From Lachnospiraceae bacterium (GTDB lineage: Bacteria; Bacillota; Clostridia; Lachnospirales; Lachnospiraceae): a DNA stretch of 64,000 nucleotides. Each line of letters starts with the position of its first letter. Positions within the stretch are counted from its first letter, which is position 1. The translations under genes and the position numbers were made by a program. The notes below the pieces were generated by a model, which was given only the letters and a program-made list of their open reading frames with translations, made no database searches and was not told the DNA's origin. This document shows positions 1-64,000 of this stretch, piece after piece. The DNA is taken from assembly GCA_028693165.1 (NCBI GenBank), contig JAQUVX010000005.1, forward strand, positions 62,001 to 126,000. Reading direction: 5' to 3'.

Positions 1-198
1 CAACTGACCCAGCGCGCCGGCAACTTCCTGGTGGGACGTACCGCCGATCCCGAATTTACCTGGGCAAAGCTGAAAGGAACCAAGGTGCTGGGCGGCCGGG
101 CCGGCGGCCGCACTGACCACGATGTAACAATTGAGCACATCAGTAAAGCTTACGAGTGGACAAGCACGTCTCCCTGTAAAATATCACTATCTAAATGA
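1..198 (+). pseudogene. 5' part of an NMT1/SsuA-type ABC substrate-binding protein gene, cut by an integrated element
   Basis: The frame is open from base 1, so the true start lies outside the window. It reads ...LKGTKVLGGRAGG, a conserved stretch of NMT1/SsuA-type binding proteins that normally continues as GGMPQMVFEY. That continuation is found in frame at 7068-7637, nearly 7 kb downstream. From base 109 the frame instead runs into RTDHDVTIEH and stops at TGA 196-198. This tail belongs to the inserted element and would be the natural C-terminus of its recombinase. The intact protein would be an exported lipoprotein capturing a nitrate-, sulfonate- or pyrimidine-like ligand; the ligand cannot be told from this piece. 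The interrupted gene is probably non-functional while the element is in place. Confidence 0.85.
103..124 (+). other. attL: left junction of the integrative element
   Basis: The core GGCGGC (103-108) is followed by CGCACTG and the arm ACCACGATG (116-124). The arm is the reverse complement of CATCGTGGT at the right end. Sequence left of the core belongs to the target gene. The exact crossover dinucleotide within the 6-bp core cannot be decided; GG is plausible. Confidence 0.75.
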
Positions 199-252
199 TT
201 TGAATTGTTATATACTGAACCTGATATTACTAAAATTCAAACGGAGGAAACC

Positions 253-924
253 ATGTTTCATATTTCGATTGCAGAAGATGATTTAAGTACCAGAAATGAA
301 TTGAAACTATTATTAGAAAATTCACTGTATCAAGTTACCGCTATTGAAGAATATAAAAACGTTGCCGATCAGGTTCTTTCGTTAAAACCTGATTTACTGC
401 TGCTTGATATTAACCTGCCTGACAAAAGTGGTTTTTTCATCTGTGAGGAACTGCGCCGGAGTTCAGAAATCCCAATTATTTTTTTAACAGCTCAGTCGGA
501 ACCTATGGACGAATTGAACGGTATTTTAAAAGGCGGGGATGATTATATCACTAAGCCCTACATTGCGCCTATTCTCCTTGCCCGGATTGCCGCCGTCTTA
601 AAACGTACCAGGGGACAGCTCGGACAAGACGAGCGTTTGATTACATACCATGAAGTTGTTCTTGATTTAGCGTCCGGACAGCTCTCCTTTCATGGCAAGT
701 CAGAAGATCTGACAAAAAATGAATTAAAAATATTATATTGCCTTTTATCCCAACCGGGAATTATCATATCGCGTGCCGACTTAATTGAATATCTCTGGGA
801 CAACCAGGTTTTCATTGACGATAACGCCTTAAGCGTCAATATGACCCGAATCAGAAACAAATTAGAACAAATGGGACTTTATGATTTTATAGAGACCAAA
901 AGAGGGATGGGATATAAAATATGA
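253..924 (+). CDS. OmpR-family response regulator, BceR type
   Basis: A 223-residue regulator with an N-terminal receiver domain and a C-terminal winged-helix DNA-binding domain. Visible receiver residues are the acidic pair D9/D10, phosphoacceptor D52 in LLDINLP, T79 in FLTA and K101 in YITKPY. The C-terminal part ends in the typical ETKRGMGYKI. ATG 253 is chosen because ACGGAGGA lies just upstream at 241-248; a longer in-frame start at 205 has no ribosome site. The stop overlaps the kinase start by 4 bp, so the two are probably translationally coupled. By family, BceR regulators activate the adjacent ABC transporter genes when a cell-wall-active peptide is being handled. It is cargo of the integrative element. 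Confidence 0.9.
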   Translation: MFHISIAEDDLSTRNELKLLLENSLYQVTAIEEYKNVADQVLSLKPDLLLLDINLPDKSGFFICEELRRSSEIPIIFLTAQSEPMDELNGILKGGDDYITKPYIAPILLARIAAVLKRTRGQLGQDERLITYHEVVLDLASGQLSFHGKSEDLTKNELKILYCLLSQPGIIISRADLIEYLWDNQVFIDDNALSVNMTRIRNKLEQMGLYDFIETKRGMGYKI

Positions 925-1943
925 AAATAAGCGAGTACCTAAAGAGCAAATCCCTGATTTTTATGATTCACTTCATATGTATGCTACTGCTGTCCTTTTT
1001 CCTTTTAGCCGTAGGAAATACGTTGGAAACAGCAGGGATTATCCTGTCTGCATGGTTCCTGATTGCAGGTTTGTTTTTTGTGGTTGATTACAGGCAGAGA
1101 GACCACTATTTCCGCTCTCTGTTTTCTTTGCTGAATCATTTGGATAAGCGCTATTTAATTGGGGAAATGATGCCGGACAGTTTCCGTATAGATGATAAAA
1201 AGTATAAGCAAATAATTCAAAAATCCAATAAGTCTGTAATGGAAGCAATCCACATAATTGAAGATACCGGGAAGGATTATCAGGAATATATCGAAAGCTG
1301 GGTACATGAAATAAAGACTCCTTTAACCTCGATTCATTTGATTTGTGCGAACCATAAAGATGAGAATACCAGAAAAATTTTAGTGGAATTATCCAAAGTT
1401 GACAACTATGTAGAAACGGTTTTGTTTTATGCAAAATCAAATCAGGTACATAACGACTACATGATTAAAGAATATAGCCTGAAAGAAATGATCTTAGAGA
1501 CGATCGCCAAACATCAGCAGTATCTGATCCAAAATCAAATGAACATAAAGATAGACTGTGAAGCCGCAACCGTTCCCTGTGATAAAAAATGGATGGAATT
1601 TATACTGACACAGCTTTTGCTCAATGCAGTCAAATATAAAAAAGGAGAAACAGGAACGATTGTTTTTTCTAATCAGAAAGGCTCTGACCATACAACTTTG
1701 ATTGTTCAGGATTTTGGAATCGGAATCCCAGAGAGTGATCTTTCAAGAGTATTTGAAAAGGGCTTTACCGGACAGAATGGACGCACCGGCGCAGGTCTTA
1801 CAAAAGCAACGGGAATGGGGCTTTATCTCTGTAAAAAGCTCTGTGTAAATTTGGGGCTTGATATCAAAATAGACTCTGTTTTCGGCGAATATACAAACGT
1901 ATTGATTACCTTTCCAAAAAGCAGTCATATTACAAAAGTGTAA
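921..1943 (+). CDS. Intramembrane-sensing histidine kinase, BceS type
   Basis: A 340-residue kinase with two closely spaced N-terminal membrane helices (about residues 12-32 and 37-57) and almost no extracellular loop. This is the hallmark of kinases that sense through a partner BceAB transporter rather than directly. The phosphoacceptor is H129 in ESWVHEIKTPL, followed by an ATPase domain with N, DFGIGI and GMGL boxes. It overlaps the regulator gene by 4 bp and precedes the ABC pair. The arrangement predicts peptide-flux sensing, for example of bacitracin or lantibiotics; the specific peptide cannot be read from sequence. Confidence 0.9.
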   Translation: MKISEYLKSKSLIFMIHFICMLLLSFFLLAVGNTLETAGIILSAWFLIAGLFFVVDYRQRDHYFRSLFSLLNHLDKRYLIGEMMPDSFRIDDKKYKQIIQKSNKSVMEAIHIIEDTGKDYQEYIESWVHEIKTPLTSIHLICANHKDENTRKILVELSKVDNYVETVLFYAKSNQVHNDYMIKEYSLKEMILETIAKHQQYLIQNQMNIKIDCEAATVPCDKKWMEFILTQLLLNAVKYKKGETGTIVFSNQKGSDHTTLIVQDFGIGIPESDLSRVFEKGFTGQNGRTGAGLTKATGMGLYLCKKLCVNLGLDIKIDSVFGEYTNVLITFPKSSHITKV

Positions 1944-2031
1944 GATTTCTGAAAGATAACTCCATACAATCGTTTGAAGCCATGTATTATAATCGGTTTA
2001 TCAACAATTTGAGAAAGGAGCCATTCATTTC

Positions 2032-2796
2032 ATGGATAAACGAATAAGGGTCTGTGACATAGAAAAATATTACGGACAAAAAGATACTTTGATAAAAGTA
2101 ATCGACAGAGTATCCTTCGAGGTGGAAGAGGGCGAATTTACAGGTATTATGGGTGCTTCCGGTTCGGGAAAAACCACTCTGCTGAATATGCTGTCAACCA
2201 TTGACGGTGTAACCGCCGGACATATTTTTTATGATGAGATTGATATAACAGAAATGGCTGAGGATGATTTAGCAGATTTTCGAAAAAAGAATTTAGGGTT
2301 TATCTTTCAGGATTTTAACCTTCTGGACACATTGACAATAGAGGAAAATATTATTCTCGCAATGGCTTTACAAAAGAAAAGCAAACAGGATATAGCAAAG
2401 ACCGTGCAAGGTCTGGTACAGCGCCTTGGAATTGCCGACATCCTGCATAAGTTTCCTTACGAGGTTTCCGGTGGGCAAAAGCAGCGATGCGCTTGTGCCA
2501 GAGCATTAGCAAACAGTCCAACACTTATTTTGGCTGACGAGCCTACGGGAGCATTGGATTCTAAATCTTCCCGTATGCTTTTACAGACGTTTGAGACAAT
2601 GAATCAAGATCTCCATTCGACCATTCTCATGGTAACTCACGATGCCTTTTCTGCCAGCTATTGTAAGCGTATCCTGTTTTTGAAAGATGGACGCATATTT
2701 AATGAGTTACATCGTGGCAGCCGCTCACGAAAAGAGTTTCTCAGTGACATTTTAGATGTCTTGTCCTTAACAGGGGGTGACTTGGCAGGTGATTGA
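2032..2796 (+). CDS. ABC transporter ATP-binding protein, BceA type
   Basis: A 254-residue ATPase of the MacB/BceA class. It shows Walker A GASGSGKTT (41-49), a Q-loop in FIFQDFNLL, signature VSGGQKQR, Walker B LILADEPTGALD and the H-loop in VTHD. The ribosome site GAGAAAGGAG lies upstream of ATG 2032. The gene ends 20 bp inside the permease gene, which starts with GTG, so the pair is translationally coupled. With the permease it should form the BceA2B complex that frees cell-wall lipid intermediates from antimicrobial peptides in the membrane. It is cargo of the integrative element. Confidence 0.9.
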   Translation: MDKRIRVCDIEKYYGQKDTLIKVIDRVSFEVEEGEFTGIMGASGSGKTTLLNMLSTIDGVTAGHIFYDEIDITEMAEDDLADFRKKNLGFIFQDFNLLDTLTIEENIILAMALQKKSKQDIAKTVQGLVQRLGIADILHKFPYEVSGGQKQRCACARALANSPTLILADEPTGALDSKSSRMLLQTFETMNQDLHSTILMVTHDAFSASYCKRILFLKDGRIFNELHRGSRSRKEFLSDILDVLSLTGGDLAGD

Positions 2797-4807
2797 AAAG
2801 CTGGGATTTAGAAGTGCAAAAAATTCTTTTTCTGACTATCTGATTTATATTGTGACAATGGCTATGATTGTTGCCCTCATGTTATCCTTCAACAGTCTGC
2901 TTTTTTCTAAAGAGATTCAGGAAATGTCGGAAATGTTTGGTATCATGTCCATTATTCTTCTGATTGCAACTGTTTTTATTGTGTTCATTGCAGCCTGGCT
3001 GGTTAATTACATGATTGTTTTCAGCTTTCAGAGGAAAAGTAAGGAATATGCCATTTATATGCTTTTAGGAATGAAACAACGAGAAATTGCCCGAATTTAT
3101 TTGATTGAAAATTTGATTTTAAGCAGTATATCATTTTTAGCCGGCATCGTGGTTGGTCTGTTTGTTCAGCAAATACTTATGACCATTTTTTACAGTATGA
3201 TGAATACGGCCTATTACGTCTCTATTAGAATCAACCCGGAAAGTCTGTTGCTGACACTCTTTTGTTATGCGGTGTGTTTTCTCGCTGCACTTCTTTTTAA
3301 CCATCGCAAATTCAGGAGAATGAACATCCGGCTGCTTATGAATCAGGAGAAAGAAAATGAACAGATCACTGATAAAAACTACCGCCTGATCAAATGGCTT
3401 TTCCCTGTCTCGCTCCTGTTTATCCTTTCGTTTCTGATCTATGTACTAAGTGATAACTATACATCGGCAGGAATATTCATGGGAAGTTTTCTTTCACTTA
3501 TCGCATTTTACATGTTTTATGCAGGGTTGGCGGCTGAGCTTGTCCAGAGTATACGCAAGCGGCGGGCTTGGATTTACAAGGGTGCAAACCTTTTTGTTTT
3601 GCGGCAATTATCCTCAAAAATCAAAACCATGCGTTTTACTATGGGAACTCTTAGTATTTTATTTATATGCGCCTTTATGGGAATGTCTGTTTCTATGATG
3701 CTCAACGATTGGCAGAACAAACAACTGGAAGAAAATTTCCCTTTCGATCTTTCTATTCATCATGCCGCTCCTTCCTATTCATTTGAGAAAGAAAAAAGCG
3801 AAATAGAACAGTTCGCCGGAATAAGCGATTCCTATACTTATTCCATATACGAAAATCATTCCACTCTGTTTAATGATTATTTTTATACACATTTACCGGT
3901 TTTTGGTGAAAAATATACCGGGCAGAAAAACATTTCTCCCGACAACAAATATGATAAGAAATATTATCGCTATGATACTTTTATGAAGCTGAGCGATTAT
4001 AACACCCTGCGTTCCATGCTGGGATATGAAAAAGTATCTCTGGCACCTGATGAATACCTGCTGCAGGTAAAACAGCGAATCACTCCTTATCTGGATTCTG
4101 TTTCAGATTTAGTAATTCCAACAGGGGACGGAAAACTGACATTTGCAGGATATAAAGCCGACGCTTTTTGCCAGAATGGACATAACGGTGCGGATTACCT
4201 GATCATTGTTCCCGATGATGCCGCCGATGAAATGAATCTGTATTACTCCCAACTGGCAGCAATGACAAAGCAGCCGGCCGCCAAAGAGCTTGCAGATCAT
4301 TTGCCGGATGATGAGGCAGAGGGAGGAATGGAAGCAGTAGGAACCGATTTCATCATGTATTCGGGGAATATATTTATAAAATCTGTTGCTATTCCAGATA
4401 TGAAATACACCTTAATCCTCCTGTATTTTCCATTGGTATATATTGGACTTGTATTTTTCTGTACAGCTTTAACTGTGCTGTCCGTTCAGCAGCTGAGTCA
4501 TGCGTCAAAATACCGCTATCGTTATGAGGTATTAAGAAAACTGGGCGCAAACAACAGGGAAATAGACCTTATTATTTTTAAGCAGCAAGCATTGTTCTAT
4601 CTTTGTCCAGTCCTTTTGGCTGCTGTATTTAGCGCTGTCATTATTTACTCTTTAAGTAAGAAATTTATCATCTCTACCGGAGTACAGACAAGGCCCCTTC
4701 AATATCTGAGCATTTCCGTAATATTCTTTTTAGGAATCTATCTTCTTTATTTTGTTGCAACTCTGATTTGCTTTAAACGAAATGTAAGTTTGAAAACCAA
4801 TGTTTGA
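2777..4807 (+). CDS. ABC transporter permease, BceB type (FtsX-like)
   Basis: A 676-residue membrane protein starting with GTG inside the ATPase gene. Several hydrophobic helices at the N-terminus, then two more pairs, precede a large hydrophilic domain at roughly residues 310-540. Three C-terminal helices follow. Ten helices with a roughly 200-residue extracellular domain before helix 8 is the layout of BceB permeases, where that domain contacts the peptide and the kinase partner. It is the last gene of the four-gene resistance operon and is followed by an intrinsic terminator at 4852-4886. Confidence 0.88.
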   Translation: MTWQVIEKLGFRSAKNSFSDYLIYIVTMAMIVALMLSFNSLLFSKEIQEMSEMFGIMSIILLIATVFIVFIAAWLVNYMIVFSFQRKSKEYAIYMLLGMKQREIARIYLIENLILSSISFLAGIVVGLFVQQILMTIFYSMMNTAYYVSIRINPESLLLTLFCYAVCFLAALLFNHRKFRRMNIRLLMNQEKENEQITDKNYRLIKWLFPVSLLFILSFLIYVLSDNYTSAGIFMGSFLSLIAFYMFYAGLAAELVQSIRKRRAWIYKGANLFVLRQLSSKIKTMRFTMGTLSILFICAFMGMSVSMMLNDWQNKQLEENFPFDLSIHHAAPSYSFEKEKSEIEQFAGISDSYTYSIYENHSTLFNDYFYTHLPVFGEKYTGQKNISPDNKYDKKYYRYDTFMKLSDYNTLRSMLGYEKVSLAPDEYLLQVKQRITPYLDSVSDLVIPTGDGKLTFAGYKADAFCQNGHNGADYLIIVPDDAADEMNLYYSQLAAMTKQPAAKELADHLPDDEAEGGMEAVGTDFIMYSGNIFIKSVAIPDMKYTLILLYFPLVYIGLVFFCTALTVLSVQQLSHASKYRYRYEVLRKLGANNREIDLIIFKQQALFYLCPVLLAAVFSAVIIYSLSKKFIISTGVQTRPLQYLSISVIFFLGIYLLYFVATLICFKRNVSLKTNV

Positions 4808-4851
4808 ATGTAGTCATACACTGTTGAAATTAAATAAGCGATCCGCGCTAC

Positions 4852-4886
4852 GGCGGCTTTGACCAAATCAAGGCCGCTGTTTTATT
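4852..4886 (+). terminator. Intrinsic terminator after the bceRSAB-like operon
   Basis: GCGGCTTTG (4853-4861) pairs with CAAGGCCGC (4869-4877) across a short loop, with one G-U pair, and is followed by TGTTTTATTTT. It lies 45 bp after the permease stop and separates the resistance operon from the recombinase region. Confidence 0.75.
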
Positions 4887-4923
4887 TTATACTGCTATTA
4901 ATAGGATAAGCCGTAAACCGCAT

Positions 4924-5127
4924 ATGATAGAGCAACTATATATTGAGGTAAATGTTATAAAAAAAGACATCTGCTATTTACTGCACAAAAACAATGCCGA
5001 CCCAAAAGAATTTGCTGCTCAAAAAGAGTATCTGAGGAAGCAGGGGTATCTTGTTGTCACAATGATCGAGGGAAAAAAAGAAATGGAACAAGGACTGCGA
5101 GAAGTTGTCCGGAACCATTTTCACTGA
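4924..5127 (+). CDS. Small hypothetical protein of the integrative element
   Basis: A 67-residue ORF between the resistance operon terminator and the recombinase. The predicted peptide is mixed and charged, with no signal peptide or membrane helix, and ends in EVVRNHFH. No strong ribosome site precedes ATG 4924, so the start is uncertain. Its place just upstream of the recombinase suggests a small accessory protein, but no family is recognised and it may not be translated. Confidence 0.45.
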   Translation: MIEQLYIEVNVIKKDICYLLHKNNADPKEFAAQKEYLRKQGYLVVTMIEGKKEMEQGLREVVRNHFH

Positions 5128-5195
5128 TTCTTTATAACATTGTGCTTTCCCCCTATATAACACAATATAGGTATAACGATCAAGGAGGACGAACC

Positions 5196-7637
5196 ATGAT
5201 TTCTGCCTTAACAGATGCCCCTGTCATCATTGACGGCTATGTTCGGCTTTCCAGAGACGATAATAAGCGGAACTACTCGTCTATTGAAAACCAGAAAAAG
5301 ATTATCCAACAATATGCAGAAGAACATAACATGATCATCCGCCACATTTATGAAGATGACGGAATTTCCGGCTACTCCTTCAATCGGCCTGATTTTCAGA
5401 ACATGATGGCTGATCTTGATACCATTAACATCATTGTCGCAAAGGACTTATCCCGTATTGGCAGACATAATGCAAAAGTGCTGCTCTTTCTTGAAGAAAT
5501 GGAGGAACAGGGAAAACGTGTTATCCTGATTGATGATAACTATGATTCCTTTTGCTCTGATGATGATATCATCGGTATCAAAACATGGGATAATGAGCGT
5601 CATGTGAAAAATACAAGCCGGAAGGTAAAACGTATCAAGCGCATGGAACAGGAAAACGGTACTCTTGTCAGCCAGCCGCCGTTTGGTTACACCAGACACC
5701 CTCTTAATAAGCAGATCATTCTGATTGACGAAGAAGCTGCCGCTATCCTTCATTTGGAAAAAGAGATTTATCTGGACGGCAGCGGAATCCGAAAAACGGC
5801 GGAAATACTCACCGAACGCGGTGTTCCAACTCCCAGCATGCTAGATCAAGAACGTCATGAATCGTTAGGACTTGTCTATCATAAGCAGGTGGCCTATCAA
5901 TGGAGTTTCGGAATGGTAAAGGACACTTTATTCAACGACTATAACAACGGCATTCTTAGAACCCACAAGAGAGAACGTGTTACCATAAATGGAAAAGATA
6001 AAAAGGTTCCTAAAGAAAATCAGTATCTATTTCCGGATCATCACCCCAAAATTTTTGATGATGATACCATGAAGCTGTTAAACGAAGTCAAGGACAGCCG
6101 CCATCACAGCCAGTACAGAGGGCAGAGAGCCCATGTAAACCTTTTTTCCGGCTGTCTGTACTGTAAAGACTGCAAAATGAAGCTGACGGCAATTAACCGC
6201 CCTAACCGTGGGAAATATTACTTGTGCGGTACATACAATAAAAAGGGAAAACAGTTTTGCCAGTATGCCCATTTAGTTACAGAAGAAACGCTGATGGACG
6301 CTCTTGTTAAATATCTGGTTCTCTGCCGTGACAGTCTGGCAGATATGATCCAGAACTTTGATTTGTCAAAGCTAAAGGCAGAAACCTACACTCCCACTGA
6401 CAGCAAACAGCGTTTAGAAACCGAACTTGAAAAAGTGAAGGAAGAACTCAAAGTTCTTGTAACGCAAAAGGTCAAGGAGATAACTGCCAATCCCTCCATG
6501 AATGAAATTATTAATGAAACCTATGCAGCCCTTCAACGTGATAAAATGGAACGTATGTCCGCTATTGAAAAAACGTTGCAGGATTTAACAAAAGAGCCGC
6601 ATAGCCCCTCCACCACAATCAACCCCAGCTTACAGACTGCGCTGGACATTCTGAACGAGGTTCTTGAAAAGAAAGAATTAAGTCGGAAAGATATTGAAGT
6701 TCTGGTTGAAAAAATCATAGTGGATCAGGACGGCAACGTTGATATCTACCTGAAACACGGACTTGGCAATCTTGCCGCCTATGATCTCAGGGCAGACAAA
6801 GAAAATCTGAAACTGACTATGCTCATCGAATCGATCCGGCTTCTGGAAAAGGACGAAACGGGCTTTACCTCGGTAAAATTCCTTGCCGACAGCCTGAAAG
6901 AGATGGGTTATCCCATGCACAAGAAGAAATTTGTGACTTACATGGAACACCTGCTTAACTTGGGGCTGGTTGAGAAAACAGGAATCTACCATTATCCCTA
7001 TAGAATCGTGGCCTCCAGGCAGCAACTGCACGATGTGGAAAAAATGTTCATCGTGGTAGGGCAGACTGGCGGCATGCCTCAGATGGTATTTGAATACATT
7101 CTAAAGAAAAATGGCATCGATCCAAAGACCGATCTCTCCATCGATCAGAGCATCAACTTCGGTCTGACCGCCGCCGCGTTTACCAGCGATGATTCCGACT
7201 ACACCGTCGAGTTTGAACCGTTCGCCACCGGCCTGGAGCTGGAGGGCAAGGGCCATGTGGTGGCCTCCCTCGGCACCGATTCCGGCTATGTGCCCTACAC
7301 CGCCTACTGCGCAAAACAGAGCTACATGGCCGCCCACCCGGACATCATCCAGAAGTTCACAAATGCCATCCAGAAAGGCATGGATTACGTGAACACCCAC
7401 TCAGCCGAGGAGATCGCAAAAACCATTCAGCCGCAGTTTAAAGAGACTCCGCTGGAGAATATTACCGTGATTGTTGAGCGCTACAAGGCACAGGATACCT
7501 GGAAAAAAGATGTTATTTTCCAGAAGGACAGTTTTGAACTGCTGCAGAACATTTTAGAGGAAGCCGGAGAATTGAAGGCGCGGGTGCCTTATGAAGATCT
7601 GGTCGTCACCAACTATGCGGAAACGGCAGTGCAATAG
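5196..7637 (+). CDS. Large serine recombinase, its C-terminus replaced by the target gene's product
   Basis: ATG 5196 follows AAGGAGG at 5182-5188. The first 626 residues are a large serine recombinase. A resolvase domain carries the catalytic Ser19 in YVRLSRDD. A recombinase domain follows, then a zinc ribbon with CLYCKDC and YLCGT...QFC cysteines, and a coiled-coil-like Glu/Lys-rich segment. From base 7074 the frame continues without a stop into the C-terminal 187 residues of the interrupted substrate-binding protein. In the excised circle the frame would instead end with the tail now at 109-198. The integrated form therefore encodes a chimera of about 813 residues. Whether the chimera is active, or the foreign tail limits excision, is not known. 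Confidence 0.88.
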   Translation: MISALTDAPVIIDGYVRLSRDDNKRNYSSIENQKKIIQQYAEEHNMIIRHIYEDDGISGYSFNRPDFQNMMADLDTINIIVAKDLSRIGRHNAKVLLFLEEMEEQGKRVILIDDNYDSFCSDDDIIGIKTWDNERHVKNTSRKVKRIKRMEQENGTLVSQPPFGYTRHPLNKQIILIDEEAAAILHLEKEIYLDGSGIRKTAEILTERGVPTPSMLDQERHESLGLVYHKQVAYQWSFGMVKDTLFNDYNNGILRTHKRERVTINGKDKKVPKENQYLFPDHHPKIFDDDTMKLLNEVKDSRHHSQYRGQRAHVNLFSGCLYCKDCKMKLTAINRPNRGKYYLCGTYNKKGKQFCQYAHLVTEETLMDALVKYLVLCRDSLADMIQNFDLSKLKAETYTPTDSKQRLETELEKVKEELKVLVTQKVKEITANPSMNEIINETYAALQRDKMERMSAIEKTLQDLTKEPHSPSTTINPSLQTALDILNEVLEKKELSRKDIEVLVEKIIVDQDGNVDIYLKHGLGNLAAYDLRADKENLKLTMLIESIRLLEKDETGFTSVKFLADSLKEMGYPMHKKKFVTYMEHLLNLGLVEKTGIYHYPYRIVASRQQLHDVEKMFIVVGQTGGMPQMVFEYILKKNGIDPKTDLSIDQSINFGLTAAAFTSDDSDYTVEFEPFATGLELEGKGHVVASLGTDSGYVPYTAYCAKQSYMAAHPDIIQKFTNAIQKGMDYVNTHSAEEIAKTIQPQFKETPLENITVIVERYKAQDTWKKDVIFQKDSFELLQNILEEAGELKARVPYEDLVVTNYAETAVQ
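7049..7073 (+). other. attR: right junction of the integrative element
   Basis: The arm CATCGTGGT (7049-7057) and AGGGCAGACT precede the core GGCGGC (7068-7073). Sequence to the right is target gene. The arm matches, in inverted orientation, the arm at 116-124, as expected for the two halves of an attP. The left spacer (10 bp) and right spacer differ by about one base, so the exact centre is uncertain. Confidence 0.75.
7074..7637 (+). pseudogene. 3' part of the interrupted NMT1/SsuA-type substrate-binding protein gene
   Basis: This stretch encodes MPQMVFEYILKKNGIDPKTD and on to the stop at 7635-7637, the C-terminal two-thirds of an NMT1/SsuA-family binding protein. It contains the ligand-domain stretch with GYVPYTAYCAKQ and a helical C-terminus. 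It has no start of its own and is read in frame with the recombinase. Its GC content jumps above that of the preceding recombinase, in line with it being resident chromosome. Precise excision would rejoin it to base 102/108. The terminator at 7663-7705 closes the original gene. Confidence 0.87.
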
Positions 7638-7662
7638 CACCGCCGTCCGCAATCTTTGTAAC

Positions 7663-7705
7663 GCCCTGGTGCGAAACCACAAATCAAGTGGTTCTGCACC
7701 AGGGC
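7663..7705. terminator. Bidirectional intrinsic terminator
   Basis: GCCCTGGTGC (7663-7672) is the exact reverse complement of GCACCAGGGC (7696-7705), with an inner CCAC/GTGG pair. It lies between the convergent substrate-binding-protein remnant and mscL and probably serves both. Confidence 0.75.
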
Positions 7706-7725
7706 ACTTCTCATATCAATCCATA

Positions 7726-8139
7726 TTACGCTTCCGCTTCTTCCATCTCCAATTCCGACGTACAATGCGGGCAGCGAGTTGCATCCTTGTCGATCTCGCT
7801 CTTGCAGAACGGGCAGATCTTGGTGGTTACTTCCGGCGCTTCCTCCGGCTTCTTGCCAAAATCAAGCAGCTTGTTGATGCCCTTCATCAGACAGAACAGA
7901 ATCATCGCCATAATCAGGAAGTTGATGACTGCCGAGATGAATGCCGACGCGAATCCCGCAACGTCGGTAATGTTGTAGGTAGCATGGCCCGTGAGCAGGT
8001 TCAGAATCGGGTTGATAAAATTGTCGGTCAGTGAAGTGACGATTCCAGAGAATGCACCACCTATAATCACACCGACTGCCATATCCATGACGTTTCCACG
8101 CAGCGCAAATGCCTTAAACTCCTCGATAAACTTCTTCAT
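7726..8139 (-). CDS. mscL: Large-conductance mechanosensitive channel MscL
   Basis: A 137-residue protein that starts MKKFIEEFKAFALRGNVMDMAVGVIIGGAF, cut here only by its own helix pattern: the N-terminal amphipathic helix and pore-lining TM1 of MscL. A periplasmic loop and TM2 (VINFLIMAMILFCLM) follow. It opens under membrane tension to release solutes during osmotic downshock. The tail has two CPxC pairs (CPFC and CPHC), a zinc-ribbon-like addition not present in the enterobacterial protein but seen in clostridial homologues. A good promoter lies upstream at 8217-8245. It stands alone, convergent with the interrupted gene. Confidence 0.95.
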   Translation of the reverse strand: MKKFIEEFKAFALRGNVMDMAVGVIIGGAFSGIVTSLTDNFINPILNLLTGHATYNITDVAGFASAFISAVINFLIMAMILFCLMKGINKLLDFGKKPEEAPEVTTKICPFCKSEIDKDATRCPHCTSELEMEEAEA

Positions 8140-8216
8140 ACCCTACCGCTCCTTCTTCTTTCGTGATACAGATCCGGCCTTCTCTCACCAATCTGCCCCA
8201 TAATACTGCTGTTTTC

Positions 8217-8245
8217 ATTATAGCGCATATCTTATTTTGGTTCAA
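8217..8245 (-). promoter_or_regulatory. Sigma-A type promoter for mscL
   Basis: On the minus strand TTGAAC (8240-8245) and TATAAT (8217-8222) are separated by 17 bp, about 80 bp before the mscL start. No other structure was seen in this 165-bp intergenic stretch. Confidence 0.7.
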
Positions 8246-8304
8246 TGTCTTTGTCAGACAATGTAATATGTTATTTCGGTGTTTTAAAGCGTCGTTTTAG
8301 CATG

Positions 8305-9567
8305 TCAGAGCGGCAGCCACTGTTTCCAGATCCAGGTCAGATAATCCCGGTAGCCGGCTTTTTCGACAGACTCTCCGGCAAGAATTGTTACCTCTCCCAG
8401 CACCGCTCCCCCCAGTTCATACCGCAGTACACCAACCTTTTGCCCCTGCTCTACGGGTGCCTCCAGAGTTTCCGGAATCATCTGTTTCTTCTCGATCGCC
8501 GCGAAATCTTCCCCCTTCAGGCTCAGATAAGAAAAACCGCTCTGATACTGCAGCGGAACCTGCTTTTCCACACCACCGGTCACCGGCATCGGCAAAAGAT
8601 CTGGCATCTCCTGATCCTCATATAGCTTACAATTCGCATAGCCATAATTGAGGAGCTTCTGTGCATCGGCAAACCGGGTTTTGAAATCCGGTGCCGCCAT
8701 AATCGCCGCGATAAGTCTGACACCGTCCTTCTCCGCCGTGGCGGACAGGCAGTATTTGGCAATGGAAGTGGAGCCGGTTTTTAAACCGGTCACCTTGAAA
8801 TTTGTCGCCATTTTAAGCAGTTTATTGGTGTTGGAAAGTCCGAATTCTTTCGTTCCCTGCTTGGTCACGTGTGTGATATTTTCCATCCAGATCGTACTGT
8901 AATTCTGAATCTGCGGATATCGGGTGATGAGTTCCCGGGACATCACAGCGATATCCCGCGCCGTCGTTAAATGCTCCGGCGCCTCTGTCAGCCCGCAGCA
9001 GTCCACAAAATGTGTGCCGGTCATATGAAGTCCTGCCGCACGCTCATTCATCATGCGCACGAATTCTTCTTCCGAACCTGCTATGTATTCTGCCATGGCA
9101 ACCGATGCATCATTTCCAGACGCAATCACAATGCATTTGATCAGCGTCTCGACCGTCTGGATTTCTCCCTCCTCCAAAAACACCTGAGAACCGCCCATGG
9201 ACTTCGCATAAGCACTGGTTGCCACCTGATCCGTCAGCTTGATCTTCCCGGCATCGATGGCATCAAAAATCAAAATCAGCGTCATGATTTTTGTGATACT
9301 GGCCGGGCTGCGCTGCTCATCCGCCTGCTTTTCATAGATAACCTGCCCCGTAGATGCCTCCATTAAAAGCGCGCTCGGCGCCGCCACCTCCACGCCGGCC
9401 TGCGCATCCGTCTGTATGGCTCCGGTCCTCTCATCGGTATCGGCCTGTACCGCCTCCTGCCTGACTCCGGTTTCTGTCGTCAGCATCGTCACATCAACTG
9501 GCGGGACTCCCGGAACCGTAGTCTGCACCAGCAATGCCGTGCATAGCGTAATCACAATTTTCTTCAT
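8305..9567 (-). CDS. D-alanyl-D-alanine carboxypeptidase (PBP5/DacF family)
   Basis: From ATG 9567 the product has 420 residues: a signal peptide (MKKIVITLCTALLVQ), a Glu/Thr/Ala-rich linker, then a class C/S11 peptidase domain. Active-site motifs are S90-I-T-K93, S150-G-N152 and K263-T-G265. A beta-rich C-terminal domain (PBP5_C-like) ends in an amphipathic tail DYLTWIWKQWLPL that probably binds the membrane. It trims the terminal D-Ala from peptidoglycan stem peptides. ATG 9567 is preferred over 9579 because GAGGG lies 5-6 bases upstream. It is divergent from rarA. Confidence 0.93.
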   Translation of the reverse strand: MKKIVITLCTALLVQTTVPGVPPVDVTMLTTETGVRQEAVQADTDERTGAIQTDAQAGVEVAAPSALLMEASTGQVIYEKQADEQRSPASITKIMTLILIFDAIDAGKIKLTDQVATSAYAKSMGGSQVFLEEGEIQTVETLIKCIVIASGNDASVAMAEYIAGSEEEFVRMMNERAAGLHMTGTHFVDCCGLTEAPEHLTTARDIAVMSRELITRYPQIQNYSTIWMENITHVTKQGTKEFGLSNTNKLLKMATNFKVTGLKTGSTSIAKYCLSATAEKDGVRLIAAIMAAPDFKTRFADAQKLLNYGYANCKLYEDQEMPDLLPMPVTGGVEKQVPLQYQSGFSYLSLKGEDFAAIEKKQMIPETLEAPVEQGQKVGVLRYELGGAVLGEVTILAGESVEKAGYRDYLTWIWKQWLPL

Positions 9568-9659
9568 GAAATCCCTCATTCATTCTTCTATAAATCAATG
9601 TATGAGTTCATTCCGTAAAATATCCTCGCCTTGGCATACTCCAAAGCAAATCCCGTGTC

Positions 9660-9745
9660 CGAATATATGTTCGATTTTCTCTTGTTTTCTGGCTCAGACT
9701 GTAGTAAAATAGAACATAACAAGGATCACAGCGAACATATTTGAT
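9660..9745 (+). promoter_or_regulatory. Two LexA-like SOS boxes upstream of rarA
   Basis: CGAATATATGTTCG (9660-9673) differs by one base from the Gram-positive LexA consensus CGAACATATGTTCG. A second partial box, CGAACATATTTG, begins at 9732. They flank a TAAAAT -10-like element. rarA may therefore be damage-inducible; dac on the other strand shares the region. Confidence 0.55.
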
Positions 9746-9765
9746 TTTAGAATCGAGGGAAACCC

Positions 9766-11088
9766 ATGGAACAGCTTTCTTTATTTGACAATCAGGAAAT
9801 CGCCACACCGCTTGCGAGCCGGCTGCGCCCGGATACTTTGGATACCTTTGTTGGACAGAAGCATCTTCTCGGAAAGGGTAAGCTTCTGCGCCAGCTGATT
9901 GATCAGGATCGGATTCCGTCCATGATCTTCTGGGGACCTCCCGGCGTCGGGAAGACAACACTTGCCAGTATCATTGCCCGAAGAACCAACGCCAGCTTCA
10001 TCAACTTCAGCGCCGTTACCAGCGGGATCAAAGAGATAAAGGACGTGATGGCTAAAGCTGAACAGAGCCGTCACATGGGACTTCGCACCCTTGTATTCGT
10101 GGATGAGATTCATCGATTCAACAAGGCGCAGCAGGATGCCTTTCTTCCTTATGTAGAAAAGGGAAGCATCACCCTGATCGGCGCGACCACCGAGAATCCT
10201 TCTTTTGAGATCAATGCCGCACTGCTCTCCCGATGCCGCGTATTCGTTCTTCAGGCACTGACCGCCGATGATTTGATGGAGCTTTTGACCAATGCCGTTA
10301 AGAGTCCCAAAGGATTCGGGTATCTGAACATTGACATTTCGAATGATCTGCTCCGCACCATTGCAGTCTTTGCAAACGGCGATGCAAGAACCGCGCTCAA
10401 CATCCTTGAGATGGCTGTGACGAACGGGGAGATCCACCCAGACAAGACCATCATCACAAAAGAGATTCTGGAACAGTGCACCAGCAAGAAATCGCTTCTC
10501 TATGACAAGAATGGCGAGGAGCACTACAATCTGATCTCAGCTCTCCACAAATCCATGCGCAACAGTGACCCGGATGCCGCCGTCTACTGGCTCGCCCGGA
10601 TGCTGGAAGCCGGTGAAGATCCACTCTATATCGCAAGGCGGCTGATCCGCTTCGCGACCGAGGACATCGGTCTGGCCGACAACAGCGCACTCCCCCTTGC
10701 GGTGTCGGTCTATCAGGCCTGTCATTTTCTCGGCATGCCAGAGTGCAACATCCATCTGACCCACGCTGTGATCTATCTGTCCCTTGCCCCGCGCTCCAAC
10801 TCGGTCTACATGGCCTATGAACACGCCAAAAAGGACGCACTGGATATGCTGTCCGAGCCGGTTCCTCTGGTGATCCGCAATGCCCCGACCGGTCTCATGA
10901 AGAATCTGGATTACGGGAGCGGCTACGTCTATGCTCACGATACAAAGGAGAAGATTGCCCACATGGAATGCCTGCCCGAATCCCTCGTCGGAACCCGCTA
11001 TTACCTGCCAAATGAAGCTGGCGAAGAAACCGCTCAGAAGGAACGTCTGGATGAAATTCTGGAATGGAAAAAGAATGCGCGGACGTGA
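9766..11088 (+). CDS. rarA: Replication-associated recombination protein RarA (MgsA), AAA+ ATPase
   Basis: A 440-residue AAA+ protein of the RarA/MgsA/WRNIP1 family. Residues 57-65 are the Walker A GPPGVGKTT, followed by Walker B VFVDEIHRFNKAQQD, sensor 1 GATTENPSFE and the arginine-finger region LLSRCRVF. The C-terminal tetramerisation domain contains RNSDPDAAVYWLARMLEAGEDP. It acts at stalled replication forks with SSB and RecA. GAGGGAAA precedes ATG 9766. The LexA-like boxes upstream suggest SOS control. The N-terminal MEQLSLFDNQ resembles a clamp-binding peptide (QLSLF), which would tether the protein to the DnaN sliding clamp; this is inference. Confidence 0.95.
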   Translation: MEQLSLFDNQEIATPLASRLRPDTLDTFVGQKHLLGKGKLLRQLIDQDRIPSMIFWGPPGVGKTTLASIIARRTNASFINFSAVTSGIKEIKDVMAKAEQSRHMGLRTLVFVDEIHRFNKAQQDAFLPYVEKGSITLIGATTENPSFEINAALLSRCRVFVLQALTADDLMELLTNAVKSPKGFGYLNIDISNDLLRTIAVFANGDARTALNILEMAVTNGEIHPDKTIITKEILEQCTSKKSLLYDKNGEEHYNLISALHKSMRNSDPDAAVYWLARMLEAGEDPLYIARRLIRFATEDIGLADNSALPLAVSVYQACHFLGMPECNIHLTHAVIYLSLAPRSNSVYMAYEHAKKDALDMLSEPVPLVIRNAPTGLMKNLDYGSGYVYAHDTKEKIAHMECLPESLVGTRYYLPNEAGEETAQKERLDEILEWKKNART

Positions 11089-11114
11089 CCTTTTGTCGGA
11101 TCGCCCGCGCCTCA

Positions 11115-11518
11115 TTATATACCGAACTCCTGAAACAGCTTTTCCTGATATTCCGGGTCCCTGGCCGCCTTTACGATATCATCGTTTCGCCCTGCCTTTG
11201 CCAAAATGATGACTAACCGGTTTGCCTGCTTTACCCCCTGCTTTACACCGCGTTTCATCCCTTTCTTCTCCATTTTCTCCGCAAAATCACACAATGTAAT
11301 CACCTCCCCCTTCTTTACATTTTCCATTATTTCTTCTTCAATCTCTTCATACCGCTCGTCTCTGGTAAATGCCATCAGCATATGAAGCACCGCTTCCACA
11401 TGTATGGCTTCCTGAATACCAGGTTGTTTGTAATGTCTGCAAAAACATCATTATAGCCTTCCAGATATTTCTCTGCCCGATCCTTCTCCATGAAATCGCC
11501 ATGTTGTCGTTCTGTCAT
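11115..11518 (-). pseudogene. Decayed Rpn-family recombination-promoting nuclease/transposase-like gene
   Basis: On the minus strand, ATG 11518 with AAGGAGG upstream opens MTERQHGDFMEKDRAEKYLEG..., the usual N-terminus of PD-(D/E)XK-type Rpn proteins. After about 40 residues the frame jumps at CTGGTATTCAGG. The sequence then matches the family's C-terminal region in another frame (IQEAIHVEAVLHMLMAFTRDERYEE, then the KRGVKQGVKQ repeat and the end at 11115). The nuclease core in between is missing. This is therefore an internally deleted and frameshifted gene of some 400 bp compared with about 900 bp for the family. A good promoter is still present at 11719-11747. Confidence 0.8.
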
Positions 11519-11718
11519 AATACCTCCTTATGTAATTGTATAGGAAGCACATGGCATCATGACCGAATGCCGTTCCAGATACTTCCCGCATAATAATGGA
11601 TCATAAAGCAGGAATTTTCTGAAGAAAGCAGGCCTTAAAACCTGTCATAGAATTTGAATTTAGATTGCAGCGCTGCCAAAACCGGCATATCTGCATAAGA
11701 AAATCTGCTTTAGCATGA

Positions 11719-11747
11719 ATTATAGCACACGTAAAAGAAAGATGCAA
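11719..11747 (-). promoter_or_regulatory. Promoter of the Rpn-family remnant
   Basis: On the minus strand TTGCAT (11742-11747) and TATAAT (11719-11724) are 17 bp apart, giving a leader of about 190 bases before ATG 11518. The stretch 11519-11873 holds no gene; besides this promoter nothing else was seen. Confidence 0.6.
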
Positions 11748-11873
11748 GAAATTTCTTTCCGCATCCTGCCACAAAAATTTCAGCAAGGAAATGCCGAAAT
11801 CGTCCTGGCAGCCACACCTCGAACGATTCCGGTTTTTAATTTCTATTTGTCTTTCCGCTCACGATGCTTCCCC

Positions 11874-12653
11874 TTAACGCACCGCTGACTCCCGCACCAT
11901 CACAGTCGGATAGCCCATGCTGCGCAGCGTCTTTTCCATCCAGGCCGCATTGTCCAGATTGAGATAGGCACCCACGCGCACCTTGTAAAGCCCATCCTGC
12001 TCGATCAAAAATGCCGGGAGGCCCTCTGCCAGAAGGCGGTTCAGCAGCTGATCTGCCAGCGCCCGGTTCTCATAGGCTCCTACCTGAATCTGATAATACT
12101 CCGGTTCCTTTTCCTCCTCGCGCAGCGTATTTAAGACGCCCTGTGCGATGGCATCTGCCACGGCCCCAAAATTGGCATCGAAGAACTGATTATCCGCCTC
12201 ATTGTCCAGATAGCCAGCCTCCACCAGCACAGCCGGCATCTCGGTCCGGCGCAGCACCACCAATCCCGGCCGCTCAATGACGCCAAGATCCCGCCAGCCC
12301 ATCTTCACCAGCTCCTGGTTGATATTTTCCGCCATCAGCGCCGCCGTGCTTTCGTCCGCATACACCAGACTCTGGATGCCCGAAGCCGTCCCCGGCACCG
12401 GCATGGCATTCCTATGGATCGACAGGAAATAATCCGCGTCCCAGTTATTCGCCATCTGCGCCTTCTCAAACGGTGTCTGATAGATATCCGTCACCCGTGT
12501 GTAAGCAACCTCCACGCCGTTGTTGCTGAGAATCTGCCCTACTGCCAGCGCCAGCCGCAGATTGTCCGTTTTCTCCTGCCTTCCCTGATAAATCGCCCCA
12601 GGCTCGGCACCGCCGTGTCCGGCGTCGATGATGACTTTTCTTGATTCCGCCAA
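11874..12653 (-). CDS. N-acetylmuramoyl-L-alanine amidase with SPOR domain
   Basis: A 259-residue protein starting with TTG 12653 behind GAGAGGAG. The N-terminal part is an Amidase_3 (zinc) domain: VIIDAGHGGAEPGA with the first zinc histidine, E23-like glutamates, SIHRNA with a second histidine, and the catalytic glutamate in VLVEAGYLDNEAD. A C-terminal SPOR domain (YYQIQVGAYENRALAD... YKVRVGAYLN) would bind denuded glycan strands. No signal peptide is visible at the chosen start, as in CwlC/CwlD-like mother-cell or late-released amidases. It lies downstream of lrp on the same strand. Confidence 0.9.
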   Translation of the reverse strand: MAESRKVIIDAGHGGAEPGAIYQGRQEKTDNLRLALAVGQILSNNGVEVAYTRVTDIYQTPFEKAQMANNWDADYFLSIHRNAMPVPGTASGIQSLVYADESTAALMAENINQELVKMGWRDLGVIERPGLVVLRRTEMPAVLVEAGYLDNEADNQFFDANFGAVADAIAQGVLNTLREEEKEPEYYQIQVGAYENRALADQLLNRLLAEGLPAFLIEQDGLYKVRVGAYLNLDNAAWMEKTLRSMGYPTVMVRESAVR

Positions 12654-12725
12654 AATAAAAACTCCTCTCCCATACTGCTCTATCTATACAGTATGAAAAA
12701 GGAGCACAAAAGGTGCCGGTTCCTG

Positions 12726-13163
12726 CTATTCCTCCACGTCGATTCCGCGCGGCCCCACATGGGTGGAAAACACAATCTGGGTACTGGTCTTTCCGTATTT
12801 CTGCAGCTGTCCGATGAAAAGGTCCAGCTCCATGGTGCTCTGAAATGCCACCTTGAGCAGCATCGAATACTCCCCCGTCACGCAGTTGCATTCCAGCACA
12901 TTCGGAATATTCTCCGCGTACGAATAGAATTTCGGCTTGTCCTCCGGGATCACGTTCAGATTGATGAACGCGATAATGTGGTACCCCAGCTTCATGGGTT
13001 CCACCAGCGCGTGATAGCCGGAAATCACGCCGTCCTTCTCCAGCTTCTCGATGCGGGCCGAGACCGCCGGCGACGATAAAAATGTATTCTCCGCTATGGC
13101 TTTTAAGGAAACTCTGGCATTGTCCTGCAATAATCTCAATATTTTTCTGTCGATGTCATCCAT
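12726..13163 (-). CDS. Lrp/AsnC-family transcriptional regulator
   Basis: A 145-residue regulator. The N-terminal helix-turn-helix begins MDDIDRKILRLLQDNARVSLKAIA, and the C-terminal RAM (ACT-like) domain includes VTGEYSMLLKVAF, where amino-acid effectors bind in this family. The ribosome site GGAGGAG lies just upstream. A TTGACA/TATTAT promoter is at 13265-13293, but a complete intrinsic terminator lies between it and the gene at 13197-13230. Expression may therefore be attenuated. It follows dapF and glnA on the same strand, so a role in amino-acid or nitrogen control is reasonable. Confidence 0.9.
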   Translation of the reverse strand: MDDIDRKILRLLQDNARVSLKAIAENTFLSSPAVSARIEKLEKDGVISGYHALVEPMKLGYHIIAFINLNVIPEDKPKFYSYAENIPNVLECNCVTGEYSMLLKVAFQSTMELDLFIGQLQKYGKTSTQIVFSTHVGPRGIDVEE

Positions 13164-13196
13164 AATAATTCTCCTCCGGTGCTTCCTGAACTAATG

Positions 13197-13230
13197 AAAA
13201 AAAGACGCTCGAACCAGTAGTTCGAACGCC
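13197..13230 (-). terminator. Terminator hairpin inside the lrp leader
   Basis: On the minus strand GGCGTTCGAAC, a 5-base loop, and GTTCGAGCGTC form a stem with two G-U pairs, followed by seven T residues. It can end dapF-operon transcripts. It also lies downstream of the lrp promoter, so lrp transcripts must read through it. Confidence 0.75.
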
Positions 13231-13264
13231 TTCGCTCTCATAAATCTTTCTTTTATATTTAGGT

Positions 13265-13293
13265 ATAATACCTTTTTCTGCTCCGAATGTCAA
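13265..13293 (-). promoter_or_regulatory. Sigma-A type promoter for lrp
   Basis: On the minus strand TTGACA (13288-13293), a 17-bp spacer and TATTAT (13265-13270). It sits directly after the dapF stop codon at 13311 and upstream of the leader hairpin. Confidence 0.75.
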
Positions 13294-13310
13294 TGAAAAA
13301 CGAAAGAATC

Positions 13311-14114
13311 TCAAACAAGATCGATCTCCCCGTGGAACACCTCCACTGCCGGGCCGGTCATAAACGCATGACCGCTCTCCCGATCCCAGAAGATCTCCAG
13401 GCAGCCGCCTCTCAGCTGCACCTCCACGGTGTCATCCACCAGCCCCAGCATCATGCTGGCCACCGCACTGGCTGTCGCTCCGGTTCCACAGGCCCAGGTC
13501 TCCCCGCTGCCGCGCTCCCAGACACGCATCTGCATATGTTTCCGGTCAATGATACGGATAAATTCGGAATTTACCCGATCCGGGAATCGCTCGTGATGTT
13601 CAAATGCCGGGCCGATCTTCTCTAAATCCAGACTGTCCACATCGTCACGATAGTACACCGCATGCGGATTGCCCACGCTGATCCCGGTAAATGTAAGGTT
13701 TTCTCCATCCACACAGATCGGTTCCGGCAGCTCACTTGTCAGTTCCGGCACACCCATATCCACCGTCACAGACTCCACCTTACCAGCCTGTACCTGGAGA
13801 TCCAGCGTCTTGATTCCGCCTTTCGTCTCCACCGTGATCCGCGTCTTTGACACGATACCGTGCTCATACGTGTACTTTCCGACGCAGCGAATCCCGTTTC
13901 CGCACATCGCCCCCTCGCTTCCGTCCTCATTGAACATCCACATCCGGCAGTCCGCTTTCTCGGACGGACAAATCAAGATCAAGCCGTCCGAACCAATGCC
14001 AAAATGGCGGTCACTGACCAGCCTGGCCACACGGCCCGGATTCTCCACCTGCTCCTCAAAACAGTTTACATAAACATAGTCATTGCCGATTCCCTGCATC
14101 TTGGTAAATTTCAT
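13311..14114 (-). CDS. dapF: Diaminopimelate epimerase
   Basis: A 267-residue cytoplasmic enzyme that interconverts LL- and meso-diaminopimelate for peptidoglycan and lysine synthesis. Both catalytic cysteines are present: C71 in MCGNGIRC and C209 in WACGTGA. Other family marks are GIGNDYVYV near the N-terminus and SVGNPHAV in the middle. It lies 23 bp after the ANTAR gene and downstream of glnA on the same strand, so it is probably read from the glnA promoter. A second homologue at 23710-24567 lacks both cysteines, which makes this the genuine DapF of the window. Confidence 0.95.
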   Translation of the reverse strand: MKFTKMQGIGNDYVYVNCFEEQVENPGRVARLVSDRHFGIGSDGLILICPSEKADCRMWMFNEDGSEGAMCGNGIRCVGKYTYEHGIVSKTRITVETKGGIKTLDLQVQAGKVESVTVDMGVPELTSELPEPICVDGENLTFTGISVGNPHAVYYRDDVDSLDLEKIGPAFEHHERFPDRVNSEFIRIIDRKHMQMRVWERGSGETWACGTGATASAVASMMLGLVDDTVEVQLRGGCLEIFWDRESGHAFMTGPAVEVFHGEIDLV

Positions 14115-14137
14115 CGTATGCTCTCCTCATATCGTCC

Positions 14138-14686
14138 TTATACATTAATCAGACTGATCACCATCTGAGCGGTCTCGATCAGGTTTGTCCCGCTGTCCAT
14201 ACTGCATTTTTGTATGTATCTGTGCGCCTCTTCCTCGGACATATTGTTGCGCTCCATCAAAAGATTCTTGGCCTGACTGATCAGAGTCTGCTCCTCCTCG
14301 TTGCGCTGTTTGGGCTGCTGCCGCAGCTTCTTGCGCCTCCTGGAATTCGCCTGAATCATCATCTCCAGAGTGGAAACCAGATCATGAACCTTCAGCGGCA
14401 TCGGAAGACACACAATGTCCTCCGGCACCTGCGCCACCCACTTGCTGGGTGAGGACACCATCAGCATGGAAAATTCCGCCGGCATACAATCGTGCAGCTC
14501 TGAAAACAGCATATCCGTCATACGGTACCCGCACACGATAATCCCGCTGCTTAAGTCCTCCGCCTGCGCCAGTACCTGCGCACCCGAAGTACAAACGGTG
14601 ATTACCTGGAGCCCGCTTCTCGTCAGTATATTCTTTATGCTTTTCGCATCCTCCGGTTTTGAAAATGCCACGATTATGTTAGCCAA
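14138..14686 (-). CDS. ANTAR-domain response-regulator-like antiterminator
   Basis: A 182-residue protein. The N-terminal half resembles a receiver fold (MANIIVAFSKPEDAKSIKN...) but lacks the standard acidic triad and phosphoacceptor Asp, so phosphorylation is unlikely. A Lys/Arg-rich helix (RRRKKLRQQPKQR) leads into a C-terminal ANTAR domain (LISQAKNLLMERNNMSEEEAHRYIQ), an RNA-binding antitermination module. It lies 39 bp after glnA. In Clostridia such proteins sit beside glutamine synthetase genes and are thought to control nitrogen genes by antitermination. The glnA leader with competing hairpins at 16120-16191 is an obvious candidate target; this link is inference. Confidence 0.88.
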   Translation of the reverse strand: MANIIVAFSKPEDAKSIKNILTRSGLQVITVCTSGAQVLAQAEDLSSGIIVCGYRMTDMLFSELHDCMPAEFSMLMVSSPSKWVAQVPEDIVCLPMPLKVHDLVSTLEMMIQANSRRRKKLRQQPKQRNEEEQTLISQAKNLLMERNNMSEEEAHRYIQKCSMDSGTNLIETAQMVISLINV

Positions 14687-14725
14687 CCTCTCACCTCCAA
14701 GTAATCAAATCAGGTGGGAACTGCA

Positions 14726-16063
14726 TTAGAATTTGTAAAGATACTCTTCCACTTCCCAGTCGGTAACCTCCGCGCGGAACTTTCTCCACTCGGTATCCTT
14801 CGCCTCCAGATACTTGGTATAAATATGCATGCCAAGCAGTTCCTGAACAAAGGTGCTTCCCTCGAATTCCTCCAGCGCCTCTCCCAGCGTCTCCGGCAGA
14901 TGGTCGATTCCGCGCACCTTCATCTCCTCCTCGGACATCGCGAAAATGTTGTCGTCCACGCTGGCCGGAGGAACCATCTCCTTCTTGATGCCGTCCAGTC
15001 CGGCTGCCAGGCATGCCGCCAGCGCCAGATATGGATTCACCGCAGAGTCCGGGCAGCGCAGCTCGATCCGGGTGCTGCTGCCGCGCGAGGAAGGAATGCG
15101 GATCATTGGGCTGCGGTTTGCAGAGGCAGACCACGCCACATAGACCGGCGCATCATACCCCGGAACCAGGCGCTTATAGGAGTTGACAAGCGGGTTGGTC
15201 AACACCGTAATCTCACGGATATGCGCCAGAATCCCAGCCATAAACTGATAGGCTGCCCTGCTTAATCCCAGCTCATCCTTCTCGTCGACAAAGGCATTGT
15301 TGCCGTCCGAATCTGCCAGAGACATATTGATATGCATACCGGAACCATTGACCCCGGCTTTTGGCTTCGGCATAAAGGTCGCGTGCAGGCCGTGACGCTT
15401 GGCGATCGTCTTGACTGCCATCTTGAACGTCATGATATTGTCCGCAGCCGTCAGTCCTTCCATATATTCCAGATCGATCTCGTGCTGAGCCGGAGCGATC
15501 TCGTGATGGGAGGCCTCCACCTCAAAGCCCATCTCCTCCAGATTCATCACGATATCCCGGCGCACATTCTCCGCCATATCGATCGGTGCCACATCAAAAT
15601 AACCGGCCGTCTCGTGGGTGTTGGTGGTCGGTCTTCCCTCTTCATCCGTGTGGAATAAGAAAAATTCGCATTCCGGCCCCACGTGGAAAATATAGCCCAT
15701 ATCCGCGGCTTCCTTCAGCACCTTCTTCAGCACATAGCGGGGATCTCCCTCAAACGGCTCACCGCTGGGACGATAGACATCGCAGACCAGACGGGCCACC
15801 TTGCCCTGCTGCGGCCTCCACGGAAAGATCTCAAAAGTATCCAGATCCGGGTACAGATACATATCGGACTCCTCGATCCGGACAAATCCCTCGATGGCGG
15901 AGCCGTCGAACATGCAGCGGTTGTCCAGTGCTTTCTCCAGCTGGCTTGCTGTGATTGCAACATTCTTCAGCATTCCAAAAATGTCCGTAAACTGCAGTCG
16001 GATAAACTCCACGTCCTCCTCATCCACCATGCGGATGATATCTTCTTTGCTATATTTGCTCAT
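14726..16063 (-). CDS. glnA: Type I glutamine synthetase
   Basis: A 445-residue GSI enzyme that forms glutamine from glutamate, ammonia and ATP. Visible motifs are the N-terminal beta-grasp domain with FGMLKNV, the latch DGSAIEGF, the metal-binding GPECEFF and [16 protein letters not shown], the ATP-site [16 protein letters not shown], and [31 protein letters not shown] in pieces. There is no adenylylation-loop tyrosine motif, and the length fits the Gram-positive GSI-alpha class controlled by feedback and regulator proteins. It heads an operon with the ANTAR gene and dapF. A TTGACA/TATTAT promoter and a 140-base structured leader lie upstream. Confidence 0.96.
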
Positions 16064-16119
16064 CGCTACTTCTCCCTTCCTTCTTACAGGTTTCGAATCA
16101 GAACATCAGTAAAACGGGG

Positions 16120-16191
16120 CCGACTGCCCTAAAACGCAAAAGAGGGCGTCGGAAAGGTCGTCCAAAAAACGACCTTTTATGCAACACCCTC
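16120..16191 (-). promoter_or_regulatory. glnA leader with mutually exclusive hairpins (possible attenuator)
   Basis: On the minus strand GAGGGTGT (16191-16184) pairs with ACGCCCTC (16149-16142) around an inner perfect hairpin AAAGGTCG/CGACCTTT (16177-16153). TTTTGCGTTTT follows, giving a terminator-like structure. The same ACGCCCT segment, extended as CCGACGCCCT, can instead pair with AGGGCAGTCGG (16130-16120). The two folds exclude each other, as in transcription attenuators. No hexaloop pair typical of characterised ANTAR targets was recognised, so the regulator is uncertain. Confidence 0.6.
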
Positions 16192-16204
16192 GTTCCATGT
16201 TTTG

Positions 16205-16233
16205 ATAATATCAGTTTGGTAAGTCTTTGTCAA
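16205..16233 (-). promoter_or_regulatory. Sigma-A type promoter for glnA
   Basis: On the minus strand TTGACA (16228-16233), a 17-bp spacer and TATTAT (16205-16210). The -35 box overlaps the stop codon of the upstream P-type ATPase gene (16230-16232). Transcription should start near 16198, giving a leader of about 135 bases. Confidence 0.75.
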
Positions 16234-18098
16234 TTTCTTTTGTAGGATAATGCACGAATTGCATTGAGAATGGCAAGCACCGACACCCCTACATCACCGA
16301 ACACCGCCGCCCACATGGAGGCATATCCCAGTGCAACCAGCACCAGTACCAGCACCTTCACACCGATGGCAAACACAATATTCTGCTGCACGATTCCCAT
16401 GGTCTTTCGCGCGATCTGGATGGCATCCACAATCTTGGACGGCTCATCATCCATGATGACCACATCCGCCGCCTCCACCGCGGCATCCGAACCGATCCCG
16501 CCCATGGCGATTCCCACATCCGCGCGGGCAAGTACCGGAGCATCGTTGATTCCGTCGCCGACAAACGCCAACGTCTTCCCCGCCGGTTTCTTTGCAAGCA
16601 GCTCCTCCACCTTGTGCACCTTGTCGCCCGGAAGCAGATTGCCGAACACCTGGGTAATACCGATTTTTTCAGCCACTTTCCTGCCGACTTCTTCCTTGTC
16701 GCCGGTCAGCATGACAAGATTTCTCACACCCTGAGCCTTCAGTCCTTCCAGTGCCTTCGGCACATCCTGGCGCACCGTATCCGAGATGATGATCGCACCC
16801 AGATAGGTGTGTTCCTCCGCAAGATAAAGGGTCGTTCCCAAAATCGCTGCCGGGGTATCAATGACCACAGCCTGCGCGTCCATCAGCTTCTGATTGCCAA
16901 TGTAAAGATCCTTCCACGCGCCGCCTTCCATCTGCACCTGCACATGAATGCCCTGGCCGGAAAGCTCCTCCACCTGACCGATGCGTGCGGTATCCACCGC
17001 TTTTCCGTACGCCTCCTTCACAGAAAGTGCGATTGGATGATTGGAATTATACTCGCCAAGCGCTGCCAGCTCCAGCAGGTCTTCACGGCTCCCGTGAACC
17101 GGCGCAATCTCAGTTACCTGGAATTTTCCGGTCGTCAGAGTTCCGGTCTTGTCAAACACAACCGTATCCAGACTTCCCATCGCCTCCAGATAATTGCTTC
17201 CCTTCATCAGAATACCATTTTTCGATGCTGCACCCAGTCCTCCGAAGAAGCTCAGCGGCACGGAGATCACCAGTGCACATGGACAGGACACCACCAGAAA
17301 GCTGCATGCACGGTATACCCACTGGCTCCAGTTTCCGCCTGTCAAAATCGGTGGGACAATCGCCAGAAGCACCGCAAGTCCGACAACAATCGGTGTATAC
17401 ACCCTCGCAAACCGTGTGATAAATGCCTCCGCGCGGGCCTTTCTCGAACTGGCATTCTCCACCAGCTCCAGAATCTTTGCAACGGTGGAATCATCGAACA
17501 GCTTCGTCGTGCGCACTTCAATCACGCCGTTCATATTGATGGAACCGCTGACAACCGCCTCTCCCTCCGACACCTCCACCGGCATGGACTCACCGGTCAA
17601 TGCCTTGGTATCCAGGCTGGAATTCCCCTTGATCACAACGCCGTCTAACGGCACCTTCTCTCCGGGGCGAATCCGGATGGTATCGCCGATTTGCACCTCG
17701 TAAGGATCCACCTGCGTCTCCTCCCCGTCCTTCACCAGATTGGCGTACTCCGGGTTGATGTCCATCAGCTCGGTGATGGATTTGCGGGAACGGTTGACCG
17801 CATAATCGCTGAACAGCTCTCCTATCTGATAGAACAGCATAACCGCCACCGCCTCTTCCAGCGAGCCGATCACAACTGCTCCCAGTGTCGCCACTGTCAT
17901 CAGAAAATTCTCATCGAATACCTGACCCTTGCTGATATTTCTGCACGCCTTCAGCGGAATGTCGTAGCCCGCAAACAGATAGGCTGCGATAAAGGGGATC
18001 CAGGCAAACAGACTCCGATCCTCCATCCAGATTGCCAACATAAAAAATACGGCGCTGATTCCCAGTCGGGCTATCATCTTTTTCTGTTTCTTTGTCAT
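16230..18098 (-). CDS. cadA: Cadmium/zinc-exporting P1B-type ATPase
   Basis: From ATG 18098 (GAAGGAGACAGT upstream) the protein has 622 residues. It carries the membrane metal-site motif SCPCAL, phosphorylation site DKTGTLT, HP motif NSNHPIAL, nucleotide hinge GDGINDAPVLA, and TGES in the actuator domain. CPC with a lysine/aspartate-poor sixth helix and a CadC-type regulator point to Zn, Cd or Pb rather than Cu. The usual N-terminal heavy-metal-binding domain is absent; a separate HMA protein is encoded just upstream. A longer in-frame start at 18176 lacks a ribosome site. It is the last gene of the cadC-HMA-cadA operon. Confidence 0.9.
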   Translation of the reverse strand: MTKKQKKMIARLGISAVFFMLAIWMEDRSLFAWIPFIAAYLFAGYDIPLKACRNISKGQVFDENFLMTVATLGAVVIGSLEEAVAVMLFYQIGELFSDYAVNRSRKSITELMDINPEYANLVKDGEETQVDPYEVQIGDTIRIRPGEKVPLDGVVIKGNSSLDTKALTGESMPVEVSEGEAVVSGSINMNGVIEVRTTKLFDDSTVAKILELVENASSRKARAEAFITRFARVYTPIVVGLAVLLAIVPPILTGGNWSQWVYRACSFLVVSCPCALVISVPLSFFGGLGAASKNGILMKGSNYLEAMGSLDTVVFDKTGTLTTGKFQVTEIAPVHGSREDLLELAALGEYNSNHPIALSVKEAYGKAVDTARIGQVEELSGQGIHVQVQMEGGAWKDLYIGNQKLMDAQAVVIDTPAAILGTTLYLAEEHTYLGAIIISDTVRQDVPKALEGLKAQGVRNLVMLTGDKEEVGRKVAEKIGITQVFGNLLPGDKVHKVEELLAKKPAGKTLAFVGDGINDAPVLARADVGIAMGGIGSDAAVEAADVVIMDDEPSKIVDAIQIARKTMGIVQQNIVFAIGVKVLVLVLVALGYASMWAAVFGDVGVSVLAILNAIRALSYKRN

Positions 18099-18129
18099 AC
18101 TGTCTCCTTCGGTGATGTCGTGGTCATTT

Positions 18130-18354
18130 TTAACGCAGAACTTTGAATTCTGCTTCCGGCTCAATCTTATCTGCAATCACTCTGGCTGCCTCAACGAGCT
18201 CATTCTCCCTACCGTCTTCCACTTCCATGATCAGCCGCTGCGTCATAAAGCTCAAGGTTGCTTCCTTCACACCCTCTAACTTTTTTACGCCTTCCTCAAT
18301 CTTAGCCGCACAGTTTGCGCAGCATAAACCTTCTAATTTGATGATCTTCTTCAT
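18130..18354 (-). CDS. Small heavy-metal-associated (HMA) domain protein
   Basis: A 74-residue single HMA domain, ferredoxin-like beta-alpha-beta-beta-alpha-beta. The metal-binding loop is GLCCANCA (C11, C12, C15), close to the GxCxxC motif of copper and zinc chaperones, with an extra cysteine. It lies between the ArsR-type regulator and the P1B ATPase and ends 32 bp before the ATPase start. It probably supplies in trans the domain the ATPase lacks, delivering or sensing the exported ion. Confidence 0.88.
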   Translation of the reverse strand: MKKIIKLEGLCCANCAAKIEEGVKKLEGVKEATLSFMTQRLIMEVEDGRENELVEAARVIADKIEPEAEFKVLR

Positions 18355-18409
18355 GAATTTCGTCTCCTTTTATTTATGTGATCTGTTTTGGGGCTTATGG
18401 CTCCTGTTA

Positions 18410-18796
18410 TTACTCGCTGATATGTTCCATCCCCTGCGCCAGAATCGTCTGAATATGCGAATCTGCCAGGCTGTAGAACACGGTCTTGCCATCCCTGCGA
18501 AATGACACCAGCCGCATCTGCTTCAAGATCCGCAGCTGATGAGAGATCGCCGACTGCCCCATCTGAAGCAATGTCGCGATGTCGCACACACACATCTCCG
18601 ACTGACTCAGCACATACAAAATCTTGATCCGCGTCGAGTCCCCAAAGATCTTAAAAAACTCCGACAAGTCAATCAACTGCTGCTCATCCGGCATCACCTT
18701 CTCGACCTTATCCACAATCTCCTCATGCACATGCATGAACTCACAGGCTCCCTCTTCCACTTCCTGCTCGATTTTGGCTTTCTCTGATTCTGTCAT
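18410..18796 (-). CDS. ArsR/SmtB-family metal-responsive repressor, CadC-like
   Basis: From ATG 18796 (GGAGG upstream) the protein has 128 residues with a winged-helix domain. The alpha-3 metal site is MCVCD (C69, C71). An N-terminal extension with C18, H22 and H24 could complete a CadC-type tetrathiolate-like Cd/Pb/Zn site. The recognition helix is SAISHQLRILKQM. It is first in the operon with the HMA protein and the ATPase. A perfect inverted repeat 19 bp upstream of this start is the likely operator. The in-frame ATG 18817 lies inside that operator and is less likely to be used. Confidence 0.9.
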   Translation of the reverse strand: MTESEKAKIEQEVEEGACEFMHVHEEIVDKVEKVMPDEQQLIDLSEFFKIFGDSTRIKILYVLSQSEMCVCDIATLLQMGQSAISHQLRILKQMRLVSFRRDGKTVFYSLADSHIQTILAQGMEHISE

Positions 18797-18814
18797 TCCA
18801 TCCCTCCGTTTCTT

Positions 18815-18836
18815 CATATGAACAACTATTCATATG
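18815..18836. promoter_or_regulatory. ArsR/CadC-type operator
   Basis: CATATGAA (18815-18822), six bases, then TTCATATG (18829-18836): a perfect 8+8 inverted repeat in the size range of ArsR/SmtB operators, directly upstream of the repressor gene. Metal binding would release the repressor. Confidence 0.75.
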
Positions 18837-18946
18837 ATTATATTACCACTTATTTGCGTAATGTCAATATGGTTTTTCCTCAATCTCATGTTTTTTGTTG
18901 TTTTATCGTATGGCTGCTTTTGTAGGGGGTTGTTCCGGGCCTGTAA

Positions 18947-19052
18947 GTGCTTGTTCTTGGCCTATCGCTTCTTGTTCTCGGCTTACCGCTTCTTGCCCTG
19001 GGCTTACCGCTTCTTGCCCTGGGCGCACAAGCTTCTTGTTCTCGGCTTACCG
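18947..19052. repeat. Five degenerate 21-bp tandem repeats
   Basis: Units begin at 18947, 18968, 18989, 19010 and 19032 and share CTTCTTG..CT.GGCTTACCG. Units 2 and 5 are identical; unit 4 has one extra base. They have no spacers and no dyad. The stretch 18837-19319 contains no gene: it holds this array and the first 235-bp repeat. Confidence 0.8.
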
Positions 19053-19080
19053 CCCTGTCTCGCCCTGCCCTTGCTCCCAT

Positions 19081-19316
19081 TTGGACAATTCCGATAGCAC
19101 ATAGCTCTCTATTTTCCAATCACGCTTCATATTTTCATCTTAACTCCATCGTTTGGACAATTCCCCTACAAACACCCCACAGCCTTTCCACAAATCCCAT
19201 AAATTTCGGGTAATTCTTCACTGCATTATTCCAAATTGTCCAACCACCAGTAAATCGCATGAATTACTGATTAAAGTTGGTCAACTCGCTTCGAATTTCC
19301 TTAGGAATGTCCAACT
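19081..19316. repeat. Left 235-bp direct repeat with four TTGGACAATT sites
   Basis: The repeat matches 20445-20679 without gaps over nearly its whole length (offset 1,364 bp; roughly 70-75% identity by eye). It contains TTGGACAATT at 19081 and 19153, its reverse complement AATTGTCCAA at 19234, and a variant AATGTCCAAC at 19307. Site spacings are 72, 81 and 73 bp, close to whole helical turns. The orientation is two sites facing two sites. It ends just before the start region of the nuclease-like gene. Confidence 0.75.
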
Positions 19317-19643
19317 ACGATGCCTCGCCTATATAAATCAAAGCTTCCTGGACATCACTTCTGGTTTTTCGCTCTTTCAAACTTTTACCGCATTCATTTC
19401 TTATTTCAATCTTTCAACCGACAGATCAACTCCACAGGCACATCAACTTATAACACATTATGCTTGACGAAATGCCAAAACGCATTTATACTTGCACTTA
19501 CAGAGTCTTTTGATTATACCTCTGCCCAAAGCAGGCATCATCTCTGTTCTTTTCCAAATATCCGATTTCAGTTACACCAGCAATCTCAAATCCATCACCC
19601 AAACTTTAACAAAAGTTCATCCGCAGAAAAGGAGGTTTTCACA

Positions 19644-20426
19644 ACGTTTTATACGCAAATACAAAACATGCGCAGCAAATGCATGGCCCAATTAGCATCC
19701 TTAGAAAAAGAATTAACACAGTTTCCAGAGGGCAAATTGCTTTGTGTCAAAAATGGAAACTATGTAAAATGCTTCAAGAGTAATGGCAAACATCCGCTTT
19801 ATATTCCCAAAAGCAAACGTTCCCTGGCCGAGACTTTGGCCGTCAAAAAATACTATACACTGCAAATCGAAGAATTATTGCAGGAAATCACTTTGCTCGA
19901 TCAATGTCTGGAACGCTATCGCCGTGTGCAGCCAAAATACACAGAGCTGTTAGCCCCTTCTTCTTGTTACTGTGAACTCCTAAAGCCTTATTTTCAGGCA
20001 ATGTCTGAGCACTTGTCTCAGTGGCCCACCGCAGATTACAATCACAATCCCAACTATCCGGAACACCTGATTCACAAAACACTCTCCGGTCACAAGGTTC
20101 GCTCCAAATCCGAAGTTATGATTGCAAATGCACTCTTCCTCAACAAAATCCCTTATCGATACGAATGTGAATTGTCTTTTGACAGCCTCACATTTTATCC
20201 CGATTTCACAATTCTCCATCCCAAAACCATGGAACTATTTTATTGGGAACACTTTGGAATGATGGACAATCCGAGTTATTGTGAAAAAGCATTTAACAAG
20301 TTAAAAATCTATGGTTCCAATGGAATCATCCCTTCGCTAAACCTCATCACCTCCTATGAAACACAGGATCATCCCATTGACTCCGAGAATATCCAGAACA
20401 TCATCGACGAATATTTTTTATCATAA
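19644..20426 (+). CDS. PD-(D/E)XK nuclease-like orphan protein, start codon possibly lost
   Basis: A 260-residue reading from 19644. The N-terminal half is a charged helical region with probable coiled coil (about 65-95). The C-terminal half looks like a restriction-endonuclease fold: E157 in VRSKSEVMIANAL, D187 in FYPDFTI and E202 in LFYWEHFG. Such an E...D...ExH/K pattern is seen in TnsA-like and Holliday-junction-type nucleases; the assignment is by pattern only. AGAAAAGGAGG (19625-19635) is ideally placed for a start at 19644, but that codon is ACG, one change from ATG. The frame is open upstream to an ATG at 19320, and the next internal ATG is 19668. It is more AT-rich than its neighbours and sits between two 235-bp direct repeats. 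Confidence 0.65.
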   Translation, partial: TFYTQIQNMRSKCMAQLASLEKELTQFPEGKLLCVKNGNYVKCFKSNGKHPLYIPKSKRSLAETLAVKKYYTLQIEELLQEITLLDQCLERYRRVQPKYTELLAPSSCYCELLKPYFQAMSEHLSQWPTADYNHNPNYPEHLIHKTLSGHKVRSKSEVMIANALFLNKIPYRYECELSFDSLTFYPDFTILHPKTMELFYWEHFGMMDNPSYCEKAFNKLKIYGSNGIIPSLNLITSYETQDHPIDSENIQNIIDEYFLS

Positions 20427-20444
20427 GCTTGTTTCGCATCTCAG

Positions 20445-20679
20445 TTGGACAACTTCCATGATAGTTGGTGTTCGATTTTCCACTCAGGCTCACTATTTTT
20501 ATCTTAACTCCACCGTTTGGACAATTTTACCTGCAAATATCCTACAGTTTTCCGCAAATCCTGTAAATTCTGGATAATGCTTCAGTAATACACCTAAAAT
20601 TGTCCAAACACCCGCAAATCTTAACTCATCCTGGATCGCCTATGGATAATTGGTTTGAATTTCCCTTGTAATTGTCCAA
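20445..20679. repeat. Right 235-bp direct repeat with TTGGACAATT sites
   Basis: This is the partner of 19081-19316. It carries TTGGACAACT (20445), TTGGACAATT (20517), AATTGTCCAA (20598) and AATTGTCCAA (20670), with spacings of 72, 81 and 72 bp. The rest of 20427-20844 has no gene; the promoter of the following lipoprotein gene probably lies near 20760-20815. Confidence 0.75.
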
Positions 20680-20844
20680 ACCAGGGGAAATCCGCTATGA
20701 GCTTGCCGGAAATCTCGCCAGGGGCCCGCCCCCCATCCGCACCAGATTCTAATCAAATTTATTTCATAAAACCTTAAAACAATAAATAGAAATCCTGTGT
20801 TAAAATAGGAATCAAACAAACCCTAAATCAGGAGGTGACACACT

Positions 20845-21291
20845 ATGTCCAGAACGAAGTTTTTCCACCCCGGCATCCTTTTACTTACGCTTCTCCTGTG
20901 CGCTGCAATGCTGTCCGGGTGCGTAGCCATAGAGGACGCAAACCATATGCCCCTTCAATTCGATGCAAAGCTTCACGCACTTACCTTCCTTATCATGCTT
21001 GGGAATCTCGGATTCCTGTTGATTTTCCGGAAATGGATCATCGCCGGGCGGCTGACCTTTATTCTGATCTGGCTGCTCCTCAATTCGACTCTGCTCTTCG
21101 CCCTTCACTGGGCCATCGCGGGAGTCGGATTTGGTTTCGTCATGCATTACGATGCCGCTCACGATTTAAGCTTCTGGGGGCGCGTCGGAACCAACACCTG
21201 GCTGACGGTCACACCGCCGCTCTACTTTATTTTGATCGGCCTGTGCGTCAATACCTATGTCAAAATGCCTGATAAGGACGATTCAGAATGA
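20845..21291 (+). CDS. Hypothetical membrane lipoprotein
   Basis: A 148-residue protein with AGGAGG ending 8 bases before ATG 20845. The N-terminus is a lipoprotein-type signal (ILLLTLLLCAAMLSGC, with the lipobox LSGC). Three further hydrophobic helices follow, at about residues 46-62, 68-92 and 117-135. There are no recognised catalytic motifs. A lipobox followed by several membrane helices is unusual, so the first segment may simply be another helix. It precedes the MBL-fold gene by 35 bp on the same strand. Confidence 0.7.
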   Translation: MSRTKFFHPGILLLTLLLCAAMLSGCVAIEDANHMPLQFDAKLHALTFLIMLGNLGFLLIFRKWIIAGRLTFILIWLLLNSTLLFALHWAIAGVGFGFVMHYDAAHDLSFWGRVGTNTWLTVTPPLYFILIGLCVNTYVKMPDKDDSE

Positions 21292-21326
21292 AGAAAACCC
21301 CATAAATCCATTCCACGAAAGGTAGA

Positions 21327-22151
21327 ATGATCCCAATGAAGTTAACCGTTTTAGTTGATAATAACACCTATATTGATCAATATTATTTAGGCGAACCTGC
21401 CGTCAGTTATTTTTTAGAGCTTGATGGACACAGAATCCTGTTTGACACGGGCTATTCCAATGCTTTCCTGAAAAATGCAAAAAAAATGCAGATTGATCTG
21501 CGTTCTGTGACCGAAATTGTTCTGTCCCATGGGCATAATGATCACAGCAGAGGTCTGAAATTCATGGCAAACCAATATGATCTTTCGAGCACACGCCTCA
21601 TCGCTCATCCCCATGCATTAAAGAAGAAACGCGTCAATAACGAATCAATTGGTGCGCCTTATACAGAGATCCAGATTGCCAAACTTCTGCATTACACACC
21701 GGTCCGCGAACCCTGTTTCATCTCCGAACACTGTGTTTTTCTTGGTGAAATACCGCAGACAACTGCTTTTGAGAAACGCCAGAAGATCGGCACCACCCTC
21801 ATCGAAAGCCACGATGTTGATGACTGCCTTTTCGACGATACCGCTCTGGCCTGCATGACCCCAAAGGGACTCGTCATCGTCACGGGATGTTCACACAGCG
21901 GCATTTGCAATATCATCGAATACGCCAAAAAGATATGGAATACAGAAACCATCGCCGCTGTCATCGGTGGGTTCCATCTGTTTGAGCTGGATGATCGTAC
22001 CAGCAAAACGATCGCGTATTTAAAGACCGCCAACATCGGTACCCTATACCCCTGCCATTGTGTTTCCTTCCCGGTCAAAGCCGAGATGAGCAGACATATG
22101 AACGTAAAAGAAGTCGGTGTGGGATTGCATTTTGAATACGAAGGGAAGTGA
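21327..22151 (+). CDS. MBL-fold metallo-hydrolase (COG1237-like)
   Basis: A 274-residue cytoplasmic protein with the metallo-beta-lactamase signature SHGHNDHS, a downstream metal histidine in GCSHSGI and another in GGFHLF. It resembles the 7,8-dihydropterin-6-yl-methyl-aminobenzene phosphate synthase-like branch (COG1237) of the fold. The substrate is unknown. AAAGG precedes ATG 21327; ATG 21336 is an alternative. The HxlR gene begins 6 bp after its stop, so the two are probably cotranscribed. Confidence 0.85.
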   Translation: MIPMKLTVLVDNNTYIDQYYLGEPAVSYFLELDGHRILFDTGYSNAFLKNAKKMQIDLRSVTEIVLSHGHNDHSRGLKFMANQYDLSSTRLIAHPHALKKKRVNNESIGAPYTEIQIAKLLHYTPVREPCFISEHCVFLGEIPQTTAFEKRQKIGTTLIESHDVDDCLFDDTALACMTPKGLVIVTGCSHSGICNIIEYAKKIWNTETIAAVIGGFHLFELDDRTSKTIAYLKTANIGTLYPCHCVSFPVKAEMSRHMNVKEVGVGLHFEYEGK

Positions 22152-22157
22152 CTGCAA

Positions 22158-22523
22158 ATGAAAATCCGCGACGAATTTACCTGCCCGTTGGAGCTGGTGC
22201 ATGACATGATCAAAGGGAAATGGAAGCCCATCATTCTCTGGCGGCTCCGCCTGGGGCCGACCTCTCTTGCCAAACTGGAACGGGACATTGACGGCATTAC
22301 GCAAAAGATGCTGCTTGAGCATTTGAAAGAGCTGATCGACTATGGTTTTGTCGAAAAGAAAACCTTCGATGGATATCCGCTCCATGTAGAGTACCGCCTG
22401 ACGGACGATTCCGGTCTTGCATTGCTGGAAGCGCTGAAGATCATGCAGCGTATCGGCATTGCCTATCTGACAAAACAGGGAAAGGAACACTTGTTGTTAG
22501 AAAAGGGTGTCATCCCAGAATAG
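22158..22523 (+). CDS. HxlR-family transcriptional regulator
   Basis: A 121-residue winged-helix regulator of the HxlR/YodB type. The family mark CPLELVHDMIKGKWKPIILW includes the near-N-terminal cysteine (C8) that senses electrophiles or disulfide stress in some members. The recognition helix region is GPTSLAKLERDIDGITQKMLLEHL. It follows the MBL-fold gene by 6 bp, and a PEBP-family gene lies about 90 bp downstream. HxlR proteins usually regulate adjacent detoxification genes, so control of this group is likely. Confidence 0.9.
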   Translation: MKIRDEFTCPLELVHDMIKGKWKPIILWRLRLGPTSLAKLERDIDGITQKMLLEHLKELIDYGFVEKKTFDGYPLHVEYRLTDDSGLALLEALKIMQRIGIAYLTKQGKEHLLLEKGVIPE

Positions 22524-22614
22524 CACCCACAAAAAAGTGGGCAATTTACGGTTCCGCTCCATGCGTTTATGATATTGCTGAAGACATACCATAAACCACA
22601 TGGAGGTAACTTTT

Positions 22615-23115
22615 ATGATGTTCATTTCAAGCACCGGAATCACAGACGGAACGATCGGCGACCGCTTCGGCGGAAGGGGCAGCCAGTTCAATGAAAACGG
22701 AATTCCAACCTGCTCTCTTCCACTGACCATTGCCCAGGCGCCACCCCAAACCGCATCCTTTGCCCTCGTTCTGGAAGACAAGGATGCTTATCCTGTCACA
22801 GGCGGATTTGTCTGGATTCATTGGCTGGCTGCAAATATTACCCGAACGGAATTAGCGGAAAACGAAAGCCAGACGGCTCACGATTTTGTGCAGGGCTGCA
22901 ACAGCTGGACCAGCATTCAGGGTAACCGGCAGAGCCGGGAATTGTCCAGCTTCTATGGAGGCATGACTCCGCCCGATCGGCCGCACACCTATGAGCTTCA
23001 TGTCTACGCACTGGATCAACTGCTGGATCTGCAGCCGGGATTCTTCCTTAATGAGTTATTCCACGCTATGGATGGACATGTTTTAGAGGAAGCAGTGTTA
23101 AAAGGCGTTTACTGA
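22615..23115 (+). CDS. YbhB/YbcL-family (phosphatidylethanolamine-binding protein-like) protein
   Basis: From ATG 22615 (TGGAGGT at 22601-22607) the product is 166 residues of the bacterial PEBP/Raf-kinase-inhibitor-like fold. Family marks are SFALVLEDKDA, GFVWIHWLAANI, and YGGMTPPDRPHTYELHVYALD, the last shown in part. No signal peptide is present, so it is cytoplasmic. The biochemical role of this family in bacteria is not settled. It follows the HxlR regulator, which may control it. Codon 2 is also ATG. Confidence 0.9.
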   Translation: MMFISSTGITDGTIGDRFGGRGSQFNENGIPTCSLPLTIAQAPPQTASFALVLEDKDAYPVTGGFVWIHWLAANITRTELAENESQTAHDFVQGCNSWTSIQGNRQSRELSSFYGGMTPPDRPHTYELHVYALDQLLDLQPGFFLNELFHAMDGHVLEEAVLKGVY

Positions 23116-23117
23116 TC

Positions 23118-23250
23118 TTGCCGCTGGGCCGTCTCATGACTGCCGGACCGCTGGTTCGCCTCATTCCCGCTGGGCCGCCATCCCCCGCTGGACCGCCTCA
23201 TCCCCGCCGGGCCGCCTCATCCCCGCCTCACCGCCATTCCTCCCCCTTAC
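23118..23250. repeat. Degenerate GC-rich tandem repeats of about 18 bp
   Basis: About six units share CCGCTGGGCCGCCTCATC-like sequence with many changes. They begin at the stop of the PEBP gene. The gap 23116-23709 has no gene: it holds this array, a cluster of TTGGACAATT sites and another tandem array. Confidence 0.6.
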
Positions 23251-23293
23251 CGCATACCGCACTCCCCCCTCCGGCATCGCAACTAAAATATCC

Positions 23294-23427
23294 TTGGACA
23301 ATTCCTCATCAAAAATCGTAGGATTATCCAGAAATCAAGCAAAAACAAAGGATTTGAGGGCTATTTGGACAATTCCATCAAGAACCGTCCACTGTTGCCC
23401 TCAAATCCCAATATTCCCGGACAATTC
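23294..23427. repeat. Third cluster of TTGGACAATT sites
   Basis: TTGGACAATTCC occurs at 23294 and 23365, 71 bp apart, and CCGGACAATTC at 23418. The 71-bp spacing repeats that inside the two 235-bp repeats at 19.1 and 20.4 kb, although the sequence between sites is different. Confidence 0.65.
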
Positions 23428-23466
23428 TGCCTCTTCTGACAAAAAGTTGCCCGATCACGTTTTATG

Positions 23467-23665
23467 TCAACCAACTCTCTGACTCGACCAAGTCCCTAAT
23501 CTCAACCAAGTCCCTGATCTCAATCAAGTCCCTGGTGTCAACCAAGTCCCTGTACTCAACCAAATCTCAAGTTCAAACAAGCTCCAAGTTTAAGCATACT
23601 TCAAGCATAGTTCAAACACCGTTCAAGCTCACTTCAAACACACTTCAAACTCAAAACAAGCAAAT
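23467..23665. repeat. Tandem repeats of about 18 bp (TCAACCAAGTCCCTGATC type) grading into a TTCAAACAC array
   Basis: Five or six units of TCAACCAAGTCCCTGATC type at 23467-23570 are followed by a looser series based on TTCAAACAC/TTCAAG up to about 23665. They have no unique spacers, so this is not CRISPR. Confidence 0.7.
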
Positions 23666-23709
23666 CTCCCTCCACCACATCCGCTTCCGCCCAATACCCT
23701 AATCCTCCA

Positions 23710-24567
23710 TTACAGCGCCCGGAGCTGCTGGCTCAGTTCCTCGCCGAGCTTCATCTTCGCCACATAGCGCACTTCGCCCGTCATATGAACCTCGCCATCT
23801 TCCTCAATCTCGATCTCCATCACGCCGCCGGGCATCTTCACGTAGGTCTTCGGGTCCACCAGACCCAAGCGATGCGCCACACCCGCCGCCGCGCAGCAGC
23901 TCGTTCCGGAAGCCAGGGTATAACCTGCACCGCGCTCGTAAGTCTCGATCTCGATGTGCGTTCGGTCGATGACGTTCATGATCGTCGTATTGATCCGATC
24001 CGGGAAATATTCCGCAGTCTCAGAATAACGCCCGATCCGGCAGACAATCTTCTTGGAAATCTCTTTTAAAAAGATCACGCAATGCGGATTGCCGATGGAC
24101 ACACAGGTCGTCTTGTAGGGGATCTCGTTGAATGTCATGGTCTCATCAATCACTTCTCTGCGCTTCCCTGTCACCGGGATCTCATTGCTCCAGAAGGACA
24201 GCTTCCCCATCGACACGGTCAGCTTGCCGCCGGTCTCCGTCAGAAATTCCACCCGCACCGGGCCGCCCGCGGTCTGAATCGTCACGTGCTTTTTCTCCAC
24301 ATATCCGGCATCCTTCAAATATTTTGCATAGATGCGGATTCCGTTTCCGCTCTTCTCGGCCAGGCTGCCGTCCGGATTCCAAATGCGCACATCCAACCCA
24401 TCCTCCCCAAACAGCGGTCCTTCCAGGATGCCGTCCGCACCCACACCGATATTGCGGTTGCAGATCAGGCGCACCCGCTTAGCCGTAAGCGGAAATGGAT
24501 TCTGCTCCGGATTGTAAATCAGATAATCATTTCCAAGTCCATGGTATTTTTCTACGGTAACCTTCAT
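23710..24567 (-). CDS. DapF-like protein with both catalytic cysteines replaced by serine
   Basis: From ATG 24567 (GGAGG upstream) the protein has 285 residues and clearly has the diaminopimelate epimerase fold: HGLGNDYLIY, NIGVGADGIL, KSGNGIR, SIGNPHCVIF and LASGTSCCAAAG. The two positions that are cysteine in DapF are S73 (KSGNGIR) and S220 (LASGT). Thiol-based two-base racemisation therefore should not work as in DapF. It may be an isomerase with other chemistry, as in PhzF-like relatives, act on another amino acid, or be inactive. A normal dapF is present at 13311-14114. It stands alone, divergent from the AraC-type regulator gene. Confidence 0.85.
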   Translation of the reverse strand: MKVTVEKYHGLGNDYLIYNPEQNPFPLTAKRVRLICNRNIGVGADGILEGPLFGEDGLDVRIWNPDGSLAEKSGNGIRIYAKYLKDAGYVEKKHVTIQTAGGPVRVEFLTETGGKLTVSMGKLSFWSNEIPVTGKRREVIDETMTFNEIPYKTTCVSIGNPHCVIFLKEISKKIVCRIGRYSETAEYFPDRINTTIMNVIDRTHIEIETYERGAGYTLASGTSCCAAAGVAHRLGLVDPKTYVKMPGGVMEIEIEEDGEVHMTGEVRYVAKMKLGEELSQQLRAL

Positions 24568-24789
24568 ATTCAAATCCTCCTGCTGCCGCTCTTTTCCGGC
24601 CTGATGTTCTTTGATGATATTCTATTCTTCTCCTTCTATTAAAACATCACTTTTATCCATTTAATATCCATTTTGTGCTGTTTTTATTGCAAAAAGTGCG
24701 AAACTCATGTTATGCTTTACCTGCGAGCCCATAGGCAACCGCACAGGCAGCCTCACTCCCCAAAAATCCCCGCCCAAGGAGGTCATCCC

Positions 24790-25677
24790 ATGAAGCACAC
24801 CAACCACACCACTCACCCCCATCACACCGACCCGTCAGCCGCTGACAAACGCGGCTACTTAACCGGAGATTTCCGGCTGTTTCACCTGACCGACGTGGGG
24901 AAGCAGGAATTTTCCTTCCATTATCATGACTTTGACAAAATCATCATTTTCCTGTCCGGCTCCGTGACCTATCTGATCGAGGGCCGTTCTTACGAGCTGC
25001 AGCCCTACGACATCGTGCTGGTGAACCACAACGAGATCCACAAGCCGCTGATCGATATGACAGTTCCCTATGAACGGATCATCGTCTATCTCTCGCCGGA
25101 TTTTCTCTCCGCCTACCAGACGGATTCCTATGATCTGGCGGATTGCTTCACCCGGGCGCGCAGTACCCAGTCGCACGTTCTGCGCATGAAGAACCCCTCC
25201 AGCCGCTCCCTGTTCGCCACCATCAAGCAGTTGGAGAGCTCCTGCACCCAGCACGGCTATGCGGAGGAGCTGTACCGTCAGGTTCTGTTCTTAGAATTCC
25301 TGATCCAGCTTTGCCGCACGGCGCAGCACCAGAAGCTGGACTTTCCCGATGCCCCTCATGCGGATGGGAGAATTCTGGACATTATGGATTATATTAAGGA
25401 ACATCTTGCAGATGCGCTGGACGTGGATCAGATTGCCGCGCAGTTTCATTTCAGCCGTTATCATCTCATGCGGCTGTTCAAACAGGAAACCGGCTGCACC
25501 CTCGGCCGCTATATCACAAGCAAACGGCTTCTGGCGGCACGCGGTCTGCTGGAAAGCGATCTTGCCCTGACCGAGATCTGCTATCGCTGCGGATTTCAAA
25601 ACTATTCCACCTTCTCCCGCGCCTACCGGATAGAATTTGGCGAATGTCCCCGCGACACGCGCATTTCCGGAAAGTAA
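24790..25677 (+). CDS. AraC-family transcriptional regulator with cupin domain
   Basis: ATG 24790 follows AAGGAGG; the product has 295 residues. The N-terminal cupin sensing domain holds HYHDFDKIIIFLSG and YELQPYDIVLVNHNEIHKP. The C-terminal double helix-turn-helix of AraC type reads FHFSRYHLMRLFKQETG and ICYRCGFQNYSTFSRAYR. It probably responds to a small sugar-like or other organic ligand. It lies between the divergent DapF-like gene and the liv operon and is closed by its own terminator, so either neighbour could be its target. Confidence 0.9.
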   Translation: MKHTNHTTHPHHTDPSAADKRGYLTGDFRLFHLTDVGKQEFSFHYHDFDKIIIFLSGSVTYLIEGRSYELQPYDIVLVNHNEIHKPLIDMTVPYERIIVYLSPDFLSAYQTDSYDLADCFTRARSTQSHVLRMKNPSSRSLFATIKQLESSCTQHGYAEELYRQVLFLEFLIQLCRTAQHQKLDFPDAPHADGRILDIMDYIKEHLADALDVDQIAAQFHFSRYHLMRLFKQETGCTLGRYITSKRLLAARGLLESDLALTEICYRCGFQNYSTFSRAYRIEFGECPRDTRISGK

Positions 25678-25696
25678 CGTTCTTCTGTTTCAGCGA

Positions 25697-25727
25697 AACT
25701 GTCTTTCTATGAGAGACAGTTTTTTCT
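25697..25727 (+). terminator. Intrinsic terminator after the AraC-type gene
   Basis: AACTGTCT (25698-25705) pairs with AGACAGTT (25715-25722), and the T run continues to 25726. Confidence 0.8.
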
Positions 25728-25784
25728 ATTTGCATTTCCCACGAAAGAATCCACTTAAGAATTTTATTTTTTTTTAATTTTTTC

Positions 25785-25812
25785 TTGAAGTTTTCGTATC
25801 ATCTGCTATAAT
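25785..25812 (+). promoter_or_regulatory. Promoter of the branched-chain amino-acid ABC operon
   Basis: TTGAAG (25785-25790), a 16-bp spacer and TATAAT (25807-25812), about 80 bp before the binding-protein gene. A long T-rich tract precedes it and could act as an UP element. Confidence 0.6.
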
Positions 25813-25890
25813 ATAAAACATCGTGTTTCCATATGAAAGACACTTGTAGTTCAGCAAAATACATGGAGCACAAAAAAGGAGGATTCAATT

Positions 25891-27090
25891 ATGAAAATGA
25901 AAAAAGTTCTTGCAGTATCCCTCACGGCATGTATGAGCGCAAGCCTGCTGGCAGGCTGCGGCGGAAGCTCCAGTTCCGGAAGCGGTGCTGCTGCAGGCGG
26001 CAGTTCTAACGGCGAGAAAGTCATCAAAATCGGCGTATTCGAGCCGACCACCGGTGAGAACGGCGGCGGCGGGTTCCAGGAGGTTCTGGGTATGCGTTAT
26101 GCGAACCAGACGCACCCGACGGTCAAGATCGGCGAGGATGAATATAAAGTAGAGCTTGTGGAGGTTGACAACAAATCCGACAAGACCGAAGCGGTCAATG
26201 CCGCACAGAAGCTGGTAAGTGAGAAGGTTTCCGTTGTACTTGGAAGCTACGGCTCCGGCGTTTCCATCGCTGCAGGTCAGATTTTCGCAGATGCCAAGAT
26301 TCCGGCGATCGGCGCTTCCTGTACCAACCCGCAGGTTACACAGGGCAACGATTTCTACTTCCGCACCTGCTTCCTGGATCCATTCCAGGGCACGGTTATG
26401 GCCAACTACGCAAATGACAACGGTGCAAAGACCGCGGCTGTCATCACCCAGCTTGGAGATGATTACTCCTCAGGACTTGGTTCCTTCTTCAAATCAGCAT
26501 TTGCTGATCTGGGCGGTTCCATTGTAAGTGAAGAGCAGTTCCAGACCAACCAGACGGATTTCAAGGCGATTCTGACCAACATCAAGGCACAGAACCCGGA
26601 CTTCATCTTCACCCCGTCCTCCATCACCACGGCTCCGCTGATCATCAAGCAGGCCCGTGAGCTTGGTATTACCGCAACCATCGCTGCCGGTGATACCTGG
26701 GAGAACTCCACCATCATCGAGAATGCAGGCGATTCCGCAAACGGCGTTGTCATTTCCACCTTCTTCGATGAGGCTGAGCCGGCCAACGATGAGGCAGCTT
26801 CCTTCATCGCCGGATTCAAGACCTTCTTAAAGGACAACAAACAGGAAGAAATCATCCCGGCTGTATCCGCTCTTGGCTATGACGCTTACCTGTGTGCAAT
26901 CAAGGCCATCGAGGATGCCGGTTCTACCGATACCACTGCAATCCGCGATGCTCTGAAAAATGTTTCCATCGACGGCGTTACCGGAACCATTTCCTTCGAT
27001 GAAAATGGCGATGCCAAGAAAGACATGGCCTTCATCAAAACCATCGAAGACGGCCAGTTCAAGTTCCTGACCACCACGACTATCAAATAA
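25891..27090 (+). CDS. Branched-chain amino-acid ABC transporter substrate-binding lipoprotein (LivK type)
   Basis: A 399-residue lipoprotein. The signal peptide MKMKKVLAVSLTACMSASLLAGCGG carries the lipobox LAGC and is followed by a Ser/Gly linker. A Peripla_BP_6 domain starts KIGVFEPTTGENGGGG, and LLGSYGSG-like and GATC-like ligand-contact segments are visible as VLGSYGSGVS and IPAIGASCTNP. AAAGGAGG precedes ATG 25891. It is the first gene of a five-gene operon with two permeases and two ATPases. Branched-chain amino acids are the family default; other amides or amino acids are possible. Confidence 0.92.
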   Translation: MKMKKVLAVSLTACMSASLLAGCGGSSSSGSGAAAGGSSNGEKVIKIGVFEPTTGENGGGGFQEVLGMRYANQTHPTVKIGEDEYKVELVEVDNKSDKTEAVNAAQKLVSEKVSVVLGSYGSGVSIAAGQIFADAKIPAIGASCTNPQVTQGNDFYFRTCFLDPFQGTVMANYANDNGAKTAAVITQLGDDYSSGLGSFFKSAFADLGGSIVSEEQFQTNQTDFKAILTNIKAQNPDFIFTPSSITTAPLIIKQARELGITATIAAGDTWENSTIIENAGDSANGVVISTFFDEAEPANDEAASFIAGFKTFLKDNKQEEIIPAVSALGYDAYLCAIKAIEDAGSTDTTAIRDALKNVSIDGVTGTISFDENGDAKKDMAFIKTIEDGQFKFLTTTTIK

Positions 27091-27207
27091 GTAATTTATC
27101 CTTTCGAGCTTTTGAAGCAGGTTACATATCCGGACGAGTGGGGACATCTAGTTTTCCCACTCGTTCCGTTTGTTTCTATCCACTTAAGACAGGAGGCAAT
27201 TTTCCCC

Positions 27208-28089
27208 ATGAGTTTAACAACATTCCTTCAACAGTGTCTGACCGGTATCTCCCTTGGCGGCGCCTACGCGCTGATCGCCATCGGCTATACGCTGGTCTAC
27301 GGCATCCTTCGGCTCATCAACTTCGCCCACGGCGATATCTTCATGATGGCTGGCTATTTCATGATCTTCGCCATGGCAAGCCTTCCATGGTTCATCGCAG
27401 TTCCGCTGGTTCTGCTGGTTACCGTACTGCTTGGTGTTTCCATCGAGCGCGTGGCTTACCGCCCTCTGCGCACCGCACCGAGAATGTCTGTCATGATCTC
27501 AGCCATCGGTGTTTCCTACCTGCTGCAGAATCTGGCTACTTATCTGTTCACGGCGCTTCCAAAGGGCTATCCGGAGATTCCGTTCCTGAAGAAGATCTTC
27601 CAGATCGGCGGCCTGTCTGCCTCTTTTGTAACCTTCTTAACTCCGGTCCTGACTTTGATTATCGTGTATGTTCTGATCGTACTGATTAATAAAACCAAGA
27701 TTGGTATGGCTATGCGTGCCGTATCCAAGGATTACGATACCGCCGCCCTGATGGGGATCAAGATCAACCGCGTCATCACCTTTACCTTTGCGGTTGGCTC
27801 CCTCCTTGCGGCTGTGGGTTCTGTTTTGTACTTTACCGACCGTATGACCGTGTTCCCGTTCTCCGGCTCCCTGCCGGGTCTGAAATGCTTCGTGGCGGCG
27901 GTATTCGGCGGCATCGGCAGCATTCCGGGCGCTGTCATCGGAGGCTTTATCCTGGGACTTGGCGAGACTGCACTGGTTGCCCTGGGATATTCCACCTTCA
28001 GTGACGCATTTACGTTCGTCCTGTTAATCATCATTCTCCTGATCAAGCCGACCGGCCTGTTCGGCGAGAAGACAACCGATAAAGTGTGA
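27208..28089 (+). CDS. livH: Branched-chain amino-acid ABC transporter permease LivH
   Basis: ATG 27208 follows AGGAGG; the product has 293 residues. It is a hydrophobic protein with about eight helices and the family marks LTGISLGGAYALIAIGYTLVYGI, INFAHGDIFMMAGY and a C-terminal GIGSIPGAVIGGFILG coupling region, each shown in part. It forms the membrane channel with LivM. It lies 117 bp after the binding-protein gene and 10 bp before livM. Confidence 0.93.
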   Translation: MSLTTFLQQCLTGISLGGAYALIAIGYTLVYGILRLINFAHGDIFMMAGYFMIFAMASLPWFIAVPLVLLVTVLLGVSIERVAYRPLRTAPRMSVMISAIGVSYLLQNLATYLFTALPKGYPEIPFLKKIFQIGGLSASFVTFLTPVLTLIIVYVLIVLINKTKIGMAMRAVSKDYDTAALMGIKINRVITFTFAVGSLLAAVGSVLYFTDRMTVFPFSGSLPGLKCFVAAVFGGIGSIPGAVIGGFILGLGETALVALGYSTFSDAFTFVLLIIILLIKPTGLFGEKTTDKV

Positions 28090-28099
28090 GGTGCCCGAC

Positions 28100-29203
28100 A
28101 TGAAAAAAGCAATCGTTTCCAAAAACAAACTTTATACGCTGATCGCGCTGCTGGTTGTCATCGGCCTCCTTGCATTTTTGCAGGTTAACAGCGCCGAATA
28201 CAGCTACCCGATCTCCATCCTGGAGCGAAGCGCCATCTATGCTGTGGTCGCCGTATCCATGAACCTTCTGACCGGCTTTACCGGACTGTTCTCCTTAGGG
28301 CAGGCCGGCTTTATGGCAATCGGTGCGTACACCGTAGCCATCTTAACCATTCCGGTCGATAACCGTCCAAGTGTCTATTATGTGAATGGTATTTCCCCTG
28401 TGATTGAGAATCTCCACTGCCCATTCTGGATGGCTCTGATCATTGCAGGCCTTCTGGCTGCCGCTGTGGCAGCTCTGATCGGTATCCCGGTTCTGCGCCT
28501 TAAGAGTGACTATCTGGCGATCGCGACCCTGGGCTTTTCCGAGATCATCCGTGCAATCCTTGCTGCCCCGCAGCTCGACCGCATTACCAACGGTTCCTAC
28601 GGCCTCAAGAATATCCCGGGCTTCCCGAACCTGTTTGCCGCATTTGGGCTGTGCGCCCTGTGCATCGGACTCATGGTTCTTTTGATCAATTCCTCCTACG
28701 GGCGCGCCTTCAAGGCACTGCGCGAGGACGAGATCGCCGCACAGGCCATGGGACTGAACCTGTTCCATTACAAAGAGCTGGCCTTCGTGATCTCCTCCTT
28801 CTTCACCGGAGTCGGCGGCGGACTGCTGGCTATGTTCATGCGCTCCATCGAGGCGAGAACCTTCTCCATCTCCCTGACCTACGACATTCTTCTGATCGTG
28901 GTTCTGGGCGGAATCGGAAGTGTCACAGGAAGTGTCCTGGGTGCCTTCCTCGTAACCGCCGGCCGTGAATGGCTGCGTTTCTTCGACAATCCGCTGACCA
29001 TCGGCGGCGTGCAGATTCCGCTGTTCCGCTCCGGTTTCCGTATGGTCATCTTCTCCATCCTGCTGATGGTAGTCGTACTCTTCTACCGCCGCGGCATCAT
29101 GGGCAGCAATGAATTTTCCTGGGACGGCCTGGGACGCCTGTTAAAGAGCATTCCCGCACGCCTTTCCGGCAAGTACAAATCAAAGAAGGGAGAGAACGCA
29201 TAA
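28100..29203 (+). CDS. livM: Branched-chain amino-acid ABC transporter permease LivM
   Basis: ATG 28100 follows GAGGTG; the protein is 367 residues with about ten membrane helices. Family marks are LTGFTGLFSLGQAGFMAIGAY and GVGGGLLAMFMR, and the coupling motif GGIGSVTGSVLGAFLV lies near the C-terminus. The final residues are basic (KYKSKKGENA). Its stop overlaps the start of livG (TAATG), so the two are translationally coupled. Confidence 0.93.
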   Translation: MKKAIVSKNKLYTLIALLVVIGLLAFLQVNSAEYSYPISILERSAIYAVVAVSMNLLTGFTGLFSLGQAGFMAIGAYTVAILTIPVDNRPSVYYVNGISPVIENLHCPFWMALIIAGLLAAAVAALIGIPVLRLKSDYLAIATLGFSEIIRAILAAPQLDRITNGSYGLKNIPGFPNLFAAFGLCALCIGLMVLLINSSYGRAFKALREDEIAAQAMGLNLFHYKELAFVISSFFTGVGGGLLAMFMRSIEARTFSISLTYDILLIVVLGGIGSVTGSVLGAFLVTAGREWLRFFDNPLTIGGVQIPLFRSGFRMVIFSILLMVVVLFYRRGIMGSNEFSWDGLGRLLKSIPARLSGKYKSKKGENA

Positions 29204-30060
29204 TGGCTGAGCAGAAATCCAATATTCTTCATATGGAACATGTAACCATGCAGTTTGGCGGTGTTGTCGCCGTCAACGGTCTGTCCCTGGATGTCAACGA
29301 GGGCGAGATCGTCGCTCTGATCGGCCCTAACGGTGCCGGCAAAACCACCGCGTTCAACTGTGTGACCGGTATCTACGAGCCGACCTACGGCAAGGTTGAT
29401 TTTCTCGGCGAGACGATCCTCTCCAATATGCCAAAGGGCAAGATGACAAAGGCGTATGCAGGTGACGTGGAACCGACGCTGCTTCCAATCACCAAAAATA
29501 CCCCGGATGTCATCACCAAAAAGGGCATCGCGCGTACCTTCCAGAACATCCGCCTGTTCGGTCAGCTGACCGTCTTTGACAATGTTCTGATCGCCAAGCA
29601 CATGCGCGCGAAGCAGAATGTCATTTCCGCCACGCTCCGCTTCAACCATGCCGAGGAGGCACGTATGCGCGCCGAGACCATGGCACTTTTGGAGGAACAG
29701 GATCTGGCGCATTTAAAAGACGAGATCGCCACGTCTCTTCCTTACGGCTTACAGCGCCGTCTGGAGATCGCCCGCGCGCTGGCTACGGAACCGAAGCTTC
29801 TGCTTCTGGATGAACCGGCTGCCGGCATGAACCCGCAGGAGACACAGGAGCTGACGGACTTCATCAAGAAAATCCGCGATTCCTATCATTTATCTATTTT
29901 TATGATTGAGCACCACATGGATCTGGTCATGCAGATTTCCGACCGCATCTATGTACTGGATTTCGGCAAGCTGATTGCCAACGGCACGCCGGACGAGATT
30001 CAGAATAATCAGCGTGTAATCGACGCATATCTGGGGGTGAGTGACGATGCTGAAAATTGA
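29203..30060 (+). CDS. livG: Branched-chain amino-acid ABC transporter ATPase LivG
   Basis: A 285-residue ATPase with Walker A GPNGAGKTT, Q-loop in ARTFQNIRLF, signature LPYGLQRRLEIARAL and Walker B LLLLDEPAAGMNP. The H-loop is in MIEHHMD. It is about 30 residues longer than the E. coli protein; the extra residues form a segment between Walker A and the Q-loop (around LSNMPKGKMTKAYAGDVEPT). It overlaps livM at its start and livF by 14 bp at its end. Confidence 0.94.
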   Translation: MAEQKSNILHMEHVTMQFGGVVAVNGLSLDVNEGEIVALIGPNGAGKTTAFNCVTGIYEPTYGKVDFLGETILSNMPKGKMTKAYAGDVEPTLLPITKNTPDVITKKGIARTFQNIRLFGQLTVFDNVLIAKHMRAKQNVISATLRFNHAEEARMRAETMALLEEQDLAHLKDEIATSLPYGLQRRLEIARALATEPKLLLLDEPAAGMNPQETQELTDFIKKIRDSYHLSIFMIEHHMDLVMQISDRIYVLDFGKLIANGTPDEIQNNQRVIDAYLGVSDDAEN

Positions 30061-30754
30061 AAATTTGCGTGTGAATTACGGCGGCATTGAGGCCGTAAAA
30101 GGGATCTCCTTCGAGGTTCCGGACAATAGTATTGTGACACTGATCGGTGCCAACGGTGCCGGCAAAAGCACCACACTGCGCGCCATCGTCGGGCTGGTCA
30201 AGCCGGCTGAGGGCAGCAGCATTACCCTGGCCGGCGAGGAGCTGATCGGCGTGGATACGCCGGACATCGTCAAGAAGGGAATCTCGCTGGTGCCGGAAGG
30301 CCGCCACGTGTTCCCGGACATGACCGTCATCGAGAATATCAAGATCGGTGCTTATCTGCGAAAGGATTCGCTGGATGCGGATATCGACTGGGTCTACACC
30401 CTGTTCCCGCGCTTGAAGGAGCGGAGCTGGCAGCTGGCCGGCACCCTCTCCGGCGGTGAGCAGCAGATGCTTGCCGTAGCCCGCGCACTGATGAGCCATC
30501 CGAAGATCCTCATGATGGACGAGCCGTCTCTGGGACTGGCACCGTTGATCGTAAAGGATATCTTCTCCATCATCAAGGAGATCAGCAAGCAGGGCGTAAC
30601 CGTCCTCCTGATCGAGCAGAACGCCAACATGGCCCTGCACACCGCCGATATCGGCTACGTGCTGGAAACCGGCACGATCACGCTCTCCGGCACCGGCAAG
30701 GAGCTGCTGGCCGATGAATCGGTGAAGGCCGCTTATCTTGGAAAGTCAAAATAA
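30047..30754 (+). CDS. livF: Branched-chain amino-acid ABC transporter ATPase LivF
   Basis: ATG 30047 is chosen because GGGGGTGA lies 6 bases upstream; an in-frame GTG at 30041 is too close. The product has 235 residues with Walker A GANGAGKST, Q-loop in LVPEGRHVFP, signature LSGGEQQMLAVARAL and Walker B ILMMDEPSLGLAP. It pairs with LivG to power the transporter. It is the last gene of the operon and is followed by a strong terminator hairpin. Confidence 0.94.
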   Translation: MLKIENLRVNYGGIEAVKGISFEVPDNSIVTLIGANGAGKSTTLRAIVGLVKPAEGSSITLAGEELIGVDTPDIVKKGISLVPEGRHVFPDMTVIENIKIGAYLRKDSLDADIDWVYTLFPRLKERSWQLAGTLSGGEQQMLAVARALMSHPKILMMDEPSLGLAPLIVKDIFSIIKEISKQGVTVLLIEQNANMALHTADIGYVLETGTITLSGTGKELLADESVKAAYLGKSK

Positions 30755-30783
30755 ACCAAGGCTTAATTAAAAGATTCAAATCA

Positions 30784-30833
30784 AAAATGCCTGAAATCCC
30801 GTTGCGCAGACGCAGCTTGATTTCAGGCATTTT
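30784..30833. terminator. Bidirectional terminator between livF and the MATE gene
   Basis: AAAATGCCTGAAATC (30784-30798) is the exact reverse complement of GATTTCAGGCATTTT (30819-30833), with a 20-base loop. A-rich sequence on one side and TTTTGTTTT on the other let it work for both convergent genes. Confidence 0.85.
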
Positions 30834-30867
30834 GTTTTAGTTCATTTTAAGTTGACCGCAGCGGCAC

Positions 30868-32238
30868 TCACCCCACGCGTCTCCGGCTTCGCTTTCCCAA
30901 TTTGCTGAAGTACAGATAATACACGGCAAACAGGATCGTGGTTGTCACCCAGGTCAGCGGATAGCTGAACATGATCGTATAAATATTGCGCGACATCGGA
31001 ACCACCACCAGAATCCAGGTCACACGCAGCACGCAGACGCCCACGCAGCACAGCATCATCGGAATCCAGCAGTCCCCCACTCCACGCAGCGCGCCGGATA
31101 AAATCTCAATCGACACATAGGTCACATAGGCCGGTGCCAGATAGCGCATCATTTCTATGCCAATGGTGATGACATCGGTATCGGTTGTGAAAAGCTGGTA
31201 GCCGTAGATGCCCCAGTTGTAAATCAGAACCGACATGGCAATGGATGCGCCGATGGTCATGTACATGCAGGTTCTTACACCGTGATGCACACGGTCTGTC
31301 TTCCCGGCTCCATAATTCTGTCCCACAAAGGTCGTCGCAGCAATGCCGAACGAGCTTACCATCATCCAGAACATGGCATCGATCTTGCTGTACGCAGTCC
31401 AGGCTGCCACCGTGTTCGTTCCAAGGGAATTGATCCCGGTCTGGATAATCACATTCGACGCTCCATACATCACGGACTGCAGGCCGGCCGGAAAACCGAT
31501 CCGGATCACGCGCTTTAGCATCCGTCCGTCCAGCCGAATCTGGCTCCAGTGCAGCTGATGCATGTCTTTGGTTCGCAGAAGCGCCCAGAGCACCAGCACC
31601 GCACTCAGCGCCTGCGAAAGAATCGTCGCCAGCGCCGCCCCAAGCACGCCCATCTTCATCACCACCACGAACAGGATGTCCAGACCGATATTGATCAGGC
31701 AGCTGATCATCAGAAAATACAGCGGCCGTTTGGAATCTCCCACCGCCCGCAGAATCGCTGCGCCGGTGTTGTAGAGCAGGTTTCCGATGATACCCAGGAA
31801 GTAGATCCGAATGTAGAGAACGGACGGCCCCAGCACATCCTCCGGTGTCCCCATGGCCTCAAGCGCAAGCGGAGCCAGCCAGACCCCAAGCACCATCATC
31901 GCCAGTCCGGAAAGAATACTGAACGCCACCGCCGTATGTACCGCATATCCCACCATCTCCGGCCGTTTGGCACCGTAATACTGAGAAATGATCACGGATG
32001 CACCGGATGAAAGCCCCACAAAGAAGCCAACCACCATCTGTGTCAGCATTCCCGTGGAACCGCCGACGGCAGACAGCGCCTCCTTCCCCACGAAGCGCCC
32101 CACGATCATGGCATCTGCGGCATTGTAAAGCTGCTGGAAAAAGGTTCCGAACAGAATCGGAAAAAAGAACAGCAAAAGCTGTTTCCAGATAACGCCCTCA
32201 GTGATTTGATTGGTCCTCTGTACCGTCCCCTTCGACAT
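30868..32238 (-). CDS. MATE-family efflux transporter
   Basis: A 456-residue membrane protein with twelve predicted helices in two similar halves. MATE marks include the N-terminal LFFFPILFGTFFQQLYNAADAMIVGR region (positions about 23-48, quoted in part) and the corresponding second-half SFGIAATTFVGQNYGAGKTDR. Such proteins export cationic drugs or metabolites using a Na+ or H+ gradient; the substrate is unknown. It lies 15 bp after the polar amino-acid ATPase gene on the same strand and may be cotranscribed with that operon. A second MATE gene is at 38430-39788. Confidence 0.92.
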   Translation of the reverse strand: MSKGTVQRTNQITEGVIWKQLLLFFFPILFGTFFQQLYNAADAMIVGRFVGKEALSAVGGSTGMLTQMVVGFFVGLSSGASVIISQYYGAKRPEMVGYAVHTAVAFSILSGLAMMVLGVWLAPLALEAMGTPEDVLGPSVLYIRIYFLGIIGNLLYNTGAAILRAVGDSKRPLYFLMISCLINIGLDILFVVVMKMGVLGAALATILSQALSAVLVLWALLRTKDMHQLHWSQIRLDGRMLKRVIRIGFPAGLQSVMYGASNVIIQTGINSLGTNTVAAWTAYSKIDAMFWMMVSSFGIAATTFVGQNYGAGKTDRVHHGVRTCMYMTIGASIAMSVLIYNWGIYGYQLFTTDTDVITIGIEMMRYLAPAYVTYVSIEILSGALRGVGDCWIPMMLCCVGVCVLRVTWILVVVPMSRNIYTIMFSYPLTWVTTTILFAVYYLYFSKLGKRSRRRVG

Positions 32239-32253
32239 TCTTTTCTCTCCATC

Positions 32254-32997
32254 CTACCCCTGCATAAATCTGCTGAGGAATTCCTGTGTCTTCGCCTTCT
32301 GCGGGTTTCCGAAGATCTCCTCCGGCCTGCCGGCTTCCTCGATGACACCGTCTGCCATGAACACCACATGGTTTGACACATCACGGGCAAACGCCATCTC
32401 ATGCGTGACGATGATCATCGTGATGCCCTCCTTTGCCAGCGTTCTCATAACCGCCAGAACCTCGCCCACCATCTGCGGGTCCAGTGCGGAGGTTGGCTCA
32501 TCGAACAGCAGCACTTCCGGTTCCATCGCCAGCGCACGGGCAATCGCCACACGCTGCTTCTGACCGCCGGAAATCTGTTTGGGCTTCGCGTTGATATAAG
32601 GCGCCATACCTACCTTTTCCAGATATTTCATGGCGTTGGCTTTCGCCTCTTCCTTATTCTTCTTTAAAACCTGCGTCTGACCGACCATGCAGTTTTCCAG
32701 AACCGTCATGTTGTTGAACAGGTTGAAGCTCTGGAATACCATTCCGACCTTGGAACGGTACGCCGGGACATTGACACCGGAACTGGTAATATCATCTTCG
32801 TGATAAAGGATCTCTCCGGTCGTCGGTGTTTCCAGCATGTTGATGCAGCGCAGAAGCGTCGACTTTCCAGAACCGGATGCGCCGATGATACAGGTTACAT
32901 CGCCCGTATCCACCACAAAATCGATGTCGCGCAGTACCACATGTTTTCCGAAGGATTTGCTTAAGTGGCGAATCTCAAGTACATGTTGTTCAGCCAT
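32254..32997 (-). CDS. Polar amino-acid ABC transporter ATP-binding protein (GlnQ type)
   Basis: A 247-residue ATPase of the polar amino-acid uptake class. It shows Walker [11 protein letters not shown]-loop in [11 protein letters not shown], signature [15 protein letters not shown], Walker [14 protein letters not shown] and H-loop VTHEM. It begins 2 bp after the permease stop, so the binding protein, permease and ATPase form one operon, transcribed right to left. It drives uptake of a polar or charged amino acid such as glutamine, cystine or arginine. Confidence 0.93.
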
Positions 32998-32999
32998 GA

Positions 33000-33791
33000 T
33001 TACTCATCCTCCTTCTTTTTCTCTTGATAGCGATACATACCGCTGGTATAGGCCAGGGTGTCCGTAGTCGCCAGATCGTAGTTGTCCGAGCCGTCCATCC
33101 GGTTCTCGATCCACCGCAGAATGCGGGAACAGGTAAAGGTCATGATAAAATACACGATCATCGTGATGGTATAGGTCTCAAAGTTCATATACAATGCGCC
33201 TGCGGCTGCCTTGGTCTTGTACAAAAGCTCCGCTACGCCGATGACAGACAGCACACAGCTGTCCTTGATGTTGATGATCAGGTTGTTGCCGATCTGCGGC
33301 ATGATGTTGCGCAGCGCCTGCGGCAGAATGACATGCAGCATCGTCTGCACATGGGTCATACCGATGGCCTTCGCGCCCTCTGTCTGCCCCGGATCAATGG
33401 AAAGGATACCGCCGCGGACAGTCTCGGCCATGTAAGCACCGGTATTGATGGACAGGATAAAATAAGCTGCCTGCCACATGGTCAGGTTGATCTTCATCAG
33501 CGGGAGCAGGCCGTAGTAGATAAACATCGCCTGCGCCATCATCGGAGTGCCGCGGAAGAATTCCACATAAGCATTCAAAAACAGCTTCACAATCCACAAA
33601 ATCCCCTTCTTCAGCGGATGATCCTTCTGCTCAGATGGAATCGTCTGTACGATGCCGACTGCAAAACCAATGATGCAGCCGACTACCGTGCCGACCAGCG
33701 CAATCTTCAAGCTGACGCCGGCACCCTGCAGCATGGACATTCCGTAACGTTGAAACACGACCATTACACGGCCCAAAAAGTCTGTTGGCAT
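33000..33791 (-). CDS. Polar amino-acid ABC transporter permease
   Basis: A 263-residue HisM/GlnP-type permease with about five helices. The coupling motif reads [28 protein letters not shown] (positions about 138-165), and [11 protein letters not shown] precedes it. AAAAGGAG lies upstream of ATG 33791. It lies between the binding-protein and ATPase genes. Only one permease is encoded, so it probably forms a homodimer. Confidence 0.93.
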
Positions 33792-33823
33792 ATCCTTTTC
33801 TCCTTTTTATTGATCGTAGATTC

Positions 33824-34732
33824 TTAGTTTGCCAGCGGCTGAACGGAGATTGCTTCATCCATCATCTTGGAGAAGTCATCTTTGGTCATCGTGGCGAGAA
33901 CGCCGTTGATCGCGTCCTTCAGCTCAGTATTGCCTTTCTTCATGGAAATACCGATGTTGATCTCTTCATCCGTTACCTGGAAATCTGCATCTCCGCCGCC
34001 AAACTCAAGCAGCTTGAAATCCGGGTAAGCAACCAGTGCGCCCTTTCCGGTCGGCTGATCGGTTACGACCAGATCACATTTGTCTGCGTTTAAAGACATC
34101 AGCATATCCGGTGCGCTGGCTGTCGCTGCCAGAATATTCGCATCCTGAATCTGCGGCAGACAGGTATTGTACCAGATGGTGCTCTGCTGAGAAGTACAGG
34201 TCGCGCCGGCCAGATCTGCCACGCTCGTCGCATTCTCATATTTTCCGCCCTTCTTTACCAGGGTAACAATGCTCGCATAGTAATACGGCTCAGAGAAATC
34301 CACTGCCTGCAGACGGTCTGCGGTGATCGACTGACCTGCAATCACGCAGTCAACCTGATCTGCCTGGATCGCCGGAATCAGAGAATCCCAGTCCAGACGC
34401 ACGATCTCCAGATCGTAGCCCAGCTCCTCGCTGATCTTCTGCGCCATCATAACATCATAGCCATACGCATATTCGTTGCTGTCCTTGATCGGGGCTGCGC
34501 CGTTGGAATCATCCGGCTGGCTCCAGTTGTACGGTGCGTATGCACACTCCATCGCTACGCGCAGTGTTTTCTTCTCTGCGGCTGTATCTGCTGCGCTGCC
34601 TGCCTCTGCCGCCGCGCTGCCCGTCTCTGCTGCTCCCGTGCTTCCGTTTCCGCTTCCGCCGCATGCCGTCATGGATGCTGCCATCAGAGCTGCCATGGAT
34701 ACTGCCATGGCTCGTTTCATAGATTTCTTCAT
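33824..34732 (-). CDS. Polar amino-acid ABC transporter substrate-binding lipoprotein
   Basis: A 302-residue lipoprotein with a signal peptide and lipobox (SMTACGG), an Ala/Gly/Ser-rich linker, and a SBP_bac_3 domain. Family segments include RVAMECAYAPYNW, YGYDVMMAQKISEELGYDLEIV and QVDCVIAGQSITADRLQAVDFSEPYY, quoted in part. The arginine in the ITADR segment is the usual carboxylate ligand of the bound amino acid. It is first in the operon, behind a TTGACA/TATACT promoter overlapped by a palindrome. Confidence 0.93.
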   Translation of the reverse strand: MKKSMKRAMAVSMAALMAASMTACGGSGNGSTGAAETGSAAAEAGSAADTAAEKKTLRVAMECAYAPYNWSQPDDSNGAAPIKDSNEYAYGYDVMMAQKISEELGYDLEIVRLDWDSLIPAIQADQVDCVIAGQSITADRLQAVDFSEPYYYASIVTLVKKGGKYENATSVADLAGATCTSQQSTIWYNTCLPQIQDANILAATASAPDMLMSLNADKCDLVVTDQPTGKGALVAYPDFKLLEFGGGDADFQVTDEEINIGISMKKGNTELKDAINGVLATMTKDDFSKMMDEAISVQPLAN

Positions 34733-34767
34733 AATCTTTCCTCCTGTGGTTCTGTTGTCTGTAAAAC

Positions 34768-34815
34768 AGTATAAACAGACAAAGAAGCTCTGTCAAGGTT
34801 GACGGCTTCTTTGTC
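34768..34815 (-). promoter_or_regulatory. Promoter overlapped by a 38-bp palindrome, upstream of the polar amino-acid operon
   Basis: On the minus strand TTGACA (34791-34796), 17 bp and TATACT (34768-34773). The -35 box lies inside an inverted repeat GACAAAGAAGC (34778-34788) / GCTTCTTTGTC (34805-34815) with an inner GTCAA/TTGAC pair. It may be a repressor site or the terminator of the upstream transpeptidase gene. Confidence 0.65.
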
Positions 34816-34872
34816 TCTGAAATATCATACAACTGCGATCTGATTTTGTCAATCAAAAGTCTGCGCCCATCC

Positions 34873-36792
34873 TCACGCGCCCGGTCCGCTGACTGCGCCG
34901 GAAGCTGCCTGTCCATTCGTTTTGCTGTCGGGGCCGGCTGGCGAAGTACCGTTCTGCGCCGTCCCAGGCGTGTCCTGCACCTGCGGTTTTGTCGCCGATG
35001 TTCCCGGCTGCGGACTTGCCTGTGATCCCTGCGATGTCTGTGGTGTCTGCTGTGGCGTCTGTGGTGTCTGCTGCGGTGTCTGTGGTGTCTGCTGCGGTGC
35101 CTGCGTCGGATTCGGCGATGGTGTTGCTGCGGCTGTCGTCTCCGGAGCCGCACCCGGCCCTGCCGGGTTGGCCTGTGCCGCCGTAGTCTCTGTGGTTCCC
35201 GGTCCCACCGGTGCCGTCTCCTGCGGTGCGGCCGCCGCGGCCGTCGTTTCTGCCGGTGCCGTCGTCTCTGTCGGTGCCGCAGTCGTAGCGGCTGCCGTGG
35301 TCTCTGCCGGTGTCACCGTCGAGCTGCCCTTGTTGGTCCCGCCAAGATGATAGCAGAGAACCGGCGTTCCTGCCGAAATATTCTCGTAGATCTGCTTTGC
35401 TGTAGCCGGCGGCAGATTGACACAGCCATGAGAACCGCCGGTCTTGTAGATATTACCGCCGAAGCTGGAACGCCAGCCGGCATCATGCAGCCCGATTCCG
35501 CCGTTGAACGGCATCCAGTAGGATACCGGGGTCGCATAGCCCTGGCCTTTCAGGGTCGCATTTCTCTGCTTGTAGGTAAGCGGGTATGCGCCGGCGGGCG
35601 TACTCCAGCCTTTGGCCTCGTTTCCAGATACAAAATCCGCCTGTGCAATCAGGCTTCCATCCTTATAATAGTAGAGATGCTGCGCCGTCAGATTGATCTC
35701 CACATATGTGGTTCCATAATCCTGCGCGCCATGGCTGGCCGCTGTCTGCGAATAGACCGGCTCCCGCTCCTGGCTCTGCCCGGACTGCAAAATCTGGCTC
35801 AGTGCTGCCGCCTCCGCACTCTGGTTGATCCGCCAGCCATATGGCCCTCCGGTTATCGTCACCGTGGGTCCATACGATGTTTTCAGCGTCTTCGGCTTGT
35901 AAGCCGTATTATGATTCTTTGCCAGCTCCGCCACATATTCTGTGATCTTCGTCTCGTCAAGCAGCGGCATTCCATCGTCGGTGCTTGTCAGCCAGGTATG
36001 AATCCGCTCTCCGTCCAGCACCTCTCTCTGATCGCCAAACTGGTAAGTAACCGTAGTCTGCACCCGGAGATTCCAGGCATCCGCCAGCGCCTTCAGCCCT
36101 TCGTCCTCCGCGGTGATCTGCGGTTTCTTATAAACCCCTTCCTCCTCCAGCGAGAGCGTCGGCTTTAAGTTCAGAATCGCACCGGAAACACTGTCGAGCA
36201 GCAACCCGGAATCCGGGGTATTGCCCTGCACCTCCGGTATGATCTCATACCCGCTTCCTGTAATATAATCCGACAGATAAGCATCCTTTGGCGCTTCCAG
36301 ATTGGCCTCCTGCAAGCAGTCCAGACCGGACACAACTGCCAGAAGCTTATCCTTGTCATACGACATCATCGTTTCAATCGTATAGCTGTCGCCCTTCGTC
36401 AGATACGCTCCCCATCGAAGCGGATTCTGCCCGGCAAGAATCAGCTCCAGCGATCCGTCATATTCCGGGTGCAGATCAATCTCCTCGCCTCCGATCTGCT
36501 CGCTAGTTCCACCCCGCTCCTCCAGCGTCAGCTTATAGCCCTCCATGCCGGAAGCTATCATCGTCTGCACCTTTTCCACCGTCAGGCCGGACGCATCCAG
36601 ACCATTGATCGTCGTGTTCGGAAAAAATACCCGCCGGTATTCCTGCCCCATCAGCACATAGGCTCCGCCCGCAGCCACGAAGAGTCCCAGCACCACTCCT
36701 CCTGCAAGAAACGAAACCCGTTTCCGTTTCCTGGATCTCCCGGCTCCGGCATTCTCTGCCGGTCTATTTTCTGTCACTTTATCATTTGCCAT
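34873..36792 (-). CDS. L,D-transpeptidase with Thr/Pro/Ala-rich C-terminal tail
   Basis: A 639-residue protein. It has a short basic N-terminus, a membrane anchor (about 28-50), then two PG_binding_4-like regions and a YkuD catalytic domain ending in SHGCVNLPPAT. The nucleophilic cysteine of that motif is near residue 455. It should form 3-3 cross-links in peptidoglycan or attach proteins to it. After the catalytic domain comes a 140-residue tail rich in Thr, Pro, Ala and Gln. The tail contains TTAA/ETTA runs and three exact PQQTPQT repeats, and looks like a wall-spanning spacer. The paralogue at 36928-38334 lacks this tail. Confidence 0.9.
   Translation of the reverse strand: MANDKVTENRPAENAGAGRSRKRKRVSFLAGGVVLGLFVAAGGAYVLMGQEYRRVFFPNTTINGLDASGLTVEKVQTMIASGMEGYKLTLEERGGTSEQIGGEEIDLHPEYDGSLELILAGQNPLRWGAYLTKGDSYTIETMMSYDKDKLLAVVSGLDCLQEANLEAPKDAYLSDYITGSGYEIIPEVQGNTPDSGLLLDSVSGAILNLKPTLSLEEEGVYKKPQITAEDEGLKALADAWNLRVQTTVTYQFGDQREVLDGERIHTWLTSTDDGMPLLDETKITEYVAELAKNHNTAYKPKTLKTSYGPTVTITGGPYGWRINQSAEAAALSQILQSGQSQEREPVYSQTAASHGAQDYGTTYVEINLTAQHLYYYKDGSLIAQADFVSGNEAKGWSTPAGAYPLTYKQRNATLKGQGYATPVSYWMPFNGGIGLHDAGWRSSFGGNIYKTGGSHGCVNLPPATAKQIYENISAGTPVLCYHLGGTNKGSSTVTPAETTAAATTAAPTETTAPAETTAAAAAPQETAPVGPGTTETTAAQANPAGPGAAPETTAAATPSPNPTQAPQQTPQTPQQTPQTPQQTPQTSQGSQASPQPGTSATKPQVQDTPGTAQNGTSPAGPDSKTNGQAASGAVSGPGA
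35039..35101. repeat. Three 21-bp tandem repeats coding PQQTPQT
   Basis: Units start at 35039, 35060 and 35081 and are nearly identical at DNA level (TGTGGTGTCTGCTG...). They lie in the tail of the transpeptidase gene and keep the reading frame, so copy number can change without a frameshift. Confidence 0.85.
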
Positions 36793-36857
36793 AAATTAAA
36801 TTCTTCCTTCTTTTTGCCTGTTTAGCAAAAGTATAACATATTTATCTGGGGGAGACA

Positions 36858-36910
36858 ACAAAGAAAGGCATATCCGCGACCGTCTCATGACCGTCACCGA
36901 TACGCCTTTT
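36858..36910 (-). terminator. Hairpin after the second L,D-transpeptidase gene
   Basis: AAAGGCATATC (36864-36874) pairs with GATACGCCTTT (36899-36909), one mismatch, around a long loop that itself contains GACGGTCATGAGACGGTC. On the minus strand CTTTGTTG follows. It separates the two transpeptidase genes. Confidence 0.6.
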
Positions 36911-36927
36911 GCTTCTATTGACTCTTA

Positions 36928-38334
36928 CTAATGATAACAGATCACCGGAATCCCCTTGTACACCAGATCATATAAGATCTTCGCCTTCGCCGGAGGAAGA
37001 TTCACACAGCCGTGGCTGCCGCTGTTCTTGTAGATCGTGCCGCCAAAATTGTTTCTCCAGTCGGCATCGTGCAGGCCGATTCCGCCGTTAAACGGCATCC
37101 AGTAGGATACCGGGCTCTCGTATTCATACGTGCCGTCTGCCTGTTTCTCTCCGCGCAGCACCTTGTCGCGCTGCTTATAGGCCAGAGCGTAAACGCCCGC
37201 CGGTGTATCATAGTTCTTGGAGGCATTGCCGGTCACGCAGGAAGCATCCCACACAACCGCACCGTTCTGTGTCATGTAGACATGCTGGTTGGTCAAATCC
37301 ACCTCCACGTAAGTGCTGCCCCATTCCGGGCCGCTGTGGCTCACCGCAGCCGATGCATACAGTGGTTCTCTCGACTGGGACTGTCCGGTGCGGATCACTT
37401 CAATCAGCGCCGCCGTCTCTCCCGCCACATCGATCTTCCAGCCATACGCTCCGCTCACGATCACATCCCGGCCCGAAGCCGTGTGGAATGCCCGCTCTGT
37501 TCCCGAAGTGTTGTATTTGCCGGCCAGACCCTGCACATAGGCGGTCGCCGCCTCTGCGGAAACCTGAATCTGTCCGTCCTGTGTACCGGTCAGCCAGGAA
37601 CAGATCTCAGCCGCGCCAAGGATCTCCTGCTGCTCTCCGATCACGTAGGTAATCGTCATCTCACGGCACCGGTTCATCGTATCACAAAGTGCCTTCAGAC
37701 CCGCATCTTCGCTGGTCACCTGAACCGCATAATAGCAGCCTGCGTCCTCCAGGTTCACTTCTGTCGCCCCTGAGGTCACCGCCGCGCGGATCACTTCTGC
37801 GGTCTTGTCCGGATAGACATTGTTGCCGTTCACCTCCGGGATGATCGTGAAGGGCTGCCCCTCCTGATAAGCCGACACACGTGCATCCGCTGTCGTCACA
37901 ATCCCGCTTCCGCTGATGCAGTTTAACGCCTGAATCTTCGCTTCCAGCGCATCGGCCTGAAAACTGTTTGCCATCTCCACACGATGACGGTTGTCCACGT
38001 TCGGTCCCGATGCACGTCCGGCTGCATTCTGCTGATTTAAGATCTCCTGCAAAAATCCATCCGGAATCCCGACTGTAAATCCGACGTCGGTGCCCTTGAT
38101 CGTCTCTTCCTTCCCGCCTCGTTCCTTTATCGTCAGTTTATATTCACCGGCATAGAACGAAGCGATCCGTCCGGCCGCATCCTCCACGGTCAGTCCGGAG
38201 ATCGAAAGTCCGTTGACCGAAGTCCCCGGTACGAAGGTCGCCGCCTCATCTGCCAGAGCTGTCCCCGTCATTGCCAGACAGCACAGTGCTGTCATCAACA
38301 AGCTGACAAGTTTCTGTCCCCATGTTCTTTTCAT
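36928..38334 (-). CDS. L,D-transpeptidase (YkuD domain, PG_binding_4)
   Basis: A 468-residue exported protein. The signal peptide (MKRTWGQKLVSLLMTALCCLAMTGTALA region) is followed by two PG_binding_4-like repeats beginning VNGLSISGLTVEDA. A C-terminal YkuD domain carries HDADWRNNFGG and SHGCVNLPPAK. The catalytic cysteine is near residue 442, and the protein ends soon after (GIPVICYH). It should introduce 3-3 cross-links into peptidoglycan. It shares domain order with the neighbour at 34873-36792 and the pair looks like a tandem duplication in which only the downstream copy gained a long tail. Confidence 0.92.
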   Translation of the reverse strand: MKRTWGQKLVSLLMTALCCLAMTGTALADEAATFVPGTSVNGLSISGLTVEDAAGRIASFYAGEYKLTIKERGGKEETIKGTDVGFTVGIPDGFLQEILNQQNAAGRASGPNVDNRHRVEMANSFQADALEAKIQALNCISGSGIVTTADARVSAYQEGQPFTIIPEVNGNNVYPDKTAEVIRAAVTSGATEVNLEDAGCYYAVQVTSEDAGLKALCDTMNRCREMTITYVIGEQQEILGAAEICSWLTGTQDGQIQVSAEAATAYVQGLAGKYNTSGTERAFHTASGRDVIVSGAYGWKIDVAGETAALIEVIRTGQSQSREPLYASAAVSHSGPEWGSTYVEVDLTNQHVYMTQNGAVVWDASCVTGNASKNYDTPAGVYALAYKQRDKVLRGEKQADGTYEYESPVSYWMPFNGGIGLHDADWRNNFGGTIYKNSGSHGCVNLPPAKAKILYDLVYKGIPVICYH

Positions 38335-38429
38335 CTTACCAATCCTGCTTTCTCTCTGTGCCGTCTCTCCTGTTCACGGCCAATGCCGCCGCACAGATTC
38401 TTTCATTATAAAGCGCCCGCCGCATTCCG

Positions 38430-39788
38430 TCAAGCATTCCGGCCTTCCCAGCTCTTTAATTTCTTCATGATTCCAAGGTAAGAAGGAACCAAAAAGAGGT
38501 CGGCCGCAATCCACGCAAGCGGACTTGCAAAGCACACTGCAATGTATCCAAAGACCGGAACCAGACAAAATCCTGCAACCGAACGGGCGAACATCTCGCA
38601 CACGCCGGCCAGCACGGCCAGCTTGGAATAGCCCATTCCCTGTATGAGAAACCGATATATGTTGACCAGTGCAAGCGGAATATAAAACGCCGCATTGACC
38701 ACCAGGAACCGGTGCACCTGATCCAGAATCTCCACCTGATCCGCGTTCACAAACAGCAGGCCGATCTGGCGTCCGAAGAGCCACAGCACAGCCAGTGCAA
38801 TGACGGAGTAAACCGATCCCATCCAGACTGCCGCGTGCAGCCCCTTGCTGATGCGGTCCAGCTTGCGTGCTCCGATATTCTGTCCGCCGTAGGTCGCCAT
38901 GGTCGAGCCAAGCGCGTCGAAGGGACAGCAGAAGAACATACTGATCTTGGAGCCTGCCGCCACGGATGCCACCGCCACCGAGCCGATGCCATTGACCGCA
39001 GTCTGCAAAACCACACTTCCGATCGCGGTGATGGAATACTGAAGTCCCATGGGCAGTCCCATGCCAAACAGATGCAGCATAATGCTGCGATCCGGGCTTG
39101 CCTCCTCCTTTGTCATATGAAGAATCTCAAACCGTTTCGCCATAAAGAACAGGCAGCAGATCCCCGACACGGCCTGCGCAATCACCGTGGCCCAGGCGGC
39201 ACCCGCCACCCCCATCTTCAGCACGATGATCATGAACAGATCCAGGGCGATATTTAAGATGGAGGAAATAATCAGGAAAATCAGCGGTGTCCGGCTGTCC
39301 CCCAGCGAACGGATGATCCCGGATACCATATTGTAGAGGTACGTCGCCGGTATCCCCAGAAAAATCACAAAAATATAGGCATAGGCACCGTCGATGATAT
39401 CCGCCGGGGTATTCATCCACACCAGAATCCGGCGGCACAGCACACATACCACCACCGTCATGACGGCGGCAAACGCAATGGCGAGCCACGCGCCGTTTGC
39501 CGTAAATTTGCGAAGCTGCTTATCGTTCTTCTCTCCGAATTTCTGCGCCACCGGAATCGCAAAGCCATTGCACACGCCCATGCAGAAGCCGATGATCATG
39601 AAATTGATGGAGCCGGTCGAGCCAACCGCAGCCAGGGCCTGCACGCCCAGATACTTTCCTACAATAATCGTATCCACCATGCTGTAGAACTGCTGAAACA
39701 GCATCCCAAACAGCATCGGAATAAAAAATCCCACAAGCAGCCGCACCGGAGACCCGCATGTCATATCTTTTGTTGCGTTCTTTGCCAT
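38430..39788 (-). CDS. MATE-family efflux transporter
   Basis: A 452-residue protein with twelve predicted helices. The N-terminal half includes GFFIPMLFGMLFQQFYSMVDTIIVGKY (about 16-42, quoted in part), and the second half repeats the pattern with ALGSTMATYGGQNIGARKLDR. It should export an unknown compound with Na+ or H+. It starts 9 bp after the SseB-like gene stop and probably shares its transcript. It is only distantly like the MATE protein at 30868-32238, so the two are not a recent duplication. Confidence 0.92.
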   Translation of the reverse strand: MAKNATKDMTCGSPVRLLVGFFIPMLFGMLFQQFYSMVDTIIVGKYLGVQALAAVGSTGSINFMIIGFCMGVCNGFAIPVAQKFGEKNDKQLRKFTANGAWLAIAFAAVMTVVVCVLCRRILVWMNTPADIIDGAYAYIFVIFLGIPATYLYNMVSGIIRSLGDSRTPLIFLIISSILNIALDLFMIIVLKMGVAGAAWATVIAQAVSGICCLFFMAKRFEILHMTKEEASPDRSIMLHLFGMGLPMGLQYSITAIGSVVLQTAVNGIGSVAVASVAAGSKISMFFCCPFDALGSTMATYGGQNIGARKLDRISKGLHAAVWMGSVYSVIALAVLWLFGRQIGLLFVNADQVEILDQVHRFLVVNAAFYIPLALVNIYRFLIQGMGYSKLAVLAGVCEMFARSVAGFCLVPVFGYIAVCFASPLAWIAADLFLVPSYLGIMKKLKSWEGRNA

Positions 39789-39797
39789 GATGCTCCC

Positions 39798-40595
39798 CTA
39801 TGCCTCTGCTTCCTTCTGAATCTGTTCCACCGCCGCTTCTCCCTGCGGTGCACCCGGTCGGCCAACAGCCAGCGGCAGATTCACGCCGGCAAAATTCAGG
39901 ATCACGCCCGTCGCATCCTTGTCCAGTACCTTCAGCAGGTTCTTTGCCTCCACCACAACCGGGCGGAATTTCTGCTCCCGGTTGAACCGGTGGAATTCGA
40001 TCACATCAGTAAATACCGGCTGATATTTCATCCCGTTCTTCAATTTGACCATCGGAGTTCCCTGTCCGTCATTGTTCAGTGCAAACAAAAAGCTGCCTTT
40101 CTGGAAATCTGCGCCCAATTCTTCCTGCAATTCCAGCAGACGCTGCTGCGTGTCCGGTTTCGCCGGTTTGCGAAGCTCCTGTGCAAAATAAAGCGCCGTC
40201 AGGTGCATCTGCGGATTCTCGATCCAGACCGTTCCGTCCGGCATCTCCTTCTGATCCCGCTTCTTCACGACCTCTTCCAACTGAAGAGACGCACTTCCCT
40301 CCGGCAAATCAATGCGCACCGCATTGACTCCCATCGTGTAAAGCGTTGTAAAGAATGTCAGCATCTGCTTGGACTCCAGACGGGTCAAATTGACCGGAAT
40401 CTGTTCCTCCGCCAACGCCTTTCCTTTCTCCTTCGCGCGCTCCTCCTCGAAGAAAAGCAATACCTCATCATCAAATGTCTCCGCATCACACTGCACGTAC
40501 GGTGCGCGTGTGCAGGCCGACATCAGCACAAAAAATTCTTTATTCTCGACTCCCAGTCGTTCCATCAGTGTCTTTTTCACTGTATTTATGTCCAT
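39798..40595 (-). CDS. SseB-like protein
   Basis: A 265-residue soluble protein resembling the SseB N-terminal domain family (enhanced serine sensitivity). The middle region contains a short KGSFLFALNNDGQGTPMVKLKNGMKY segment (quoted in part) followed by VFTDVIEF typical of the fold. The molecular function of the family is unknown; type III-like contexts elsewhere do not apply here. Its start lies 56 bp inside the 3' end of the histidine kinase gene, in another frame, with GGAGAACAG upstream, so translation of the two is probably linked. The MATE gene follows at once. Confidence 0.75.
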   Translation of the reverse strand: MDINTVKKTLMERLGVENKEFFVLMSACTRAPYVQCDAETFDDEVLLFFEEERAKEKGKALAEEQIPVNLTRLESKQMLTFFTTLYTMGVNAVRIDLPEGSASLQLEEVVKKRDQKEMPDGTVWIENPQMHLTALYFAQELRKPAKPDTQQRLLELQEELGADFQKGSFLFALNNDGQGTPMVKLKNGMKYQPVFTDVIEFHRFNREQKFRPVVVEAKNLLKVLDKDATGVILNFAGVNLPLAVGRPGAPQGEAAVEQIQKEAEA

Positions 40596-42756
40596 CTTCT
40601 GTTCTCCTGTCTGTTTTATAATCCGTTTGCAGCTGTTTCATTATACAGGCTTTTATTTCGGTTTTCAATATAAAGTCGTCAATGATTCTGTTTTTTAGAT
40701 ACCACTCAAACCGTGCATCCTCCTGACCACTCATCAAAAGCAGGAAAATCCCGGGGTTCAGCTTGCGAATCAGCTCCGCCAATTCCATTCCATTCATGGA
40801 CGGCATGGCATAATCCGTCAAAAGGATGTCGCAATAATCCTTTTTGTTCTGGATTTTGGAAATCACAACCGCCGGATGATCATAGCATTCGACCTGATAG
40901 CCTGCCGACCGAAAGAGTGCTCCCACGGAATCCAGCATCGCCTGATCATCGTCCACAATGACGATTCTCTGCTTTCCTTTTTTTCTTCTGGCTGTCTGCT
41001 TTGTCTCCGCATCCACCGCCTGGACCTGCTGCGCCGGGAAATAAAGGAAAAAGCAGGTTCCGCTCCCAACCTCGCTCTCGACCCGGATCTCTCCGCCAAC
41101 CACCGTCATGATATTGTGGATGACCGACAGGCCCAGTCCGGTTCCCTTCCCGCTGCGCTTCGTCGTATAGAACGGTTCAAAGATCTGCCCCATGGCATCC
41201 TTGCTGATGCCACAACCCGTATCCCGCACCGTCAGACAGAACCAGCTTCCTTCCCGATTCGGCCCTGTACTGTCTGCCAGACGGATCGTCAGCGTTCCGC
41301 CGCCCTGCTCCATGGCATGAAATGCATTGTTGCACAGATTCATCAGAATATGCTCCACCATTCCGGAGCGGCCCCATACCTGACAATCCTCCCGGGGCAG
41401 TTCCACCTGCACGGAAATGTTCCTGGGTGCCAGCTGGCAGATGACCTTGGCTGCCTCCCGGATCTCCTGTGTCAGATTGATCGTCGTGAGAGCTGCCGGA
41501 GAATCTGCACGGCTGAAATCCAGCAGCTTTCTGGAGAGATTCGCCGCCTGATTGGCTGATTTCACGATCTCCCGTACCATATTTTGATTTTCCGGGCTGA
41601 TGCTCTGATCATGCTCCAACAGCTCTCCGTACACCATGACCGGTGTCAGATAATTATTGAATTCATGAGCGATATGACTGCTCATCTCGCCGATGGACTG
41701 TACCCGCTGATAATGCTGGATCTCTTCTTCCTTATGCCGAAGAAGCTCCATACCCTTGTTGATTTCCTTCAGGTATGCAATCTCCTTTTTCTGGTTTTCC
41801 GCCCGCAGAATATTGCGTGCCATCAGCGTGAAAAATGCACTCAGCATCCCGATCAGAACAATGCACATACCGCACAGCCGCACCAGCATCAGCTGAAGCG
41901 GCCCCTGCAGCTCTTCAAAGGGAAGCGTCGAATTGACGATCCACTTCTCCCCCGGCAGCTCGATCGTCGTGTATGCCACGATGCGCTGCACCGGTGAAAG
42001 CTCCGGATCATCCCAGACATAGGAATGAATCATGTCATACCCCTCCGGCTCATTCTGCTGCCGCCAGACCCAGTTATACAGATTCGTCAAATCCAGCTGC
42101 GGATACCGCTTGCTCCGGCCCTCGTACGCATCCATCCCAATCTGGTCTTTGGCGTGGTGCATGATGATCGCCTGATTTCTGTCTTTGACAACCGAATAGC
42201 CGCCATCCCCAATCCTGACCGGTTCCACAATTCTCTGGTAAATATCATTGAGATTCATCGCAAACACAACCGTGTACTGTTTCTTCTTCCACGCCACCCG
42301 TTTGGAGACGAACATCTGATACCAGCCGTCCGTCTGGATTTTCTTGCCGGTAATCACCGCATGATAGGACTCCGGAATCCGCTGGTCATCTACATCCATG
42401 GAACCCTGCTGAAAGATCAGCTTTCCCTCCCCATCAAAACAGGCGACTGCATCATAGAGGCTGCCCTTGTTTTCTCTGTACGTGTCTGCCGCCACTGTGA
42501 CAAACGAATCTGCCGCTGCCTGTTCATCGGATTCCAGTGCCGTAAAATACAAATCGATGCTGTCCAACTCCAGCTCGATCGTATTGACCAGACTGACTCC
42601 GATCGTCTCCGCCATGGTAAGCAGCTGCTTTTCCTCTTTCTCGATCAGTTCTTTTTTATAATTCTGATAGGAGTACACGCCAAAACAGATGATCAAGATC
42701 ATCGCAGCCATATACCCCGCTATCTCCAGTATCAGTATTCTACGCTTTTTCATCAA
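40540..42756 (-). CDS. Hybrid sensor histidine kinase with C-terminal receiver
   Basis: A 738-residue protein. A membrane helix (about 8-27), an extracytoplasmic Cache-like sensing domain (about 30-285) and a second helix (about 287-310) are followed by HisKA with SHIAHEFNNYLTP. Next comes a HATPase_c domain with NLCNNAFHAME, DTGCGI and GTGLGLSV, and a receiver domain (IVIVDDDQAMLDS...LLTDYAMPSMNG). No HPt domain is visible. Its start overlaps the response regulator gene by 17 bp, so the two form a pair. The ligand is unknown; the adjacent CitMHS transporter makes a carboxylate a reasonable guess. Confidence 0.92.
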   Translation of the reverse strand: MMKKRRILILEIAGYMAAMILIICFGVYSYQNYKKELIEKEEKQLLTMAETIGVSLVNTIELELDSIDLYFTALESDEQAAADSFVTVAADTYRENKGSLYDAVACFDGEGKLIFQQGSMDVDDQRIPESYHAVITGKKIQTDGWYQMFVSKRVAWKKKQYTVVFAMNLNDIYQRIVEPVRIGDGGYSVVKDRNQAIIMHHAKDQIGMDAYEGRSKRYPQLDLTNLYNWVWRQQNEPEGYDMIHSYVWDDPELSPVQRIVAYTTIELPGEKWIVNSTLPFEELQGPLQLMLVRLCGMCIVLIGMLSAFFTLMARNILRAENQKKEIAYLKEINKGMELLRHKEEEIQHYQRVQSIGEMSSHIAHEFNNYLTPVMVYGELLEHDQSISPENQNMVREIVKSANQAANLSRKLLDFSRADSPAALTTINLTQEIREAAKVICQLAPRNISVQVELPREDCQVWGRSGMVEHILMNLCNNAFHAMEQGGGTLTIRLADSTGPNREGSWFCLTVRDTGCGISKDAMGQIFEPFYTTKRSGKGTGLGLSVIHNIMTVVGGEIRVESEVGSGTCFFLYFPAQQVQAVDAETKQTARRKKGKQRIVIVDDDQAMLDSVGALFRSAGYQVECYDHPAVVISKIQNKKDYCDILLTDYAMPSMNGMELAELIRKLNPGIFLLLMSGQEDARFEWYLKNRIIDDFILKTEIKACIMKQLQTDYKTDRRTEDGHKYSEKDTDGTTGSRE

Positions 42757-43435
42757 ATAAGTACCCTATCCCCCGCACCGTTTTCAAATATACCGGATTG
42801 CTACTGTCGTCCTCGAGTTTCTCCCGCAGACGTTTCATGTAAACCATGATCGTGTTGTCATCCACCACATTCTCATTCCAGACCTGCTGATAAAGCTGTG
42901 TCTTGGAAAAGACCTGCCCCGGATGTTCCATAAAGAAGCGGAACAGCGTCAGCTCCCGCGCCGTCAGATTCAAAAGCTCCGTCCCCTTGTAGCACTCCAG
43001 CTTCATCAGGTCAAAGCGAAACGGCCCCACCAGGATCTCGTTCTTTCTCTGACGGTTGTTGTAGATACTGCTCCGGCGGATCAGCGCTTTTGCCTTCTGG
43101 ATCAGCACCGACAGATGAAACGGCTTCGTCAGATAATCATCCGCCCCCAAACCAAGTCCAAGCACCTGATCCATCTCCTCCTGCTTTCCGCTGAGCATCA
43201 GAACCGGTGTCAGAATCTGTTCGGCGCGCAGCCGCTGCAAAATGGTATAACCGTCAATATCCCCCATCATGATATCCAGAATGACCAGATCAAAGGTGTC
43301 CCTATGCAGCAGTTCCAGGGCCTCCACACCGCAGGATGCTTCCTGCACCTGCATGCCTTCCCGCAAAAATGCCGTCTTCAGCGCCATGCGAATCGCAAGC
43401 TCGTCATCCACGACCAGTATTTTCTCATTTGCCAT
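42740..43435 (-). CDS. OmpR-family response regulator
   Basis: ATG 43435 is chosen for GGAGAAGGA upstream; a longer frame to 43474 has none. The product has 231 residues: a receiver domain (ILVVDDELAIRM, phosphoacceptor in LVILDIMMGD, KPF) and a C-terminal winged helix (LTARELTLFRFFMEHPGQVFS; MKRLREKLEDD; TVRGIGYLF). It partners the hybrid kinase, whose start it overlaps by 17 bp. Its genes lie after the terminator of the CitMHS gene on the same strand. Confidence 0.93.
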   Translation of the reverse strand: MANEKILVVDDELAIRMALKTAFLREGMQVQEASCGVEALELLHRDTFDLVILDIMMGDIDGYTILQRLRAEQILTPVLMLSGKQEEMDQVLGLGLGADDYLTKPFHLSVLIQKAKALIRRSSIYNNRQRKNEILVGPFRFDLMKLECYKGTELLNLTARELTLFRFFMEHPGQVFSKTQLYQQVWNENVVDDNTIMVYMKRLREKLEDDSSNPVYLKTVRGIGYLFDEKA

Positions 43436-43504
43436 AATGCGTCCTTCTCCTGTTTTCCATTGCCTTCTGAACACATTATAACTTTTCCGGTATTATTAAG
43501 CAAG

Positions 43505-43545
43505 AAAAAACAGGTAGACCTTCCGTTTCTGTCTTCCTGTTTTTT
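43505..43545 (-). terminator. Intrinsic terminator after the CitMHS gene
   Basis: AAAAAACAGG (43505-43514) pairs with CCTGTTTTTT (43536-43545), and AGAC with GTCT inside. The poly-T side faces the minus strand. It isolates the transporter from the downstream two-component genes. Confidence 0.75.
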
Positions 43546-43566
43546 CTATTCTATATCATGTTGTAT

Positions 43567-44865
43567 TTAAAGCGGAATGATCTGAATGATGATTCCAATT
43601 ACCAGCATACAGATACTCACGATCCAGTAGATCGGAATGCTGAATTTCATGTGATCCTTCAGCTCGGTCTCTGCCAGTCCGATCGCCAGATAGGTAGCCG
43701 GAGTCAGCGGGCTTACCATCAGTGCCAGGTTCTTGCCGATTACCATGGTCAGCGCCGTGCTTAAGGAAGCAACACCGTAGGTTTCGCCAACCTGCATAAC
43801 CAGAGGCATAATGCCGTAGAAGTAAGCGTCCGTACCGACACAAAGGCCCAGCGGCAGTGCCAGCACACCAAAGATGATGTGGATGAATTTTCCAAGGAAG
43901 CCCGGAATAATAGCCATGATCGCATTCGCCATAGCAGTCAGCATACCGGTTCCGTCAAAAATACCAACCATAGCGCCGGCAGCGAATAAGGTTCCGGAAA
44001 TCATCAGTGCTGCTGGAGCGTGTTTCTTGATCAGCTTGTCCTGAAGCTTTAAGTTCGGGTAGTTTACAGCCAGTGCAAGCGCCAGCGCCAGCATGAAGGC
44101 AACATAGCTTGTAATGTAGCCAACCGAAAGGATTACGATCAGGCCGATGGTCAGCAGCAGGTTGAAGATCAAAAGCTTCGGTCTTCTCAGCGCATTTTCC
44201 TCATCCTTGGCCTTCTGATCAACTTCAATAACTTCGCCTCTTCCTGCGCCGGCGCCCTGCTTGATTGCCAGCATGCCAAGCAGAACAGCCAGAACGATAT
44301 TGAAGATCAGGCCGACGATCTGAATCGGAATGAGGATGTGCCATAAATCATTGGCATCCATCGCGAGTACGGTCGCCGCACGTGCAACCGGGCCGCCCCA
44401 CGGAAGCAGGTTCATAACGCCCATACAGGCGCCGGTCAGGCACAGCAGAATCTTGCTGTCGATCTTCATGGACTTGTAAACCGGATACAGCGCCGGAATC
44501 GTGATCAGAACCGTGGTTGCGGTCGTTCCGTCCAGATGAGCGATCGTCGCGATGATTGCCGTTGCAACCGTGACCGCGATGACGTTGTTTCCGGCTTTCT
44601 TCACCAGGAAATTAACGATAACATCGAACATCCCCGTGTCAGACATTACGCCAAAATAGATGACCGAAAAAATAAACAAAATACCGTTGCTTGTGGTCGT
44701 GCCGATACCATCCTTGATAAAGCCTGCCACTTCCTGCGGCCCAAAGCCCAGAAGCAGTGCCGCTGCTGTCGGAATGATTGCCAGTACGACGATCGGCGAC
44801 ATCTTACCCTTCAGAAGCAGGATGACGATTAACGCGATCATGATGAAACCAATGAATGCTGCCAT
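43567..44865 (-). CDS. CitMHS-family citrate/carboxylate transporter
   Basis: A 432-residue membrane protein with about twelve helices. It belongs to the CitMHS branch of the ion-transporter superfamily. Typical segments are VIYFGVMSDTGMFDVIV, IIATIAHLDGTTATTVLITIPAL, LLPWGGPVARAATVL and the C-terminal-half FGVLALPLGLCVGTDAYFYGI, each given in part. Family members import citrate as a metal complex with protons. Neighbouring aspartase and the LysR gene suggest a C4- or C6-carboxylate substrate here. It lies 115 bp after the LysR gene on the same strand. Confidence 0.88.
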   Translation of the reverse strand: MAAFIGFIMIALIVILLLKGKMSPIVVLAIIPTAAALLLGFGPQEVAGFIKDGIGTTTSNGILFIFSVIYFGVMSDTGMFDVIVNFLVKKAGNNVIAVTVATAIIATIAHLDGTTATTVLITIPALYPVYKSMKIDSKILLCLTGACMGVMNLLPWGGPVARAATVLAMDANDLWHILIPIQIVGLIFNIVLAVLLGMLAIKQGAGAGRGEVIEVDQKAKDEENALRRPKLLIFNLLLTIGLIVILSVGYITSYVAFMLALALALAVNYPNLKLQDKLIKKHAPAALMISGTLFAAGAMVGIFDGTGMLTAMANAIMAIIPGFLGKFIHIIFGVLALPLGLCVGTDAYFYGIMPLVMQVGETYGVASLSTALTMVIGKNLALMVSPLTPATYLAIGLAETELKDHMKFSIPIYWIVSICMLVIGIIIQIIPL

Positions 44866-44980
44866 GTGTAATTCCCCCGTTTTTTTATTTGCAGACTTAA
44901 CTGCTTTGTATGATTCTGATTATAACGGGGCAACATGAATTTAACCTGACTGCTTTCTTACAACCTGTTAAGATATGATC

Positions 44981-45910
44981 CTATAATCCATTCAAAAATG
45001 CTTCCATCGCCCGGCTGAAATAGCGTCCTTTCTTCCAGTAGATGCTGATGTTCCTGCTGCTCTTCTCACTGTCCAGCTTATAATAGACCACCTTGTGATT
45101 GTCCGGCACGCGGGCCACCAGCGTATCACTGATAAACGAGCTGCCGATCCCGGAGCAGGTGATGTTGTAAGATGTCATCTGCTGATCCAGCTCAAACACA
45201 ATATGCGGCGCAAAGCCGTGTTCCTGGCACAGCTCCATCGCGCGCTTGCGGGTGTCATTCTCCGGCTTTAAGACCACGAACGGTTCTTCGCGAAACGCTT
45301 CCAGGGCGACTGCCCGAACCTGCGTCTGCAAAAAAGACCCGTCCCGAATCTGCTCCGCCGGAACCTGATACGGTTCAAGGTGACGGTTGATCTCGCTGCC
45401 GGTCGGAACCGCCAGCAGCAGATGTTCGCGCTGCACCACATACCGGCCGTACAGCTCCGCATCCAGCTCGCAGTTGTCCAGCATCAGATCCAGTTTTCCG
45501 CTTTGCAGCATCTCTTCCAGATTCGCCGTGGATTCCTCCACCAGCACCAGCTCCACCTGCGGATATTTCCGTGAAAACCGGCCCATCATGACCGGCAGCA
45601 TCCAGGAGGAGTACAGGGTGCTTCCGCCCAGCACCAGATTCCCCGTCTTCAGTCCGCCCCAGTCATTCACAAAATCCACAAATTCCTTTTCTGCCGCGAG
45701 AATCTTCTCCACCGACTGCATGTAATGTTCCCCGCACTCGGTAAGCCCCAGGGGCTTCGTGCTCCGGTCAAAGAGCGGATAGCCGATCTTCTTTTCGATC
45801 CGCTTGACATTGGCGCTCAGCGAGGGCTGGGAAATAAAGAGTTCTTTCGCCGCCTTGGAAAAGCTTCGTGTGCGGTATACCGCATAGACATATTCCATTC
45901 CCTGAAACAT
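44981..45910 (-). CDS. LysR-family transcriptional regulator
   Basis: ATG 45910 has GGAGAT upstream; the product has 309 residues. The N-terminal winged helix reads YAVYRTRSFSKAAKELFISQPSLSANVKRIEKKIGYPLFDRS (in part), and the C-terminal effector domain is of the LysR substrate-binding type. It is divergent from aspA and upstream of the CitMHS transporter. It therefore probably controls both, with an organic acid or aspartate as co-inducer. A longer frame to 45934 runs into the promoter region and is not preferred. Confidence 0.92.
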   Translation of the reverse strand: MFQGMEYVYAVYRTRSFSKAAKELFISQPSLSANVKRIEKKIGYPLFDRSTKPLGLTECGEHYMQSVEKILAAEKEFVDFVNDWGGLKTGNLVLGGSTLYSSWMLPVMMGRFSRKYPQVELVLVEESTANLEEMLQSGKLDLMLDNCELDAELYGRYVVQREHLLLAVPTGSEINRHLEPYQVPAEQIRDGSFLQTQVRAVALEAFREEPFVVLKPENDTRKRAMELCQEHGFAPHIVFELDQQMTSYNITCSGIGSSFISDTLVARVPDNHKVVYYKLDSEKSSRNISIYWKKGRYFSRAMEAFLNGL

Positions 45911-45976
45911 CACAGTATCTCCTTTCCGGTTCAAATAATAGCTTTCAAGTTATACTTTTTATAAAAATATATGTAT

Positions 45977-46005
45977 TTGAATATATCATAATCTACTCCT
46001 ATAAT
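45977..46005 (+). promoter_or_regulatory. Promoter of aspA
   Basis: TTGAAT (45977-45982), 17 bp, TATAAT (46000-46005), 40 bp before aspA. The AT-rich divergent region upstream with partial dyads such as ATATGTATTTGAATATAT is the likely LysR binding region. Confidence 0.65.
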
Positions 46006-46044
46006 AAAAGCAAGAAGATCACCACATTTCAGGAGGGGGATACT

Positions 46045-47481
46045 ATGAGTGAACCAAAGAAAGCAGAATATCGGATTGAACATGATTCCATCGGGACCAG
46101 AGACGTACCGGAGGACGTGTATTACGGCGTGCAGTCCATGCGGGCCGCGGAGAATTTCCACATTACGGGACTGACCATGCATCCCGAGATCATCAACAGC
46201 CTGGCCTACATAAAAAAAGCTGCCGCCATTACCAACTGTGAAGTCGGTCTTTTGGACAAGCAGACGGCCAATGCCATCGTCCAGGCCTGCGATGATATCC
46301 TGAACGGTAAATTTCATGAGTATTTTATTGTAGATCCGATACAGGGCGGTGCCGGTACCTCCCTGAACATGAATGCCAACGAGGTGATCGCCAACCGCGC
46401 CATCGAGCTCATGGGCGGAAAGAAGGGCGACTATCAGATCGTCAATCCCAACGACCACGTCAACTGCGGCCAGTCCACCAACGATGTCATTCCCACCGCC
46501 GGCAAGATGACTTCCCTGCGCCTGCTGAAGAACTTAAAGCAGGAGCTGCTGCGTCTCTACAAGGCACTGGGCGAAAAAGCAGAGGAATTCGACCACGTGA
46601 TCAAGATGGGGCGCACCCAGATGCAAGACGCCGTTCCCATCCGTCTGGGGCAGGAATTCAAAGCCTACGCGGTCGCCATCCTGCGAGATATTCACCGCAT
46701 GGACAAAGCCATGGATGAGATGCGTGTGCTGAATATGGGCGGCACTGCCGTCGGCACCGGCCTCAACGCCGATTCCTCTTATCTGCAGCGCATCGTTCCC
46801 ACGCTGTCCGAGGTGGCCGATATGGATCTGGTTCAGGCCTTTGACTTAATTGATTCCACGCAGAATCTGGATTCCTTCGTGGCTGTTTCCGGCGCAGTCA
46901 AAGCCTGTGCCGTCACCCTGTCAAAGATCTCCAACGATCTTCGGCTCATGTCCTCCGGTCCGAGAGCCGGCTTCGGCGAGATCAATCTTCCGGAGAAACA
47001 GAACGGTTCCTCCATCATGCCCGGCAAGGTAAACCCGGTTATCCCGGAGGTGGTCAATCAAGTGGCCTTCAATATCATCGGCAACGACGTGACCATCACC
47101 ATGGCCGCGGAAGCCGGACAGCTTGAGCTGAACGCCTTTGAGCCGATCGTCTTCTACTGCATGTTCCAGTCCATCGACACGCTGGCCTACGCCGTGCGGA
47201 CCTTCGTGGACAACTGCGTGCGCGGCATCACCGCCAACGAGACACGCTGCCGCTATCTGGTGGAAAACAGTGTCGGCATCATCACCGCCATCTGCCCGCA
47301 TGTCGGCTACCAGAAAGCTGCCGATATCGCCAAAAATGCCATCAAAACCGGGGAACCGGTACGAAGCCTGATCCTGAAGGAAGGTCTGATGGATGAGGCT
47401 GAACTCGACCGCATCCTGGATCCGGTTCATATGACCGAGCCGGGCATCTCCGGGCGGGATCTCCTGCGCAGAAGAAAATGA
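46045..47481 (+). CDS. aspA: Aspartate ammonia-lyase
   Basis: ATG 46045 follows AGGAGGGGG; the protein has 478 residues. It belongs to the aspartase/fumarase superfamily. Signatures are the catalytic loop GSSIMPGKVNPVIPE, GRTQMQDAVP, STNDVIPT and the N-terminal RIEHDSIGTRDVPEDVYYGVQS in part. The DVPEDVYYGVQS start and length favour aspartase over class II fumarase. It cleaves aspartate to fumarate and ammonia, feeding anaerobic fumarate reduction and nitrogen supply. It is divergent from the LysR regulator, and the CitMHS transporter lies behind the regulator. Confidence 0.92.
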   Translation: MSEPKKAEYRIEHDSIGTRDVPEDVYYGVQSMRAAENFHITGLTMHPEIINSLAYIKKAAAITNCEVGLLDKQTANAIVQACDDILNGKFHEYFIVDPIQGGAGTSLNMNANEVIANRAIELMGGKKGDYQIVNPNDHVNCGQSTNDVIPTAGKMTSLRLLKNLKQELLRLYKALGEKAEEFDHVIKMGRTQMQDAVPIRLGQEFKAYAVAILRDIHRMDKAMDEMRVLNMGGTAVGTGLNADSSYLQRIVPTLSEVADMDLVQAFDLIDSTQNLDSFVAVSGAVKACAVTLSKISNDLRLMSSGPRAGFGEINLPEKQNGSSIMPGKVNPVIPEVVNQVAFNIIGNDVTITMAAEAGQLELNAFEPIVFYCMFQSIDTLAYAVRTFVDNCVRGITANETRCRYLVENSVGIITAICPHVGYQKAADIAKNAIKTGEPVRSLILKEGLMDEAELDRILDPVHMTEPGISGRDLLRRRK

Positions 47482-47494
47482 CGAAAAACAGGGC

Positions 47495-47992
47495 TTAGGC
47501 TTCCGTAAAGGGAATCTTGTGATCCTTGAAATAAAGCCGCGTCGCCTCATCCCACTCAATCTCGATCTGGCGATCCAGCGTAAAGATATTGAGCGAAGTC
47601 CCCGATACACAGTGAATCTCATTGTTCTCATAACGGATATTGAGGTACAGTCCCTGGACCTGATTGACCGTCAGGTCCAGTTGGGCATTGCGAAGAAACT
47701 CCTCCACATCGTCCGGCGGAAGCTGCAGGGTGATCTGAAAGGACTCCGGAAGCTTCCTGCCCTTGATCAGCGAATAGCAGATCGGCCGCAGCACCTTCCA
47801 GGAGGACAGCTCTTCAATCTTGTTCTCCTCCAGTTCCTGCTCCGAGTAATACCCCTGCCGAATATGCCCGTCTATGGTAAAGCTGTTAAATGTCACGATA
47901 ACAGCCTCCCGCACCAGCCAGCCGTCGAATATCTCCTTCAAAAACAGCTGCGCCGTAAATGTCCGCAATTCCTCCATTTTAAATGAGACCAT
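47495..47992 (-). CDS. DUF5721-like protein
   Basis: A 165-residue soluble protein resembling DUF5721, a family I associate with Lachnospiraceae. It begins MVSFKMEELRTFTAQLFLKEIFDGW and ends EATRLYFKDHKIPFTEA. No catalytic motif, signal or membrane helix is visible. It is convergent with aspA, with 13 bp between the stops, and follows the foldase gene by 22 bp, so those two are probably cotranscribed. Function unknown. Confidence 0.7.
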   Translation of the reverse strand: MVSFKMEELRTFTAQLFLKEIFDGWLVREAVIVTFNSFTIDGHIRQGYYSEQELEENKIEELSSWKVLRPICYSLIKGRKLPESFQITLQLPPDDVEEFLRNAQLDLTVNQVQGLYLNIRYENNEIHCVSGTSLNIFTLDRQIEIEWDEATRLYFKDHKIPFTEA

Positions 47993-48014
47993 GTGTCCTC
48001 CGCCTTTCCTTCTC

Positions 48015-48995
48015 TTAAGAATTCATAGCTTCCTGATACAATTCAAAAAAATCGGTCGTTGTCGACTCTGCCCCGTCGCTGAAGGACAAATCGTCCCAGA
48101 TGCTGCCCCGGATCTTTACCGGATGCTCCGCCGCAAACTCATTATAAATCTGGCGAAATGCCTGATTCTTTCGCTGCAGCGCCAGCTTCTGCTTCCGCTC
48201 CAGCGTCGCCTCCTCATCGTAATCGTTGATGCATTTCACGATGTACCAGGTTCCATTCTCCTCTACAACCGGGCTGATCTCCCCGATCGCCAGCGCAAAG
48301 ACCGGCTCCTCATAGGTCTTTGGCCGCTCACTTCGCCCGACCGATTTCTCAATGGTGCTGTCCTCGGAAACCGCCCTTGCAATGGCAGCAAAGTCCGCTC
48401 CCTCCGCCGTTACCTGCTGGTACGCCTCCTGCGCACGGGCTGCGTCGCTTACCCGGATCTCCTGCACCACAATCACGCGGGCTTCGCTGTCGCTGATCTC
48501 CAGATTCACATCCTTCGTCAGCTCATCCACCAGCCGGTTTGCGCGGTGGTAAGCCTCATACATCGTATAGACATCGTCCTCCGACGCGCCGATATTCTGT
48601 AAATCCCCCTCAGTCAGTGATTGATAGAAGGTCGCCGCCAGCTGGTGAAGCTGTTCCTTCTCCTGTGCCGTCAGGGTGAGATTCTGCTCGTCCGCCAGCA
48701 GATTCGTCGTCTTTAACTCCCGAAGGAAATTCTGAATCTCCTCCGCCAGGTACGTCTGAAAGGTCGTCCCGTCATCCCGCACCTGCACCTGCCAGATCTG
48801 ATCGGTGTAGATCTTCCGGTAGCGGTTCCGTTCTGTTGCCACGATCAGCATGGTCTGCGGGTCGGTATAGCCCTCTGTCTCTTTCACTTCAGAGACAAGA
48901 GGAATTCCGCTGCTGCATCCAAAGATCGCTCCGGTACCGCAGGAAAGGAGCAGCCCCAGCGCCGCGGCGCGAATCCATTGTTTGTAATTGTACAT
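48015..48995 (-). CDS. PrsA/SurA-like peptidylprolyl isomerase lipoprotein
   Basis: A 326-residue exported protein. The signal peptide ends with the lipobox FGCSS, so it should be anchored on the outer face of the membrane. A helical SurA/PrsA-like N-domain precedes a parvulin (PPIC-type) domain at about residues 170-270: VVQEIRVSD, EGADFAAIARAVSEDSTIEKSVG, and FALAIGEISPVVEENGTWYIVKC in part. It probably assists folding of secreted proteins. It lies between sbcC and the DUF5721 gene on the same strand. Confidence 0.88.
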   Translation of the reverse strand: MYNYKQWIRAAALGLLLSCGTGAIFGCSSGIPLVSEVKETEGYTDPQTMLIVATERNRYRKIYTDQIWQVQVRDDGTTFQTYLAEEIQNFLRELKTTNLLADEQNLTLTAQEKEQLHQLAATFYQSLTEGDLQNIGASEDDVYTMYEAYHRANRLVDELTKDVNLEISDSEARVIVVQEIRVSDAARAQEAYQQVTAEGADFAAIARAVSEDSTIEKSVGRSERPKTYEEPVFALAIGEISPVVEENGTWYIVKCINDYDEEATLERKQKLALQRKNQAFRQIYNEFAAEHPVKIRGSIWDDLSFSDGAESTTTDFFELYQEAMNS

Positions 48996-49050
48996 ATATA
49001 TAAACTCCTGTTAAATGCGAAGATTGATGTGTGGTTATAAATGATTCCGT

Positions 49051-51342
49051 TTAGAATGAGTATACCTCAAAATTCGTTTTAATGCTACTTCCATTGTTGG
49101 TTTTCTCAATCACAATCTGATGTTCGATCTGTTCCTTCAATTCTTCCACATGAGAAATGATGCCGATCATGCGCTGATGGCTTCCCAGGGATTTTAGGAT
49201 CTCGATGGCCTGCGCCAGAGATTCCTGATCCAACGCACCAAAGCCCTCATCCACAAAGAGCGTCTCCACCTGAATGCCTCCGGCATAGCTCTGCACCACA
49301 TCCGAAGTGCCAAGAGCCAGGGCCAGAGCCGCCTTGAAGGACTCTCCGCCGGACAGGCTCCGCACCGAGCGCTGCTTGCCGGTGTACTGATCCAGCACGC
49401 CCATCTCCATACTCTCCTTCGTGCGGCGGTCGCGGCTTTCCTCCTGCCGGTACAGCTCGTAGCGCTCACCGGTCATGGCCCGCAGCCGCAGATTCGCCGC
49501 CCGCAAAATATCATCAAAATAGACCGAAAGCACATACTGCTCCAATACCAGTCTCCGGTTGTTCGATCCATTTGCCGCCCGCTCTACCTTCCGCAAAACT
49601 CCATATTCTGCTTCCAGCCTTTCGCGCACCTGGCTGTGCTCCCGCATCTGGGCGAGTGCTGTCCGGTTGACGCTCCAGGTAGTCTGGAGTTTTTCTTTTT
49701 CCCGTGCCTGCTGCCGCCTCTGCTCCTCCAGCTCTCGAATCTGCTGATCCCACTGGACGAGATCCTGCCGTTTCTGCTCCTTCGGCTTTTTCAGACTTTC
49801 CTTCTGCTGTCTGACCAGTGCCTTCTGTTTCTCCAACTGGATTTCGATGGTCTGACACGCCTGTTCCAGCTCCCGCCGCCTGTTCGTCAGATTGTGAAGC
49901 TGCTTTGTCTGTGCCTTTTGCCGGGCTTCAATCTCCTCCAAGAGCCGATCCGCATTCTCCTGAAGCTCCAGCCCGGAGGCGCGCAGATGTTCCTCCATCT
50001 GCCGCAGAGCCCCCAGTTCTGCTGCCGCTTTCGCCTGCGCCTCATTCGACCGACGGATCTGCTGCTCGGTCTCCTGTTTTAACTGCTCCAGCTTCTTTTC
50101 GTCTGGAACCTCCTCCGTCAAATGCGCCGGGTTCGGGTGCGCCAGTGAGCCACAGACCGGACAGGCAATCCCATCCGCCAGCCCCTGGGCCAAAATACCG
50201 GCAGCCGCCTTGCGGTACCGGTCCTCCCACAGCTCATATTCCGCTTTTTTCTGCTTCGCCGCCGCATCCAGCTTTAAAAACTGCTGCTGCAAAACCGCCA
50301 GCTCGCCGCCGGCCTTCTTCCAGGCCAGCAGACGCTCACACTGTTCCTGGCCCAGTCGAAGCTGTTCCGTCAAAGCGGCCTCCTCCCGGATAAGCTCCGG
50401 CAGTTGTTCTGCCTCCTGTGCAAGCTCCTTCTTTCGCTTCTCGGTATCCGCAAGCTCCTGCCTGCGCTGCGCCAGGCGCGCGCTGTCCTGCTCAAACTGA
50501 TCGATCAGACGGTTGTTCTGCCGCACCTGCTCGGTCTTCTGCACCAGTGCCTTATAGGCGCGGTCAAGCTCGGTCTGCTGCGCTTCCAGATCCTTCTTCT
50601 GCCGGGTTTTCTCCTCGATATCCGCTTCCACAAGCGCCATCAGCTTGCTGTAATTGCGGCTCTTCTGATTCCAGGCCGCCTGCCATGGTTCCGAGGCCAT
50701 CCGAAAAGAACCGGCAGTCTCATCCATACGGTTTTTCACTTCCTCCAGCCGTCCGTTCAGCGCCTTGACCCGCTGACTCAAAAGCTGGGTCACCGCATCG
50801 TAAAGCTGCGTCTGGAAAATATCCCGGAAGATCAGCGTCCGTTCCCGCGATGTCGCCATGAGAAGCCGCGTAAACTCGCCCTGGGCGATCATGGAAATCT
50901 GCTTAAACTGCCGCTCATCCATACCCAAAAGCTCCGTCACCGCCCCGGTAACCTGCTGGCTTCCCGTCGCCTCCAGCGCATCCTCCCGGTAAAGCTGCGC
51001 ATCCTCATTCTTCATGGTCATGCCTTCGCCGCGCAGCTTCGGCCGCTCGTAGCGCGGGTTGCGCAAAATTCGATACCGCACGTCCTTATGGAGAAAGATC
51101 AGCTCCACAAAGGTCTCTGCATCCGCCGCCGCAAAATCACTGCGCAGGCTGTCCTTCTCGCGGATTGACCCGCTCACCTCGCCGTAAAGGGCAAAGGTAA
51201 TCGCATCAAATACGGTGGTCTTTCCCGCACCGGTCGCTCCCGTTATGAGAAATAATCCGCCGCTGCTTATGACCGTCAAATCGACCGACTGGTATTCCCG
51301 ATAAGGCCCCCAGGCGCAAACGGACAATTTAAGTGGTTTCAT
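49051..51342 (-). CDS. sbcC: Exonuclease subunit SbcC (Rad50-like ATPase)
   Basis: A 763-residue SMC-like ATPase. Walker A is GATGAGKTT near residue 35. Long heptad-rich arms flank the zinc hook CPVCGS near residue 393. The signature is SLSGGESFKAALALALG and Walker B is VETLFVDEGFGALD. It is shorter than E. coli SbcC (over 1,000 residues) through shorter coiled coils. With SbcD it opens hairpins and processes double-strand ends. It overlaps sbcD by 4 bp. Confidence 0.95.
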   Translation of the reverse strand: MKPLKLSVCAWGPYREYQSVDLTVISSGGLFLITGATGAGKTTVFDAITFALYGEVSGSIREKDSLRSDFAAADAETFVELIFLHKDVRYRILRNPRYERPKLRGEGMTMKNEDAQLYREDALEATGSQQVTGAVTELLGMDERQFKQISMIAQGEFTRLLMATSRERTLIFRDIFQTQLYDAVTQLLSQRVKALNGRLEEVKNRMDETAGSFRMASEPWQAAWNQKSRNYSKLMALVEADIEEKTRQKKDLEAQQTELDRAYKALVQKTEQVRQNNRLIDQFEQDSARLAQRRQELADTEKRKKELAQEAEQLPELIREEAALTEQLRLGQEQCERLLAWKKAGGELAVLQQQFLKLDAAAKQKKAEYELWEDRYRKAAAGILAQGLADGIACPVCGSLAHPNPAHLTEEVPDEKKLEQLKQETEQQIRRSNEAQAKAAAELGALRQMEEHLRASGLELQENADRLLEEIEARQKAQTKQLHNLTNRRRELEQACQTIEIQLEKQKALVRQQKESLKKPKEQKRQDLVQWDQQIRELEEQRRQQAREKEKLQTTWSVNRTALAQMREHSQVRERLEAEYGVLRKVERAANGSNNRRLVLEQYVLSVYFDDILRAANLRLRAMTGERYELYRQEESRDRRTKESMEMGVLDQYTGKQRSVRSLSGGESFKAALALALGTSDVVQSYAGGIQVETLFVDEGFGALDQESLAQAIEILKSLGSHQRMIGIISHVEELKEQIEHQIVIEKTNNGSSIKTNFEVYSF

Positions 51343-52499
51343 GCCTGTCCCTCCTTCGCCTGTGTGATCACTTCTTCGATCAGCTCTGCCTGTTCCTCCG
51401 TCAGATCCTGATCCATCACATATTCATAGAACTGAGAAAATAATTCCGTCGGCGACTTCTCCTTCCAGTCCAGGCCACGCTGTAACGCCTGCTCCTGACG
51501 CTCCTTCTGCACCTGCTCCAACTGCAGCTGCATCACGTTGGGGTAGACACTGCGCAGCGTCCCGATGGGGTCTGCCAGATCCTCCTCATTGGTCAGAATC
51601 GCCATCAGATAATCTTCACAATCTGCCGCCTCCACCACCGCCGGTGCGATCAAATCGGCCAGCTTTCCGCGGATTTTGCGCATGTCATGCACCGGCTTTA
51701 AGGGAATCCTCTTAATCTGCAGCGCGCCCTGCTCATCCCAGCTTCCGACCAGAACCGACTTTTTCTGGTGCACCTCGGAGAAGGAATATTTGACCGGCGA
51801 ACCGCTGTAATACACCGGTCCCTCGCCGATCTTCTGCGGTCCGTGGATATGCCCCAGCGCCACGTAATCAAAGCCCGTGAAATTGGCGGCCTCCACCTGA
51901 TCGGCTCCCCCCACGCTGGCCCGCGTCTCCGAATCCGACAGCTCCGGCTCCAGCCCATGATTCACCACGAACTGATGCGTCAGCAAAATGTTCTTCCCGT
52001 TCTCCAGATAATCCACATGGCGCAGAAGCTCCTGCATGGCCTCCTCGTACGTCACCACCGGTTTGTGAAACAGATCACGCACCTGCGCCGGCTTGGCATA
52101 GGGAAGCAAATGCACGCGCACCGCCCCGGCTTCCCCGATCTGCGCCGTCCAGTCCACACAGCGGATCTTCTCGTTTAAAACGCCCTCCAGATACAGCCCG
52201 CGATGTTCCAGAATCCGATTTGCAAATCCGATCCGCTCCCCGCTGTCATGGTTTCCGGCGATCCCGCAGACCACCACTCCCAGGTCAATCAGACTGGTCA
52301 GGAAATCATCCAGCACCGTCACCGCCTGCGACGGCGGCAGCGCCCGGTCATACAGATCTCCGCTCAGGAAAACCATATCGATGGATTCTGTCTTTACAAT
52401 CTCAAGCATCTGCGCAAGCACCGCCCTCTGCTCCTCTAACATCGAGAACCCACAGACTGTCTTTCCGATATGCAAATCAGATGTATGCAAAAATTTCAT
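51339..52499 (-). CDS. sbcD: Exonuclease subunit SbcD (Mre11-like nuclease)
   Basis: A 386-residue metallophosphoesterase with all nuclease motifs: HTSDLHIGK at the start, SGDLYDR, GNHDSGER, and GHIHGPQ, with the histidine of TH in LLTHQF. A C-terminal capping domain follows. It acts with SbcC, whose start it overlaps by 4 bp. The HAD phosphatase gene lies 11 bp upstream on the same strand. Confidence 0.95.
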   Translation of the reverse strand: MKFLHTSDLHIGKTVCGFSMLEEQRAVLAQMLEIVKTESIDMVFLSGDLYDRALPPSQAVTVLDDFLTSLIDLGVVVCGIAGNHDSGERIGFANRILEHRGLYLEGVLNEKIRCVDWTAQIGEAGAVRVHLLPYAKPAQVRDLFHKPVVTYEEAMQELLRHVDYLENGKNILLTHQFVVNHGLEPELSDSETRASVGGADQVEAANFTGFDYVALGHIHGPQKIGEGPVYYSGSPVKYSFSEVHQKKSVLVGSWDEQGALQIKRIPLKPVHDMRKIRGKLADLIAPAVVEAADCEDYLMAILTNEEDLADPIGTLRSVYPNVMQLQLEQVQKERQEQALQRGLDWKEKSPTELFSQFYEYVMDQDLTEEQAELIEEVITQAKEGQA

Positions 52500-52510
52500 C
52501 CTGTCTCCTC

Positions 52511-53293
52511 TTACAACAGCAGCTTCAGTATCTTCAGCACGCCATCATTGATATTGATGTCCGCCTCGAACCGCGCGATCTCCTTGACCTCCGGTCTGGC
52601 GTTTCCGATGGCAAAGCTGTAATAGGCCTGCTGCAACATCTCCATGTCATTGAGCTGATCGCCAAAGGCAATGGTTTCTTCCGGTGTAATACCCAGACTT
52701 TCCTGTAACAGCCGGATCGCCTGTCCCTTGTTCACGCCCTTTGCCATGCTGTCCATCCACATGTCACCCGAAATCGTGATCTTCAGGCGCTCCTGATACC
52801 GCTTGCGAAGCTCCGTCACCGCCGCCTCGATCCCCTGCGGCTTATAGGCTGAAATCTTGATAAAGGAATCCTGCACCTTCAGCAGATCCTTCACCCGCTT
52901 CACGCGAAACTTATAGCCATTGACCAGCCAGTCAAAAATCGCCGGATCCTCCTCGTCCAGATACACGACATCCGGCCCGCTCAGCACCGCGATAAGCCCG
53001 GCCGCCCGAATGTCACGGATCATCTCATGTACCAGCTCCGTATCGATCGTATTCAAAAACAGATTCCGTCCACAGCAGCCCACATAAGCACCGTTGTCCG
53101 ACAGATAAAATATTTTTTCCTTAATCGGCTCAAACACCGCCTCAATGCTGGCCCACTGCCGCCCGCTGGCCGCCGCAAACTGCATGCCGCGCTCCCGCAG
53201 CTTCACAATCACCTCAAATAACTCCGGATTAATCCTGTGCTGTCCGTCCTCCAAAAGCGTTCCGTCGATATCCGATACCACCAATTTTATCAT
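52511..53293 (-). CDS. HAD-superfamily Cof-type phosphatase
   Basis: A 260-residue HAD phosphatase of the Cof (IIB cap) type. Motif I is VSDIDGTLLEDG (nucleophile in DIDGT), motif II lies in FAAASGR, motif III uses the lysine in MAKGVNKGQAI, and motif IV is FGDQLNDMEM. It probably dephosphorylates a sugar phosphate, pyridoxal phosphate or similar small molecule. It precedes sbcD by 11 bp and may be cotranscribed with sbcDC. Confidence 0.92.
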   Translation of the reverse strand: MIKLVVSDIDGTLLEDGQHRINPELFEVIVKLRERGMQFAAASGRQWASIEAVFEPIKEKIFYLSDNGAYVGCCGRNLFLNTIDTELVHEMIRDIRAAGLIAVLSGPDVVYLDEEDPAIFDWLVNGYKFRVKRVKDLLKVQDSFIKISAYKPQGIEAAVTELRKRYQERLKITISGDMWMDSMAKGVNKGQAIRLLQESLGITPEETIAFGDQLNDMEMLQQAYYSFAIGNARPEVKEIARFEADININDGVLKILKLLL

Positions 53294-53412
53294 GCTCTGC
53301 CTCCTAGTGCATTTCTTCCACTCACAACACCTCTAACTTACCATACCTCACGCCGCTCTGTAAATAGAATCTCACAGGAATTTCAGGTCAGGTATAAAAT
53401 CACCCTTTTCCC

Positions 53413-53441
53413 TTGTATTTCCCCTTCCCTCATGCTACAAT
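53413..53441 (+). promoter_or_regulatory. Promoter upstream of the Rpn remnant
   Basis: TTGTAT (53413-53418), 17 bp and TACAAT (53436-53441). The gap 53294-53627 has no other gene; only a short reading frame MKLISLTRRI at 53593 was seen, a decayed piece of the Rpn gene region. Confidence 0.55.
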
Positions 53442-53627
53442 CATTTCAAAGCATATATCTGAATCCAAACCCGGCGTTCCGCCGTCTGTTTATCTTTTAT
53501 TTTGGAAAAATCCTATGCTTACAATCACTTACACAAAAGCAGGACATTTCCAAAAAACAGATGCTCCTGCCATAATGACAGGAGGGGGTAATATGAAGCT
53601 CATCTCTTTAACGAGGAGGATCTGAAG

Positions 53628-53954
53628 ATGATACAAAGCAAGAGTCTGGGTATACAGGAAGCCATTCGCGAATTGAAAAACATGAGTCTGAGCAAGCCGC
53701 TTCGTATCATGTTCGAAACTCGTCTGAAAGCACGCCGTGACAGAGCTGCTGAGGATGATTATGTCCGCGAACAGGGTGTGAAGCAGGGAATCGAACAGGG
53801 GATCGAGCAAAGCATCAAACATATGATACAATGCGATCAGAAAAACGGAGTTCTTCCTGATCAAACGCTGGAAAATCTAATGCAGTATTTTCAGTTGACG
53901 GAAGAGCGTGCGAAGATGTATCTAAAGAAATGGAGCATTGATTCATACCATTAG
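53628..53954 (+). pseudogene. C-terminal fragment of an Rpn-family nuclease/transposase-like gene
   Basis: An open frame of 108 residues with GAGGAGG before ATG 53628. It matches only the C-terminal third of Rpn-family proteins: a helical stretch (SLGIQEAIRELKNMSLSKPLRIMFETRLKARRDR, in part), the typical repeat GVKQGIEQGIEQSIKH, and a C-terminal helix. The upstream bases also read as Rpn sequence (EAHLFNEEDLK) until a stop near 53587, so the N-terminal nuclease domain has been lost. It could still be translated as a short protein. A near-identical stretch of its 3' end occurs again at 59478-59570. Confidence 0.75.
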
Positions 53955-53996
53955 AAATCATGCTGTCATGAAAAAACATAAACGAGGTATGTTCTT

Positions 53997-54986
53997 ATGA
54001 AAAAAGAATCTTTAGCCGGGACTGTAAATGAGATTTCAATCACAGAGTTTGAAGATGTAAAAATCGGGAATGCGGATGACATTTCCGGCGGTACCGGCTG
54101 CACGGTGCTCCTCTTTGATCAGGGTGCTCCGGCCGGCCTGGATGTGCGCGGAGGCGGGCCGGCTTCCAGGGAAAGCGAACTGCTTAAGCCTATGGCGGCG
54201 GCAGAGATCATTCACGCGATCCTGCTGTCCGGCGGAAGTGCATTCGGTCTGGACGCCGCGGGTGGTGTAATGAAATATCTCGAAGATCATGACATCGGTT
54301 TTGATGTGGGTGTCACGAAAGTGCCTCTGGTCTGCCAGTCCTGCCTGTTTGATCTCACAGTAGCAAACTGCCGCGCACGGCCGAATCAGGCGCTCGGATA
54401 TCAGGCCTGCGCGAATGCACAGAACAACAATTATCAGGATGGCTGTCACGGTGCCGGAACCGGGGCCACGGTCGGAAAGCTGCACGGCATGGACTGCTGC
54501 ATGAAATCTGGAATCGGAAGCTATGCCGTACAGATCGGGGAACTCAAAGTCGGTGCGGTCGTTGCTGTGAACGCGCTGGGCGATATCTACGACTGGAAGA
54601 CGGGCCAGAAGATCGCCGGTCTTCTCGGCACGGACGGCAGAACCTTTCTGGATACCGAAGACGAGATGTGCAAAAGCTATGAGGTAGTCAGCAACAAATT
54701 CGTCGGAAATACCACCCTCGGCGTGATTCTGACTAACGCCGGATTTTCCAAATCAGCCCTGTGCAAGATCGCCGGCATGGCGCACGACGGTTATGCACGC
54801 TCCATCCGCCCGGTCCACACAACCGCTGATGGCGACAGCATCTATGCCGTCTCACTCGGAGCTGTGTCCGCAGATCAGGACATGGTTGGCACGCTTGCCG
54901 CCCGCGTGATGGCCGAAGCGATCTGCCGTGCCGTCAGAAATGCCGACAGCGCCTACGGATACCCGTCTGTCAAGGATTTAATCTGA
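53997..54986 (+). CDS. P1-family peptidase (DmpA/L-aminopeptidase-like)
   Basis: A 329-residue protein of the DmpA/P1 family of N-terminal-nucleophile-like hydrolases, which self-cleave before a Ser/Thr. Family marks are GCTVLLFDQGAPAGLDVRGGGPASRE (in part), LSGGSAFGLDAAGGVMKYLE, HGAGTGATVGKLHG and the likely nucleophile region GNTTLGVILTNA. The substrate is probably small N-blocked or beta-peptides. GAGG precedes ATG 53997. Its first 23 bases and a piece from its middle recur at 59656-59716. Confidence 0.9.
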   Translation: MKKESLAGTVNEISITEFEDVKIGNADDISGGTGCTVLLFDQGAPAGLDVRGGGPASRESELLKPMAAAEIIHAILLSGGSAFGLDAAGGVMKYLEDHDIGFDVGVTKVPLVCQSCLFDLTVANCRARPNQALGYQACANAQNNNYQDGCHGAGTGATVGKLHGMDCCMKSGIGSYAVQIGELKVGAVVAVNALGDIYDWKTGQKIAGLLGTDGRTFLDTEDEMCKSYEVVSNKFVGNTTLGVILTNAGFSKSALCKIAGMAHDGYARSIRPVHTTADGDSIYAVSLGAVSADQDMVGTLAARVMAEAICRAVRNADSAYGYPSVKDLI

Positions 54987-55044
54987 TCTGCCAGGAGGCG
55001 GGAAGGCATCTCCGGCTGTCCTTGATTGTTCCTTTCTAAAAAAC

Positions 55045-55073
55045 TTTACAATTTTTGATTTATCATGTATAAT
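55045..55073 (+). promoter_or_regulatory. Promoter of the tRNA-Ser gene
   Basis: TTTACA (55045-55050), 17 bp, TATAAT (55068-55073), ending 17 bp before the tRNA. Confidence 0.75.
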
Positions 55074-55090
55074 ATCTTGGTTGGCAATCA

Positions 55091-55180
55091 GGAGACGTAG
55101 CGAAGCGGCCGTAACGCGGCGCACTCGAAATGCGTTTATCGGTTCATCCCGGTACGAGGGTTCGAATCCCTCCGTCTCCG
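55091..55180 (+). tRNA. tRNA-Ser(CGA)
   Basis: A 90-base class II tRNA. The acceptor stem is GGAGACG/CGTCTCC with G as discriminator; the anticodon loop CTCGAAA gives anticodon CGA. A long variable arm (GTTTATCGGTTCATCCCGGTAC region) and the T arm GAGGG-TTCGAAT-CCCTC follow. CCA is not encoded. It reads serine UCG codons. Confidence 0.95.
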
Positions 55181-55183
55181 CTT

Positions 55184-55222
55184 AGAATCCTTTGAAATCA
55201 TTGATTTCAGAGGATTCTTTTG
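55184..55222 (+). terminator. Intrinsic terminator after tRNA-Ser
   Basis: GAATCC..TGAAATC (from 55185) pairs with GATTTCA..GGATTC (to 55217), followed by TTTTGT. Confidence 0.8.
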
Positions 55223-55265
55223 TGTTCTAATGTGTTCCGCTTCTCCCACAATCACACCATTGCCA

Positions 55266-55305
55266 GAACCCTGACATGACAGTGTCAGGGTTCTGTGCTA
55301 TACTG
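55266..55305 (+). promoter_or_regulatory. Operator/promoter of the WYL regulator gene
   Basis: A perfect inverted repeat GAACCCTGACA (55266-55276), six bases, TGTCAGGGTTC (55283-55293) covers the -35 position. An extended -10 TGCTATACT ends at 55305. The core TGACA-N6-TGTCA stands exactly as far from its -10 as the copy at 56237. Confidence 0.75.
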
Positions 55306-55333
55306 GAGACACTAACTACCGCGGGGTGCAACC

Positions 55334-56239
55334 ATGAAAAATGACAGACTATTTCAATTTATATATCTATTGCTGGAGCATGGCAGTATGACCGCCCCCA
55401 AACTGGCAGAGGCTCTGTAGGTATCTGTGCGCACGGTTTATCGTGATATGGAGACACTTTCCATGGCAGGGGTTCCAGTCTATGCCACATCGGGTAAACA
55501 TGGCGGCATTGCACTCTCAGAGGGTTACCGCTTTGATAAAACGCTGCTCTCAGATGCGGAGCAAAATCAACTGCTCTTTGCGGTGCAAAGTCTAAAGGCT
55601 GCAGACCAGCAGGTAGACCATCTGCTCTCTAAGCTGGGTAGTGCCTTTCGCAAACCGCCTCGTGACTGGATTACTGTAGATTTTTCCCGCTGGGGATTGC
55701 AGCGTGTAGACGGTCCGCGCTTTGAACTGCTGGAAAACGCGATCCTTGACCGGCAAGTGCTGCGGCTGACCTATTGCGGCACCTCCGGCGAGACAACTCA
55801 GCGCAGCATTCACCCCCTGCGGCTTATCTATAAGGACAAGCATTGGTACTTACAGGCTTTTTGCCTGAAAGCCGAGGACTTCCGGCTGTTTAAGGTCAGT
55901 CGTATTTTGGAACTGACACCCACAGGCGAACACTTTGACTATGACTATGAAGGGGAAATCCCTCCCATTGAATTAGATCCTGCGTCCAATGCAAACACCT
56001 GCTTCAAACTGAAAATCTCCGGACGGCTGGCGTTTCGGGTATATGATGAATTTGACAGGGAAAGCATCACACCTCAGTCTGATGGCAGCTTGCTGGTGGA
56101 GGTCCATTTCCCCATGGATTCTTGGGTCGTAGGCTATTTATTTTCCTTTGGAACTGATGTGGAAATTTTGGAACCCACCGAGTTGCGTCGGGAGCTTGCC
56201 GAATATGCAGAAAAAATTGCAGCCCATCACAAACCTTGA
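55334..56239 (+). pseudogene. YafY-type HTH/WYL-domain regulator gene, interrupted by an in-frame TAG
   Basis: ATG 55334 opens a 301-codon frame. The N-terminal helix-turn-helix (MKNDRLFQFIYLLLEHGSMTAPKLAEAL) is cut by TAG at 55418-55420, codon 29, and resumes at once as VSVRTVYRDMETLSMAGVPVY. The rest is an intact WYL domain ending AEYAEKIAAHHKP. TAG is one change from GAG, which fits the family at that place. A GTG at 55427 could restart translation but would lose the first half of the DNA-binding domain. It is most likely a pseudogene, unless the stop is a sequencing error or is suppressed. It probably controlled itself and the downstream zinc-ribbon cassette. Confidence 0.8.
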
Positions 56240-56270
56240 CAGACAGTTGTCAGCTTTTGTCTGGTAAGAT
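56237..56270 (+). promoter_or_regulatory. Operator/promoter of the zinc-ribbon cassette
   Basis: TGACA (56237-56241), six bases, TGTCA (56248-56252), then an extended -10 TGGTAAGAT ending at 56270. Spacing from operator to -10 is 28 bp, as at 55272-55305. It overlaps the end of the WYL gene. Confidence 0.7.
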
Positions 56271-56300
56271 AGAACCATCAAAACAAAGGAGGACAGCAAA

Positions 56301-56567
56301 ATGGAAATGAAACATCAAACATTTTGCCAAAGCTGCGGGATGCCCATGGAGGGCGCACAGTACGGCACCGAGGCCGACGGCAGAAAGAGCACCGATTATT
56401 GCAGCTATTGTTACGAGGGCGGCAAATTCTGCGTAGATGTAACCATGGAGCAGATGATTGACTTTTGCGCAAAGCCCATGGCGGATGCCACTGGCATGAC
56501 CGCCAATGACGCAAAAGCACAGATGGCGGTATTTTTTCCGCAACTGAGGCGCTGGCGCACAAAGTAA
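56301..56567 (+). CDS. Zinc-ribbon domain protein (Zn_ribbon_2 type)
   Basis: An 88-residue protein behind AAAGGAGG. Two Cys pairs, FCQSCGMPM and YCSYCYEGG, form a zinc ribbon of the type called putative zinc ribbon (PF12674-like). A helical tail (MEQMIDFCAKPMADATGM) follows. It is the first gene after the TGACA-N6-TGTCA promoter and is followed by three or more genes on the same strand. Its role is unknown; such proteins often travel with WYL/AraC-type regulators and DUF3795/DUF3788 genes. Confidence 0.82.
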   Translation: MEMKHQTFCQSCGMPMEGAQYGTEADGRKSTDYCSYCYEGGKFCVDVTMEQMIDFCAKPMADATGMTANDAKAQMAVFFPQLRRWRTK

Positions 56568-56582
56568 AGGAAGGTGCAATTC

Positions 56583-57011
56583 ATGTCACAATCTGATTTT
56601 ACAGAAGAACTGCTTGCACCCTGTGGCATGAATTGTGCCGTTTGCTACAAGCACCTTGGCAAAAAAACCTGCTTGGGGTGCGGTAAGGAAAGTACAGCCA
56701 AACCAGAACATTGCAAAAAATGCCCTATTAAGGATTGTACGAGGCAGCAAAGCATCCGCTTTTGCTGGGAATGTAATGATTTTCCCTGCAAGCGCATCAA
56801 GGCACTGGATAAAAGCTATCGCCTGCAGTATGGGGTCAGCTTAATTGAATACGGGAAGATCATACAGTCGAAGGGCAAAAAAGCTTTTTTGCAAAAGCAG
56901 CAGGAGCAATACACCTGCCCTGCTTGCGGCGGTATAATTTCCCTGCATGATGGAATATGCAGCCGCTGTAAGGCAGAGTATCCTTTGGGAAGGAGGAGAG
57001 TATCCAAATGA
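56583..57011 (+). CDS. DUF3795 cysteine-rich protein
   Basis: From ATG 56583 (AAAGGAAGG upstream) the product has 142 residues. It is rich in cysteine: APCGMNCAVC, CLGC, HCKKCPIKDC, FCWECNDFPC match the DUF3795 arrangement. A C-terminal zinc-ribbon-like CPACGG...CSRC follows. The cysteines may bind zinc or an iron-sulfur cluster. It overlaps the next gene by 4 bp (ATGA), so the two are coupled. Function unknown. Confidence 0.82.
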   Translation: MSQSDFTEELLAPCGMNCAVCYKHLGKKTCLGCGKESTAKPEHCKKCPIKDCTRQQSIRFCWECNDFPCKRIKALDKSYRLQYGVSLIEYGKIIQSKGKKAFLQKQQEQYTCPACGGIISLHDGICSRCKAEYPLGRRRVSK

Positions 57012-57439
57012 ACTGGAATCAGCTTTATCCCAAAGGTTGCCCGCCGGATGTAACTGCCATTTCCGATTATATCAGCAGTCCTCTATGGGATACACTCTGC
57101 TCTCATTTAGAGACCTGCTATGGCGTTTCTCCCAAAGTAGAGCACAGCATTTGTTCCGGTGCGCCCGGTTGGAATGTGAAATACAAAAAGAGCGGCCGTG
57201 CCCTCTGTACTCTCTCCCCCGCAGAGGGCTTTTTCACCTGCCTTGTGTCGGTGGGCAGCCGTGAAGCGATGGAAGCTGAACTGCTGTTGTCGGGCTGCAC
57301 CGAAGCGGTGCGTAACCTTTATTGGAATACAAAACCTTTTCATGGTGGCCGCTGGCTAATGATTCCCGTTACCTCACCCGAAATTTTGGAGGATGTGAAA
57401 CAGCTCATCACCCTGCGTGTGCAGGAGAAACGAGGGTAA
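57008..57439 (+). CDS. DUF3788 protein
   Basis: A 143-residue protein fitting DUF3788, with PGWNVKYKKSGRALCTLSP in its middle and HGGRWLMIPV near the C-terminus. It is a small alpha/beta protein with no visible catalytic residues, possibly of the YdhG/Yjbr-type ligand-binding fold. It overlaps the DUF3795 gene by 4 bp and lies 6 bp before the radical SAM gene. Function unknown. Confidence 0.82.
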   Translation: MNWNQLYPKGCPPDVTAISDYISSPLWDTLCSHLETCYGVSPKVEHSICSGAPGWNVKYKKSGRALCTLSPAEGFFTCLVSVGSREAMEAELLLSGCTEAVRNLYWNTKPFHGGRWLMIPVTSPEILEDVKQLITLRVQEKRG

Positions 57440-57445
57440 TACCGT

Positions 57446-58627
57446 ATGCACTACACCGATGTGAAATCCATTTTATCCCCGAAAAACGGAATGAACCTTT
57501 ATCGGGGCTGCACCCACGGCTGCATCTACTGTGATAGCCGCAGCGAGTGCTACGGCATGACCTATACGTTTGAGGACATCGAGGTCAAGCGCAATGCGCC
57601 CCAGCTTTTGGAGGAAGCCCTCCGCAAAAAACGCCGCCGCTGCATGATTGGTACTGGTGCTATGAGCGACCCCTATCTGCCTCTTGAGAAAACCGAGAGA
57701 CTGACACGGAAAGCGCTTGAACTTATTGACCGATACGGTTTTGGCGCTACGCTGCTGACCAAAAGCGATTTGGTGCTGCGGGATTTGGACTTGCTGCAAA
57801 GCATCCACCGCAAAGCGAAATGCGTGGTACAGATGACCATGACCACTTTTGACGAAGAGCTTTGCCGTATCATAGAGCCAGGCGTTGCAGCCACCCGCCG
57901 CCGCTTTGAGGTTTTGATGGAACTGAAAAAGGCGGGTATTCCCACGGTGGTGTGGATGACGCCGATTTTACCCTTCATCAATGACACCGAGGAAAATATC
58001 CGCGGCATTCTGGACTACTGCAAAGAGGCCGAAGTCAAGGGCCTTCTCACCTTTGGCATCGGTATGACATTGCGCAGCGGCAATCGGGAGTATTTTTATA
58101 AAAAGCTGGACGAGCATTTTCCTGAGATGAAGCGGCAATATATGCGCACCTTTGGCTCCTCCTACGGCATTCACAGCCCAAACGGCAAGGTGCTGGGCAA
58201 GCTGGTAAAGGAATTTTGCAAACAAAACGATGTGATCTATGGTACGGAAGCGGTATTTTCTTATCTGAACACGCTGGATGAAAGGGAAACACAGCTTTCG
58301 CTGTTTGAGCTGGGAGGATCAAAGATTGAGGAGCGGATTTCTAATCATGCGCCAGCCCGGCCTCCGAAAGCTGAAGAATTCTGTAATTCAGAATTGTTGC
58401 TTGCCAATTTGGAACAACTGCACACCACGGAGTTGGGGGCACAGCGCATCCGAAACAATCTGCACTTAGATGTCGATGATGTAATTGACTGGTGTAAAAC
58501 GGTGATTTGTTCTCCGACCAGTAAAATTATCCGGAAGGGCAAGAACTGGTATATCACTATGGACGGCTGTACACTTACAGTAAATGCAACCAGCTATACG
58601 GTTATCACCGCACACAGCAACACTTGA
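57446..58627 (+). CDS. Radical SAM protein (SPL-like) fused to a C-terminal DUF3781-like domain
   Basis: A 393-residue protein. Residues about 1-290 are a radical SAM enzyme of the spore-photoproduct-lyase-like Rv2578c class, with the cluster motif C22-x3-C26-x2-C29 in RGCTHGCIYCD and GTGAMSDPYLPLE downstream. After LFELGGSKIEERI comes a distinct domain, about 310-393. Its sequence (LHTTELGAQRIRNNL, DDVIDWCKTVI, GKNWYITMDGCTLTVNATSYTVITAH, in pieces) matches DUF3781. In other genomes DUF3781 is, to my recollection, usually a separate gene. It is last in the cassette with the zinc ribbon, DUF3795 and DUF3788. Reaction and substrate are unknown. Confidence 0.85.
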   Translation: MHYTDVKSILSPKNGMNLYRGCTHGCIYCDSRSECYGMTYTFEDIEVKRNAPQLLEEALRKKRRRCMIGTGAMSDPYLPLEKTERLTRKALELIDRYGFGATLLTKSDLVLRDLDLLQSIHRKAKCVVQMTMTTFDEELCRIIEPGVAATRRRFEVLMELKKAGIPTVVWMTPILPFINDTEENIRGILDYCKEAEVKGLLTFGIGMTLRSGNREYFYKKLDEHFPEMKRQYMRTFGSSYGIHSPNGKVLGKLVKEFCKQNDVIYGTEAVFSYLNTLDERETQLSLFELGGSKIEERISNHAPARPPKAEEFCNSELLLANLEQLHTTELGAQRIRNNLHLDVDDVIDWCKTVICSPTSKIIRKGKNWYITMDGCTLTVNATSYTVITAHSNT

Positions 58628-58661
58628 CCTGACAGCAAGGCAGGATGACCGCCTGTTTCCC

Positions 58662-58708
58662 CCAAAGTGCCATTTTGGCACTTTGAATCATTCGTTTTGG
58701 CACTTTGG
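58662..58708 (+). terminator. Hairpin after the radical SAM gene with a third copy of the arm
   Basis: CAAAGTGCC (58663-58671), ATTTT, GGCACTTTG (58677-58685) form a perfect hairpin, and GGCACTTTGG is repeated at 58699. No long T run follows, so termination is uncertain. The stretch 58709-59046 has no clear gene. A readable stretch at 58862-58990 (NYYRTGYRMAEDL...) looks like a leftover of an unknown gene. Confidence 0.5.
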
Positions 58709-59061
58709 ACCGCAGTCGTTCTCGCCTCCACTGCCCGTAGACCAGTCGCAGTCTGCCATGCCTTGGCACCTCTTTCAAAATACACTACTATCATTATGCC
58801 TGATCTAATACATAATTTCAATAGCACTCACCGAATTCCCCCAGCATAACGATCGAGTAGGAATGATTGCCGGCAATTACTATCGCACAGGCTACCGCAT
58901 GGCGGAGGATTTGAACTGCACCGGACAAAAAACGGGTTCTATCGTTTTCAATGAAGCAGACGGAGAACGACGCGTTGATTTGTTCATGCTTGTGTGGTAT
59001 AATTTTTATGTGTTTTGGCGCGTAATCGCTCGATAAATCGGAAGTTGTGGGGAAAATTAAA

Positions 59062-59259
59062 ATGCGAAAAAGGTCAAGAGGTGCTGTAACACTTATTGGA
59101 AGTGGTATGCCAGAAGTGAAAGTATGTGATATTGTAAATGGAAAACCAAAAGTTAAGAGGATTGAAAAGGAAGATTATATCGAATTTTGCTTGAAGTATT
59201 CTATATTTCATAAGGAAATAAAGCGATACGATAAAAACACTTTTGAGGAAATCAAGTAG
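59062..59259 (+). CDS. Small hypothetical protein
   Basis: A 65-residue basic protein from ATG 59062 (70 residues if GTG 59047 is used). It begins MRKRSRGAVTLIGSGMPEVKV and ends KEIKRYDKNTFEEIK. No signal, membrane helix or known domain was recognised. GTGGGGAAAA upstream is a weak ribosome site. A hairpin with ATCGGCG (59314-59320) and CGCCGAT (59336-59342) followed by T-rich sequence lies 55 bp downstream and may terminate it. Confidence 0.45.
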   Translation: MRKRSRGAVTLIGSGMPEVKVCDIVNGKPKVKRIEKEDYIEFCLKYSIFHKEIKRYDKNTFEEIK

Positions 59260-59312
59260 ATAACTTTCGATTTATCGCTCAAATTAACCTTACCATATTG
59301 GTCTAATACGAA

Positions 59313-59350
59313 CATCGGCGAGTAGTTCATCTACCCGCCGATTTGCCGTT
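59313..59350 (+). terminator. Hairpin downstream of the small hypothetical gene
   Basis: ATCGGCG-AGTAG and CTACC-CGCCGAT pair around TTCAT; TTGCCGTTTT follows. Confidence 0.55.
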
Positions 59351-59475
59351 TTACAACTCCATGTCATGCGGGTTTGCGGGGTGTGAAAAACCGCTAAATG
59401 TCCACGCCCGTATGTTACGCATTAGCCGCTCTGCTGTTTTAGTGCAGTATCATTACTACCCTTTACAGCTTACAT

Positions 59476-59718
59476 CCCAGAAAAACGGAGTTCTTCCTGA
59501 TCAAACTCTGAAAAATCTAATGCAGTATTTTCAGTTGACGGAAGAGTGTGCGAAGATGTATCTAAAGAAATGGAGTTGGGATTTGTCTACGGTCTGAGAA
59601 GATCACTTCTTTCGGTTTCTGCGCGCATTGATTCGTACCATCAGAAACCAGGCTGTCATGAAAAAAGAATCTTTAGCCGGAACCGGGGCAACGGTCAGCA
59701 AGCTGCACGGCATGGACG
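59476..59718 (+). pseudogene. Decayed second copy of the Rpn-remnant/P1-peptidase junction
   Basis: 59478-59570 repeats 53838-53930 almost base for base (end of the Rpn remnant). After about 50 foreign bases, 59622-59678 repeats the region before and at the P1 peptidase start (ATGAAAAAAGAATC). It then jumps, at a shared GCCGG, to a stretch matching 54455-54505 (AACCGGGGCAACGGTC, CTGCACGGCATGGAC). About 450 bp of the peptidase gene is therefore deleted. The match ends at about 59717, directly before the 12-bp repeat that opens the RloAB segment. Confidence 0.8.
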
Positions 59719-59719
59719 T

Positions 59720-59731
59720 CTGTCAAGGAGC
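59720..59731. repeat. 12-bp direct repeat, left copy, flanking the rloAB segment
   Basis: CTGTCAAGGAGC, identical to 62009-62020. It follows the decayed P1-peptidase copy and precedes rloB. Confidence 0.55.
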
Positions 59732-59775
59732 ATAGACGCCGAAAGTTTCGCTATCGGCGCCAAATGACAGGTTTG

Positions 59776-60429
59776 TTAAAGCAATCCACACTCCTGCAAG
59801 ATTTTTTCAATGGCTTCCCAAATTGCAAGAGAGGGGTTTTCATTATAATACTTGTATCCCTTATACTGCTGCAAAATATACCCGTTTTGCTGATTCGTCT
59901 GCATAATGGTTTTTGCCCGCGCAATCGCATTTCGCACATCGTCGAGTGTCAACGAGGACAGAAGCCGCTTAAAATTATTTTCGTGCTTGTATTGATCCAA
60001 GTTCTCAAAGTGTTCAGCATAAGCACGGTTGAGCGGTTCGAGATACTGGCGGCGATGCGTCAGTCTGCCGTTGCAAGTTGCTTTATGCAAAATAATCCAC
60101 AGCTCAAACGTGAAATTGCTGTATCCCAGCCGATACTTTATATTTTTACCGGAGTCCTGTGCCTGCTTCATTCGTTCCAAAGCGGTCTTAAACTGCTGGG
60201 TGTGGATTGGCTCAGCACTCTCATAATCAAAGATATGTGTGATTTCAGTTTTCCCGACAATCGTCAAACGCTTTGCGCGGGCGAGAGGGTCTTTTTGAAT
60301 TTTGCTATCTAACTTGACCGTGTACTTTGCCGCAGTGTCGGCATTGATTGTCTTTTGCAGCCACTCCAAATACCATTGCTCAGTTTCCCCCTCAACGGAA
60401 AAATAATAGGTTCTGTTTTCTCTACGCAT
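59776..60429 (-). CDS. RloB-family protein (TOPRIM-like)
   Basis: ATG 60429 has GAGG upstream and lies 5 bp after the ATPase stop; the product is 217 residues. Near the N-terminus VEGETEQWYL (E13) and later IFDYES (D68) resemble the acidic motifs of TOPRIM-type nucleases in OLD-like systems. The segment YSNFTFELWIILHK is typical of RloB. RloB genes accompany an AAA ATPase near restriction loci or in defence islands. It should act with the upstream RloA-like ATPase, probably as the effector; this is inference. Confidence 0.83.
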   Translation of the reverse strand: MRRENRTYYFSVEGETEQWYLEWLQKTINADTAAKYTVKLDSKIQKDPLARAKRLTIVGKTEITHIFDYESAEPIHTQQFKTALERMKQAQDSGKNIKYRLGYSNFTFELWIILHKATCNGRLTHRRQYLEPLNRAYAEHFENLDQYKHENNFKRLLSSLTLDDVRNAIARAKTIMQTNQQNGYILQQYKGYKYYNENPSLAIWEAIEKILQECGLL

Positions 60430-60433
60430 CTGA

Positions 60434-61756
60434 TCATACCTCATTTCCGCGAGACATGAGTTCCTCAAAAATGGGTGTGAAATCAATGTCCTTAATTGCG
60501 CCATAGCGATCCACGAAGTAGTTCTTCATGTAATCTTCGTTTTGCCGGACGCCGGATTTTCCTGCAGTTCCAAAATCAGAGAGAGAATAATGGGTGCTGC
60601 AGTGTGTTTCATCGTCTCGCTCCACAAATTTGATCTCGTCACGGCGATACAAATTTGCGTTTAGGAAAATCGGATTGTGCGTATTAAAAATGAGCTGGGC
60701 ATGGTGAATGTTGATTTCGTCATTATGAAAAATGTTGATAATGTTCATCAGCGCCATCGGGTGAATGGATGCGTCGAATTCATCCACGACCAAGGTGCTA
60801 CCGTTTAGCAGGGCGTTGACTACCAGTGGAAACATATTCACAAAGCGGATGGTTCCGTAGGATTCAAACAGCTCTGCCGGAATCGCAGTCCCTTTTTTTG
60901 ATGCGCCAAAAAGCGAGCAGAGCTTTGCTTCATTGCTGTCGCCCTCTACCATATAGCCCAGTGCATTGGAATTGATGCCGAAATGGTTGGCTGCCTCGTT
61001 GAGCGTCTTTTCGATATATACAGATTTCTTTTTCGGATCGCTGAACTTTCGGATAAGATGCATGGAATCAGCTCTGTAAATCACCATGAATTTATTGTCC
61101 AGCCAATTACTGATCAATGCAACCAGCTTGGCACTGAACATTGTTTTGAAGCCGTTCATCAAAAACAATTCTTCGTCGTTTAAGTTGCTTGCGGCCAGCG
61201 AAATTGCACCCTCAGCATTTTGTGCAAAGGCATTGACGAGCAGGTCTTGAATCGTATCGAACGATCCAAATTCCAAGCCACCGTTTCGCGAAAAAATCAT
61301 TGCTTTATTAACGGTGAGACTTTCCGACAAAATTCTTCTCGAATGCTCTGTATCTAAAAACTTACCCAAATCGGCAGAAAAAGAGTATTCCACCAGTATC
61401 CCATCCGTGATAAACCGAATTGCAAAACTCACCGGCTGCACCTGCTGGGCAGAATTATTCGGGATCAGTTCCAGTGCGTTGGCAGCAGGATTCGGGGCGC
61501 TTTTATCGTCATCATTGCGGATGTTTCCCCTAAGTACAATGGATTTAAAGGTGTCCATTGCACCAATGATGTTGGTTTTACCGGATGCGTTTGGGCCGTA
61601 AATGACAGCCGAGCATAGTCCTCGGTAGGTGTTCTTGCCGATGGTTTCCTGAAGCACACTATAATCTAATCCTTTTTGCTTGGGTGCGGGGACAAGGGAG
61701 AAGCTCAGTTCTTCTTGAAAGGACTTATAATTTGAAGTTTTAAATTCTAAGAGCAT
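60434..61756 (-). CDS. RloA-like AAA family ATPase
   Basis: From ATG 61756 (GGAGG upstream) the protein has 440 residues. It is an ABC/SMC-like AAA ATPase (AAA_15/21 type) with FKTSNYKSF at the N-terminus, Walker A GPNASGKT (54-61), and Walker B LVVDEFDASIHPMAL near residue 330. FNTHNPIFLN follows as the H-loop-like motif. Together with RloB it resembles OLD/PARIS-type two-gene systems that sense phage and abort infection. A TATAAT on the minus strand at 61801-61806 is the likely promoter. Confidence 0.86.
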   Translation of the reverse strand: MLLEFKTSNYKSFQEELSFSLVPAPKQKGLDYSVLQETIGKNTYRGLCSAVIYGPNASGKTNIIGAMDTFKSIVLRGNIRNDDDKSAPNPAANALELIPNNSAQQVQPVSFAIRFITDGILVEYSFSADLGKFLDTEHSRRILSESLTVNKAMIFSRNGGLEFGSFDTIQDLLVNAFAQNAEGAISLAASNLNDEELFLMNGFKTMFSAKLVALISNWLDNKFMVIYRADSMHLIRKFSDPKKKSVYIEKTLNEAANHFGINSNALGYMVEGDSNEAKLCSLFGASKKGTAIPAELFESYGTIRFVNMFPLVVNALLNGSTLVVDEFDASIHPMALMNIINIFHNDEINIHHAQLIFNTHNPIFLNANLYRRDEIKFVERDDETHCSTHYSLSDFGTAGKSGVRQNEDYMKNYFVDRYGAIKDIDFTPIFEELMSRGNEV

Positions 61757-61769
61757 GGTTTTTCCTCCA

Positions 61770-61806
61770 TTCTGCAAAATAGTTGCAAAATCATATTTTC
61801 ATTATA
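61770..61806 (-). promoter_or_regulatory. Promoter region of rloAB with repeated TTGCAAAAT
   Basis: On the minus strand TATAAT is at 61801-61806. Downstream, ATTTTGCAAC and ATTTTGCAGA lie in tandem, and TTGCAAAAT occurs again near 61854. The direct repeats could bind a regulator. The rest of 61757-62056 holds no gene that I accept, only a hairpin (62015-62041) and the right 12-bp repeat. Confidence 0.45.
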
Positions 61807-62008
61807 CATATAATATGCTCTGAAGTCAATTTTTATTCTTTATTTTACAGCAATCTTGCAAAATGAAATTGCTCCCATAAAAACAGCCACCCGGCACGAA
61901 AAGGCAGGATGGCTGTAGGACAATCTAATCTCACAGGGATATGTCTTGGATCATCGCCAAGTGTTTTGGGGAGTAGTAGTGACGGCTCTCTGATTCCAAC
62001 TTCATAAA

Positions 62009-62020
62009 CTGTCAAGGAGC
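62009..62020. repeat. 12-bp direct repeat, right copy
   Basis: CTGTCAAGGAGC, identical to 59720-59731, 2,289 bp away. A hairpin GGAGCGGAG/CTCCGCTCC starts inside it and may be the terminator of the following dehydrogenase gene on the minus strand. Confidence 0.55.
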
Positions 62021-62056
62021 GGAGTATAATCCTCCGCTCCCCCTTAGTAATGATGA

Positions 62057-63094
62057 TCAATCTTTTAAATACATCTGCATCGGATAGGACAAATATTCCA
62101 GTGCATCCAGTTTTTCTACGGTAATGTAACCAGCCGGTGCATTGAGAATAGTCGGTATCCGGTTCACGATAGTAGCACAGGTATGCTCAACCGTAGCCGG
62201 CTTTTTGACAAAGAACGTGGTATCCGGTTCTCCGATAATCTTCCAGTCGCACATATCTCCATCATCCGGACCATATACCTTGCCGATACACTGAGTCTCG
62301 ATCACCGGTCCCTGGAATGTCTCGGTAGTGACAACCGCACTCATGCCGATACAGTTGCCCTTTGGAATCGTTGCCTCCAGTGTTGCTGAATACAAATCGC
62401 TGTCATAGAAATATGGAACACATTTCTGTGTTTGTGATTTAATCGTCCATCCCATTTTATTGCAAAGTGCCTCATTGGAATTCCATACATAAGCTGGCTC
62501 CAGGGTAGTCGGATGTGCAATTTTCTCTTCAAATTCTTCTGGTGTCATTCCTGCGCCATGAGCCTCTGCCAGTGCCAGACCATAATCCTCTACGTTGTAG
62601 CTTACGGCACCCTCGATGCGGTCAATCCGATGCACACCGCCTGCCACGCAGCCAATCATATTAATCCAGTAAACATCCTGCATGCCCGCACCAACGATTG
62701 TGCAGCCATTTTCCTTTGCCAGCAAATCCAGCTTATTGGTGATAGCAGAAGCAGTTGTCCATGGATAAATCGCCTCTTCACAGGTCGTCACTACACTGAT
62801 TCCTCTTGCTGCACATTTCTCGAAATGCGGATAAACATCATCCATAAAACTAAACAGGGTTATAACTGCAATATCGGCATCACATTCATCCAGAACGGCA
62901 TCTGCATCGTCACGAATGACCACGCCAAGCTTCCTGCCCAGACCTGCGAAATCCCCCACGTCCATTCCTACTACCTTGGGATTACAGTCGATTGCTCCTA
63001 CAATCTCCGCACCTTTTTCATACAGATAGCGAAGAATATATTTCGCCATCTTTCCACATCCATACTGCACCACTCTGATTTTTTCACAATTCAT
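62057..63094 (-). CDS. DapB-like NAD(P)-dependent dehydrogenase (2,4-diaminopentanoate dehydrogenase-like)
   Basis: A 345-residue protein. The N-terminal Rossmann domain ([22 protein letters not shown](P) loop GCGKMA) resembles dihydrodipicolinate reductase. The whole sequence fits the Ord/amine dehydrogenase-like group, in which 2,4-diaminopentanoate dehydrogenase acts in clostridial ornithine fermentation. None of the other ornithine genes (ortAB, oraSE) are nearby, so another amino compound is possible. AAGGGG precedes ATG 63094. A MerR-type promoter with a 19-bp spacer lies upstream, and the MerR gene is next. Confidence 0.8.
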
Positions 63095-63146
63095 AATTCG
63101 TACCCCTTTCTACTATAAAAACGGCAACGGTTACTTTGATATTTAT

Positions 63147-63177
63147 AGTATAAAGCTTATAGGCACTATCAAGTCAA
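63147..63177 (-). promoter_or_regulatory. MerR-type promoter of the dehydrogenase gene
   Basis: On the minus strand TTGACT (63172-63177) and TATACT (63147-63152) are 19 bp apart, the over-long spacer used by MerR activators. The spacer contains a near-perfect dyad, CTTGATAG-TGC-CTATAAG. Confidence 0.75.
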
Positions 63178-63201
63178 TTGGGCAATATTGACATTTCTTT
63201 G

Positions 63202-64000
63202 TCAATTTGATGGCATCTGAATTGGTACTTGTAGCCGTAAATACATCCCCCGCTCCTGTAAATTGGCGGGAAGCTCTGCGATCACTTCACAGATATAATC
63301 ACCAGAAATCTTGTAATGCCGCTCCTCTATCTCAACCAGAAGCCGGTTGATATATTCCTTTTCCTTTTCGAATTTGTCACAGTAAATGCACAGGTAGGTA
63401 TTGGATGGAATCGTCGTAATCAGCGTTTCATCCACATAGTCCTTATCGACAAGTACAAAGACCTCTGTGGAATAAAACTCCTGCCTGAGTAATTTGTCCT
63501 TGCGAAGAATCGTTCCTGCGTTGCAAAAATAGATTTGCGGCATATCCTCCCGAATCAGGGTCTCCTTCAAATCCCGCAGAATCTGTTCATAAACGTCGAT
63601 TTCATAATCATAAAAATTCACCTTGGAGTCCACCAGATACATCCGGCGTTTCGGGATATATTCTATCAGGATGGAACCATCCGGCGGCGCCGTCTCATAT
63701 CGCTCATAGCTTTCCAGGGTTCGCTCAATGGCACGTTTCTGATAATTCAGCTGTTTGATCTGCTTCTCAATGGACCGTTTATTCTCCTCTAAAATACGTT
63801 GAATCAGCGACAAATCGGTTTGCTTCATCTGCTGGCTGATTTCCTTTAGGGTCATTCCCAGAGACTTCATATATTGAATCATATCCAGTTGTGCACTTTG
63901 TCGTATGGTATAGTAGCGATAACCATTACTCGGCTCCCGATAGGCCGGAGACAGCAGACCCTCTTTGTCATATAACCTCAATGTCTGCTCTGATATCCGG
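63202..64000 (-). CDS. MerR-family transcriptional regulator, 5' end outside the window
   Basis: The frame is open to the right edge, so the first residues are missing. It begins RISEQTLRLYDKEGLLSPAYREPSNGYRYY, part of a MerR winged helix, followed by a dimerisation helix (LIQRILEENKRSIEKQIKQLNYQKRAIERTLESY region). A C-terminal effector-binding domain of the GyrI/BmrR type completes it. It probably activates the adjacent dehydrogenase gene through the 19-bp-spacer promoter at 63147-63177 when a hydrophobic or cationic ligand binds. Confidence 0.9.
   Translation of the reverse strand, partial: RISEQTLRLYDKEGLLSPAYREPSNGYRYYTIRQSAQLDMIQYMKSLGMTLKEISQQMKQTDLSLIQRILEENKRSIEKQIKQLNYQKRAIERTLESYERYETAPPDGSILIEYIPKRRMYLVDSKVNFYDYEIDVYEQILRDLKETLIREDMPQIYFCNAGTILRKDKLLRQEFYSTEVFVLVDKDYVDETLITTIPSNTYLCIYCDKFEKEKEYINRLLVEIEERHYKISGDYICEVIAELPANLQERGMYLRLQVPIQMPSN

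Follow-up and report, generated by a model that had tools for sequence, protein, structure and literature searches.

A candidate RAYT/REPIN-like system built on a predicted PD-(D/E)XK-like nuclease and four-dyad DNA arrays

A gene for a nuclease-like protein lies between two similar repeats in a 64-kb stretch of DNA from a Lachnospiraceae bacterium (hereafter the window, meaning the whole stretch that was analysed), which raises the question of whether gene and repeats belong together and what kind of unit they would form. The original prediction, made from the sequence alone, had read them as a minimal, unclassified mobile or self-regulating unit. The observation proved real but part of a larger phenomenon. 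Its best explanation, which we hold with a probability of about 0.6, is a RAYT/REPIN-like system consisting of a PD-(D/E)XK nuclease and its cognate repeats.

The nuclease gene (19644..20426, plus strand) has a probable ACG start located 8 nt past a strong Shine-Dalgarno sequence, AAGGAGG (19629..19635, plus strand), and translation from there gives 260 amino acids, in agreement with the length first reported; residues are numbered here from an in-frame ATG at 19668 (252 aa). The long open reading frame starts at 19320, its first part has no counterpart in most relatives, and the alignment begins near 19644. In the predicted structure, a beta-hairpin and a long helix make up the N-terminal part and a PD-(D/E)XK-like nuclease core the C-terminal part; sequence and model thus support a two-part protein. 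The predicted hairpin (codons 21–39; 19728..19784, plus strand) contains residues 27 and 32, which co-vary with half-site bases. The PD-(D/E)XK-like domain (20100..20423, plus strand) carries R145-S-K-S-E149, P178-D179 and Y192-W193-E194-H195, invariant in 57 aligned sequences of the family. The nuclease pattern E...D...ExH suspected at the outset is supported as to a PD-(D/E)XK-like fold in the model and was wrong in detail: the conserved motif is E149...P178-D179...W193-E194-H195, with E and H adjacent. For the N-terminal part, no clear PDB relative was found: the best Foldseek match had E 0.2, and most VIA rows were long-helix proteins. A likeness to integrase arm-binding domains is not claimed here. 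The gene differs from its surroundings in base composition, as had been stated, but mildly (GC 0.407 vs. 0.502 in the window; rank 55 of 633 windows of gene size), and it is under purifying selection. Its seven neighbours are ordinary, with Pfam matches to a P-type ATPase, HMA, ArsR, a metallo-beta-lactamase fold, HxlR and PBP, and one without a match.

A comparable Shine-Dalgarno sequence was present at 62 of the 82 family loci examined. The start-like codon 4–10 nt past it was ACG at 24 of these 62 loci, ATG at 14, TTG at 8, ATT at 8 and another codon at 8, with canonical codons ranked above ACG and ACG above the rest. Among in-frame codons exactly 7–8 nt past the Shine-Dalgarno sequence, 20 of 51 were ACG, compared to 0.5% of codons inside genes. 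A natural reading is that the weak start codon would act as a brake on a dangerous nuclease.

Both repeats beside the gene are worn four-dyad arrays. The best half-sites of the upstream array (19081..19314) lie at 19081+, 19153+ and 19234−, with weaker ones at 19110−, 19277+ and 19305−; the downstream array (20445..20679) has 20445+, 20517+, 20598− and 20670−, with a weaker one at 20642+. The motif TTGGACAATT is exact at 19081+, 19153+, 19234−, 20517+, 20598− and 20670−, and occurs with 1 mismatch at 20445+ and 2 at 19305−, so that the site positions first described were confirmed, along with the centre spacings of 72, 81 and 72. Exact copies number 8 in the 64-kb window (50 first-order shuffles: mean 0.2, maximum 1), and two of them, at 23294 and 23365, fall in a third, more worn array without a gene (23294..23426; half-sites 23294+, 23365+ and, with 2 mismatches, 23417+). 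Tolerating one mismatch leaves a small excess (12 vs. 5.8, with 3 of 100 shuffles reaching the window's count). Aligned without gaps, the upstream and downstream repeats share 62% of positions over 236 bp; a gapped alignment of 245 bp gives 70% identity. At the remaining four half-site positions, the best fits within 2 bp had 2, 5, 3 and 2 mismatches upstream and 3, 4, 3 and 2 downstream; since these positions, defined by relatives, are mismatched, the other four half-sites were regarded as worn or lost in both arrays. The sites of the proposed four-site array are thus real, but the full array in relatives comprises four dyads with eight half-sites, and by this comparison the four TTGGACAATT sites of each window repeat are half of a worn array of that kind.

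The gene, first taken for an orphan, instead belongs to a large family, and the window's genome contains another member (G000:C19:58721-59503, 53% identical), whose array (TTTTGGTAA) has centres at 82-52-82. At 21 of the 76 loci (out of 83) with enough flank on both sides, the gene had a direct or inverted repeat of 54–342 bp on each side (E below 1e-4), compared to 0 of 129 control windows that had identical geometry but were moved by 2.6 kb; L084 and L086 are the same sequence in this count. At 28 of 77 loci, a 9-mer occurred at least eight times, with two or more copies on each strand and up to 1 mismatch; shuffles gave 3 of 231 and shifted windows 2 of 256. With a threshold of six occurrences, the numbers were 57 of 77 loci, 34 of 231 shuffles and 51 of 256 shifted windows. 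Because several loci are close relatives, locus counts are not independent. The half-site motif varied by locus and the geometry was common to many relatives, mostly Lachnospiraceae. Sequence and model support the view that many family members have their own half-site of roughly 10 bp with a GG core.

A complete array is made up of four dyads, each an inverted repeat, which are placed mirror-symmetrically and in helical phase (about 72-52-72 bp in the window) and together form an element of about 235–275 bp. The best-kept arrays were found in another genome of the same genus (G004), in which 25 distinct arrays with at least six half-sites each were compared: 11 had the full set of eight half-sites (order ><><><><), and the remainder lacked one or two or were irregular. 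Dyad-centre spacings were 82 or 92, 52, and 82 or 92 in G004; the centres implied for the window's genome were mostly 71–73, 52–54 and 70–72, with 82 in mixed arrays and some irregular. A four-dyad score (maximum 16) of at least 9 was reached by 45 of 83 loci and by 0 of 83 shuffles (shuffle maximum 8), with the central spacing set to 52, a value chosen after the arrays of the genus had been seen. When the central spacing was left free (30–79), 19 of the 20 loci with a score of at least 11 had 52 among their best values, usually tied with neighbouring ones under the 1-bp tolerance and with distant ones also in L100, L132 and L136; L092 was the exception (60–62). Outer spacings lay near 62, 71, 81 or 92, in steps of one helical turn; steps of 52 occurred in L142 and L139, and one side did not fit in L132 and L136.

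The same-face spacing claimed for the window extends to the family. Across 38 loci, 146 same-strand distances showed a period of 10.2–10.3 bp with a phase near zero (R 0.515 vs. a maximum of 0.417 in 2000 joint shifts). Taken from sequence, the comparison supports half-sites arranged as inverted pairs, about 28 bp from start to start, with four dyads on one helix face at conserved symmetric spacing. The AT content of the G004 spacers was phased at 10.3 bp, with a power of 0.13–0.18 inside dyads and 0.09–0.12 between them, above 2000 random rolls; in the 54 bp outside the arrays the phasing was weaker (0.04), though still above the null. This AT/GC phasing fits bent or wrapped DNA, and shared descent of the copies would give the same.

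Dispersal of the motif followed the gene. A close homologue was present in just two of the 24 genomes of the window's genus, namely the window's own and G004, and TTGGACAATT occurred 64 and 391 times in these two, compared to 0–14 times in the 22 others; a reversed-pattern control gave 9, 8 and 0–13, respectively. Counts slightly above the control were seen in G016 (11 vs. 1, no homologue) and G012 (14 vs. 4, helicase-type match only). The flanking repeat recurred elsewhere in the genome in two other species, in one of which the motif was barely dispersed (8 exact copies, 6 on the gene's contig; 0–3 in 11 other genomes), and dispersal was weaker in G100 than in the two genomes above. Arrays occurred on both strands and mostly outside open reading frames of 150 codons (38 of 42 inspected), which cover 70% of the same loci. 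In the window's genome, mixed dispersed arrays (L003, L027, L147, L149 and L159) contained TTGGACAATT and TTTTGGTAA half-sites in helical phase; some of their dyads possibly hold one half-site of each paralogue, the 2-mismatch half-sites being uncertain.

Comparison of orthologous places supports the arrays as dispersed intergenic units with sharp ends, present at some and absent from others, in line with the mobile unit envisaged originally. In G004, the gene and its downstream array form an insertion of about 1.5 kb, the flanks of which adjoin in 21 of 23 other same-genus genomes among the matches listed (gap of at most 227 bp; overlap of 7 bases in G003). In G017 and G020 the right neighbour was absent among the matches listed, and the insertion was missing too. 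Three G004 arrays are missing from the corresponding place of a relative. Where the array upstream of the G004 gene lies, G004 has 377 bp vs. 54 bp in G018; near 16.3 kb of L219, it has 459 bp vs. 50 bp in the window's genome; and in the nrdG-tadA spacer (L194; gene names by eye), it has about 450 bp vs. 61 bp in the window's genome. The upstream G004 array was matched at no fewer than 11 other places of its genome with 74–80% identity, at least 8 of them in one piece from the first to the last half-site, which argues for the copying of units with defined ends. Among other G004 arrays, similarity was 61–77%. The array ends carry terminal inverted repeats (TTTGGACAATT ... AATTGTCCAAA). Long target-site duplications were not seen in 35 of 36 arrays: exact direct repeats shared by the two 120-bp flanks, a measure blind to short duplications, reached 5–11 bp, as between unrelated flanks; the array in the nrdG-tadA spacer of G004 has an exact direct repeat of 18 bp in its flanks. 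For the window's own gene, an empty site was looked for and rejected: the left flank occurs in relatives, with the right flank not adjoining among the matches listed. The pair L084/L086 was likewise rejected as proof of movement; because they are identical over all 10,729 bases compared, a larger duplication or an assembly effect was assumed. Syntenic gene positions or shared flanks in several species pairs suggest that the nuclease gene may have resided there for long, but a close homologue is present in just 2 of 24 genomes of the window's genus. Between orthologous arrays, sites and spacers were 0.90 and 0.94 vs. 0.67 and 0.66 identical in L132/L135 and 1.00 vs. 0.93 in L125/L126, these being the three usable comparisons among 7 pairs with two sides each, in which marking sites by motif match biases site identity upward.

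The link between protein and half-site was most apparent at residue 32 of the hairpin. Of the 83 loci, 44 were selected because a GG half-site could be recognised, and their motifs were aligned manually ahead of any comparison with residues. In this set, a T before the GG went with Tyr in 19 of 19 cases and an A in 3 of 3; a G went with Arg in 13 of 19 (plus 2 Asn, 2 His, 1 Phe and 1 Tyr), and a C with Cys, His or Gln. This was the strongest pair among 182 columns and 7 motif positions, and its value (0.603) exceeded all 1000 label permutations (maximum 0.581). Residue 27 was Val or Ile in 13 of 15 cases with A after the GG. The pairs that followed lie partly in the nuclease domain (residues 212, 136 and 167 with the first motif base) and probably reflect shared ancestry, for which the covariation tests control in part. 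Motif distance correlated with protein distance for residues 1–47 (r 0.357), the linker (0.254) and the nuclease (0.249; p 0.0005 each), and less for the coiled coil (r 0.093, p 0.08); the partial correlation was 0.269 for residues 1–47 given the nuclease and 0.053 in reverse. The GG core is imposed in this set, since loci were picked for it; the 20 top-scoring loci of the free-spacing analysis, chosen without that condition, all contain GG. A held-out check of the Tyr/Arg rule, read by eye in nine loci with a usable GG motif and with Asn or His opposite G counted as a fit, was weak: six fitted and three did not (L063, L106 and L120). The covariation at residue 32 indicates that the nuclease probably reads its half-site. 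Ordinary dispersed repeats unlinked to the gene family had been named in advance as speaking against the unit; the repeats are dispersed, yet tied to the family by flanking, geometry, genome-wide counts and covariation.

The family has no name in Pfam, NCBIfam or PDB, as had been anticipated, and no transposase family appeared among the Pfam/NCBIfam matches of 57 members. A literature search with most subscription journals outside its coverage returned no description of the nuclease and array system. The closest parallel is found in RAYT/REPIN systems, described in two reports (PMC8049555, PMC3686654) as a low-copy enzyme gene flanked by its own repeats, which are dispersed, with enzyme variants having their own repeat. 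Cognate repeats likewise flank the gene on both sides in part of the nuclease family (the 21 loci above), and dispersed repeats track the enzyme gene, the two strongly enriched genomes being those with a close homologue. However, RAYT is a tyrosine (HUH) transposase, whereas the fold predicted here is PD-(D/E)XK-like, and REP is a short palindrome with a GTAG/GTGG head, compared to four helically phased dyads over about 250 bp; because enzyme fold and repeat differ, the nuclease system is not a RAYT/REPIN member. Several dimer-binding sites in fixed geometry are also known from the res sites of Tn3-type resolvases (PMC9943657), but there a serine recombinase acts with three sites. Unlike TnsA of Tn7, the window gene is accompanied by neither TnsB nor TnsC in the seven neighbouring genes tested by Pfam, and it differs from the homing endonuclease I-Bth0305I in having arrays of many sites. 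The C-terminal nuclease domain is shared with the PADLOC entry PDC-S68 (E 4e-34 for the window protein), of which just profile positions 1089–1219 of 1221 are covered and the helicase part is not matched; PDC-S68 has a helicase, and the window family instead a beta-hairpin/long-helix N-terminus and DNA arrays. Open frames of 1113–1266 aa with the same nuclease domain occur in G012:C11 (L051), G058, G047, G053 and G004:C30, and in L051 RecD-like helicase domains precede it.

Array geometry, gene–array pairing and dispersal are supported by these comparisons, and from them we infer binding, cutting and copying. A nuclease dimer would read each dyad with two beta-hairpins, a step strongly suggested by the data, and four dimers would gather on one helix face into a controlled complex over ~250 bp. 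The PD-(D/E)XK part may then cut arrays within this complex, and the cut array could be copied elsewhere through host repair, in trans, as RAYT transposases spread REPINs. The nuclease gene would stay at low copy number, often translated from weak start codons. A bolder formulation, which we advance tentatively and consider rather less probable than the general one, is a new kind of mobile element in which a PD-(D/E)XK enzyme that has no recombinase of the DDE, HUH, serine or tyrosine type to itself copies arrays around the chromosome by means of four dimers on a bent four-dyad array of ~250 bp, with a residue-to-base code in the beta-hairpin and mixed arrays possibly shared by two paralogues in one genome.

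The main rival to the RAYT/REPIN-like reading is a host nucleoprotein system for chromosome structuring or gene regulation, with arrays kept for a local function and the nuclease for another step. The conservation of half-sites relative to spacers (three usable comparisons), the location of 38 of 42 arrays mostly outside open reading frames, the purifying selection on the gene and the AT/GC phasing of spacers agree with it. We nevertheless consider it unlikely, given that arrays are found at some orthologous places and missing from others, that many species have them on both flanks of the gene, that catalytic-looking residues are invariant in the 57 aligned sequences, and that the close homologue is confined to 2 of 24 genomes of the genus. 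Lower still in probability is a defence or addiction system in which the nuclease would be directed at incoming DNA, with the chromosomal arrays retaining it or labelling self: array dispersal would be left unexplained, a Pfam search of the seven neighbours revealed neither a methylase nor another partner, and PDC-S68, whose nuclease domain all 57 of 57 members match, is itself a candidate whose helicase is missing here, even if weak start codons would suit a dangerous protein.

Inverted terminal half-sites and sharp ends would also be expected if the arrays were MITEs of an unrelated transposase and the nuclease a passenger, but this appears very improbable in view of the residue–base covariation, the genome-wide counts that follow the gene, and the arrays found at the gene in many species with differing motifs. 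Least probable of all are guide-RNA arrays of a CRISPR- or TIGR-like kind with variable spacers; short conserved repeats with variable spacers do lie beside a nuclease gene, but helical phasing in DNA, mirror symmetry, dispersal on both strands and the lack of any Rfam match at 10 loci argue against them.

If the RAYT/REPIN-like reading is true, a second, unrelated enzyme class would serve this arrangement, which poses the question of by what means a protein with a restriction-enzyme fold spreads DNA. Half-sites vary naturally and residues change with them, which would open a direct way to the DNA-recognition code of a small domain; the arrays would allow the control of a nuclease by helical phasing to be tested, and the system would account for a class of intergenic repeats in gut bacteria.

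Other repeated sequences were noted near or within arrays. In G004 arrays (L214 and relatives), a GGTT(T/G)ACATAA-like conserved stretch was seen by eye between the outer and inner dyads. Next to some homologues that showed no clear four-dyad array, tandem repeats occur instead, with steps of 14, 19 and 31 bp: in L103 (about 4510–4760), downstream in L072 and upstream of the homologue in L121. In the window, tandem repeats with a 21-bp step (GCTTCTTG...GGCTTACC) lie directly before the upstream array (18946–19053), and short degenerate tandem repeats (caaccaagtccctg) follow the third array (23480–23570).
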